From the NCBI GenBank assembly GCA_001783335.1, contig MFLU01000004.1, positions 1 to 40,881 of the forward strand: DNA of 40,881 nucleotides. The letters run 5' to 3'. The position numbers and the translations under genes were made by a program. The notes beneath the pieces are model-generated. The model saw nothing but the letters and a program-made list of their open reading frames with translations, was not told the DNA's origin and did not search any database. Every line of letters starts with the position of its first letter. Within the stretch, counting starts at the first letter, position 1. Shown here piece after piece: positions 1 through 40,881 of the stretch. The DNA comes from Candidatus Kaiserbacteria bacterium RIFCSPLOWO2_01_FULL_50_24 (GTDB taxonomy: Bacteria > Patescibacteriota > Minisyncoccia > Phycocordibacterales > UBA2100).

Positions 1-1281
1 GGCTTCTGCAACTGCAGTACCTTGGTCTGCGTGGATTCTGATCGTGTCTGCGGTGCCACCGTTGGAGTGAAGGTAAATTGTATCTGGGGAGTTTCCAGTC
101 GTTGTGATAGTTGTCGTGGCGCTTGTTAGCGTTACGCCACCGACATCGGAGAGAAGTTCAATGGAGGCCGCGTCGGTGCCTTGGTCTGCGTGGATTCTGA
201 TGGTTTCTGCAGTACCACCGTCTGCTGTAAGCAGAATTGCACTAGCGGCGTTCAAACCCGACTTAATGTTGATACCTCCAACATCTGACAGAAGTTGGAT
301 GGACGCCGCACCTTCGGTAGCGGCCGTTCCTTGGTCGTTGAAGAGCGTGATAGTTGAAGAAGTTCCACCGTCAGCTGTAATGTTTACGGCATTTGCCAAG
401 TTGGCTGTGGAGCGAATACCTACGCCTCCAGCATCAGAGAGAACGGTGATGGATTCTGCGCCTTCAGTGACGGAAGTTCCTTGGTCATTAAAGATCAGAA
501 TTGTTCCGGTCGTACCGCCGTCTGAAGTAAGGGCAATGGCGTTAGCCAAGTTGGCAGTAGAGCGAAGCTCAACACCGCCCGCGTCGGACAGAATTTCAAC
601 TGATGCCGCGGCTTCGGTAACTGATGAACCCTGGTCGTTGTAGATTAAGATTGTTCCGGTCGTACCGCCGTCTGAAGTAATGTGGATGGCATTAGCCAAG
701 TTGGCCGCAGAACGAATACTGACACCACCGGCATCCGACAATAAGGTAATAGAACCTGCGGCTTCTGCAACTGCAGTACCTTGGTCTGCGTGGATTCTGA
801 TCGTGTCTGCGGTGCCACCGTTGGAGTGAAGGTAAATTGTATCTGGGGAGTTTCCGGTCGCTGTGATGGTTGTCGTGGAGCTGTCCATCGTTATACCGCC
901 AACCGCGTCAATATCAATGCCACCAACTGTTGCATCTATGTTGATCGCATCTGTCACATCTTCCGAAGCCGAGAGCACTACAGAAGCGCCGGTGTTTATG
1001 ATGCTAATGTCCTCACCCGCCGTACCCACCGCATCAATGTCAATTCCGCCCGCGGTGGCATCAATGTTAATCGCGTCTGCCGCGCTCTCATCAGAGATAA
1101 GGATAAGCGACTTCGCCGTCGTCGCACCCGCCTCAATGGTGAGGTCTTGTGCCGCTGTCGTCCACGATGCCGCCGCGAATGTTGATACCGCAGAGGCAAT
1201 CTGCACAGTTGCAAACACAACAATCACCGACATCGCGATGATTACTGAAATAATTCCTGACTTTTTAATAAGTGAACTCAT
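1..1281 (-). CDS. Repeat-rich secreted/surface protein (N-terminal signal/TM, ~48-aa repeats), truncated by left window edge
   Basis: Not in ORF track because it runs off the edge. Reverse complement from 1281 reads MSSLIKKSGIISVIIAMSVIVVFATVQIASAVSTFAAASWTTAAQDLTIEAG..., then repeats such as TIRIHADQGTAVAEAAGSITLLSDAGGVSIRSAANLANAIHITSDGGT; frame open to base 1. Confidence 0.85.
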   Translation of the reverse strand, partial: MSSLIKKSGIISVIIAMSVIVVFATVQIASAVSTFAAASWTTAAQDLTIEAGATTAKSLILISDESAADAINIDATAGGIDIDAVGTAGEDISIINTGASVVLSASEDVTDAINIDATVGGIDIDAVGGITMDSSTTTITATGNSPDTIYLHSNGGTADTIRIHADQGTAVAEAAGSITLLSDAGGVSIRSAANLANAIHITSDGGTTGTILIYNDQGSSVTEAAASVEILSDAGGVELRSTANLANAIALTSDGGTTGTILIFNDQGTSVTEGAESITVLSDAGGVGIRSTANLANAVNITADGGTSSTITLFNDQGTAATEGAASIQLLSDVGGINIKSGLNAASAILLTADGGTAETIRIHADQGTDAASIELLSDVGGVTLTSATTTITTTGNSPDTIYLHSNGGTADTIRIHADQGTAVAEA

Positions 1282-1615
1282 GGTTACTTTTATTTACTAA
1301 TATTCTTATAAATGTACTTTTTCTACTTCTGTTCCTACGCTCCCCGATTTGGTTGATTCAAACTCTGCACCAAATCATACTAAGAAAAACCCTTTCGACC
1401 TTATGTTCTACTTAATACTAATGTGCAGAATTCCTCAACAAAATAAAATGCGAGGTATATGCAGTCTTGCAATTATATATTCTCCTTGCGGTGCTCGGCA
1501 AACCGATATTGTGGGTAATCTGTGGACAACTCTAGAGGGCTGGAGGCTGGAAAAATCAACCCAAGCACTCTTGAAAGCTGGCCGCCTCCGCTAATGTGCG
1601 GGGGATTCAATAAAG

Positions 1616-1636
1616 GACGAAGGAGAGTCCTTCGTC
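1616..1636. repeat. Palindrome A: GACGAAGG-AGAGT-CCTTCGTC
   Basis: Perfect 8-bp arms; reverse-complement loop relative to the copy at 2270-2294. Confidence 0.85.
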
Positions 1637-1642
1637 TTAATA

Positions 1643-1672
1643 TTCAACACGCCACACGGGTGGCGTGTTGAA
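1643..1672. repeat. Palindrome TTCAACACGCCAC-acgg-GTGGCGTGTTGAA
   Basis: 13-bp perfect arms read directly. Confidence 0.8.
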
Positions 1673-1680
1673 AAACTGGA

Positions 1681-1705
1681 AATACCAAGGGTGGCCCTTG
1701 GTATT
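1681..1705. repeat. Palindrome B: AATACCAAGG-GTGGC-CCTTGGTATT
   Basis: 10-bp perfect arms; second copy at 2245-2269. Confidence 0.85.
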
Positions 1706-1709
1706 GGTG

Positions 1710-2078
1710 TTATTCCACTGCTGATTCTTTGTCCTTTATGGCCTTGTATATGGTGCTTGATTCCCGAAGCGGGCCATAGAAAACTATTTGACTCTTGCTG
1801 AAATGAAGGTTACCTGGAGCCCAAGATGCTTCCGAAAGCGGGACCAGGCGGGATTGCGGGGTGCTTGCATCCCCGGAGGTCTGAAATTGATATCCTTCGT
1901 GAAGTGTGAGACGCGGAAATGTGGTCACTGTACCCACATACAGATCGCCGTTTGCGAGGTAAATCACCGATAAATTGCCCTTGTAGCCCTGCAAGTAGAA
2001 TGTGGCTGCGAGGAAGATAATAGCGAGCACGACAACACCCATAACGACACCGAGTAGCGTCTTTTTATCCATAATCAT
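1710..2078 (-). CDS. Small single-TM hypothetical protein
   Basis: ORF track 122 aa; N-terminal hydrophobic helix; start may be the downstream MDKK. Confidence 0.65.
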   Translation of the reverse strand: MIMDKKTLLGVVMGVVVLAIIFLAATFYLQGYKGNLSVIYLANGDLYVGTVTTFPRLTLHEGYQFQTSGDASTPQSRLVPLSEASWAPGNLHFSKSQIVFYGPLRESSTIYKAIKDKESAVE

Positions 2079-2132
2079 AGCGATTTAATCCCATAATCAC
2101 CGTATGGTATAGCATAGCGAAGGAGAATGCAA

Positions 2133-2172
2133 CCCGCACACTTACTTTCCTATAGGAAAGTAGGTGTGCGGG
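2133..2172. repeat. Foldback CCCGCACACTTACTTTCC/GGAAAGTAGGTGTGCGGG
   Basis: 18-bp arms with one mismatch; related to the CCCCCACACC family elsewhere in the window. Confidence 0.8.
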
Positions 2173-2186
2173 CAGGCCCCATACCG

Positions 2187-2210
2187 ATTAACTCAACGCG
2201 TTGAGTTAAT
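2187..2210. repeat. 24-bp perfect palindrome ATTAACTCAACGCGTTGAGTTAAT
   Basis: Self-complementary with no loop. Confidence 0.85.
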
Positions 2211-2244
2211 GGAGTGCCCGAGGGCTCCCATCGGCAACCGCTGG

Positions 2245-2294
2245 AATACCAAGGGCGGTCCTTGGTATTTAGACGAAGGACTCTCCTTCGTCTA
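2245..2294. repeat. Adjacent palindromes B' and A' (AATACCAAGG...; TAGACGAAGG-ACTCT-CCTTCGTCTA)
   Basis: Second copies of A and B in mirrored order around CDS 1710-2078. Confidence 0.8.
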
Positions 2295-2320
2295 AATTTC
2301 AAAAAAGGAAGGATTGAAAT

Positions 2321-2352
2321 GCAAAAACCACCCCTTTCGGGGTGGTTTTTGC
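2321..2352. terminator. Intrinsic (bidirectional) terminator downstream of the 1142-aa surface protein
   Basis: GCAAAAACCACCCC-TTTC-GGGGTGGTTTTTGC: GC-rich stem with a U-tract on both strands. Confidence 0.8.
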
Positions 2353-2442
2353 TTGTCAGGCCAATTTCCTGACTGGGGTTCTGCCTTTGGGGGACTGGAA
2401 GAGTCTGCCAAAAGGAGTGTACCGTGAATGACTAGAGAGGAA

Positions 2443-5400
2443 CTAGTTTAGTGAGATGAAGCGGTTTCCTGTTGGAATCTCAAGTCCGCCCACTAAGTAG
2501 TCGTTAGTCCAGTCGCTCGTAGTTACGGCGTGCGAGTTAGCCGAGCGGTCAGTCCAAATGAATGATTCGGTGTATTCACCCACTGCGGCGTGCATATCGT
2601 CGTAATCACTCGTTGTGACCGTTGTGCTCTCGTTGTCAATCTTCGTTGTAACGTAGTTGTAGGTGCTGGCCGCGATACCGCCGATGTTTGTCTCTAGCGT
2701 GTATGTTACCGAAGCACCCGCCTCTACCGTCTGTTCGCTTGTCGCATCGAAGATTATGTTACCCGACGTTGCCGCCACGGTGAACATCTGCGACTGGTTG
2801 GCTTGAGCGCCCGTCGTGGTCGCAAACACACCGCCTATCGCATTAGAGCCACGCTTCAACTCAACTGTCGTTGTTGCGTCAAGTGTGAGGACTGCGTTCT
2901 TGCTGATCTCAAACACAACCTTCTTCCAGCCGATTGCACCTGCCGCGTCGGCTTTAACCGTGAACTGTCCGAATGCGCTGGTGCCAGCCGCGAGCGTCGC
3001 GGTTGTCGGCGTAGACGAGATGGTCGGGATTGACTTGCGTACTACGAAGTCACCGAAGCCCGCAGTTGCAGAGGCGTTTAGGTCTGCGGCACTGTCTTCA
3101 GAAGTGTCTGCCGTGCCGGCTGAATCAACAGCGCGGTATCCTTCGTCAAAGTCAAGCAATACCGAGATTGTCTTGCCTGTTGATGCGCCGGAAGCAATCG
3201 TGGGAACGTTTACAAGAACTTCAACGTTTGCGTTACTTGCCGCAGGCACGTGGAAGGTAAGGTTGGAGAAGGTCGCCGTCGCGTGCGTCTCCGCTCCAGA
3301 AGAGAGGTCAAGCTCCGCTGACGCTGTCTGCGTCGCGCCTGCCGAGTCCTTGTATCGTAGCGTAACGCTTGATACTGAAGTTGCGGCGTCAGCCGGAATC
3401 TTAACTTTGAGTTCCTTCACGGTGAAGTATGAGTTCAGAGCCGCGAAGTTGAATACTCCCGCAACGACGTTGCTTGAACCCGCAACGACAAGGGCATTTG
3501 CCGGGTTTCCCGCGGCAACCGAGCCCGTGAGTGTGCCTGTTCCAATCGTGATGGTCTGGAGGTTGGAGGTGTCAGAGCCAAGGGTGATGGAGGTGCCCGT
3601 TGTGAGCCCTGTACCACCAGTCGTTGAGTCAATTACCGCATGCCACGGACCGATATTAGAGCCGGACTTGATGTTACCGATAATGTCTATCGTCTTTGCG
3701 CCCGATGTCGGGATGTCAAAGTTGACTGAATACGTGTTATCGGCGCTAAGCGTCGGCTTTGTCGTACCAATCTGATTTCCTGTGGCATTATCCACGAGCC
3801 GCATGTCGGTTATCGTCGCCGCCTCGTCTGTGGAGAGGTTAACCACAATGGTGTTGATGTTTACACCCTCCGTCGCACTACCAGAGAGCGTGAAGCTCCC
3901 GAGCTTGGCATTGTTGGTGCCGGCAATCATTGTCTGGTCGCCGTAACCGGATGCCTTGGAAGCCGTTAGCGTGGCAGTGGTGAGTGTAATCGCGTTTCCA
4001 TCTACGTTCGCTGTCGGAACATTGATGGTCGTGAGCGATACCTGGTTACTACCGTTTGAAGCGCCTGTTCTTAGGCCCACTGTCACCGTGTTGCTGGTGA
4101 GGTAAGAAGCTCCTGTGGTTGTCTTCGCGTCAGCGTAGATGTCAACAATTGCCACCTCGCCAGCCACAAGAATCATGCTTGAGCCGAAGGTGAATTCTAT
4201 GTCCGTCGCGTCGGTCAGGTCCTTTGTGGATCCTACCTGCACGCCGTTCAAGAATACTTTACCGTTGTCAAGACCGCGTCCGGTATTACCAGCAGAGGTC
4301 GCTCGAACCTCAAGATTCTCAACCTTGACGTTCTCGCCAGCGGCGCGCAACTCAAAGGTTGCGAACTTGACGTTTGATGTGTCGGGAGGAACCGCCGATG
4401 AAGCCGAGTTTGTCGCCTTCACGACAGAAACCGTTCCGGAATCAATCGTTGCCGATGTTGCCGAGCGAGCGCTAAAGGCACCCGTTGTTGAGGTGTCATT
4501 GCCCGTCGCAAGAATTGGCTGGTGCAAGTCGGTGTCTACCATACGCGCGTCGCCTGCGCGGCGAAGCGAGAATTGGAATGTCCTAGAGGAGCCGTTGACG
4601 ATGTCGCCGACTACCTTAATGACACGACCGCCTGTCTCAAGGCGCTTTGGAGCGCCGGTGAGGTCCCAGTACAGCGATGCTTCTCCGTCTGCAAGCTGTG
4701 CGAGCGTATCGCCAACCTGTACGCCGTCTATGTAGAGTTTGAAGTTTTTAAGGTCGGTTTTCAAGATAGAGCCGATGTTGCGCAACTGGAACGACTCCAT
4801 ATTGACTGCGCGTGTGCCGATGGTAGCTGTGTTCTGCCAGACCACATAATCATTTTGCGGAGCAATGGTTGTTCCAGAAGGAGTGGTCGTGATGGCGAAG
4901 GCAACCGTCGCGAGCGTTGCCGCCGAGACCGTCTGAATACCACCAGTGATTGGGAAGGACACCGTTGAGGCAAGAGCGCCATCTGCCGCGGCGGAATCAA
5001 GGCGTACGCCGATCTGTTGACCAGACGTTGAAGCCGCGATGTCCGAGCGCACAGAAACATGCACTTGGCCGCCCGCCGGAACCGTAAAGAGGCCGACAGG
5101 GTTGTTGAAGCTGAACTTACCGGTACTTACGCCTGCGGAATCGGTAAGTCGTGCCGCCCCTTCGTAGAGGTATACGTTGGTCATCGTTGAGTCGTTGGAT
5201 ACGCCGATGCGGCTGAATCCAAGATTTGTAACGTTGACCGGAACACCCGTCGGGTTTTGGAAGGTGAACTTTGCAAGCTCACCAATTGCCTGACCCTCAA
5301 CGAGCGCGACGTTGACCGGAGAATCCGACGCGACCATGACCTTGAGGCCATCGCCTGTTATCGGAGTAACTCCCGGTACAACCGGACCCGGAGTAACCGG

Positions 5401-5871
5401 AGTCGCTACTCCCATCGCGTTTGCTTTCGCGCGAGAAGAAGGACCCCAGTAGCCGGTGCCTGCAGAGAGACCCACCGGTGCAAGAATGTCTGAAGCGTAT
5501 TTATTTTGGAACTTTACGACTGCCGCTTTGGTGAGTCCACCGAAGTATGACGATTCGTTGCCAGAAGAACCAACGCCAGACGCCGCAACTTGCGTGTCCG
5601 CCATTCCGTTCAAGAATTTCTGGAGTTCCATGACCTCACCACCCGAATCACCCATTGAGTGATTGCGTGTGAACGTGAAGCCAGTGCCGCCAACCTGACC
5701 ACCTTGAGCGGCCTGAAGCGCGGCGATTTGTGCGACGAGCTGATTGATGAGGGCCTGCAATTCTGCGATCGTCTGCGCACGCGCCGGAGTGGCAAATGCG
5801 AACACGGAGAAAACGAGACCAACACCAATGAGTACTGCCGCAACATTTTTTGTTGCTAATATATTACTCAT
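2443..5871 (-). CDS. Secreted surface protein with N-terminal signal peptide and peptidoglycan-binding-like domain, large beta-rich region
   Basis: 1142 aa; ...FATPARAQTIAELQALINQLVAQIAALQAAQGG, then GDSGGEVMELQKFLNG...YFGGLTKAAVVKFQNKY... (PG_binding_1-like). Confidence 0.85.
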   Translation of the reverse strand: MSNILATKNVAAVLIGVGLVFSVFAFATPARAQTIAELQALINQLVAQIAALQAAQGGQVGGTGFTFTRNHSMGDSGGEVMELQKFLNGMADTQVAASGVGSSGNESSYFGGLTKAAVVKFQNKYASDILAPVGLSAGTGYWGPSSRAKANAMGVATPVTPGPVVPGVTPITGDGLKVMVASDSPVNVALVEGQAIGELAKFTFQNPTGVPVNVTNLGFSRIGVSNDSTMTNVYLYEGAARLTDSAGVSTGKFSFNNPVGLFTVPAGGQVHVSVRSDIAASTSGQQIGVRLDSAAADGALASTVSFPITGGIQTVSAATLATVAFAITTTPSGTTIAPQNDYVVWQNTATIGTRAVNMESFQLRNIGSILKTDLKNFKLYIDGVQVGDTLAQLADGEASLYWDLTGAPKRLETGGRVIKVVGDIVNGSSRTFQFSLRRAGDARMVDTDLHQPILATGNDTSTTGAFSARSATSATIDSGTVSVVKATNSASSAVPPDTSNVKFATFELRAAGENVKVENLEVRATSAGNTGRGLDNGKVFLNGVQVGSTKDLTDATDIEFTFGSSMILVAGEVAIVDIYADAKTTTGASYLTSNTVTVGLRTGASNGSNQVSLTTINVPTANVDGNAITLTTATLTASKASGYGDQTMIAGTNNAKLGSFTLSGSATEGVNINTIVVNLSTDEAATITDMRLVDNATGNQIGTTKPTLSADNTYSVNFDIPTSGAKTIDIIGNIKSGSNIGPWHAVIDSTTGGTGLTTGTSITLGSDTSNLQTITIGTGTLTGSVAAGNPANALVVAGSSNVVAGVFNFAALNSYFTVKELKVKIPADAATSVSSVTLRYKDSAGATQTASAELDLSSGAETHATATFSNLTFHVPAASNANVEVLVNVPTIASGASTGKTISVLLDFDEGYRAVDSAGTADTSEDSAADLNASATAGFGDFVVRKSIPTISSTPTTATLAAGTSAFGQFTVKADAAGAIGWKKVVFEISKNAVLTLDATTTVELKRGSNAIGGVFATTTGAQANQSQMFTVAATSGNIIFDATSEQTVEAGASVTYTLETNIGGIAASTYNYVTTKIDNESTTVTTSDYDDMHAAVGEYTESFIWTDRSANSHAVTTSDWTNDYLVGGLEIPTGNRFISLN

Positions 5872-5894
5872 ATTTTTTGTTTTGACCTTTGACC

Positions 5895-5995
5895 CTGGAG
5901 AGCTAGAAGCTAGATGCTGGATTGCTGGACGTTCTGCAAAATCGCTTCGCGATTTTGCCTCCAGCTTCCAGTTTCCAGTTTCTAGCTTTCCAGAG
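5895..5995. repeat. Inverted pair of 7-bp-period arrays flanking a palindrome
   Basis: gctagaa|gctagat|gctggat...; GCAAAATCGCTTCGCGATTTTGC (5936-5958); ccagctt|ccagttt|ccagttt|ctagctt. Confidence 0.75.
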
Positions 5996-6124
5996 TAGCG
6001 TTCACCTCCTTTCGACGAAGATGTGAATGCTCAATGTTTTTGTGATCCCGGCGTGCCGGGACACAAAAAACAAATTAATAATTCTGCCTAGTGCGCGTCA
6101 AAAATGAAATTAAAAATTAATAGT

Positions 6125-6290
6125 TACTCCATTTTCGTCCGCACACGTTAGCAATAATTTTTGCTATCCAGCTCCCGTTTTTAATTTTGAATAATGGAAA
6201 TTTCCATTGCTCAAACAAAGCCGGAAACCGGGGTAGCAGCAAGATGGTGAGTTGCCATTCGGATTTTTCTGAAATTACTTCGGAACATTG
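6125..6290. ncRNA. Candidate structured RNA (class and strand unresolved)
   Basis: Plus-strand: TGCTATCC...GGGTAGCA long-range pairing enclosing AATGGAAATTTCCATT and CCGGAAACCGG hairpins, followed by ATGGtgagttgCCAT. Confidence 0.3.
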
Positions 6291-6708
6291 CGGGATTTCT
6301 GAATAGATACAGAGATACTTTGCGTAGCAAAAAAGCCACGCGTGATTATTTATTTTTCCACTATTGAATTTTCAACGAACAGGCAAGAAGTGCACATACA
6401 CTTCCGGACGCGCTTCCGAAGTATGCCGGAATCGCATCACGCACATTATATACCGTGCTTTGGTGTTGAGCTTATGTGCAAACCCTGTGTTTGTGGATAA
6501 CTATTTACTGGAAGCACAAACAGCCCTCCCTTGAGGATTACATTTCCGCTTCACAAAACGACAGTTCCCACATGAAGTAAGAGTACTCGTTCTAGCTATA
6601 ATAGTCAATGCTTATAAACTCTGGACACACGTCTGTTTTAGTGGTGTGTAATGCGCGGTACTTGTGCTTGCTCCGATCGCTGGTCTACCACATATCGGGA
6701 GATCGCAC

Positions 6709-6735
6709 ATATCGGGAGATCGTATCTCCCGATAT
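6709..6735. repeat. Palindrome ATATCGGGAGAT-cgt-ATCTCCCGATAT
   Basis: 12-bp perfect arms; left arm also directly duplicated just upstream. Confidence 0.75.
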
Positions 6736-6751
6736 CTCCTCAAATCCAGAT

Positions 6752-6770
6752 GCAAAGGAGAGTCCTTTGC
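6752..6770. repeat. Palindrome GCAAAGGA-GAG-TCCTTTGC
   Basis: 8-bp perfect arms, core AGGAGAGTCCT shared with other hairpins; could act as a terminator. Confidence 0.65.
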
Positions 6771-6805
6771 TAAAAATTGGATACTTGTTCACATCAAGGT
6801 CCTTC

Positions 6806-6828
6806 ACATCAAGGTCCGGCCTTGATGT
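6806..6828. repeat. Palindrome ACATCAAGG-tccgg-CCTTGATGT
   Basis: 9-bp arms; left arm directly duplicated upstream (TCACATCAAGGTCC twice). Confidence 0.7.
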
Positions 6829-6892
6829 CGGAATAAATGGTATTAATGCCGCGGAGCAAGCTCCACATCAAAGAATGACAGATTTTCAGATC

Positions 6893-7804
6893 TTATCGGA
6901 CAAGCTCGTAAGTGCTCCAGCGTTTTGCTCCGACCTTTTTGACTTGTCCTTGAGAGACCATGCGAGCCAATTCTCTTTGTATCATCTTTTCACTGCATCC
7001 GGGCATGTTGGAGTAAATGTCCTTTATGCCTAATTTACCACTAACACGCAGTATTTCTAACACCTCTTGAGAGCGGCTGTTAGAATATCTCGGCGTAGAC
7101 GGCACATCAGCATTTGTCCTTTGCGTGTCCGTATTCTCGCTTTTTATATTTTTTTCTACGTCCTTTACAGTCACGGAGTTCTGTCCTTTACCCAGCACCT
7201 TTAGTGTCCCATGTTCTTGGCGCAGAATGCGTGTAGATTTTTCCGACCCGCCTGGTGTCATACCCTGCGGTGTCGGAAAGGTGCTGGGTTTACGCTCTAC
7301 GTGCGGGCGCGCCCTTGCACTAGATACTTCAAATTCTGCTGCGCGCGGAGTGAGGTCGTCGCGCGTCAGTATAACCGTTTCCGATAGATTTGAGCGCTGT
7401 GAGGCCACAAGAAGCAAGCCAAGGTCGTCAAGCGCCTGTATCACCTCTCCGGCATTTTGCGTGGAAATGTACCCTGCAATAGTAGACATACGCACGAGCG
7501 ATATCAACTCGCGGATTAGTGCAAGCGCGGACTCTACCAAATCTGCTCCCGAGGAGCGAATCCCCGCTCTTAAGGACAAGATTGACGATAGGAGCCCCAT
7601 GCCGTTCTTGCGCAGTGAGGTACGTAACTGCTCCGATTGGTTAAAATGATTTGTCAAAAGAAAAAGCGCTGCAACGATTCTCTCCGCCCTTGCGTATGCA
7701 CGCTCTCCGGAAGTGTTCTTGGAAAAAGGGCTTGTTCTTATACTATGTGCATCAAGAAATACAGAGAGGGAGTTTGTCTTTTGTATGTCCTTTACATCAC
7801 TCAT
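6893..7804 (-). CDS. Hypothetical protein with C-terminal winged-helix/HTH-like region
   Basis: ORF 6893..7870; likely start MSDVKDIQK at 7804; C-term SQEVLEILRVSGKLGIKDIYSNMPGCSEKMIQRELARMVSQGQVKKVG. Confidence 0.65.
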   Translation of the reverse strand: MSDVKDIQKTNSLSVFLDAHSIRTSPFSKNTSGERAYARAERIVAALFLLTNHFNQSEQLRTSLRKNGMGLLSSILSLRAGIRSSGADLVESALALIRELISLVRMSTIAGYISTQNAGEVIQALDDLGLLLVASQRSNLSETVILTRDDLTPRAAEFEVSSARARPHVERKPSTFPTPQGMTPGGSEKSTRILRQEHGTLKVLGKGQNSVTVKDVEKNIKSENTDTQRTNADVPSTPRYSNSRSQEVLEILRVSGKLGIKDIYSNMPGCSEKMIQRELARMVSQGQVKKVGAKRWSTYELVR

Positions 7805-7954
7805 AAAATTCTTTTGCGCAACGGTGTGTACTTTTAGTGTCCTTTTACAGTGTGTACGCTTCTCGTACAAGAATTATATAAAGGACACAGCGGTACGCAA
7901 GTTGCGCGTATGGCGCATACGTTGTGCATAGTAGCGAGAGAGTAATAAGAAGAA

Positions 7955-7993
7955 ACGAAGGACTCTCCTCCGTTACGGAGGAGAGTCCTTCGT
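7955..7993. repeat. 39-nt palindrome ACGAAGGACTCTCCTCCGT-t-ACGGAGGAGAGTCCTTCGT
   Basis: 19-bp perfect arms with a 1-nt centre; upstream of ftsK. Confidence 0.85.
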
Positions 7994-8085
7994 CCTTGAG
8001 CTCGCTATATATACTTACACTCATTACTAGCCATGCGAGGTTCTCGACATAAGATGAAAAAGGCGCGTGGTATGATTCACACATA

Positions 8086-10308
8086 ATGAGCAGAAAAGAA
8101 CGCGAGAAAGAAAAAAGACGCAGACATGAGCGTGACGAGCGGGAGGAAAAAATTTCTATAAGCTCCAGTGCTATGCGAGGCGCCGCCGCCATACTACTTT
8201 TTGCCGTTGCGGGATTTTTAACGCTTGCGGCGATCGGAGCCGCAGGCGTCGTTGGAGCGAAAACATATTCCCTGCTCGCACGCGTATTCGGCATCGGATA
8301 TGCGCTTCTCCCCCTTTCGCTGTTTCTTCTCGCCTTTATTACCATCCGTTCTTTTGAAAAACACCTCGGGGTGGTGCAGATAGGGAGTATGATAGTGTTT
8401 CTCCTTTCCACACTCGGCATCGTCGCCACGATAGTGCCGAGCCGCGGAGGACTTTTAGGACATCTTATTTCCGACCCACTCGTTGCCGCCGTAGACACCA
8501 TTGCCACGCTCGTGTTCCTCATCGCATTCACGATTGTATCGCTCATCATTGCGTTTGACATTCACCTTACCGCCGTCGTCGCGGCAAGAGAGCGACTGCG
8601 AAACGTCAAGAAAGACGACGAGAATTCTATGGAGAACGTCCCTATTCTGACGCTCCCTTCAGACGAATCCGAAGGCGCGGAATCTGAAGGCGTCGCAGAA
8701 GAAGCCCTAAAGGGTGCACGAGGCGCACCACCGAAAGAGCAGGAAAGAACACCCGTGATGCGTTCGTTTGATAATCAGGACTACGCGCGCGGTTTCCCAA
8801 TTCTCGCCGCAACCGGTGGCTCGTACACGCCGCCCCCCCTTTCACTCCTCGGAAAAAACAAAGGAAAGCCGGAAGTGGGCGATGTGAAAGCGAACATGAA
8901 CATTATTAAGCGCACGCTCCAAAACTTTGGCATACAAGTGGAGATGGACGAGGCATCCATCGGTCCAACCGTAACTCGCTATGCGATGAAGCCCGCTGAA
9001 GGCGTGCGGCTTGCAAAAATCGTTACGCTCCAGTCAAATCTTGAACTCGCCCTTGCCGCCTCCCCCGTGCGCATTGAGGCACCTATACCCGGCAAGTCGC
9101 TCGTCGGCATTGAGGTTCCGAACATTTCCAGGACGACCCTCGGCCTCGCGCCAATGCTTGCCGACCCGGCGTTTTCTGAAAGCTCTAATCCTCTGATGAT
9201 TGCGCTCGGCAGAAGCATCACGGGGCAACCGCACTTTTCAGATCTCGCCCGCATGCCGCATCTTTTGGTAGCCGGCGCAACTGGCGCCGGAAAATCGGTG
9301 GCCATACACAACTTTATTGTCTCCCTCCTCTACCGATCGTCTCCGGAGCGTCTGCGATTCATCATGGTGGATCCGAAGCGCGTGGAGCTCACCATGTACA
9401 ACTCAATCCCCCATCTTCTGACGCCGGTTATCACAGACGCCAAAAAAACAATACTCGCGATAAAGTGGCTCGCGAAAGAAATGGAACGGCGATACAACAT
9501 TCTGGAAGCTGAGGCTGTGCGCGACATCGGTTCATACCACGAGAATGTTGTAGCCCCCGCGCTTGAACGAGGTGAGGATGATGACACACAGCCGCCCGAA
9601 GCGATGCCGTACATCGTCGTCATTATTGATGAACTCGCCGACATCATGTCTGCGTATCCGCGCGAGCTTGAGGCCGGCATCGTGCGGCTCGCGCAAATGA
9701 GCCGCGCAGTCGGCATCCACCTTATTCTTTCTACCCAGCGCCCGTCAGTCAAGGTTATCACCGGTCTCATCAAAGCGAATATTCCGGCGCGCTCCGCGTT
9801 TCAGGTTGCCTCGCAAATTGATTCGCGTACGATTTTAGACATGGGCGGCGCGGAAAAACTTCTCGGCGCGGGCGACCTCCTCTTTCTCTCCGGTGAGATG
9901 TCAAAACCAATGCGCATGCAAGCCCCGTTTATATCGGAAAACGAAGTTAAGCGCGTTGTCGCGCACATTGCCCGCACTAACAAAGATGCGCCGGGGGTGG
10001 GATTTGAATTCTCCGCCCCACTCGCGAGTGACTCGCAAAGCGACTTTGCATTCAACGAAAACGACGACGAAGACGAGCTGTATGGTGCGGCAAAACAAGC
10101 AGTAGTAGAAGCGGGAAAAGCCTCCACTTCGTACCTCCAGCGGAAACTCCGCATTGGCTACGCGCGCGCCGCGCGCCTCATGGACATCCTCGAAGAGCGC
10201 GGCGTCATCGGGCCATCCGACGGCGCGAAGCCCCGTGAAATAATCGGAGCGGGAAACGCAGATGAACTTGCACGAGAGCCGGAAGAAACCGAGGAAGAGC
10301 GCGTTTAG
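8086..10308 (+). CDS. ftsK: DNA translocase FtsK/SpoIIIE
   Basis: 740 aa; N-terminal TM helices; Walker A GATGAGKS; IIDELADIMSAY; C-terminal winged helix (gamma-like). Confidence 0.95.
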   Translation: MSRKEREKEKRRRHERDEREEKISISSSAMRGAAAILLFAVAGFLTLAAIGAAGVVGAKTYSLLARVFGIGYALLPLSLFLLAFITIRSFEKHLGVVQIGSMIVFLLSTLGIVATIVPSRGGLLGHLISDPLVAAVDTIATLVFLIAFTIVSLIIAFDIHLTAVVAARERLRNVKKDDENSMENVPILTLPSDESEGAESEGVAEEALKGARGAPPKEQERTPVMRSFDNQDYARGFPILAATGGSYTPPPLSLLGKNKGKPEVGDVKANMNIIKRTLQNFGIQVEMDEASIGPTVTRYAMKPAEGVRLAKIVTLQSNLELALAASPVRIEAPIPGKSLVGIEVPNISRTTLGLAPMLADPAFSESSNPLMIALGRSITGQPHFSDLARMPHLLVAGATGAGKSVAIHNFIVSLLYRSSPERLRFIMVDPKRVELTMYNSIPHLLTPVITDAKKTILAIKWLAKEMERRYNILEAEAVRDIGSYHENVVAPALERGEDDDTQPPEAMPYIVVIIDELADIMSAYPRELEAGIVRLAQMSRAVGIHLILSTQRPSVKVITGLIKANIPARSAFQVASQIDSRTILDMGGAEKLLGAGDLLFLSGEMSKPMRMQAPFISENEVKRVVAHIARTNKDAPGVGFEFSAPLASDSQSDFAFNENDDEDELYGAAKQAVVEAGKASTSYLQRKLRIGYARAARLMDILEERGVIGPSDGAKPREIIGAGNADELAREPEETEEERV

Positions 10309-10343
10309 AAATTGTTATGAGAGAAACGAATTTTAAGTTCTTG

Positions 10344-10399
10344 ACCCCAGTGAAATGCCGCTTCGCGGCTCCTCGCCTTCGGCGAGGATTTCACGGGGT
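10344..10399. repeat. Three-way-junction foldback element, copy 1 (inverted orientation)
   Basis: ACCCCaGTGAAAT-[GCCGC ttc GCGGC]-t-[CCTCGCC ttc GGCGAGG]-ATTTCACGGGGT. Confidence 0.75.
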
Positions 10400-10402
10400 G
10401 TA

Positions 10403-10437
10403 AGATTTTCTAATTCCTTTTAGTCATAAGAAAATCT
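10403..10437 (+). promoter_or_regulatory. AGATTTTCT...AGAAAATCT hairpin immediately upstream of ATG 10441
   Basis: Same arrangement as upstream of ssb, nusG and rplK. Confidence 0.5.
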
Positions 10438-10440
10438 AAC

Positions 10441-10803
10441 ATGCTCCCCTACCACAGCCACCTCTCCACCATCATACTTATCGCATTCTTCGTGCTTGTC
10501 CTCGGGTATGCGTATTTTGAAGCACGGGGAGTCCTCTATGGTCCGCGCATAATACTCCAGCCGGAAACACAACTTATGCACGACCCGTTTGTTACCGTAC
10601 GCGGAAAGGCGGAACGCATTACCGAACTGCGTATGAACGGAAGTCCGGTAGCCGTAACTGAAGACGGAGCATTTGAAGAACCGTATCTCCTCGCGCCCGG
10701 CTACAACAGAATTGTATTTGAGGCATACGACCAATACAAAAATCGGAGCGTTGAGGAAATAGAGATTATCTACGAGCCGCTTCTTATAACGCAGACCGAA
10801 TAA
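10441..10803 (+). CDS. Hypothetical membrane-anchored beta-sandwich-like protein
   Basis: 120 aa; N-terminal TM plus Ig-like beta region; between ftsK and recA. Confidence 0.75.
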   Translation: MLPYHSHLSTIILIAFFVLVLGYAYFEARGVLYGPRIILQPETQLMHDPFVTVRGKAERITELRMNGSPVAVTEDGAFEEPYLLAPGYNRIVFEAYDQYKNRSVEEIEIIYEPLLITQTE

Positions 10804-10877
10804 CACAACATGGAATATTCATTGTTTCAATCGTGGCGGACGTATATACTCCTTACAAACACAAAGTGCGTACCAAA

Positions 10878-11002
10878 AAATCCAAATTACAAATAAATTC
10901 AAATCACCAAAATCACAAATTCAAAACAGACACGTCGTGTTTGGTATTTAGTAATTGGAATTTAGATATTGTTTGTAATTTGGTGCTTGGTGCTTGAAAT
11001 TT
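10878..11002. repeat. AT-rich 7-bp-period degenerate arrays
   Basis: atccaaa|ttacaaa...; ggaattt|agatatt|gtttgta|atttggt|gcttggt|gcttgaa. Confidence 0.6.
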
Positions 11003-11057
11003 TAGCGTTCGTTTGATTTCTGCGTTTTGTACTCTTTTATTGATTCACTAACAATCT

Positions 11058-12146
11058 ATGTCCGCACAGAAAAAAGCAAAGCCGACCGCAGTGGTAACAG
11101 CACCATCAAACAAAGAAATAGACCGCGCGATAGCGGAAATAAAAACAAAATTCGGCGACGAAGCCATCATGAAACTCGGCGACGCGCCGAAGGTTGATGT
11201 GAACGCCATTCCCACCGGCTCCATTGGTGTTGATTGGGCGCTTGGAATTGGTGGACTGCCGCGCGGACGCGTGATTGAAATATACGGCCCCGAGTCGTCC
11301 GGGAAAACAACTTTGATGCTCCATGTAATCGCCGAAGCACAAAAGCGCGGTGGCATTTGTGCGTTCGTAGATGCGGAGCACGCGCTTGACCCGGAGTATG
11401 CGAAAAAAGTGGGGGTAAAAATTGAAGACCTTCTCGTTTCACAACCTGACACAGGCGAACAGGGACTTGAGATAGTGGAGTCACTCGTGCGTTCAGGAAA
11501 AATAGATGTCGTCGTCATTGACTCCGTCGCCGCACTCACGCCAAAAGACGAGATAGAGGGCGACATGGGTGCGCAACATATGGGAAAACAGGCGCGCCTC
11601 ATGTCGCAGGCGCTCCGCAAGCTCACTGCCATCGTCTCCAAAACAAAAACCATCGTCATCTTCATCAATCAGATACGCATGCAGATCGGCGTTATGTTCG
11701 GCTCGCCGGAAACAACGACCGGCGGCAAGGCGCTGAAATTTTATACCAGCGTGCGCATTGATATTCGCCGCATCGCGCAGATAAAAAAAGGCGACGAGGT
11801 GATGGGTGGGCGGCACCGCGTAAAGATAGTGAAAAATAAAGTTGCAGCGCCGTTCAGGCAAGTTGAATTTGACATGCTCTACGGCGAAGGCATCTCGCGC
11901 GAGGGCGAGGCGCTCGCGCTCGGAGAAAAATACGGCATCGTGGAGAAGTCATCCGGCGGCTCATATTCCATCCCCTCCTCCGCCCCGCCTTCGCAAAAAG
12001 CTACGGACGGGCAACGCAAGGCTTCGGAGGGCAAGGGCGAAGAAATTAAGCTCGGCCGCGGCTACGACGCCGCCCGCACCTACTTACAGGAAAACAAATC
12101 CACACTTAACCAGTTGCTTAAGGAAATTCGTGCTAAAATGCAGTGA
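11058..12146 (+). CDS. recA: Recombinase A
   Basis: 362 aa; [59 protein letters not shown]; extra insert near the C-terminus. Confidence 0.97.
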
Positions 12147-12177
12147 TAGATTATTTATAAGATAAAGCTGTTTATAT

Positions 12178-12393
12178 ATGAAGCATACATTTAAGTGCTG
12201 GTTGTGGAAGGGGTTGTGGGTATTGAGTGTTGTAGCGCTTGTTGTCGCCTTTTACGAGGTGCTCGCACAGACGCCCGTCTTGGGCATTGCGCCTGACCTT
12301 TACTTGTGGTCCGCGCTCATTTTCGGCGTTCTCGCCATATCAGTGAAGTTGGATTGCCGAAACTGCGCCGCGTGCAGTGTGCGACCGATGTAG
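12178..12393 (+). CDS. Small membrane hypothetical protein
   Basis: 71 aa, two TM segments, C-terminal Cys-rich DCRNCAAC. Confidence 0.6.
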   Translation: MKHTFKCWLWKGLWVLSVVALVVAFYEVLAQTPVLGIAPDLYLWSALIFGVLAISVKLDCRNCAACSVRPM

Positions 12394-12416
12394 GGAAAAA
12401 TATATCCGATACAACA

Positions 12417-12446
12417 AAGCCCGCGCGAACTCGCGGGCTTTTTTGT
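12417..12446 (+). terminator. Intrinsic terminator
   Basis: AGCCCGCG-cgaact-CGCGGGCTTTTTT. Confidence 0.85.
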
Positions 12447-12480
12447 GGACAAACGACCGCGCCTGCGTACAATACTCCAA

Positions 12481-13041
12481 ATGCTCTCGTACAATGAAAT
12501 AAAGCCGGGTATCTCGCTCATCGTCAACGGTGAACCGTATGTGTGCCTGTGGAATAATATAATGAAGAAACAGCAGAGGAGGCCCGTTAATCAAACAAAG
12601 CTCCGCAACCTCTTACGCAGAAATGTGATTGAGTATTCGTTCCAACAGTCCGATAAAATAGAGGAGGCGGAGATTGAAAAACAGCCTGCGGTGTTTATTT
12701 ACGAAAAGAATGGTGAGTGGTTTTTCCACGAGGCACAAGACAAATCAAAGCGCTTTTCCTTGTCAGATGAGGCTGTGGGAGAAAGTAGGAAGTTCCTGAA
12801 GAGCGGCATGGAAGTTGAAACACACCGATTCAAGGATAATCTCTTCCGCGTCCAGCTTCCAATCAAGGTTGAGCTAAAAGTGACTGACGCGCCGCCAGAC
12901 ATGCGTGGCAACACGGCGCAAGGCGGTTCAAAAATCGTGACGCTTGAAACCGGCGCTACTGTAAACGCTCCCATGTTTGTGAAGGAGGGCGATGTTTTGA
13001 GAATAAACACCGAAACCGGTACGTACGTTGAGCGCGTATAG
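12481..13041 (+). CDS. efp: Elongation factor P with divergent acceptor loop
   Basis: MLSYNEIKPGISLIVNGEPYVCLW...; C-term GATVNAPMFVKEGDVLRINTETGTYVERV. Confidence 0.9.
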   Translation: MLSYNEIKPGISLIVNGEPYVCLWNNIMKKQQRRPVNQTKLRNLLRRNVIEYSFQQSDKIEEAEIEKQPAVFIYEKNGEWFFHEAQDKSKRFSLSDEAVGESRKFLKSGMEVETHRFKDNLFRVQLPIKVELKVTDAPPDMRGNTAQGGSKIVTLETGATVNAPMFVKEGDVLRINTETGTYVERV

Positions 13042-13046
13042 CACAC

Positions 13047-13232
13047 TTATATAAAACAGGTCGCCCGTCGATCCGCGGGGCAAGCCCCACGGTATTCGCG
13101 GGCGACATCGTGGCTGTTTTTTTGGAATAGGAATCGGGTCTTACAGACCCAGTACACCTTTGGGATATTTTCTTCGCAAAACTCAAAAATATCTCCAAAG
13201 GTCTTGTGCCGCTGCGCATACTCGCGGCTCAC
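13047..13232 (-). CDS. Possible small protein (uncertain)
   Basis: 61 aa MSREYAQRHKTFGDIFEFCEENIPKVYWVCKTRFLFQK...; GTG start; C-terminal part is foldback sequence. Confidence 0.25.
   Translation of the reverse strand: MSREYAQRHKTFGDIFEFCEENIPKVYWVCKTRFLFQKNSHDVAREYRGACPADRRATCFI
13063..13107. repeat. Two-stage foldback GTCGCCCG...CCGCGGGGC-aa-GCCCCaCGG...CGGGCGAC
   Basis: Nested complementary arms read directly. Confidence 0.7.
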
Positions 13233-13279
13233 TCCGCCGATTCTGTTTAGTGTGTATCCCCTAAGCTCGCTACGGGGTA

Positions 13280-13876
13280 TTACACGCTTATAAACACGTG
13301 CACGAATGTGAGAATTGTAAAAATAGCAATAAAATTTGCCACAAGAAAGATCGGTACCATCTGCGTGAGGCGAAGACCGGAAGCGTCGAACAACGCGATA
13401 CCCAACTCGTCAGTGGGCACGGGAAGAGACACCAGCAAACCTCCTAGCGCCACGACTCCCCATCGTATGAACATACTACGCCGTATGCCGCGCTGAAACG
13501 CATCTTCATAGTGTCCAAGCACGCGCTCAACCACATACAGCGAAAGCGGAGAACGCAAAAAACGCGCGAGCGCTAGATCAGAAATCGTGGCGCCTATTGC
13601 ACCAACGATCGCCACCTGCCATAGCGGAATCTGCAGTGCGTTGCCAAGCCCGATGAGCGCCGCCACCGCAAGAGGAGTTGTAACAAATGTCGAATAAAGC
13701 GAACCGGCAATAACACCGGCAAAAAGAGAGCCGGAGCCGAGCGCCCACGAGATGACATCGGTCATCGTACCTGCTTGAATCAGATACACAGCTACGGCAA
13801 CCGCGGCGATAAAAACCCACGCTTCCACAACAACGGCCTGCGGCACACGAACTCGTGCTTTTTTTAAGCGCGCCAT
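13280..13876 (-). CDS. Integral membrane protein, hypothetical
   Basis: 198 aa with multiple TM segments. Confidence 0.75.
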   Translation of the reverse strand: MARLKKARVRVPQAVVVEAWVFIAAVAVAVYLIQAGTMTDVISWALGSGSLFAGVIAGSLYSTFVTTPLAVAALIGLGNALQIPLWQVAIVGAIGATISDLALARFLRSPLSLYVVERVLGHYEDAFQRGIRRSMFIRWGVVALGGLLVSLPVPTDELGIALFDASGLRLTQMVPIFLVANFIAIFTILTFVHVFISV

Positions 13877-13917
13877 TACATCAGTATAGCGTACTCATTA
13901 TCGTTAGCGTTAGCACT

Positions 13918-14025
13918 ACCCAGCACCAAAAGTCTCACCGCGTACTCATTAGAAAGCAATGGAGCAAAACACACCTACGCTACATACCAATACGCACCAT
14001 TAGTGTGCTGATTTTGGTGCTGGGT
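13918..14025. repeat. Foldback element ACCCAGCACCAAAA...TTTTGGTGCTGGGT
   Basis: 14-bp perfect inverted arms about 108 bp apart end to end. Confidence 0.75.
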
Positions 14026-14051
14026 TCCGTGCTCCAAATTTTTGGAGCGCT

Positions 14052-14252
14052 TCATTTCTGTATATAAGGGAGTAGTCCCATGAACCGCGCACGTTTTATC
14101 GCCTCCTCCACCGCACGCTGCTGTTTCGCCGTGAGCCCCGTTCGCTTACGCCCCTGAATTCGCCCATGCGGATTTACGAACTGCTTCAAAAGTTCCACGT
14201 CTTTGTAGTCAACACGTTGGATGTCGTTTTGAGTAAGAATGTTAGCCACCAT
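14052..14252 (-). CDS. rpsR: 30S ribosomal protein S18
   Basis: 66 aa; [49 protein letters not shown]. Confidence 0.95.
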
Positions 14253-14255
14253 ACT

Positions 14256-14312
14256 TGTATTTCATTTGAAATTTGGATTTGTAGTTTGTTTGGGATTTGT
14301 TACTTGGGATTT
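14256..14312. repeat. AT-rich 7-bp-period array between ssb and rpsR
   Basis: gaaattt|ggatttg|tagtttg|tttggga|tttgtta|cttggga|tttggtc. Confidence 0.6.
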
Positions 14313-14319
14313 GGTCATT

Positions 14320-14348
14320 CCTTCTGAATTTCTCTGAAATTCAGAAGG
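14320..14348. repeat. Palindrome overlapping the ssb stop: CCTTCTGAATTTC-tct-GAAATTCAGAAGG
   Basis: 13-bp perfect arms containing the last ssb codons. Confidence 0.75.
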
Positions 14349-14811
14349 GAATATCATCCGGATTTATGTCCTCCTGCGGGTACTCAATGCCACTCGCGTT
14401 CGCCGGCGCCTCCACGGCCTCGGTGCCACGCGTTTTTGCACCCGCGTCGCCGCGGTTACTAAAACCACCACCCCCTCCTTCTCTTGGTCCGCCGGGCCCA
14501 AACTGCACCCGCTCGGCAACAATTTCCGTACGATACTTTTTCTCGCCGTCTTTTTCCCAGCTTCTTGTCTGGATGCGCCCCTCGACAAATGCGGTACGCC
14601 CCTTTTTCAAATACTGCGCAACAACATCTGCCTGTCTGCCAAACACCACAATATTGTGAAAATCCGCCTGTTCCTGTTTTTTGCCTTCACGATCGCGAAA
14701 CACACGGTTGGTTGCAATGGAAAATGTCGCGAGGTTCATACCGGACGGAAGCGCACGCAACTCCGGGTCGCGCGTCAGGTTGCCAAAAATGAACACTTTG
14801 TTGAGATACAT
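14341..14811 (-). CDS. ssb: Single-stranded DNA-binding protein
   Basis: MYLNKVFIFGNLTRDPELRALPSG...; acidic tail DDIPF. Start placed at MYLNK; the longer ORF reads through the upstream repeat (MLNSLRSLTKSN). Confidence 0.95.
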   Translation of the reverse strand: MYLNKVFIFGNLTRDPELRALPSGMNLATFSIATNRVFRDREGKKQEQADFHNIVVFGRQADVVAQYLKKGRTAFVEGRIQTRSWEKDGEKKYRTEIVAERVQFGPGGPREGGGGGFSNRGDAGAKTRGTEAVEAPANASGIEYPQEDINPDDIPF

Positions 14812-14814
14812 GTT

Positions 14815-14908
14815 AGATTTGGTTAACGAACGTAGTGAGTTTAGCAAATCTTACACCCCGTGAAATCGCCGCGAAGCGGCGAGCGCCGAAGGCGCATTTC
14901 ACTGGGGT
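14815..14908 (-). promoter_or_regulatory. Leader module copy 2: AGATTT hairpin plus three-way-junction foldback upstream of ssb
   Basis: AGATTTGGTTAACG...TTTAGCAAATCT (14815-14851), then ACCCCGTGAAAT-CGCCGCgaaGCGGCG-a-GCGCCgaaGGCGC-ATTTCACTGGGGT (14855-14908). Confidence 0.65.
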
Positions 14909-14977
14909 TAAGTAAAACATAGTTGCTTCGCTCCTTAATTTTCTACTAGCGTATAGTGTTTGATTCTAAAAAGCAAC

Positions 14978-15466
14978 CTATTCAAGTGTCAACGTCTCTA
15001 TCACCTTATCTAGCTCCGCTTCGGACACTTGTCCCACTGTGGCGGGTGCCTCGCGCCGCGGCGCAGCTCTAATGACATCGGTGCGCCTTACTTCCCGAAG
15101 CGGCATTTTTATCTTCGCGCGTATGTCCTCGCGAACCGTTTGGAACACGATACTGCGAAGAAGACGGGCGTTTACCGTGAGACCTTTTGCCACTACATCG
15201 GCGGCAGAACTCACGGCCTCAAATTTTATCCACCCGAAATATCCGCGGTCGTACTCTGCGCGCTTCCCTGCTTCTTTTGCGGTCATGTCATACGCAAGCT
15301 TCATGAGAGTGGGGGTACCTTCCGCGATAAAAGAACCGCTCGCTTTTTCTATAAGCGTGCGAATTTCGCCAACAGTGCTTTCCAGCTCTGCCTCCTCAAT
15401 GGTCGGCACAAGGTGATACCCCACCTCGTATATGCGCAAGATTTTATCTTCATGCTCTTCGTTCAT
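14978..15466 (-). CDS. rpsF: 30S ribosomal protein S6 (extended C-terminus)
   Basis: 162 aa; YEVGYHLVPTIEEAELESTVGEIRTLIEKASG..., KLAYDMTAKEAGKRAEYDRGYFGWIKFEA; adjacent to ssb-rpsR. Confidence 0.9.
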   Translation of the reverse strand: MNEEHEDKILRIYEVGYHLVPTIEEAELESTVGEIRTLIEKASGSFIAEGTPTLMKLAYDMTAKEAGKRAEYDRGYFGWIKFEAVSSAADVVAKGLTVNARLLRSIVFQTVREDIRAKIKMPLREVRRTDVIRAAPRREAPATVGQVSEAELDKVIETLTLE

Positions 15467-15583
15467 AACGAAAAGACTGTATCACGGCGTTCCTTAGTAT
15501 GCAATCACCACGTGGTCATGTCGGAGCAAAATAGAAATGTCCTCTTGTGAATTCTAGCGGGCGGCGTGATTTTTGATTTACGG

Positions 15584-15627
15584 CACATACGATAACTCCA
15601 TCCTATAGGATGGAGTTATCGTATGTG
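15584..15627. repeat. 44-bp perfect palindrome
   Basis: CACATACGATAACTCCATCCTATAGGATGGAGTTATCGTATGTG, no loop. Confidence 0.9.
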
Positions 15628-15644
15628 GAGCTTGAGAAGAAACG

Positions 15645-16655
15645 CTAAATCCTCTCTCTGCTTTCTGAAAAAAAGATATTGCTTTCGGTAATGCCAAGCT
15701 TCTTCAGACGTTCCGTGACGAAATGTTTCATCTCATCTTCGTTCTTGAACTCCGCCTTTGTGTTCTGATCGTAGATCACCCACTGCCCCACGATGCGCAG
15801 GACATCTACTTTGTTTATGACAATGTGTGTGACGCCGTTGATTCGAATCGCGCGTTCCAGTGTTTGCATATTCATCCAGTTCGTTTGTCTGCGGCGCCCT
15901 GTTGTCGCGCCATACTCCTCACCGGCGTCGGCGATCTTGTTGAACACTTCTCCTTCCGGTTGGAACTTTTTGCTTCCCACATACGTTTCGTACATCTTTG
16001 CAACGCCCCACACATCGCCGATGGCGCGCGACGGCAGACCGTTCAGAAGCACGCCGGCGGTCGTGCAGTGCGAGGAGGTGACGTACGGGTAGTCGCCCCA
16101 GTCGATGTCAAGACCAAAGCCTTGTGCACCCTCCGCAAGGATCTGCGTATCACCCCCGCCGTGCCATTCTTGGTACAGATTAATGAGGTATGGTTTTAAT
16201 TCCGGCACGTCGATTGCGCGTTTCCCGGTACGACCGTACTTATCGCGGTACGCCGGCCCATTGCCGCGGCCGGTCGTCCCGATGCGTACGCCTTCGCGCT
16301 TGTCTTCACTGCGGTGCGCTTCAGTAATGATATGCGTGTTTTCGGCAACAAAAACTTTGTCCGAAATGTCTATACCGCCCTCCTCAAGCATCTTCAGTTC
16401 ACTGAAAAATTGTATCGGGTCCAAGACGCAGCCGTTCCCCACGACACTCTTGATGCCGAAAAAAACACCGGCGGGGATCTGATGGGTAATGAATTTTTTG
16501 CCTCTATGGAAAATCGTGTGACCGGCATTCGCTCCACCGTTGTAGCGGAGCACGTGGGTGTAGTTTTTTGTCTGACAGAGGTGGTGGGCAACCTTGCCCT
16601 TTCCGCAATCTCCGTACTGGAGATCAACGATGACATCTACACTTTGAGTAGACAC
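15645..16655 (-). CDS. purA: Adenylosuccinate synthetase, short form
   Basis: 336 aa; DLQYGDCGKGKV, NGGANAGHTI, GTTGRGNGPAYRDKYGR, GATTGRRRQTNW. Confidence 0.9.
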   Translation of the reverse strand: MSTQSVDVIVDLQYGDCGKGKVAHHLCQTKNYTHVLRYNGGANAGHTIFHRGKKFITHQIPAGVFFGIKSVVGNGCVLDPIQFFSELKMLEEGGIDISDKVFVAENTHIITEAHRSEDKREGVRIGTTGRGNGPAYRDKYGRTGKRAIDVPELKPYLINLYQEWHGGGDTQILAEGAQGFGLDIDWGDYPYVTSSHCTTAGVLLNGLPSRAIGDVWGVAKMYETYVGSKKFQPEGEVFNKIADAGEEYGATTGRRRQTNWMNMQTLERAIRINGVTHIVINKVDVLRIVGQWVIYDQNTKAEFKNEDEMKHFVTERLKKLGITESNIFFSESRERI

Positions 16656-16703
16656 AACTGTCCCAGTTTAGCATTTCCGGAGCATTGAAACAAATCTGCG
16701 TTA

Positions 16704-17534
16704 TTAGATTTTGAAGATTCGCTTTGCGTTCAAAAAGAGCGCTTCGGCGACCTTTTCTTCCGCGACACCGCGAATGCGTGCAATCGCTTTCACCACTTCC
16801 ACTACATACACCGGCTCGTTGCGCTGCCCCCGGTACGGTGCTGGTGCAACGTAGGGTGCGTCGGTTTCGGAAAGAATCATGTCCGGCGGCGCATTTTTTA
16901 CCACCTTGTCGTAATCGTGCGTAAACGTGAGAACGCCGGTGAATGAGAGCGCAAAGCCAAAATCTAAAAACTTTTTTGCAACGAACCAGTCGCCCGCAAA
17001 GAAATGCGTGTCGCCTTTCACTTTCGCGTGCGCTTTCAGTATCTCCAGCGCATCGTCGTATGCATCTTTTCCGTCAGACGCGCGAATATGGAGCATAAGC
17101 GGCTTTTGCAAATCATTTGCAAGTAGAATGTGCTCAACAAACGCTTTTTTCTGAACCTCTTTAGTGCTTTCGTCACACCGATAGTAATCAAGACCGCATT
17201 CGCCTATCGCGATGACTTTCTGCGACTTGGCGAGCATATTGTAATACGACACATCAAATACTTCACCGCGCGAAACGAACTCTTGCCCACCATCACCTAT
17301 TTCTTGCTTGTCGTGGTACGACTTTCCGGTGTGAATTGGGTGAAGCCCAATGGTTGCATAGATGTGGTCGTACTTTTCCGCAAGCGCCACAGCCGATCTA
17401 GAAGTGTCTTTTTGCGTACCAACGACATTCATCGCAACCCCCGCGCCTTTAGCGCGCAGAATCACCTCCTCGCGGTCGCCATCAAACGCCGCAAAATTCA
17501 CATGCGTATGCGCATCAAAGTATTTGAAATTCAT
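16704..17534 (-). CDS. tatD: TatD family deoxyribonuclease
   Basis: 276 aa; DAHTHVNF, GECGLDYYR, LHIRAS, SETDAPYVAPAPYRGQRNEP. Confidence 0.93.
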   Translation of the reverse strand: MNFKYFDAHTHVNFAAFDGDREEVILRAKGAGVAMNVVGTQKDTSRSAVALAEKYDHIYATIGLHPIHTGKSYHDKQEIGDGGQEFVSRGEVFDVSYYNMLAKSQKVIAIGECGLDYYRCDESTKEVQKKAFVEHILLANDLQKPLMLHIRASDGKDAYDDALEILKAHAKVKGDTHFFAGDWFVAKKFLDFGFALSFTGVLTFTHDYDKVVKNAPPDMILSETDAPYVAPAPYRGQRNEPVYVVEVVKAIARIRGVAEEKVAEALFLNAKRIFKI

Positions 17535-17535
17535 A

Positions 17536-18180
17536 TTAGTCTCTTGCCTCCCACTCCGCCATAAAGCGCCTCAGGAATTCCTCCATGTATGCGTGTCTGC
17601 CTTCCGCAATTTCTCTTCCGGTTTTGGTTTGCATTCTGTCTTTCAAAAGCAAAAGTTTTTCGTAAAAGTGATTAATTGTCGGAGATTTGTTCGCATAGTA
17701 TGCATCTTTAGACGCATGCATTTCGGTAGAAACATCCGGGTCATATAGCAATCTGCCGTTGGCGCCACCATACGCAAACGTGCGCGCAATGCCGATGGCG
17801 CCGATCGCGTAGAGACGATCGGCATCCTGAACTATTTTCCCTTCAAGCATCGGCATGTCGTCGGCGACATCCGCGCCCTTAAACGACATGCGGCGAATGA
17901 TATCCATAACCTTTTCCATCACACTTTCCGGCACATTACTTTCTTTGAGAACCGCAAGCGTGACTTCTTCGCCCTTCTGTTCGCTTGCGTGAAGTTTTCT
18001 GTCGCCCACATCGTGCGCAAGCGCGGCAAGCTCAATAATTTCCTTATCTCCCCCTTCCTTCTCCGCAATGCGCAGTGCCATATCGCGCACCTGCTTCACG
18101 TGGTACCAATCGTGCCCCGACGATTCGCCGGAAAGAAGCTCACGCACCTTTTGCTCTACCTTTTGCATGACTTCTTGCAT
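17536..18180 (-). CDS. HD domain phosphohydrolase
   Basis: 214 aa; HDWYHVKQVRDMAL...AALAHDVGD...DADRLYAIGAIGIAR. Confidence 0.9.
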   Translation of the reverse strand: MQEVMQKVEQKVRELLSGESSGHDWYHVKQVRDMALRIAEKEGGDKEIIELAALAHDVGDRKLHASEQKGEEVTLAVLKESNVPESVMEKVMDIIRRMSFKGADVADDMPMLEGKIVQDADRLYAIGAIGIARTFAYGGANGRLLYDPDVSTEMHASKDAYYANKSPTINHFYEKLLLLKDRMQTKTGREIAEGRHAYMEEFLRRFMAEWEARD

Positions 18181-18210
18181 ATGCTGGTATTCTTAAGAAC
18201 ATGAGAATGG

Positions 18211-19713
18211 TTAATTCTTGCGTGGAAACAGATTGTCGGGTTTTTTGTTTTCCAATATGGTCTTCTTTATTTTCTCGCTCGTGTCAGGCATAAATGGATT
18301 CAGTATGCGGCCTATGCCATACAACTCCTCCGTCATTTCCGTGATAAGTGCCTTCCCCTTCTCCGGCTCCGACTTCACAAGTCTGAACGGCTCCGTTTTG
18401 GTTATTTTCTGATCAAGCGCTTGTATTCGCTCCCACACGTACTGCATAGCGCGATTGAAGTCGTACGCCTCCAATGCATCCGTATACTCTTTTGTGAATC
18501 CCTGCGGCTCTGGTCGTTGTATCAGTTCAGACAAATTGTCTTCCGCGAGTTTCATAATGCGCGCAACTAAATTTCCCAGCCCGTTCACCAGGTCGGCATT
18601 GTACGCTTCTTTAAACCGCTCCATTGTAAAATCGGAGTCCTCAAACGGGTGGATGTGCCGCAATAGAAAGTAGCGAAGCGCGTCTGCGCCGTATTCGTCA
18701 ACTATCAGAAGCGGGTCCACCACGTTACCGAGCGATTTTGACATTTTATGGCCGCCGCTTGTTATAAAACCATGGATGAAAATCTGCTTTGTTGGCGGCA
18801 ACCTCGCCGACATAAGCATCGCCTGCCACATGGCGGCTTGCTGACGGATTTGGTCCTTTCCGGCCACCTGTATAGCATTCGGCGCGTCCTTCGTGCCCCA
18901 GAATTTGGTGAACATATCTTCAGGCTTGCCCTGCGAAGCTTTACTGTGTCCTTCCGTAGCCTTCTTCGAAGGAGGAGCGTAGCAGGGCCATCCGAGTGTT
19001 GAGATGTAGTTGATGAGCGCGTCAAACCACACAAACATAACGTGGTCGGGGTCGCCCGGCACCTCAACGCCCCACGGCATTTTTTCCTTAAGACGCGAGA
19101 TACTAAAGTCCTCAAGACCGCTCTCTATGAACTTTTTTATTTCGTTGAACCTGAAGTCTGGAACGACAAACTCTGGGTTTCTCTCGTACATTTCAAGGAG
19201 TGGCTTTTGATATCTGGAGAATTTGAAAAAATAATTCTCTTCCTCTCTTATTTCTATCTGGAGATTCGGGTGGGTGGGACATGCACCACCCACCAGCTCT
19301 GAATCGGTCTTTTCAAGCTCACAACCGACACAGTATCTCGTCTTGTAGTGCTTCTTCTCAATGTCTCCGCTCACATCGCATCGCTTCCAAAACTCTTGCG
19401 CTGCCAGCTTGTGGTTAGCGTCAGTCGTGCGAATGAAGTGTATGTCGGAGTACAGATTGAGCTTTTCTTTCAATCGGCGAAATTTTTCTGCATACTCGTC
19501 TGCGTACGCCTGCGGTTCTTTCCCCTCTTCAAGCGCTTTTTGATATATCTTCTGTCCGTGCTCGTCGGTCCCCGTATTGAAAAATACCTCATCTCCCTGA
19601 AGCGCGTGATAACGCGCAAGCGCGTCTGCTTGCACAATCTCAAGCGCAAAGCCGACATGCGGGTCGGCATTCACATAAGGAAGAGTGGTGGTGAGAAAAA
19701 ACGCTTTAGACAT
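18211..19713 (-). CDS. metG: Methionyl-tRNA synthetase
   Basis: [40 protein letters not shown]; start at MSKAFFL; contains an [20 protein letters not shown] insert. Confidence 0.96.
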
Positions 19714-19788
19714 GGTGGGTCTCGCTATAGAGTGTATGTTTGAAATTGTTACCGTAAACCAGTGCAACACTGGTTTCTGGCTCCTCGG

Positions 19789-20110
19789 CTCGAAAGTGCA
19801 AAAGAGTACTTTTGCACTTTGCTCGCTCTACGTCGCCAGTAAGCGAGCGCACATAGTGCCCGAGAGAACATCGCGCAGGAAACTCTCAAGCCACTACCAC
19901 ACCTCGCAGTAGCCATACAGAATCCTTTGTTTCTTGCGTCCTGTTCGGTGCGGGCACTATGCAGCGAGCGAAGCCCCCGACACTTACTTTGGCATTGCTT
20001 TCTGTTGTGCCTCACGAGCACATATCCACCTCCGGTAAGGTAGGTTATTCCCGTATAGTTGATAGTATCTCTATGTTCGCGCACAACGATGCCAAAGTAA
20101 GTGTGGGGGC
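19789..20110. repeat. Cluster of three foldback elements upstream of metG
   Basis: AAAGTGCAAAAgagtaCTTTTGCACTTT; CATAGTGCCCG(19852)...CGGGCACTATG(19951-19961); GCCCCCgACACTTACTTTGGCAT...ATGCCAAAGTAAGTGTGGGGGC. Confidence 0.75.
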
Positions 20111-20129
20111 GAAGGCTTTCAAACATACT

Positions 20130-21200
20130 CTAGGATTGCTCTGACGACTCGCCCGGCTTCGGCAACCCAACGCGGCGGTTTTGTATGTCTGTCACAAATT
20201 CCTGGATTGCCGCCGCCATCGGAACGGAGAGAAGAATTCCCAAAAAACCGGCGAGCTTCGCACCTATGATAAGTGCGAGTATCACAAGGAGGGGCGGCAC
20301 GCCGACCACTTTCGTGACGACAAGCGGATAAATCAGGTGGTTCTCAAATTGCTGGATAATCACATAGAATGCGATTACGAGAAGTCCGAGCGTGAGACCG
20401 CCGTCTACAAAACCGATAAGGATTGCGGGAACGGAAGCAAGGATAGGCCCAAAAACAGGAATGAGCTCAAAAAGCGCCGCGAGAACTGCGAGGAGAAGCG
20501 CGTGCGGAATGCCAAGAACGGTGAGTCCGAGATATACCAAAACGCCTATGATAACAGCAAGGAGAATCTGTCCCTGCATCCAGAGTCCTATCTTTTTTTG
20601 CGAACGCCGCCAGAGGTCAAGAACGTACGAGCGGTAATTAGACGGCACGATAATGCGCAAAAAATCGTCCACGCCGGTTTCAACGACGGCAAAGTAAAAC
20701 GAAAACACAATGATGAGCACAAAAGATACGACGCCGCCGAAAACGCCCGAGACGGCCGTAAGCGCATCTCCCGATATGCCAAGGTTCAAACCTTCGCGTA
20801 ATTGCGTAATGATTTCTCCGGGGCTTAACGCGGATGTGGTATAGCCGAGCGCGCGCGTATACTCGTCAAATGCGACTATTCCGTTGAACATTTCCAGATA
20901 TGTGGGGAGTGAGGCCGTAAACTTGGAGACATCCTCTAACACCGACGGGACAAACGAAGAGAAAATCCCTACAACCGCGGCGACGAGAAACAAGTAGATG
21001 AGGACGACGCCTAAAATACGCGGGATTCTGTAGCGCATAAGCATTCGTATCGCCGGCTCAATCGCCGAAGCGATTACGACAGCGGTCAAGACGACGAGCA
21101 CAAGATCGCGCAAGTGGTACAGAAGCCACGCGCCACCAAGGAGCAAGAGCACGCGCAAAACCGTGCCAGTCGTTATGGAAATGTTGAGATTCTGATTCAC
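20130..21200 (-). CDS. AI-2E family transporter (PerM-like membrane protein)
   Basis: 356 aa multi-TM; ELIPVFGPILASVPAILIGFVDGG, QQFENHLIYPLVVTKVVGVPPLLVILALIIGAKLAGFLGILLSVPMAA. Confidence 0.92.
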   Translation of the reverse strand: MNQNLNISITTGTVLRVLLLLGGAWLLYHLRDLVLVVLTAVVIASAIEPAIRMLMRYRIPRILGVVLIYLFLVAAVVGIFSSFVPSVLEDVSKFTASLPTYLEMFNGIVAFDEYTRALGYTTSALSPGEIITQLREGLNLGISGDALTAVSGVFGGVVSFVLIIVFSFYFAVVETGVDDFLRIIVPSNYRSYVLDLWRRSQKKIGLWMQGQILLAVIIGVLVYLGLTVLGIPHALLLAVLAALFELIPVFGPILASVPAILIGFVDGGLTLGLLVIAFYVIIQQFENHLIYPLVVTKVVGVPPLLVILALIIGAKLAGFLGILLSVPMAAAIQEFVTDIQNRRVGLPKPGESSEQS

Positions 21201-21233
21201 GAATTCATCCTACCACAAAGGAGGCGAAAATTA

Positions 21234-22526
21234 TCAGGAGACGAGCTTCGCTATATCGTTTACGCTTACACGCTCCTGTACCCCAGAATCGCGGTCGCGC
21301 ACGGTTACGGTGTCGTCTTCAAGCGTTTGGAAATCAACAGTGATACACACCGGCGTCCCAATCTCATCTTGCCTCCGATACCGTTTGCCGATGTTGCCGT
21401 TGGCGTCAAACTGGACACTGGAAACTTGAAGCTTGAGGCTGGAATAGACCTCGCGCGCCTTGGCAACCAGTTCGGGTTTATTTTTGAGTAGTGGAAACAC
21501 GGCGGCTTTCACGGGCGCGATTTCTTTTTTAAATCGCAGGACAACGCGCTTTTCACCCCCCAATTCGTCCTCATCATATGCGGAGAGAAGAACAGCAAGA
21601 ATCGTGCGTCCATGTCCGAATGTGGGTTCAATAACATGCGGAACAAACGGTTCCTCCGATTCGTCGGCATAGCGAAAGTCCACTCCCGCTTGCTCCATGT
21701 GCCGCTTCAGATCATACTCGCCTCTGTAGGCAAGACCGTATAACTCTTTTTGTCCGAACGGATATTCAAACTCAAAATCGATAGTGCGTTTGGAATAGTG
21801 CGCGCGCTCGCCATTGGGAATTTCCACTTCGTGCACAATCTCCTTCTTGATTCCAACCGCTTCTATCCACGAGTGCATTTCATTCCGCCACATTTCAAAT
21901 GACGCCTCCCACTCTTTTTCACGCACAAAATATTCAAGCTCCATAAGATCAAATTCGCGCGCCCGAAATAGAAAGTCGCGTGGCGCGATTTCGTTCCTAT
22001 ACGCCTTGCCCATTTGTGCTAAACCAAAGGGGAGTTTTGGACGAATGGTATCCAATATGTTCTTAAAGTGAATGAACATTCCTTGCGCAACTTCGCCGCG
22101 CAAATACGCACGCGACGTTTCTCCGGCAACGCTTCCCAACTCCACCGGAATAAGAAGGTTGAATGTTTTCTCGTCGCCAAGCGACCCGCCACATTCGGGG
22201 CATTTTTTGACATCAGGAAGATGGTCTGTGCGAAACCGCCTCTTACACTTAGCGCACTCAACCATGGGGTCCGTAAATCCTTCAAGGTGACCGCTCGAGC
22301 GCCACACGGCCTCCGACATAATGGTGCTTGTAGACACTCCGTACATATCTTCCCGCACGCCAACAAAATGTTTCCACCAGAGTGACTTTATATTGTGCGC
22401 GAGCATCGCGCCATAGGGACCGTAATCCCACGTGCCCGCGAGGCCACCGTAAATCTCGGAGCCCTGAAACACGAAACCGCGCCGTTTGCACAGCGAGACT
22501 ATTTTCTCCATCACATCAGAGCTCAT
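21234..22526 (-). CDS. glyS: Glycyl-tRNA synthetase (alpha2 type)
   Basis: 430 aa; RRGFVFQGSEIYGGLAGTWDYGPYGAMLAHNIKSLWW, GKRYRRQDEIGTPVCITVDFQTLEDDTVTVRDRDS. Confidence 0.96.
   Translation of the reverse strand: MSSDVMEKIVSLCKRRGFVFQGSEIYGGLAGTWDYGPYGAMLAHNIKSLWWKHFVGVREDMYGVSTSTIMSEAVWRSSGHLEGFTDPMVECAKCKRRFRTDHLPDVKKCPECGGSLGDEKTFNLLIPVELGSVAGETSRAYLRGEVAQGMFIHFKNILDTIRPKLPFGLAQMGKAYRNEIAPRDFLFRAREFDLMELEYFVREKEWEASFEMWRNEMHSWIEAVGIKKEIVHEVEIPNGERAHYSKRTIDFEFEYPFGQKELYGLAYRGEYDLKRHMEQAGVDFRYADESEEPFVPHVIEPTFGHGRTILAVLLSAYDEDELGGEKRVVLRFKKEIAPVKAAVFPLLKNKPELVAKAREVYSSLKLQVSSVQFDANGNIGKRYRRQDEIGTPVCITVDFQTLEDDTVTVRDRDSGVQERVSVNDIAKLVS
21410..21446. repeat. 7-bp-period array inside glyS
   Basis: ctggaca|ctggaaa|cttgaag|cttgagg|ctggaat; encodes SSLKLQVSSVQF. 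Confidence 0.65.
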
Positions 22527-22550
22527 ATTCAGTATTTATACCGCATGCAT

Positions 22551-22587
22551 GCTGGATTTTCTAGAAGCTAGAAGCTGGAGGCTATTT
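22551..22587. repeat. 7-bp-period array between glyS and the 653-aa gene
   Basis: ctagaag|ctagaag|ctggagg|ctatttc, reaching the stop codon of the downstream gene. Confidence 0.65.
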
Positions 22588-24543
22588 CACCACCGTCGCA
22601 TTCACCTGCGAAAAGTCCGGGTCGCTTGAAATATTTGTGGTTACATCTCGCGCAGTTTTGGAGATTGTCGCACCCGTTGATACATCAACGCCACGCACAC
22701 TTATATCGCGCAAAAGTATGGGTTGTTGCCCCACCTGGCTCGTGGAGGGCGTGAATCCTATGGAAATGGCCGCCTGGCGCGCTGGCACTCCGCCCACCCC
22801 GACACCTGGCACTATATTCCCCATATTCCACGTAATGACACCGTCAAGCGAGTTAAATGTTATCTGTTCCGACGACGGACTGTAACCCTTGGTCCAACGC
22901 ACATACGCGGGAAGCGTCGCAGTCAGCGTCGCGCCGGAAATAGCATTCGTGGTGTTCGTGACCGTAAACACAACCGCGTACGTCGTTTCTCTTTCAGCCA
23001 CCGGTGGCATGGGACCCGTGGAGCCGAACGGATTCGCGTAGTACACACCCTGTGCAAGCAATGATAGGTCGCTTGCGACCCGTATAGATTGCGTCGCACT
23101 CGCTTGCAAGTTTTCCGGCACGCCGCTTTCAGACAAGCGCTTTCCTGATGCGTTCACCGTTAGTGCGAGCCGCGGATCTTGAATCCTGGATAACGTCTTA
23201 CTATCCGGTACGCGAAACGTGAAGGCAACCTTCCCGCGCGCGCCGGAGGGAATAACACCGAGCGTGCCGTTGGTCGTCGACTTATCCCACAACATTGCGC
23301 TATCGGATGAACGATAGAAGCCATCGAGTGAAATTACCGACGCCCCGTCTATGGGAAACCCGCTCAGGCGCGCGACGATAACGGCGTCGGTTATCTGAGT
23401 AAGTAGATTATTAACATATGTAATTGCGACTGCCACGTTGTCGCCTGGAGATATCACAACGCCGTCCCCAGAATTTCCATTTATAGAGAGTGAAAGCGAG
23501 AGAAATGGGCGGGACACGAACATTCTATGCGTCTCCTCATCCAATGTCGCACTGATTTCGGTGTCACTTGGTTTGGCGCGCGTACCAACGGAAAACCGGA
23601 ACACGCGCTCGTCCCCCGACTCACCGGACAAGACACCGCGCAGAACCATGGTTTTCCTTTCACCAGGTTCGAATGAGCCGAGCTCCCACACTCCCGGACG
23701 CACGGGAAATGGCGTTGCAGAGCTGAACGCAAAGCCAAACGGATATCCGACAGAAAGCAGTACATCTGAAATCGGTGTCGCGGCGTTTGACGTAACCGTT
23801 ATAGTGAGCACGGTATTCTGCCCCGATATCGTTTCGCTATTTCCTTCTATGGAAAGAGAAAGTGGAGAAGAGCTAAAGGTAATCTGATAGTCACTAGACG
23901 CCACAAAAATTGCACTGGACCCTTGCAGGCGATACTCAAGTTCCACTTTTACCACGGCACTCTCTCCTTCTTTGCCCGCAAATACTGCAGACACCGTGCC
24001 CTGCCTTCTGCCCCCAGGCTCTATGAAGCCAAGCGTTTTGCGCTGACTCGGTAACTCTCGAGATACATCAACCGGGGACCTCGTGCCTTTAGGATACGTG
24101 ACAATAAGATCTGCGAGTTCAAGAGACACTTGATTTCTGTTGGTAACTGCGATTTGAAGACCCGCCGGTTCTCCCCCAGAAATATTCAGAGGCCCTGCAA
24201 CACTGATGTCGATATTAAGAGGAGACGCCGGTAGAGAGCCGCCACCAAACGTAAAATAGTATGCAAAAAAACCGGTGGCGCCTAGAAAGAAAAGAACCGA
24301 CGCAAAAAGTACTAAACGCACCAGAGCGCGCGACCAGCCAAGGGTTTTTGGTGCTGCCATAAGCGATACCGCCTTCGGTTCCGGACGCCTCCAATCATTG
24401 CCCACCGATTGGGGGGTATCACTTAAACGCCGACGTTCTTTATCTTTAAGATGTGGTGAGATGGAACGCGAATACATCGCACGTTGAAGTTGTTCTATCT
24501 TTTCGTGTTCGTTATCTGAATCCGGTACCCGTTGTGTTTGCAT
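22582..24543 (-). CDS. Membrane-anchored DUF11/Ig-like repeat protein
   Basis: 653 aa; one N-terminal TM; conserved-repeat-like TVTNTTNAISGATLTATLPAYVRWTKGYSPSSEQITFNSLDGVITWNMGNIVPGVG. Confidence 0.8.
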   Translation of the reverse strand: MQTQRVPDSDNEHEKIEQLQRAMYSRSISPHLKDKERRRLSDTPQSVGNDWRRPEPKAVSLMAAPKTLGWSRALVRLVLFASVLFFLGATGFFAYYFTFGGGSLPASPLNIDISVAGPLNISGGEPAGLQIAVTNRNQVSLELADLIVTYPKGTRSPVDVSRELPSQRKTLGFIEPGGRRQGTVSAVFAGKEGESAVVKVELEYRLQGSSAIFVASSDYQITFSSSPLSLSIEGNSETISGQNTVLTITVTSNAATPISDVLLSVGYPFGFAFSSATPFPVRPGVWELGSFEPGERKTMVLRGVLSGESGDERVFRFSVGTRAKPSDTEISATLDEETHRMFVSRPFLSLSLSINGNSGDGVVISPGDNVAVAITYVNNLLTQITDAVIVARLSGFPIDGASVISLDGFYRSSDSAMLWDKSTTNGTLGVIPSGARGKVAFTFRVPDSKTLSRIQDPRLALTVNASGKRLSESGVPENLQASATQSIRVASDLSLLAQGVYYANPFGSTGPMPPVAERETTYAVVFTVTNTTNAISGATLTATLPAYVRWTKGYSPSSEQITFNSLDGVITWNMGNIVPGVGVGGVPARQAAISIGFTPSTSQVGQQPILLRDISVRGVDVSTGATISKTARDVTTNISSDPDFSQVNATVVK

Positions 24544-24720
24544 AACTATTCATTATACCCCCACACCTTTCCTGACATAGCGGCACCTATGCGTTTCCTC
24601 GAAATGAAAACGGTATTCTCCAATACACTTGAACGATGTGAGAGCATCTATACTCCAGCCACAAGTTGCCCATCTTGGGGGTGGTGAAAAATTAAAAATT
24701 AATGCGCACAATAGAGAGAT

Positions 24721-24784
24721 GATTTTCAGTTTTCAATTTTTAATTGCACTTTTTACTTTTTCATTTTTACTTTTTAATTTATTA
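24721..24784. repeat. T-rich 7-bp-period array abutting the recO stop codon
   Basis: gattttc|agttttc|aattttt|aattgca|cttttta|ctttttc|attttta|cttttta|atttatt. Confidence 0.65.
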
Positions 24785-25345
24785 TAGATGCGAACCTATT
24801 ATCGCTTGGTTGACCGAGATGACCAGCGACTCACGCAGGTGTTCCGCTTCTGTGAGGTGCGGCAACTCGTACGCGGTATGCGTGAAAAGCGCAGTTCGGA
24901 GCGCTTCAGACGACAAGTAGCCAAGTGCGAAGAGCACACGCGCCACGCATATCAACTCAATAGTTGCAACACGCGTGTGAGGAGCAAAAAACTGTGCGTG
25001 CGCGGAAGACAGAGTGGAGAATAAATATTCGTTTTTCTCCTCTCCGGCAACAAGTCGCGTCATCAGTCGTGCGATACGCGCAAATATGTTGACATACTCA
25101 CCCAAAAGAGCACGGACCGACGAGGCGCCCACAAGCTTCCACCCCCGTTTACCGCAAATAAGAGAAACGTTTGCATGTGCGTAGTGCGAAAGCGCGTAGC
25201 GCAAGCGCGAGCGCTCTTCGCGCACCGAGGTGGCGCGCGCATATACAAGGCCGAAATCTTTTGTGTAGAGCATGAACACACGATCAGCTTCGCCATGTTC
25301 CCAACTCCCCAAAACAAGAGCATCTGTAGAATATTTTATGTACAT
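24782..25345 (-). CDS. recO: DNA repair protein RecO (short form)
   Basis: 187 aa; YSTDALVLGSWEHGEADRVFMLYTKDFGLVYARATSVREERSRLRYALSHY. Confidence 0.85.
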   Translation of the reverse strand: MYIKYSTDALVLGSWEHGEADRVFMLYTKDFGLVYARATSVREERSRLRYALSHYAHANVSLICGKRGWKLVGASSVRALLGEYVNIFARIARLMTRLVAGEEKNEYLFSTLSSAHAQFFAPHTRVATIELICVARVLFALGYLSSEALRTALFTHTAYELPHLTEAEHLRESLVISVNQAIIGSHL

Positions 25346-25524
25346 TCAATTAGAAACAACGCGTGTTAGAGCGCATGTTGCGGCATACAGCGTGAGAAGC
25401 CGTACGGTGTGTGTTCGAGTATTCGCGTGTGACACTGAAAAAAGCGCGAGGAGCGCCTTGCGCTACCCTGCATTATGATTACCAGCGACCGCTCTGTTTC
25501 TTGTGCAGACATATAGAGAAACTA

Positions 25525-28500
25525 CTACAAACGTTCTACCGTAACTCCATTAGCATCACCGCGTCTCAACTCAGCCGCACTTGTAGCAACAAGTATTTGT
25601 CTTTCAAATTTAGAAATAACGCGAGCCGTTTCATCGTCGGCGCCATAGGTAACGCATATGGTGTCGCGCGGGTGCATTCCCACCTCCCTCCGCGCTGCTT
25701 GCACAGAGCGAATGAACTCGCGCATTATCCCCTCCTCTTTCAATTCTTGTGTAATGGTCGTATCCAAACGCACCTCTCCTTCTTTGAGCGACGTATCCAC
25801 AACAACCTCTTTCACATTCACCTCATCTCGGATTAATTCGAGCAGTCCTTTTTTTGCTTCCAGCTTCCGGCTTCCAGTTTCCAGTTTCCAGAGTGGTTGT
25901 CTCACTTTTATCCCCGCCTTGTCCCGCGCCTCAAGCGCAAGCGAGACAATTTTCCGAACCTCCGCCATGTCCTTTAGGATAGCTTCTAGCTTCCAGCTTT
26001 CAGCTTTCAGATTAGGCCAACTCGCCAGGTGTACACTTTCCTCGTCTTCACTTTCACGCACTGCTTGAAACAAATGCTCTGCAAAGAACGGCATCGCGGG
26101 CGCCATGACACACGAAAGCGTATAGAGCGCATGGCGAAGAGTCGCGAGCGCGTGTTTCTTATCTTCCGTATCTTCTTTAAAGCGCCCCCTACTTCTTCGC
26201 AGATACCACACCGACAGATCGTCAATAAAATCCGCAAGAGGCCGTACTGCGGCGTCCAACGTGTAGTTCTCGTACCCAACAGTCGTGTCGTGTGTGAGTT
26301 CATTTAGCCGCGAGAGAATCCAGCGATCTAACACATGCTCGCTTTTTCGACCACGCGACACACTGTTGTCGTACAGTTTGTAGAACGCGAGTACGTTATT
26401 GAGCCGCGTGATATTTTTTTTCACTATGTCGTCCACTGCGCGCTCGTCAAAGTTTTTGGAATCGCCGGGTGCGTTCACTGTGTACATAAAGTACCGTAGA
26501 GCATCCGCACCGTACTTAGCGAGCATAGGAGCGGGCTCCACGATATTCCCGAGTGACTTGGACATTTTTTTTCCTTTCGCGTCCAACACATGTCCGAGGC
26601 ATATGACGTTTTTAAATGCGTGGCCTATGTCCATGATGCCACCAACGGCATGAAGTGTGTAAAACCATCCGCGTGTTTGGTCAATCGCTTCGCATATAAA
26701 ATCAGCCGGGTATCCGTGCGTTTTTTTGAGCCAACTGAACCACCCCGACTTACTGGGGCTAACCCTCTCGGTGTTGAATGGATAGTGATCCTCGGCCAAC
26801 GGCATCGCGCCGGAGTCAAACCACACATCAAGCACTTCCGGAACGCGACGATATTCGCGTCCGGTTTCATCCGTAAGTACGATTTCGTCAATATAGGGAC
26901 GGTGAAAATCCGGCTCAAAAGTACCGTTGCGCGGAAGAGGTATAAACGCATACTCCCGAACCTCGCTCATCGCCAAAAAATCATCTTCCAATCCCTCTTC
27001 GTGCATCAGATCACTAAGCGTCCGTGCGTTTGCCACATGCGCCATGAGCCACGCGGGTGTATCGTGCATCACAAATAAAATAGTTTTTCCTGTATATGTT
27101 TTTTCAATCTCCACAAGCGCCTCGCCAACACGACGGCGCACCTCTGTGTAGGTCTCCCCGCCTTCCGGCGCCTTAGAGAATTTTTCCAACGGTGAAGCAT
27201 AGAACTTTCGCCACTCGGCAATCGTTTTGCCGTCATACGCGCCCACCTGCACTTCTTTAAGGCGCTCGTCGGTTATTACTTCGGTGTCGGAAAGGCCGAA
27301 TACTTTTTGTGCAATACGTGCGGTTTCCTGCGTACGCAAGAGCGGAGATGTAAATATGAGATCTATGCTGGCGCGCGCTTTTAGTACCGCGAGGTTTTCC
27401 TCCGCGCTTTTTCTTCCTCTCTCTGTCAGTGTGTTCTCTGGGTCGCCCATGCAGTCAAATGTATCGCCAAGATTTTTTTGCGCTTCGCCGTGGCGCATTA
27501 AGAAGTACCTGTTTCCCGAGGTCTTCGCGCGCGCCACAAGCTCTTCGCGCGAGCCGATAACCATTCTTGAGCCGTCTTTTGCTTCCCAAATGGGAAGCGG
27601 CGTGCCCCAAAAACGCGAACGGCTTATTGCCCAATCTTTGAGTTCACGCAGCCATTCACCAAAACGTCCGTCGCGTATATGCTCCGGCTCCCAGTGAATG
27701 GTTTTGTTTTCACGAATAAGATCGTTCTTTATGCGCGACATCGCGATATACCACGAATCGCGCGCATAGTAGATAACGGGCTTTTTGCATCGCCAGCAAA
27801 ACGGATAGGTGTGATGAATTGTTTCGTGCTTGTACAAAAGTCCGCGACTTTCCAAATCCACGATTATTTCTTTATCCGCGTCCTTCACGAACTTTCCCGC
27901 AAGCGCTCCTACGCCGTCAATAAACGTCCCATCCTCACGTACGAGGTGATGCTTCGGCAATCCGACTTTCGTCCCCAACTCAAAATCGTCCGCACCGTAC
28001 ATAGCCGCCGTGTGGACAATTCCCGTGCCGTCTCCGGTAGAAACAAAATCCGCCACGTATACTTTGTACGCGTTTTTGAGTTTAGGTTTTTCTGATTCCG
28101 GCAACAATTCGGCGAGATACGAAAACAGTGGTTCGTATTCGAGCCCGACCAAGTCGTTCCCCAGAAACTCCGACTTGGGAGTTGAACTCCCAAGTACGTT
28201 GGCTCGCTCCTTCGCAATGATGAGGTATCCCAAATCCGTCCGAACGCTCACGTATGTAACATTCGCCCTCACTGCAAGCGCAACGTTCCCTGGTAATGTC
28301 CACGGCGTCGTCGTCCATGCGAGCAAAAATACATCTCCAGATAAACCGATTTTCTCGGAATTTTTGATTTTAAACTTCACATAAACGGAAGGGTCGGACA
28401 CGTCGTCCTCGTATCCCTGCGCCACTTCGTGCGAAGAAAGAGCGGTTTCGCACCGAGGACACCACGGCACCACCTTGTAGTCCTTATAGAGAAGCTCGCG

Positions 28501-28998
28501 TTTTTCTGCGTGTTTTAAAATCGCCCATACCGATTCTATGTAGTCGTTATCAAACGTGAAGTAGGTGTCGTCGTGGTCCACCCAAAAGCCGATGCGTTCA
28601 GTGAATTGTTTCCATTCATCTATATACCTAAGAACGCTCTCCTTGCACTTTTTATTGAACTTCGCGATGCCGTACGCCTCAATATCTTTTTTACTTTTAA
28701 AACCAAGCTCTTTTTCCACTTCAAGCTCTACGGGAAGTCCGTGCGTGTCCCAGCCGGCCTTGCGACGCACATGATAGCCCTGCATCGTGCGAAAACGCGG
28801 AATCGCATCCTTGAACGCGCGCGTTTCCAAATGGTGAATACCGGGCCTGCCGTTTGCTGTCGGCGGACCTTCGTAGAAAATAAATTCGCCCTTCAGCGAT
28901 GGCTTCGTGAGCGTTTTCTTGAAAATGTCCTTCTTGCGCCAAAATTCAAGTATTGACTCTTCGCGCTTGGCGACTTCCGATTTCTCAATATCAGCCAT
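25525..28998 (-). CDS. ileS: Isoleucyl-tRNA synthetase with inserted histidine phosphatase domain
   Basis: 1157 aa; [37 protein letters not shown]; insertion NRYFLMRHGEAQKN...SPLLRTQETA...FVMHDTPAW at about residues 495-695. Confidence 0.95.
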   Translation of the reverse strand: MADIEKSEVAKREESILEFWRKKDIFKKTLTKPSLKGEFIFYEGPPTANGRPGIHHLETRAFKDAIPRFRTMQGYHVRRKAGWDTHGLPVELEVEKELGFKSKKDIEAYGIAKFNKKCKESVLRYIDEWKQFTERIGFWVDHDDTYFTFDNDYIESVWAILKHAEKRELLYKDYKVVPWCPRCETALSSHEVAQGYEDDVSDPSVYVKFKIKNSEKIGLSGDVFLLAWTTTPWTLPGNVALAVRANVTYVSVRTDLGYLIIAKERANVLGSSTPKSEFLGNDLVGLEYEPLFSYLAELLPESEKPKLKNAYKVYVADFVSTGDGTGIVHTAAMYGADDFELGTKVGLPKHHLVREDGTFIDGVGALAGKFVKDADKEIIVDLESRGLLYKHETIHHTYPFCWRCKKPVIYYARDSWYIAMSRIKNDLIRENKTIHWEPEHIRDGRFGEWLRELKDWAISRSRFWGTPLPIWEAKDGSRMVIGSREELVARAKTSGNRYFLMRHGEAQKNLGDTFDCMGDPENTLTERGRKSAEENLAVLKARASIDLIFTSPLLRTQETARIAQKVFGLSDTEVITDERLKEVQVGAYDGKTIAEWRKFYASPLEKFSKAPEGGETYTEVRRRVGEALVEIEKTYTGKTILFVMHDTPAWLMAHVANARTLSDLMHEEGLEDDFLAMSEVREYAFIPLPRNGTFEPDFHRPYIDEIVLTDETGREYRRVPEVLDVWFDSGAMPLAEDHYPFNTERVSPSKSGWFSWLKKTHGYPADFICEAIDQTRGWFYTLHAVGGIMDIGHAFKNVICLGHVLDAKGKKMSKSLGNIVEPAPMLAKYGADALRYFMYTVNAPGDSKNFDERAVDDIVKKNITRLNNVLAFYKLYDNSVSRGRKSEHVLDRWILSRLNELTHDTTVGYENYTLDAAVRPLADFIDDLSVWYLRRSRGRFKEDTEDKKHALATLRHALYTLSCVMAPAMPFFAEHLFQAVRESEDEESVHLASWPNLKAESWKLEAILKDMAEVRKIVSLALEARDKAGIKVRQPLWKLETGSRKLEAKKGLLELIRDEVNVKEVVVDTSLKEGEVRLDTTITQELKEEGIMREFIRSVQAARREVGMHPRDTICVTYGADDETARVISKFERQILVATSAAELRRGDANGVTVERL
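25855..25893. repeat. 7-bp-period array inside ileS (1)
   Basis: ccagctt|ccggctt|ccagttt|ccagttt|ccagagt; encodes LWKLETGSRKLEA. Confidence 0.8.
25980..26012. repeat. 7-bp-period array inside ileS (2)
   Basis: ctagctt|ccagctt|tcagctt|tcagatt; encodes NLKAESWKLEA. Confidence 0.75.
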
Positions 28999-29089
28999 GC
29001 ACTATATCGTAGCAAAAAAGCGCCTCATTCACATGTTCGACTCGCTAGATACGAAAGCAACGTGGATATATTCGGATTTTTCCCTACTT

Positions 29090-29449
29090 TCACTTCTTAT
29101 ACTTTTTTAACAACTGACTCAGCAACGCCAGGAGTGGAACTCGCCAATCGTGTTCGAGTTGAGAACGCACGAGGTTCATTAATATTTTATCCTGTTCCGA
29201 GAGCTTTTTCTTCTCTAACTCGTAAATTATGTTGAGGATTTCCAAGTCCGTATCGGTTGATAGTATGTACTTCTTTTTGTCCGCTGGTTTTACCACCGCA
29301 CTCCGTGTCAGTTTTCTTCTGCGGGCCTGTAAAATTGCGAGGTACTCTTTATCATTTTGTGTTGCCTTTCGAAGCGCCCCTCCCCTCAAACCTTGCTGAT
29401 AATAAAAATCCTCTATTGCTTGTAGAGACCGCTTCTTCTTGTGTGCCAT
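29090..29449 (-). CDS. Hypothetical protein
   Basis: 119 aa, highly charged, Lys-rich. Confidence 0.6.
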   Translation of the reverse strand: MAHKKKRSLQAIEDFYYQQGLRGGALRKATQNDKEYLAILQARRRKLTRSAVVKPADKKKYILSTDTDLEILNIIYELEKKKLSEQDKILMNLVRSQLEHDWRVPLLALLSQLLKKYKK

Positions 29450-29536
29450 GGGGTTAGATTATATTCTTTCCGGTGTCGGAATATAGGGCTATTATACAAC
29501 AAGTTGTACAACAAAATGTACAAAAAAGAAAAACAA

Positions 29537-29574
29537 GCCCCCTACAACAATTCCATGGAATTGTTGTAGGGGGC
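29537..29574. repeat. 38-bp perfect palindrome
   Basis: GCCCCCTACAACAATTCCATGGAATTGTTGTAGGGGGC, no loop. Confidence 0.9.
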
Positions 29575-29596
29575 GTTCGCAAAAAGGCCGCCCACA

Positions 29597-30352
29597 TCAT
29601 TCTGGCCGCTTGTTTTTTCTATTCGCCTCGTCCATCGTCCTTATAAGCTCTTCCGCCATCGGCTTCCTTCCGTCCTTTTCCGCCTGTCGCATGAGTACGC
29701 ACACAGGACAGCCGTCATCGAGGTGGCCGGTGCCACCAATCACATGGGCCATGCCGCCTTCAAGCTCATCAACCGACACTTCCGTGTCAGCCATTTCCGG
29801 AGCTACTATTTCTTGGAATACGAGTCGGGGGTCGAGCACGGGGAATGCATTTTGCATTCGTGCAAGGTCGCGCGCGGAAGGGTTTGGCATCCCGAGAGTG
29901 TCTAGCGAGACAATGCGCCATGCGCCGCCCATTCTCGCCAATCTAGTGACGACAATATCGCCTAGATTAATAGACGTTTCCGGTTTTTCTTCGATACGAA
30001 ACCGATCGCCGCTTCGTACGCTATCAGCATCAAAATATTTTCTGTGGAGCTTTTTTACTTGAAAAAAATCAAAACGATTGTGCGCTGCGATTTCGTCCAA
30101 TAAGGCAAGCTCCTCTTCTCCGAGGCTGTGCGGATTCAGTCCGCGGTATCGAATAAGCGGTATCTGGCCATCGGTAAAACGAAAGTCAAACAAAAACCAA
30201 TCAGCAAAATACGGCGATGCGTGTGGCGGCATAGGAGCGGTTGGCTCTCCCATAAACTCCGCCATGGCCCGGATGACTTCCGTACCGAACATCCACGCCC
30301 GTTCAGGATTGAGATAGTGTTCAATGATGCGCTCGATAAGTGCTCGCTCCAT
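29597..30352 (-). CDS. Hypothetical protein with CPVC motif
   Basis: 251 aa; ...IGGTGHLDDGCPVCVLMRQAEKDG. Confidence 0.7.
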   Translation of the reverse strand: MERALIERIIEHYLNPERAWMFGTEVIRAMAEFMGEPTAPMPPHASPYFADWFLFDFRFTDGQIPLIRYRGLNPHSLGEEELALLDEIAAHNRFDFFQVKKLHRKYFDADSVRSGDRFRIEEKPETSINLGDIVVTRLARMGGAWRIVSLDTLGMPNPSARDLARMQNAFPVLDPRLVFQEIVAPEMADTEVSVDELEGGMAHVIGGTGHLDDGCPVCVLMRQAEKDGRKPMAEELIRTMDEANRKNKRPE

Positions 30353-30358
30353 AAGTAG

Positions 30359-32023
30359 TTACATCTTATCCGGTGATGGAATCCCCAAAAGCCACAATCC
30401 GTTTTTGAGTGTCGCGCGCACGGCATCAGTCAGCGCCACCTTGTGCGGCGCTTCCGGAGAACCATCCACTATCTGCTCGTTGGCGTACCATCGGTTGAAC
30501 GCGCCAGCGAGTGTGAGAATGTATGTGGTCACATGGCGCGACTCGCGCTCGCGCGCGGCTCGCTCCACAACTTCCGGAAAGCGGTGCAGTAAGCGTGCGA
30601 GCTCCTGCGGCTCTGCGTTTTCGTTCACCTTCGCCTCAACACCTTCCGCTTTCGCCTTTTCCACAACAGCACACGCCCGCGCATGCGCGTATTGCAGATA
30701 CGGCCCCGAATCGCCCTCAAGTGAGAGCGCCTGCTCTCGATTGAAAATAATGTCTTTCCTCGCCTGCTGTTTCAACACCTGATACTTCACCGCCGCGACA
30801 GCGACCTGTTCTGCGAGCGTATCCGTATCCTCCGCGCGGCTTTCTTTCGCGCGCGAACGCGCGACTTCCGTGAGTTCGGCAAGTAAAGACTCACCAGTGA
30901 CGACATTCCCCTTTCGCGACGACATCTTTCCCTCTGCAAACCGCATCATGCCGTGAGATACATGCTCAAACTGCCCCTGCCATTCGGGATGCACAAGCTC
31001 TAGTGCTTTTAGCACAACGGAAAAGTAGTCGTTCTGCTCGCTCGCGGTAACAGTGATAGATGTATCAAACGGTGCTTTTTCTTTTTTTGCCTCGGCAAGC
31101 CCGAGGTCTTTTGCCTCGTACGTCGGAAGTCCCTGCGACGTGATGAATACGCGCGTATGGAGTCCGAACTTCTCGCCACGAAACACCGTGGCGCCTTCGC
31201 TGTCATCAAATACTTCCGGGTGAGCACGCACCAGTGTAACGCCGAGCGGTCCCGTCTCGCTTTCAAAAAAATAGTGGTCAAACTTTGTACCGAGCGTTTT
31301 ATAGAGCGTCTCAAAATGTTCGAGCGACTCCGCGCGCCCATCTTTGTATAGAGTGTTTATTTTCTCGTCGCTTTTCTCATACACCAGTTTATTCACCGCA
31401 CCAATTGCTTCTTTGTTGCTTTCATACTGCTCACTGCCGTATACATACGCCTCTCCCCAGCTCGCCTCCGTTTTTTGTAATTTTCCCCAAATCGTTTTTG
31501 CAACATGGAGTCCCACATCGCCCTGATAATTCGCACGCAAAACGTTCGTGCCGGAAAACTCCAAAAGACGCGCGAGCGATTCGCCGATTGCGTTACTCAT
31601 TAAATGCCCTATATGAAATTCTTTGAACGGGTTCGGGTCAGTGTACTCCACCATTATCTTTTTCCCACCGTTTATCTTGTTCGCACCCCATTTTTCCTCG
31701 GCATTATCGGCACGCGCTCTTTCTATTGAATCAGCAAGTGCCTGCGGCAAAAGAAAAAAGTTTATGAATCCAGCGCCCGCGACCTCTATCTTTTCGACGC
31801 CGTCTATGGCACCTAGACCCGCAACAACTTTTTCCGCGAGTTCGCGCGGTGACATGCCAGCCCCCTTTGCATACTTCAGCGCGACACCTGTTGCATAGTC
31901 GCCGTGCGCAAAATCAGCAGTATGCTCAAGCGGCACGTCTTCTTTAGTAAGAGAAACGCCCACCCTACCCAGCGCGGAAGAGAGCGCGTTTCGTATTGCG
32001 TCCCGAACATCCATACAGACCAT
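30359..32023 (-). CDS. argS: Arginyl-tRNA synthetase
   Basis: 554 aa; VEYTDPNPFKEFHIGHLMSNAIGESLARLLEFSGTNVLRANYQGDVG; GKMSSRKGNVVT. Confidence 0.96.
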   Translation of the reverse strand: MVCMDVRDAIRNALSSALGRVGVSLTKEDVPLEHTADFAHGDYATGVALKYAKGAGMSPRELAEKVVAGLGAIDGVEKIEVAGAGFINFFLLPQALADSIERARADNAEEKWGANKINGGKKIMVEYTDPNPFKEFHIGHLMSNAIGESLARLLEFSGTNVLRANYQGDVGLHVAKTIWGKLQKTEASWGEAYVYGSEQYESNKEAIGAVNKLVYEKSDEKINTLYKDGRAESLEHFETLYKTLGTKFDHYFFESETGPLGVTLVRAHPEVFDDSEGATVFRGEKFGLHTRVFITSQGLPTYEAKDLGLAEAKKEKAPFDTSITVTASEQNDYFSVVLKALELVHPEWQGQFEHVSHGMMRFAEGKMSSRKGNVVTGESLLAELTEVARSRAKESRAEDTDTLAEQVAVAAVKYQVLKQQARKDIIFNREQALSLEGDSGPYLQYAHARACAVVEKAKAEGVEAKVNENAEPQELARLLHRFPEVVERAARERESRHVTTYILTLAGAFNRWYANEQIVDGSPEAPHKVALTDAVRATLKNGLWLLGIPSPDKM

Positions 32024-32046
32024 TCTACCCCGCTTTGAGCTGAATA

Positions 32047-32304
32047 TCAGTCGTACAGTTCGGAGTGTGTTCCAATGTTGATGAAAACAACTTCCGTTTC
32101 CATTTCTTTAAAAATCGCCCGGTAGTCGCCTGTTACGTTGATACTTCGACATCCGGGAAAAATCTTGCTGACAGAATGATTGTTGAGGAGTGGATGAAAT
32201 TTATCAACAACAAACAAACGAAGTCTCTCATCTGCGCGATACTTAATCGCGATATGTAGCTTGCGATACTTCTTTTTGTAGCGCGTCGAGAACTGTAAGC
32301 GCAT
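32047..32304 (-). CDS. RelE/YafQ-like mRNA interferase toxin
   Basis: 85 aa; FSTRYKKKYRKL..., CRSINVTGDYRAIFKEM...VFINIGTHSELY; paired with upstream antitoxin ORF. Confidence 0.8.
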   Translation of the reverse strand: MRLQFSTRYKKKYRKLHIAIKYRADERLRLFVVDKFHPLLNNHSVSKIFPGCRSINVTGDYRAIFKEMETEVVFINIGTHSELYD

Positions 32305-32308
32305 AAAC

Positions 32309-32584
32309 CTAACTGTTCAGCCACTTGATCGCATCTTCGACGTTGGAAAACGCGGGAGAGAGGTTGCGTCCTTTCTCGATGTCTCGAAGGTCAGCCCGAA
32401 TTTCCCTCGCCGTTTTTGCATTGAACTTCTCCTCGACATGAATACCTACATTAAATTTCCCCTCGGCATACGCCTTCGTCGCGAGTTTTAACATTGACGC
32501 GAATGGCACACCCTCGCGCTTCGCGCGGCGCATCGCCGCTTTCTTAATGACTGGATCAACTCTGAATACTACTTGGGTGGTCAT
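32309..32584 (-). CDS. RelB/DinJ-like antitoxin
   Basis: 91 aa; MTTQVVFRVDPVIKKAAMRRAKREGVPFASMLKLATKAYAEGKF. Confidence 0.8.
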   Translation of the reverse strand: MTTQVVFRVDPVIKKAAMRRAKREGVPFASMLKLATKAYAEGKFNVGIHVEEKFNAKTAREIRADLRDIEKGRNLSPAFSNVEDAIKWLNS

Positions 32585-32597
32585 GTATATAGCTTAC

Positions 32598-32616
32598 ACA
32601 TAGCCATAAGCTATGT
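32598..32616. promoter_or_regulatory. Candidate TA operator palindrome ACATAGC-cataa-GCTATGT
   Basis: 7-bp arms 14 nt upstream of the antitoxin start. Confidence 0.5.
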
Positions 32617-32619
32617 CAA

Positions 32620-32689
32620 GCCCCCACACCTATTATAGCGAGGACGCTTCGTGTCGCACTTCGTGCATCGCCATAATAGGTGTGGGGGC
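32620..32689. repeat. Foldback GCCCCCACACCTATTAT...ATAATAGGTGTGGGGGC
   Basis: 17-bp perfect arms. Confidence 0.85.
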
Positions 32690-32700
32690 AAGCCTTCTTC

Positions 32701-33120
32701 TCACTCCGCATCAATCCCCATCGAGCGCGCGGTGCCGGCGATGACCTTCTTCGCCTGGCTTATGTCGCCGGCATTCATGTCTTCCATTTTGTCCTCCGCA
32801 ATTTCCTGCAGTTGTTGTTTGGTGAGTTTGCCGACCTTGTTCTGCGGTTTGTCCGAACCCTTTTCAAGACCGAGCTTTTTTAGAATGAGACGCGACGCAG
32901 GCGGCTTTTTTACAATAAAAGTAAACGAACGATCTTTGTAGACCGTCATGAGGACGGGAACGATATTGCCGGCCATGGGTCGCGTCTGATCATTGAACTG
33001 CTTCACAAACTCGCCGATATTCACTCCCGCAGGCCCCAAGGCGGTACCCACCGGAGGCGCAGGCGTCGCCGCTCCTGCGGCTATCTGTAGTTTGATTATT
33101 TTTGTGATTTCTTTTGCCAT
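32701..33120 (-). CDS. rplK: 50S ribosomal protein L11
   Basis: 139 aa; [38 protein letters not shown]. Confidence 0.97.
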
Positions 33121-33125
33121 GTCTT

Positions 33126-33162
33126 AGATTTAATTACTGAGCGAAGCGAGGTTAGTAAATCT
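33126..33162 (-). promoter_or_regulatory. AGATTT...AAATCT hairpin upstream of rplK
   Basis: AGATTTAATTACT-gagcgaagcgag-GTTAGTAAATCT, 5 nt from the start codon. Confidence 0.5.
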
Positions 33163-33167
33163 TAGAT

Positions 33168-33264
33168 CCAGCACCTTTTGTGCTTCTTATGCTGTGTGAA
33201 ATCGGATAATACTTCAATTTCATACTTGAGGCAATGTGATTTGTCGGGTGAGAAAAGGTGCTGG
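33168..33264. repeat. Foldback CCAGCACCTTTT...AAAAGGTGCTGG
   Basis: 12-bp perfect arms. Confidence 0.7.
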
Positions 33265-33303
33265 GTAGTGAAAAATATACTCACTTCGTTCGTTATTTTT
33301 CTA

Positions 33304-33849
33304 CTACACGCGTTGTACCTGATCCGCCTCCAACTCCACCGGAGTCTCGCGACCAAACATCGGAACCAATACCTTAACTTTTCCGCGGTCTTCGTCAACT
33401 TCGCCAACCTTTCCTTCCAAATCCTTGAACGGACCGTCAATTATTGTGACCGCGTCGTCCACAGCAAGGTCAATCGCGTGGCGCACCACATCTCCGGAAA
33501 CACGTTGTAGAATTTTATCCACCTCCCCTTGTTCAAGCGGAACCGCCTGATTCGCTGTGCCGACGAAGCCCGTAACCTGTGGCGTATTTCGAACGACGCT
33601 CCATGCATCGTCGGTCGCTATCATTTCCACCAAGACGTAGCCGGGAAATGTTTTCTCGCGCGCTTCTGTCTTGCGGCCACCTTTTATTTTTATTTTCTTT
33701 TCCGTCGGCACAACCACATTGAATATTTTGTCTTGCACACCAAACGACTCCACGCGCTGGCGCAGGTTTCGCGCAACGGCATCCTCATAGCCGGAGTATG
33801 TGTGTATTGCGTACCACTGACGCTCGGAGCCGTATGTTTGTTTTGCCAT
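33304..33849 (-). CDS. nusG: Transcription termination/antitermination protein NusG
   Basis: MAKQTYGSERQWYAIHTYSGYEDAVARNLRQRVES...PGYVLVEM...; start at MAKQ; the longer ORF reads through the upstream repeat. Confidence 0.96.
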   Translation of the reverse strand: MAKQTYGSERQWYAIHTYSGYEDAVARNLRQRVESFGVQDKIFNVVVPTEKKIKIKGGRKTEAREKTFPGYVLVEMIATDDAWSVVRNTPQVTGFVGTANQAVPLEQGEVDKILQRVSGDVVRHAIDLAVDDAVTIIDGPFKDLEGKVGEVDEDRGKVKVLVPMFGRETPVELEADQVQRV

Positions 33850-33852
33850 CTT

Positions 33853-33946
33853 AGATTTGATTAACGAACGTAGTGAGTTTAGCAAATCTTAGACCCCGTG
33901 AAATCGCCGCGAAGCGGCGAGCGCCAAAGGCGCATTTCACTGAAGT
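33853..33946 (-). promoter_or_regulatory. Leader module copy 3 upstream of nusG
   Basis: Near-identical to 14815-14908 (only a few substitutions). Confidence 0.65.
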
Positions 33947-33998
33947 TAAGTGCGACTAATTCACTTTGTTCATGCGTTTTTACTAAAAAGCTCTTACA

Positions 33999-34316
33999 TT
34001 ATTCTTCCGGAACGATTTGAAGCGTTGGGCCCCCCTCTATCGTCACCTCTCCACTCACCGGATCCGTTATGGTTATCTCCGGACCTGGAAGCGCCCCCGG
34101 CAACAACTGCACGTCGGTCTGTGGCGGCAAACTTTCGGGCAGTATGCCGAGCGCCGTTTCAAGACCAGAAGTAAACAAGAAATCAAAGAGTCCAAGATAT
34201 GCCGCTACAAAAAGAGAAATGGCGATTACGAGCGTCGTGTATATAACGGTCTGCATTTGCGTCGGCCATGCCACGTGTCGTAACTCTCCGCGTGTGTCTT
34301 TGATGTACTGCCACAT
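33999..34316 (-). CDS. secE: Preprotein translocase subunit SecE (C-terminal extension)
   Basis: 105 aa; YIKDTRGELRHVAWPTQMQTVIYTTLVIAISLFVAAYLGLFDFLF; upstream of nusG. Confidence 0.9.
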   Translation of the reverse strand: MWQYIKDTRGELRHVAWPTQMQTVIYTTLVIAISLFVAAYLGLFDFLFTSGLETALGILPESLPPQTDVQLLPGALPGPEITITDPVSGEVTIEGGPTLQIVPEE

Positions 34317-34388
34317 AAATTAGCTTATAGGTGTTAGCTGCTAGCTTCTAGGAAATGCGGAGAAAGTTAAAAATGGATTCTCCTAATC

Positions 34389-34409
34389 AAAAACCCCTCT
34401 CGGGGCTTA
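34389..34409 (-). terminator. Probable intrinsic terminator
   Basis: Minus strand AGCCCCGAGAGGGGTTTTTG. Confidence 0.65.
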
Positions 34410-34449
34410 CCTTTTAATAGTATATCCGACCACAAAAAAGTCAAGAGGA

Positions 34450-34720
34450 CGCTCGCTTGGCAGTGCTTCTCTGGAACCATGGTCCGCGCCCCCTCTAGGG
34501 CGCGGCCATTGCCGCTCGGCAAATTTTGTCGCTTCGCGCCAACCATGCCCCCACACCTATTCCACATAGTGATATCGCCACATATAAAAATGGCGATACG
34601 AGAGGCGCTACCAGAAACCATAAATAGATGTTTGGTGAAATAGGTGTGAGCTCGCAAAGCGAGCGGGGGCATGCAAATTTGCCTCCGCGAGCTTCCAGAG
34701 AGGCACTGCCTACGCTCGCT
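34450..34720. repeat. Composite nested inverted-repeat element
   Basis: Outer GGCAGTGCtTCTCTGGAA / TTCCAGAGAGGCACTGCC; inner CATGCCCCCACACCTATT / AATAGGTGTG[agctcgcaaagcgagc]GGGGGCATG; TATCGCCAcatataaaaaTGGCGATA. Confidence 0.7.
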
Positions 34721-34768
34721 GAGTTTGGTGGAATGCAAAATCTTCACTACTCACTACTCTCTACTGAC

Positions 34769-35587
34769 TTACCTTATCTCGTACGTAATATTCACGTTTG
34801 AAACAATCTTGTTCTCACCAATCGGTATTTCGGGCGCAATCGCTTTTGCTTCCATGCTCATAACCGCCATGTCGCCACCATACGCCGACATACGTGGATA
34901 ATAACCGCCGGAGTCCTCTTGGAACCCAACGATGCGTACCAGTTTTACATTAAGATCTTTCGCGAGCACCGTCGCCTTTTCGCGCGCCTCGTCTATTGCA
35001 AGCGCGCGCGCCTCGGCCTTCAGCGTGTCTTCGTCTTCTATCGTAAACGAGAGTCCGGACACATCGGAAGCGCCACGCCCTCCCACACCGGAAAGAAGCT
35101 CGCCCGCGAGTTTCGTGTCTTTCACTTTCACCGATAGTGTTTGCGTTACCTCAAAGCCAACCTGTTCCTGGCTCCCGCGCGGGCATGGGTATGTGATACA
35201 TACGATTTCCTGCCACTCATATTTTGGATACACGTTGTACGAAGTGGTTTTTATATCTTTTTCCTCAACACCAGTGCCCTTCAGATACGTAATGATATTG
35301 TTAACTTTTTCTGCGGCCGTTTCTTGCGCGTCAGACACTACTTCCGCCTCTTCGCGCACCGTGAGAGAAAACTCTGCCATGTCTGGAACCGCAAATACCT
35401 CTCCCTCTCCGGAAACCGTAATCGTATTAGTTGCCGGAACGCCCGCTCCTATATAGCGGAGCTCTTTCAATTCCCCTATTGCCGACACGAGAAGAAACGC
35501 TGCGCCAAGCCAGAGCACTGCCGTCAATCCAGAGTGTACCCAGCCACTCGTTTTAAAATATGCTTCTGCTGATTTGTTTTCGTCCAT
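34769..35587 (-). CDS. SIMPL (DUF541) domain protein
   Basis: 272 aa; ITVSGEGEVFAVPDMAEFSLTVREEAEVVSDAQETAAEKVNNIITYLKGTGVEEKDIKTTSYNVYPKYEW. Confidence 0.9.
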   Translation of the reverse strand: MDENKSAEAYFKTSGWVHSGLTAVLWLGAAFLLVSAIGELKELRYIGAGVPATNTITVSGEGEVFAVPDMAEFSLTVREEAEVVSDAQETAAEKVNNIITYLKGTGVEEKDIKTTSYNVYPKYEWQEIVCITYPCPRGSQEQVGFEVTQTLSVKVKDTKLAGELLSGVGGRGASDVSGLSFTIEDEDTLKAEARALAIDEAREKATVLAKDLNVKLVRIVGFQEDSGGYYPRMSAYGGDMAVMSMEAKAIAPEIPIGENKIVSNVNITYEIR

Positions 35588-35698
35588 AGATAAATAAAAT
35601 AATAGTTATAATAGTACATGCCAGTGTAGCATGTTTTCTTGATACTCTCTACAGAGAGTTGGGCAAAGGACTCCTGTATTTTTCCCTCCAACAAATTC

Positions 35699-36934
35699 TT
35701 AGCCCTGTCTCTTAGGTATAAACTCGACAGCGTTTTCCCTTCTGAAAAACACGAGAATCAGAAGGCCGGCGAGAATAAATAGTGCCATGGCCGCAACGGC
35801 CAAACGATATGAGGTCTCTGAACTACTACCTAGCAGTACGATTGTCCCCCACACAAGCGGTCCGGCAAAGGTCGCAAACCGCTCCGCAAGAGTATAAAAC
35901 GAGAAACCATAAGTCATGTTGTCTTTAGAAAGCAAAACGCTCATATACGCACGGGAAACAGCAAATACAGAACCGATCAAGAGACCGATGGGGATTGAAA
36001 AGAATATGAAAGATCCCGATTCGGGAACTATGGCAAGAATTGGAAGCGCAACTAGCCACGCGACGAGAATGAGTTTAAGTGTCTTTAGAAAACCGATTCG
36101 ATCTGCTATCCATCCCGACAATGCACCACCGATTCCCGACATAACAACAATGCCCATTAACACAAGTGATTTCTGCATATCATCCACTACGAAAACCCGC
36201 TCAAGTACGATGGCAAAGTTGTTGGCGAGAGTCAGTATCGCATCGTTAAAGAGAAAAAACGCAATCAGCATTGGAACTGAAGCGGACACTACGAAGAAAC
36301 TTAACAGTTGCCTAAAAAATACCTGGGTACTTTCTCGTAGGTCTTTTACACTCATGGCTACACGAGGAACCCTCGATTCCTTAAAGAAAAGCATCATGGG
36401 TAGGGAAAATATAGAGAAAGCAACTATCGAAATGCCAACCGGGATAAGCCGAGAGTCTGCGAACTGAAATGTTAAAAGCAAACCAAAAAACTGTCCGAGT
36501 GCATTTGCAAAGTACCCGATTCCCGAGGCTCTGCCGCGTTTTTCCTGAGAAGCCACATCCTCGATCATCGCGTTGTAGAACACGAAAGAGAACTGATAGA
36601 AGTATTGACCAACAAGAAAGAGAAGCGCGGCAAGAACGACATATCCGCTACCAAGAGACGCTACAGTTACAGCGAGTCCGTAACTTATAATCGTCCCAAT
36701 GGTTGCTGTGTTGAGAAAGAATTTCCGTCCGCCATTTCTATCGACATACCCAGCAATAACCGGAGCTGATACGAGCAACAGTACCGTCGTTACTGCAAAA
36801 ATCGCGTTGTACGAAAAATCAGAAAGTCCGCCGTCAATAACAAGCCACTGTGCGAAGTAGAGGAGGAAGTTTATGAAAACAATCGAGTTTGCGAAGTCGT
36901 AGAGTGACCAGAGAAATAGATTCCTCTTGTTCAT
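35699..36934 (-). CDS. MFS transporter (Atg22/UMF-like)
   Basis: 411 aa, about 12 TM; LWSLYDFANSIVFINFLLYFAQWLV. Confidence 0.85.
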   Translation of the reverse strand: MNKRNLFLWSLYDFANSIVFINFLLYFAQWLVIDGGLSDFSYNAIFAVTTVLLLVSAPVIAGYVDRNGGRKFFLNTATIGTIISYGLAVTVASLGSGYVVLAALLFLVGQYFYQFSFVFYNAMIEDVASQEKRGRASGIGYFANALGQFFGLLLTFQFADSRLIPVGISIVAFSIFSLPMMLFFKESRVPRVAMSVKDLRESTQVFFRQLLSFFVVSASVPMLIAFFLFNDAILTLANNFAIVLERVFVVDDMQKSLVLMGIVVMSGIGGALSGWIADRIGFLKTLKLILVAWLVALPILAIVPESGSFIFFSIPIGLLIGSVFAVSRAYMSVLLSKDNMTYGFSFYTLAERFATFAGPLVWGTIVLLGSSSETSYRLAVAAMALFILAGLLILVFFRRENAVEFIPKRQG

Positions 36935-36976
36935 GAGATTAGCGTATCACGCTCCTCAGATTTCCTATGCAGGCCT

Positions 36977-37537
36977 TTACGAAGAGTGCGGCTCGCCGGA
37001 AAAATGTGGCGGCACAAAGCGCTCGTCTGCCTGCCGCGGAGAAAGTGCTAAAAGCCACCGGCCGTCCGCCCCCGGCTCCGAGCACCACATCTTTTTGAAA
37101 TCTTCTAGGGAAACGTGCTTATTTTCCGAGCCACCATCAACCGACGGGTCAACATCGTGGCACACGAATGCAATGTCGGTATATCCTGTAACGATTTCAA
37201 AATGAAAGTGATCAAGTTCGCCGTATCCATGATCTGTCGCCTCCTCGTGATACACATACACTATTGTGGGAATCCCGTCGGCAAGCAATGCACGAAGCAT
37301 CTCCGGAGAGCCGCGCATGGTCTCATATACCCAAAAACCTTCCGCGCGTGCGGCGCAGGACATTGCAGCACAGCTTGTGCCAACGTGTTCGTTGATACCT
37401 GCAGAACGCGCAAACTCGCTCGCGGAAACTTCCTTGCCCCAATATCGCGCGACAAGTGAGAGACACGTGGGCCCACACCAATACCACTCATCTTGCGGAG
37501 CAAACGGCACGTTAAGTTGTATTTTATTTTCGGTCAT
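36977..37537 (-). CDS. C39-like peptidase family protein
   Basis: 186 aa; NVPFAPQDEWYWCGPTCLSLVARYWG...HFEIVTGYTD...CHDVDP. Confidence 0.8.
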   Translation of the reverse strand: MTENKIQLNVPFAPQDEWYWCGPTCLSLVARYWGKEVSASEFARSAGINEHVGTSCAAMSCAARAEGFWVYETMRGSPEMLRALLADGIPTIVYVYHEEATDHGYGELDHFHFEIVTGYTDIAFVCHDVDPSVDGGSENKHVSLEDFKKMWCSEPGADGRWLLALSPRQADERFVPPHFSGEPHSS

Positions 37538-37560
37538 ATACCTAAAATATGGCTCTGTTG

Positions 37561-37633
37561 GGCGGCCGCAGGGAATTGAACCCTGATTGAGAGCTCCACA
37601 AGCTCCAGTGTTAACCGTTACACCACGGTCGCC
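37561..37633 (-). tRNA. tRNA-His (GTG)
   Basis: GGCGACCGTGGTGTAACGGTTAACACTGGAGCTTGTGGAGCTCTCAATCAGGGTTCAATTCCCTGCGGCCGCC: complete cloverleaf, anticodon GTG, extra 5' G(-1) opposite C73, CCA not encoded. Confidence 0.95.
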
Positions 37634-37711
37634 ATATATATATGCGATTTACCGACAAGCGAGCAGAGAGAAATGAAAGCTCGTTTTCATTTCCGAGCGA
37701 GCGCGGGCGGA

Positions 37712-37744
37712 AAAGAAGTTGTCTGCATTGCAGACAACTTCTTT
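37712..37744. repeat. Palindrome AAAGAAGTTGTCTGCA-t-TGCAGACAACTTCTTT
   Basis: 16-bp perfect arms. Confidence 0.85.
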
Positions 37745-37779
37745 ATACCAAAAATCTGCCAAAACAGCGAGTTTATGGG

Positions 37780-38874
37780 CTACAACACAAGTTCCTCCGT
37801 TGCTGTCGGCTCCGCAACATTCTCCACATAAAACGACACGCGACCGATGCGCTCGCCGTTCGGACCGAACACATTCACACGCCACTTTCCTTTGGGAACA
37901 CTCGTTTTCATGGAGTAACCGCGGTAGCCTTCGTCGCGCCCACCGAAAATAGGAAACGTGAACGAACCCTCTTTCTTCCACTCGCCAGCATCGTCGTCAT
38001 AGCGTTCCCACCCATGCGTTATCGTCGTTGAAAATCGTGTTGGCGCAAACACGGCGCTAAACACGTAGACCGGCTCGTTCGGCGCGCGGTGATACGTCTT
38101 TCTAAATGGCCAATGATCCCGATACCACGGCACATCTTCCGCAAGAGTATGGTATCCGGAATCTACTCGTTCAACAAGATGATACACGCCCGCATCACGA
38201 AGGGCGAGCGGAAGCGGTGGAATGGCATTCGTAAAGTAGAGAGCGGAAAAAATAAAGAAAATGACGCCGACGTTCCTCATCGCTCGCACATATTCACGCT
38301 CTACTAAGTCGCAGAGCACATAGCGGAGAATGTATAAAAATACGGCGACGAGAAGCACCGCCGCAACGCCGCCCAGTAAAAATACGTCGCGTCCGATACG
38401 GCCTAAGATGAGCGGGCCGAGCACAATGCAGTATGCAAACAGGGCGGTAAAAAGAATCCCTATCTGAAAGGGAAATTGCCTATAGCGCGCTCTGAAACGC
38501 TCATTGCCGATCAAAAGTGCCGCAAGAAGACCGACAAAGACCCATGTGGCCGCGAGTTTTGCGCTTTCAGAATACAGAATAACAAAACCGCCGAAAAGAC
38601 CGCCGAACGAAAACTGCACGATAGCTGGCACAAATGGCGCCGCACGCATGAGAAGAGGGTGCGGTATGCGCCCAGTTTCAAAAAAGTTCAAGAGCGTGAT
38701 GCCTCCGAGCGCTATAAGGAGGTAGCCGAGAAGTGCGAATGCTATCGCAGAAAGGTCAAGATGCTGGAAGGCGATGTAGTCGGCGATAAAACCGAGGGCG
38801 AGCGAAAACGGCGCCACATAGCGCTCCCACCATTCCAGAAGCTCTTCCGTACTTTTCGGCAAATAGCGCCTCAT
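37780..38874 (-). CDS. Multi-TM protein with C-terminal DUF2914-like domain
   Basis: Start placed at MRRYLPK; C-term YSMKTSVPKGKWRVNVFGPNGERIGRVSFYV. Confidence 0.75.
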   Translation of the reverse strand: MRRYLPKSTEELLEWWERYVAPFSLALGFIADYIAFQHLDLSAIAFALLGYLLIALGGITLLNFFETGRIPHPLLMRAAPFVPAIVQFSFGGLFGGFVILYSESAKLAATWVFVGLLAALLIGNERFRARYRQFPFQIGILFTALFAYCIVLGPLILGRIGRDVFLLGGVAAVLLVAVFLYILRYVLCDLVEREYVRAMRNVGVIFFIFSALYFTNAIPPLPLALRDAGVYHLVERVDSGYHTLAEDVPWYRDHWPFRKTYHRAPNEPVYVFSAVFAPTRFSTTITHGWERYDDDAGEWKKEGSFTFPIFGGRDEGYRGYSMKTSVPKGKWRVNVFGPNGERIGRVSFYVENVAEPTATEELVL

Positions 38875-38904
38875 GCGGACAGTATACCCCCACACCTATT
38901 CCTC

Positions 38905-39321
38905 ATGGAGTCCACGTCATCGCAAAAGATGTCCACGCTGACAGCGCTCCCACAGAGAAAGAATTGGGTCGAACCCTTGCGGAGTTTCGTTTTGTCCTTG
39001 AAAGAAGCGGAAAAAGTGGCGCAAACAAAAAATTACGCCGAATGGCGCAACTTTTTCCGTTCTCTCGGCTCTAACCCTGAAATCAAGGACAAAACGCTTT
39101 CAATAAATTGGGGCGAACTCTGGGATTTTACGGCGAAAACAAAAGCGGATTTTTGCCTGCGGAGCGCGGCGTACTCGCCGCGCGGAGCAGTCAATTTCAA
39201 CGAAGTTACATTTGGTGCCCTTTGTTTGAAAATGTGCGAACCTTTTTTGAGCGAAACTGACTGCCGCGCTTCGCGCGGCAGAGAACCCAACCGCTCGGGT
39301 GCGGCGGAATTCCCCCCTTGA
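38905..39321 (+). pseudogene. Probable C-terminal remnant of a serine site-specific recombinase
   Basis: RKNWVEPLRSFVLSLKEAEKVAQTKNYAEWRNFFRSLGSNPEIKDKTLSINWGELWDF resembles the C-termini of large serine recombinases common in CPR genomes; no catalytic domain upstream. Confidence 0.5.
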
Positions 39322-39339
39322 ACCCCCCCTCCGCCGCGC

Positions 39340-39372
39340 CCTCGCGGGAGGCCAAAATTTTTTCGCCGCCAA
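39340..39372. repeat. Inverted repeat, left copy
   Basis: CCTCGCGGGAGGCCAAAATTTTTTCGCCGCCAA; exact reverse complement at 40849-40881. Confidence 0.95.
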
Positions 39373-40551
39373 CTATTTCTTTTGAAACTGCTGGCTGATA
39401 ACAACTCCGTTCCGCTCCAAGTTTAACATAACTTCTTTTCTCATCTCATCATCTAATGCTTCGGGTGGAAATACGCCAGCAGTTTTTATTTTGGGAATTA
39501 CTTTTGAAAATGAATACGCGGCCGTACCCGCAGGATAAGAAATATATGTCGCACCCGGAAATGTTTTTGTAATTTCTTTCAAATCGGGAAAGGTCGCGCT
39601 CATTTTAATTCTTATATCTTGCTTTTGCTCTTTGCCAATCACTTCAACCGACAATGCAAAAATCGCATTTTCGATAACTCCTTCATCTATCATTCGTTTC
39701 ATTTTTTGTGGCGAAGGAACTTTCGGCGCAATCTTTTTGAAAAACTCGAGCGGTATTATCTTTCCCCCGCTGAATTCCATCGGCTCTTTACTGAACAAAC
39801 CCAAACGCGATAGTGCCTTTGAAAATTCTATGTCAGAACCGGATGATTTGAAATCCACAATTTTGGTTTTGATAAACAATGGCACTGTAGCAACCTCATC
39901 GCCATAAATGCTGAAAGCGTGTCGCTTTCCAAACGGTTCCGGAAATTCGTATTCCTCGGAATCTCCAAATGGTTTAGTAAGTAAAAACATACCATTGCGA
40001 AACACTAATGGCGGAGCAGTTAAGTCATCAAGCGTAGTTTCGGCAGACCAAGCAAAAACAAATTCACTTGCTTTTTGCTCCTCAACACATCGAAAATGAA
40101 TTTCCTCTACTTCGCTTAATTTATCCGCCGCCTCTCTTGCAAGAAGATTGGTTATACCGGGAGCAACCCCCGTGTTGATTAAGGCCGTCAAACCAGCTTC
40201 TCTGAACCTTCCAGTAAATTTTAATTGCTCGGCTGTTTTTAGATCAGCAAGCTCCGAAGCCAAATCTTGATAATGTGCTCCAACGCGCAATGCCACTTCC
40301 AAGATATTTTCGTTAAAGCGAGGCAAACTTGCATTGATAATAAGATCTACGCCGCGTGCCTTATTAACAATTTCGTCTATGTTCAAAGCGTTAAGCTCAA
40401 CAAGTTTTATCTTATCGTTCTCGTTAACAAATTCTTTTGCGCGATTTATGTTGTTTGAGGCACAGATAACTTCAGCAACCTCGTCGTCCTTGTTCAAATA
40501 TTTCGAGATGACCGAACCAACTGCCCCAGCACCGATAAGTAAAATTTTCAT
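39373..40551 (-). CDS. Saccharopine dehydrogenase/homospermidine synthase-like NAD(P)-binding protein
   Basis: 392 aa; MKILLIGAGAVGSVISKYL... Rossmann motif; INTGVAPGITNLLAREAADKL. Confidence 0.88.
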   Translation of the reverse strand: MKILLIGAGAVGSVISKYLNKDDEVAEVICASNNINRAKEFVNENDKIKLVELNALNIDEIVNKARGVDLIINASLPRFNENILEVALRVGAHYQDLASELADLKTAEQLKFTGRFREAGLTALINTGVAPGITNLLAREAADKLSEVEEIHFRCVEEQKASEFVFAWSAETTLDDLTAPPLVFRNGMFLLTKPFGDSEEYEFPEPFGKRHAFSIYGDEVATVPLFIKTKIVDFKSSGSDIEFSKALSRLGLFSKEPMEFSGGKIIPLEFFKKIAPKVPSPQKMKRMIDEGVIENAIFALSVEVIGKEQKQDIRIKMSATFPDLKEITKTFPGATYISYPAGTAAYSFSKVIPKIKTAGVFPPEALDDEMRKEVMLNLERNGVVISQQFQKK

Positions 40552-40561
40552 AGTGAATTGT

Positions 40562-40768
40562 TTATTTCAACAGCTCATCAACGGAAACATCAAGCGCATT
40601 GGCGAGCTTCTCTAAAACTGCCAATGTAACATTCACTTTGCCGCCCTCAATCGCGCTCATATAGCTCCTGTCCATATTAATGGCTCGGCAAATGTCGCCC
40701 TGCGACATACGCTTTTTCAAGCGTATGCGCTTGATGTTTTCTCCAAGTTTTTTGGAAATTTGAGCCAT
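40562..40768 (-). CDS. XRE-family HTH transcriptional regulator
   Basis: 68 aa; LGENIKRIRLKKRMSQGDICRAINMDRSYMSAIEGGKVNVTLAVLEKLANALDVSVDELLK. Confidence 0.93.
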   Translation of the reverse strand: MAQISKKLGENIKRIRLKKRMSQGDICRAINMDRSYMSAIEGGKVNVTLAVLEKLANALDVSVDELLK

Positions 40769-40830
40769 ATTTATATTACCACTTTATCAGCTATTGCGCT
40801 ACTTCTCAATATGGAGGTATAATCCCATAT

Positions 40831-40881
40831 ATGGGATTCGTAATTGGATTGGCGGCGAAAAAATTTTGGCCTCCCGCGAGG
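40831..40881 (+). CDS. Possible ORF start truncated by right edge (MGFVIGLAAKKFWPPAR...)
   Basis: ATG within palindrome CCCATATATGGG, preceded by TATAAT; reads into the inverted repeat. Confidence 0.3.
   Translation, partial: MGFVIGLAAKKFWPPAR
40849..40881. repeat. Inverted repeat, right copy
   Basis: TTGGCGGCGAAAAAATTTTGGCCTCCCGCGAGG; reaches the window end so may extend further. Confidence 0.95.

Follow-up and report, generated by a model that had tools for sequence, protein, structure and literature searches.

Hairpin cassettes anchored on start codons in a Kaiserbacteria-type genome and its relatives

The DNA described here (the window, 40,881 nt in all) is contig C4 of an 849 kb assembly in 22 contigs, from a Kaiserbacteria-type bacterium (Patescibacteria). 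Four of its genes, ssb, nusG, rplK and orf10441 (whose product has a weak Glucodextran_B-domain match), are each preceded by a copy of one cassette (Table 1). Read in the direction of the gene, this consists of a hairpin (H1), a GC-rich foldback core, a second hairpin (H3) and then the ATG. H1 and H3 are relatives in inverted orientation, and the ends of the cassette are inverted (TTTAG..CTAAA). Inside operons the cassette fills the whole gap from the upstream stop codon to the downstream ATG, and that stop codon is often supplied or abutted by H1. The TAG in the H1 of the orf10441 cassette (10306-10308) is the stop codon of ftsK, whose ORF ends at 10308, and the H1 of the rplK cassette abuts the nusG stop codon, TAG (33304-33306). 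Against Rfam 15 the sole match in the whole window is a tRNA, and eight cassette loci gave nothing relevant at E<=1. Downstream of a purA-like gene the window also holds a perfect spacerless palindrome of 44 nt (15584-15627), and at the contig end a perfect 33-nt inverted repeat (39340-39372 and 40849-40881) around a 392-aa ORF (39373-40551).

Table 1. Parts of the four cassettes in the window, with R1 denoting the covariance model of H3
Feature	Gene	Position	Strand	Remarks
H1	orf10441	10304-10343	+	Weak inverted R1 match 10305-10344; sequence, fold
Core, type A	orf10441	10344-10398	+	Three-way junction ACCCCAGTGAAAT..ATTTCACGGGG; MFE -34.0
H3	orf10441	10399-10440	+	Flush with ATG 10441; R1 62.9 bits
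H3	ssb	14812-14855	-	Flush with ATG 14811-14809; R1 66.1 bits
Core, type A	ssb	14855-14908	-	MFE -33.2
H1	ssb	14909-14948	-	TAGTAGAAAATTAAGGAGCGAAGCAACTATGTTTTACTTA; fold, comparison with H1 of other copies
H3	rplK	33123-33166	-	2 nt before ATG 33120-33118; R1 65.0 bits
Core, type C	rplK	33167-33264	-	CCAGCACCTTTT..AAAAGGTGCTGGA, arms also given as CCAGCACCTTTT..AAAAGGTGCTGG; long weakly structured loop
H1	rplK	33265-33306	-	Promoter-like TAGAAA-N18-TATATT
H3	nusG	33850-33893	-	Flush with ATG 33849-33847; R1 65.8 bits
Core, type A	nusG	33893-33946	-	MFE -27.4; outer stem slightly degenerate
H1-type hairpin	nusG	33947-33986	-	Beside secE end (secE stop 33999-34001)

Much of this layout had been glimpsed in a first-pass annotation of the sequence. 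The near-identical repeats of about 95 bp that it reported before ssb and nusG are there, as a direct repeat with 85% identity (14809-14942 and 33847-33980), and so is the inverted-orientation relative before position 10441 (10344-10440). Its AGATTT..AAATCT hairpin is present but was drawn too short: the AG-rich stem runs on past an A.A mismatch for 2-3 further pairs. In the fold of the window copies the A of the ATG takes part in the outermost pair, so the gap of 3-4 nt that had been described between hairpin and start codon belongs to the hairpin. The annotation credited rplK with the hairpin part, which holds, but a foldback stands there too, of a different kind, and H1, the third part of the cassette, upstream of the core, was missing from its account. 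It was right that the extended N-termini (MLNSLRSL..) of some reading frames are translations of the repeat; they come from reading through H3 from a TTG, and they show no conservation.

The window copies belong to a family that is dispersed over the genome. The type A core pattern GTGAAATN{10,40}ATTTCAC occurs in 19 places, its reversed control in none. The covariance model R1, built from 14 copies of the H3 hairpin with the ATG omitted, finds 36 matches at E<=1 and 30 at E<0.001. For 27 of these 30 best matches a gene start follows at 0-12 nt, with the ATG at 0-3 nt in 23 and at 6-12 nt in four, and the other three are inverted H1-type copies within arrays. R1 also gives weak inverted matches at H1 hairpins. 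The genes preceded by H3, named by sequence inspection, are dnaK, nusB, glmS, ssb, rplT, nusG, tuf, rplK, a PrgI-like gene, orf10441, groES, groEL, hup, rplW, rpmC, rpsS, rpsL, nrdB, rplV, a penicillin-binding-protein-like gene, rpsE, a SET-domain-like gene, pilC, map, rpoA and rplF, together with a 16-codon lysine-rich ORF; rpmE has one more copy. Ribosomal-protein genes make up about 10 of 31 cassette genes (p about 1e-6, with totals assumed at 48 ribosomal-protein genes in 900), and rpsE, rplV, rplF and rplW carry a cassette each inside ribosomal operons. The 16-codon basic ORF (MAKKKKAKKGGKKKRR, at G000:C21 ~8888, ahead of a secA-like gene) is possibly a real tiny gene.

The H3 stem is conserved as a structure. 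Pairing holds in 91.2% of cells over 79 distinct H3s, which come from many genomes, compared with at most 46% for control structures slid by 1-3 columns, and both sides change in 13 of 16 pairs, a level of covariation reached in 0 of 500 shuffles. Together with the pattern control and the R1 matches, these shuffles exclude a chance origin of the repeats. Some unpaired columns are invariant (A4, A15, A58, T19, C20, T53 and C54), and so are two mismatches, A.A and TC/TC, which become T.T and tandem G.A on the complementary strand. G.T pairs, with 8 instances in the 79 copies, are rare, and C.A pairs outnumber them at 27. The antisense strand of H3 has the more stable fold in 79/79 copies with RNA parameters and in 73/79 with DNA parameters, so the conserved form is not that expected of a stem optimised in mRNA; in H1 the bias is reversed, because H1 is the inverted relative. 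This strand bias suggests that the hairpins were selected, or arose, as DNA. A weak hairpin before the AUG could also be favoured in RNA.

Placement on start codons extends well beyond this genome. A DNA pattern for H3, again without the ATG, was run on 85,462 species genomes and matched 38 times. In 37 cases an ATG follows (CTAA+1 in 32, CTAA+3 in five), one of them opening an ORF of under 40 aa, below the cut-off of the script. The hosts of these 37 are Kaiserbacteria, members of the Parcubacteria group, Patescibacteria/Paceibacterota or unnamed bins, and the one match off a start codon, in a Roizmanbacterium, is probably due to chance. Across the order, R1 matches are found in 42 of 197 genomes. 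Outside the genus, 22 of 26 inspected matches lie at start codons, some with the ATG inside the stem, and the four exceptions are weak or partial; these copies again stand behind a foldback, which usually ends in GGG. Spacing can be kept while cores differ: CTAAGATG at rplJ (CTAAG before the ATG) recurs in four species and a 2-nt spacer at rplT in four genomes, in each case over different cores, which speaks against turnover alone. The cassette family is confirmed, is wider than first reported and is absent from Rfam, and its exact start-codon anchoring is a new feature. Short mobile repeats are normally kept off start codons or near gene ends, and to our knowledge no described element is placed this exactly on start codons. 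A search of the open-access literature found no report of this cassette.

Two observations around rplT are recorded here in their own right. In G008, G009 and G018 the rpmI-rplT gap contains a conserved, unannotated ORF of 22-26 codons (MSRVKPQYHKSxGFGYGAGEE..), and in G008 the H3 sits on the start codon of this ORF, not on that of rplT. The rplT genes of G045, G012 and G042 have an unrelated sequence in the same layout, a CCCTTCGACAAGCTCAGGG-type foldback and then an AT-rich hairpin, TAAAATT..AATTTTATG, with the start codon within its 3' arm.

The distribution of the cassette among related genomes is patchy. The cores are lineage-specific and exchangeable: types A and B are three-way junctions, type C cores are long foldbacks, and a further kind is a short CCCTTCGA..CAGGG repeat. 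Within one genus the number of copies ranges from 0 to 28, several nearly complete genomes having none at the R1 threshold. At nusG, only the genome described here has H3 among 30 genus genomes, and two others have a foldback alone, flush with the ATG. The cassette is found at rplT in about 4 of 28 genus genomes, at rplJ in 5 of 24 and at dnaK in 2 of 29. Identical 43-nt type A cores occupy unlinked loci in the genome, and an outer H3 at pilC, and another at rpmE, encloses a complete TTTAG-H1-core-H3-CTAAA unit. One close empty site, between grpE and dnaK in G008, was read by eye: it has AAATCT TGATTCACT ATG where the filled site has AAATCT, H1..H3 and ATG. The filled site is not a clean insertion, a 9-nt junction with the old stop codon having been replaced, and no target-site duplication is seen there; at rplV the tail is duplicated, apparently by slippage. 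Given the empty orthologous sites, lineage-specific cores and nested units, the block behaves like mobile DNA: as in a MITE, inverted repeats stand at both ends of a non-coding core, and the whole seems to move together. A longer, gene-carrying form of the cassette was not noticed, and for transposases we searched for the Y1_Tnp family. There are seven such genes in the genome, of which only one adjoins copies, on one side only, just upstream of the rpmE array, and in 25 genus genomes their number does not track that of the cassettes (12 genes and 0 copies in G015, 1 and 23 in G018, 0 and 14 in G013).

Turning to expression signals, 25 of the 52 cassettes carry TATAWT (at least 5/6) in the H1 sense arm, 7-9 nt upstream of the first nucleotide of the core. 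At the equivalent place on the antisense strand of H3 the box occurs in none of the 52. Most of the 25 have TAGWAA 16-18 nt upstream of the box, a weak match to the -35 consensus, and about half of the cassettes are without a good -10 box in H1. Among the 27 window genes that have no cassette, TANNNT stands 5-10 nt before the start in 16 (p=1e-11 against a frequency of 7.8% for ATGs overall), and just one shows an SD-like site. This suggests that these genes are leaderless or very short-leadered, and leaderless transcription seems, from such signals, to be the rule among the genes of the window. The lack of a Shine-Dalgarno sequence before cassette genes, which the first-pass annotation pointed out, is therefore real but not specific to them. 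A pattern for the 3' end of 16S rRNA was not found in this assembly. No open-access paper was found that joins CPR/Patescibacteria with leaderless transcription and Shine-Dalgarno use. A motif, AGGTGTGGGGG, is repeated directly before -10-like boxes or at apparent promoters of several genes (upstream of 24543 and 38868; 32618-32640, 34545-34567 and 38884-38906).

Several other roles were considered and rejected. The core is not followed by a T run, as a terminator would be; H3 contains no SD-like site that it could donate; and a promoter inside H3 that starts transcription at the ATG lacks a -10 in the right place, the invariant columns not being promoter-like. The ATCTAAC at the end of H3 recalls the R box of an integron attC, but the boxes face the wrong way.

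Among known systems, the Correia repeat enclosed elements (CREE/NEMIS) of Neisseria are small and non-coding, with inverted repeats around a core and many copies, and they can form a promoter at their end and be co-transcribed with adjacent genes (PMC2649163). The cassette resembles them in these traits, the last two being predictions in its case, and no sequence relation is claimed. It differs from CREE in that its ends are complete mismatched hairpins, its core is exchangeable and one end lies exactly on the start codons of core genes. GTAG-type REPs, BIMEs and REPINs are mismatched palindromes in alternating orientation, with arrays and a patchy distribution (PMC3733652, PMC3116915). Imperfect palindromes of the ssDNA type with conserved mismatches, alternating orientation, arrays and patchiness are found here too, but REPs are mostly near the 3' ends of genes (PMC3733652) and the cassettes are at 5' ends. 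A REP mobilised by a RAYT was rejected: no GTAG/CGTC foot defines the unit (the invariant columns of H3 are A.A, TC/TC and TAA, and while some H1 copies read GTAGAAA, others read TTTAGTA or GTAAG), and no Y1_Tnp gene of this genome has the repeats on both sides. The -10-adjacent leaderless starts of Deinococcus-Thermus (PMC12340547) are shared by other window genes, which have a -10-like box directly before the ATG and no SD, whereas cassette genes have no such box before the ATG and carry it in H1, upstream of the core. Ribosomal-protein leader RNAs, such as the L10 leader, are likewise structured elements just upstream of ribosomal-protein genes, but the same cassette also precedes unrelated genes. 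In most members of the genus rplJ has a leader that we take to resemble the L10 leader. This element gave no Rfam match at E<=1, and in G012 and G003 the cassette lies between it and the rplJ ATG. Overall, the cassette acts most like a promoter-bearing MITE of the CREE kind, and shares its mismatched palindromes with REPs.

The first-pass annotation had proposed either a mobile REP-like cassette or a cis-regulatory leader. The many copies, strictly close to start codons, refute neither, and a mixture of the two is supported: orthologous sites that lack the cassette, units nested within one another and cores nearly identical between unlinked loci argue for dispersal, and exact ATG anchoring and the promoter-like box in H1 argue for a leader that affects expression. 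Membership among REP/RAYT elements is unsupported. Our preferred reading, to which we give a probability of roughly 0.55, is a dispersed non-coding MITE/REP-like cassette that brings a gene a promoter and, right up against its start codon, a structured leader. Like a MITE, the whole cassette would spread by being copied to other sites. On landing at a gene start, H1 would provide the promoter (TAGWAA, 17-18 nt, TATAWT), transcription would start at the core, which would then form the 5'-terminal stem-loop of the mRNA, and H3 would present the AUG at its base, with a possible effect on translation. A gene with leaderless or short-leader relatives would in this way gain a promoter of its own, together with a leader that is structured and probably stabilising.

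It is unlikely, in our judgement, that the cassette is a purely selfish REP/MITE-like element whose ssDNA transposase has a target preference that happens to coincide with start codons, for instance melted leaderless starts, any effect on expression being incidental. The more stable antisense fold, the scarcity of G.T pairs, the reverse-complementary pattern of H1 and H3, the nested units, the patchy presence and the Y1_Tnp genes, with one of them just upstream of a cassette, would all suit such an element. However, a preference for three nucleotides (CAT, on the other strand) cannot yield 37/37 at true starts, Y1_Tnp counts do not follow copy number, and the bias to core, highly expressed genes and the restriction of the promoter-like box to H1 are left unexplained. 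We are more doubtful still of a vertically inherited cis-regulatory RNA leader, or a punctuation element cut out to give leaderless mRNAs, with a functional H3 and losses in many lineages. Exact anchoring over the whole order, recurrence at rplT, rplJ, rplK and dnaK in different species with different cores, blocks that run exactly from stop to start in operons and the single cassettes within ribosomal operons are consistent with it. It is at odds with the absence of the cassette from most genus members at any given gene and from several nearly complete genomes (at the model threshold), with a sense-strand fold that is the weaker and has few G-U pairs, and with the want of an Rfam family match. 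An upstream leader peptide, read from the core through H3 to the TAA of CTAA-N-ATG and coupled to translation of the gene, is very improbable: several type C cores contain an ORF that opens with ATG, spans 25-40 codons and ends within H3 (MKITMSETPQVRYSPDGGWAGLRFAKLASLTNQI* before an rplT is an example), but because H3 is 42, 44 or 45 nt long the stop falls in different, inconsistent frames, an in-frame TAA is present in type B cores, and the rplK and rpsE copies end early.

More tentatively than the portable promoter and leader that we favour, we suggest that these are mobile hairpin cassettes, order-wide, that recognise or require a start codon, either through start-targeted integration or because the hairpin substitutes for an initiation signal. 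In the former case the target may be, for example, melted DNA at leaderless starts; in the latter, the hairpin may serve a lineage that hardly uses Shine-Dalgarno sequences. The start codons that this repeat family occupies include those of genes for ribosomal proteins, chaperones and RNA polymerase, and its hosts form a large group of uncultured bacteria, the ultra-small Kaiserbacteria and their relatives. If the family is a portable promoter and leader, it would show a way in which expression of core operons is rewired in very small genomes, and would offer a ready handle on how transcription and translation start in bacteria which, to judge from this window, hardly use Shine-Dalgarno sequences.

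Follow-up and report, generated by a model that had tools for sequence, protein, structure and literature searches.

The stretch of DNA analysed here (40,881 nucleotides, hereafter the window) carries on its minus strand, at 25525-28998, an ileS gene encoding a type-2-like isoleucyl-tRNA synthetase (IleS) with a phosphatase nested inside it, in one unbroken frame of 1157 aa. The product scores 867 bits against the NCBIfam equivalog profile TIGR00392 (cut-off 621.4), and Pfam assigns DUF5915 as its C-terminal domain. A preliminary description of this DNA held that both class I signatures remain. This holds without reservation for KMSKS (26554-26568, minus strand; residues 811-815), which is intact; the first signature is present in altered form, as GIHH (28831-28842, minus strand; residues 53-56), a swapped version (GXHH) of the HXGH/HIGH motif. 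GXHH occurs in some type 2 enzymes (IleRS2) and is linked to mupirocin hyper-resistance (PMC10485003). Several relatives share GIHH, both with and without the phosphatase. A tie between the insert and GXHH was considered and rejected: no link is seen, since either motif type is found with and without the phosphatase among the rows whose motif could be read (all but 17). The full-length AF2 model (pLDDT 90.2, pTM 0.83) resembles Priestia megaterium IleRS2 (8c8v) best among PDB folds, with Thermus thermophilus IleRS (1ile) also among the top matches. A search of the window genome (848,802 bases, 99.6% complete) gave no second ileS; the fused protein must therefore charge tRNA-Ile. Further synthetase genes lie around it within 18211-32023 (argS, 30359-32023; a class II gene of G/H/P/S/T type, 21234-22526; metG, 18211-19770), and a recO-like gene is found nearby at 24782-25345.

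With its linkers, the histidine phosphatase (HP) insert occupies 26905-27516 on the minus strand (residues 495-698), and its PF00300 core 27016-27504 on the same strand (residues 499-660; 112.8 bits against a cut-off of 21.7, E=2.1e-32). PF00133 is split in two by this core, as the preliminary description had expected of an HP domain lying in frame within a single ileS reading frame. The insert is preceded by the GTPLPIW side of the synthetase, SRSRFWGTPLPIW...VIGSREEL, and followed by DFHRPYIDEI...VLDVWFDSG. In yeast IleRS, the counterpart ARDWNVSRNRYWG forms the CP2-CP3 linker and CP3 comes next (PMC7955072), so the host segment of the insert is CP3. The proposed fold is likewise borne out by prediction: modelled alone with AF2 (pLDDT 92.1, pTM 0.89), the insert is predicted to adopt the alpha/beta HP fold, for which Foldseek returns PspA 4ij6 at the top (E=1e-14) and also PhoE 1h2e and Rv2419c. 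A sequence-profile match to PhoE 1ebb reaches E=7e-38. The insert is thus confirmed as a complete domain of HP superfamily branch 1 inside ileS. Its GC content (0.507) equals that of the rest of the gene (0.502), which argues against a recent foreign arrival. One separate, distant PF00300 gene is found on another contig of the window genome, and a PADLOC search for known defence proteins gave no match to the protein. Binding of RNA or tRNA through basic charge finds no support, since the insert is acidic (pI 5.3); the median pI of first IleS copies overall is 6.3.

HP enzymes work in two steps: a phosphohistidine forms on the first His and is then hydrolysed. The residues needed for this, which the preliminary description had recognised as a possible sign of competence, are all present and conserved in alignments (all on the minus strand): R502 and H503 of the RHG motif (27490-27495), H503 being the expected phosphohistidine nucleophile; the catalytic R555 in SPLLRTQET (27334-27336); the acidic E582 in LKEVQVG (27253-27255), the expected general acid/base; and H645 in FVMHD (27064-27066), the second catalytic His. 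All five are kept in 106 of the 109 inserted domains checked; two of the exceptions carry an E-to-D change, and the third domain is cut by Ns. In an alignment of 44 diverse inserts, mean column identity is 33%, and nine columns are invariant, among them R, H, R, E and H. Where two HP domains stand in tandem, both copies retain the catalytic residues. On this pattern of sequence conservation, the active site is under strong purifying selection and the inserted HP is probably catalytically competent.

The fused form is widespread, the point on which the preliminary description had called for a survey of related IleS proteins. A junction-region profile detects it in 54 of 83 genomes of the class. 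Among 40 relatives searched, many genomes of the same order have their PF00300 match inside a reading frame about 1100-1250 aa long, and IleS alignments place these inserts at the identical site. In a phylum-wide sample, ileS is matched in 111 of 145 genomes, and at least 19 IleS frames contain HP, a lower bound that covers frames of about 1090 aa or longer; nine come from the class (all of those checked there) and ten from outside it. Among the GTDB-scan matches listed, the named carriers are Nomura-, Yanofsky-, Giovannoni-, Jorgensen-, Peregrini- and Peribacteria as well as other Patescibacteria; about 50 of the loci kept lack HP, many of these belonging to other phyla. The only carrier outside Patescibacteria among the matches listed is a contig (L123) of a 'Spirochaetia' metagenome-assembled genome, which is likely misbinned because its IleS is nearest to Patescibacteria IleS.

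That the insert could be an artefact of assembly, a chimera or mis-joined contig, had been named as the way in which the description might fail. The same insertion recurs with an identical junction in dozens of independently assembled genomes, and it is therefore not a chimera; the matching GC content of insert and host points the same way, and nothing was found in favour of a mis-join. We regard this explanation as having a negligible chance of being right.

The HP domain has been captured more than once, a recurrence that, like the wide distribution and the split form described below, lay outside the preliminary description. IleS proteins of one family (f98, Peregrinibacteria/Peribacteria-type by its named loci L144, L146 and L148) mostly bear two HP domains in tandem; one protein (L053) has a copy ahead of KMSKS and another behind it, and another (L069) has three copies at three sites. 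Valyl-tRNA synthetase (ValS) is a host as well (L003, L004, L043, L044, L048, L067, L073, L207, L212, L214, and L213 with two copies). The ValS site is mostly equivalent to that in IleS, between GHRIPVWY and DTWFSS, and lies just past DTWFSS in L067. In a tree of the HP domains, which rests on a short domain and has moderate support values, most first IleS copies cluster together, while the tandem second copies and most ValS copies join stand-alone HPs from other lineages. The hypothesis that all IleS inserts share one origin was tried and rejected, their placement in one clade failing the AU test (p=2e-7). Insertion thus happened repeatedly, since second copies in tandem, copies at further sites and those in ValS stem from different HP lineages.

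Gain and loss are also seen close to the window. In a host tree of 80 IleS proteins with the HP domains removed, HP presence requires at least seven changes. The sister group of the window IleS consists of four insert-free proteins from its own genus (G001, G002, G006, G008), and all of these lie within an HP-bearing clade. These four are 60-75% identical to the window IleS on both sides of the site (in the N-terminal half, up to 75%). In G006 the two IleS segments that flank the site abut in the DNA, and neither G001 nor G008 has a PF00300 match anywhere in its genome. The HP domain is therefore dispensable, given such close relatives. Clean loss in these four genomes is the simplest reading; alternatively, the window lineage may have gained the domain.

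A split form is found beside the fused one. In five genomes (L079 of G020, L152 of UBA4067, L201, L202 and L203), an HP gene lies directly upstream of an insert-free ileS on the same strand, the two frames overlapping or sitting a few bases apart, the spacing that translational coupling would lead one to expect. The HP tree places the L079 phosphatase inside a clade of IleS inserts and the L152 one close to other inserts. Genes that are fused in one chain in some organisms and adjacent in others are classic evidence of functional linkage. Selection has preserved the pair in both arrangements, the single chain and the two genes with coupled translation, and on this evidence the phosphatase and synthetase activities appear to have a functional link, whether in cis or in trans. 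In G020, a HAD-family gene (L079:4871-5536) is also found upstream of the HP-ileS pair.

The explanation we favour, with somewhat more confidence than doubt, is that the insert is a competent branch 1 phosphomonoesterase (PhoE/PspA/CobC-like) nested in CP3 of the sole, type-2-like IleRS and functionally tied to that enzyme (in some lineages to ValRS), its most likely substrate class being a small nucleotide-like phosphate ester. The domain, its site, its conservation, its recurrence and the split form are read directly from the DNA, and the fold is predicted; from these we infer the activity, the link to charging and the substrate. H503 would accept the substrate phosphate as phosphohistidine, R502, R555 and H645 would hold the phosphate, E582 would serve as acid/base, and water would then free the phosphate from H503. 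The ester is probably met at the synthetase, because the Ile and Val enzymes have recruited HP repeatedly and also retain it in a coupled gene next door; removing the ester might protect or tune aminoacylation. This suggests a previously unrecognised phosphate-removing step tied to tRNA charging. The targets suggested in the preliminary description, namely an aminoacylation by-product, an alarmone, or phosphates on tRNA or protein, may likewise apply.

The main rival to this explanation holds that the domain is a generic, broad PhoE-like metabolite phosphatase that has lodged where large class Ia synthetases have a permissive loop at their surface. Nesting would then bring co-expression or a more compact genome, and nothing would tie the phosphatase biochemically to charging. 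This rival is a serious possibility, and we consider it clearly the less probable of the two. Insertion at the loop could be opportunistic, which counts against the favoured explanation: the CP3 site accepts other inserts too (L095-L097, L220), related HPs are joined to other proteins (a SerA-like dehydrogenase in L070/L071, an MFS protein in L058), and close relatives are cleanly free of the domain. However, HP is a recurrent choice, drawn from several HP lineages and made by both IleS and ValS; among the long-frame matches listed, no aminoacyl-tRNA synthetase other than these two hosts it. A mere passenger would also have no need to stay directly upstream of ileS once split off, yet it does so in all five genomes with that arrangement.

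Two further explanations give the domain other work. Replacement of a metabolic enzyme (inorganic pyrophosphatase, phosphoglycerate mutase or phosphoserine phosphatase) is brought to mind by the nearest solved relatives, which include the PspA phosphoserine phosphatase and phosphoglycerate mutases, and by the window genome itself, which has no match to PF01676 (iPGM-type metalloenzyme). The insert, however, scores below the equivalog cut-offs of the corresponding families (58.6 of 350 bits for PspA NF045917, 64.3 of 162.9 for CobC TIGR03162 and 65.3 of 225 for archaeal dPGM NF038349). PF00719 pyrophosphatase is present in all six fused genomes of the genus (the window genome and five others). 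PF01676 is present in the fused genomes G007, G026, G028, G030, G032 and G035 and absent from the HP-less G001 and G008, and no convincing SerA-type 2-hydroxyacid dehydrogenase was found in the window genome (best partial match E=7e-6) or in the fused G024, G026, G027, G032, G033 and G037. These patterns of co-occurrence make replacement of any of the three enzymes very unlikely. A non-catalytic structural or regulatory expansion that uses the HP fold as a mere scaffold would accord with the general knowledge that inserted synthetase domains can be scaffolds; against this, the 44-insert alignment is most strongly conserved at the catalytic residues, which both copies of tandem pairs keep, and we rate the idea as improbable, if a little less so than metabolic replacement.

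In the predicted fold and in all catalytic residues, the insert agrees with characterised branch 1 families (PhoE/YhfR 1ebb and 1h2e, PspA 4ij5/4ij6, CobC); it differs from them in being nested in an aminoacyl-tRNA synthetase, besides scoring below their equivalog cut-offs. Type 2 IleRS, represented by the P. megaterium enzyme, is the closest full-length fold to the predicted model and shares DUF5915 and GXHH with the window IleS, whereas the latter has about 200 extra CP3 residues bearing an enzyme. By its name, the NCBIfam model NF040702 (ileS_w_GNAT) offers a precedent for an additional catalytic domain in IleS, an N-acetyltransferase; the window protein instead carries a phosphatase, has no GNAT domain in Pfam and scores 326 bits where the model demands 1999. 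HP is also joined to other enzymes in other hosts, as in the bifunctional RNase H/acid phosphatase (NF005567, whose cut-off the window protein does not reach) and the archaeal Sat-HP fusion (PMC11237513). A literature search, mostly of sources outside subscription journals, found no earlier description of HP within IleS; what is new here is the recurrent combination of a known domain with a known host.

Insertions in synthetases are usually taken to serve editing, tRNA binding or scaffolding. In the present case, the Ile and Val synthetases of a major bacterial radiation, the Patescibacteria/CPR, whose members are tiny and mostly uncultured, have taken up a complete second class of enzyme on several occasions and at several sites, and this enzyme also occurs as a neighbouring gene. 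The idea that phosphate removal is coupled to tRNA charging can thereby be tested directly. Annotators should also bear in mind that an HP match in a Patescibacteria genome may lie within a synthetase.

Other inserts and fusions accompany these. One ValS (L043, 2127-5957) has three foreign enzyme regions, HAD-like at about residues 229-342, RBBP9-like serine hydrolase at about 631-772 and HP at 819-1002; a second (L048) has RBBP9-like serine hydrolase and HP regions. The HAD-like and RBBP9-like regions hint at a wider clearing role. Together, the modules inserted in the IleRS and ValRS of Patescibacteria might act as a built-in layer of clearing or detoxification at the synthetase. They would break down inhibitors of phosphorylated or aminoacyl-nucleotide type, or misformed products, and so add to CP1 editing a second chemistry of quality control; this broader idea is speculative and, in our judgement, rather unlikely. 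At the equivalent CP3 site, other inserts of about 100-150 aa are found in three IleS of family f48 (L095, L096, L097) and in one ValS (L220, from G166). Where HP is C-terminal on a SerA-type dehydrogenase (L070, L071), it is probably a phosphoserine phosphatase; in L058 it is C-terminal on an MFS transporter.
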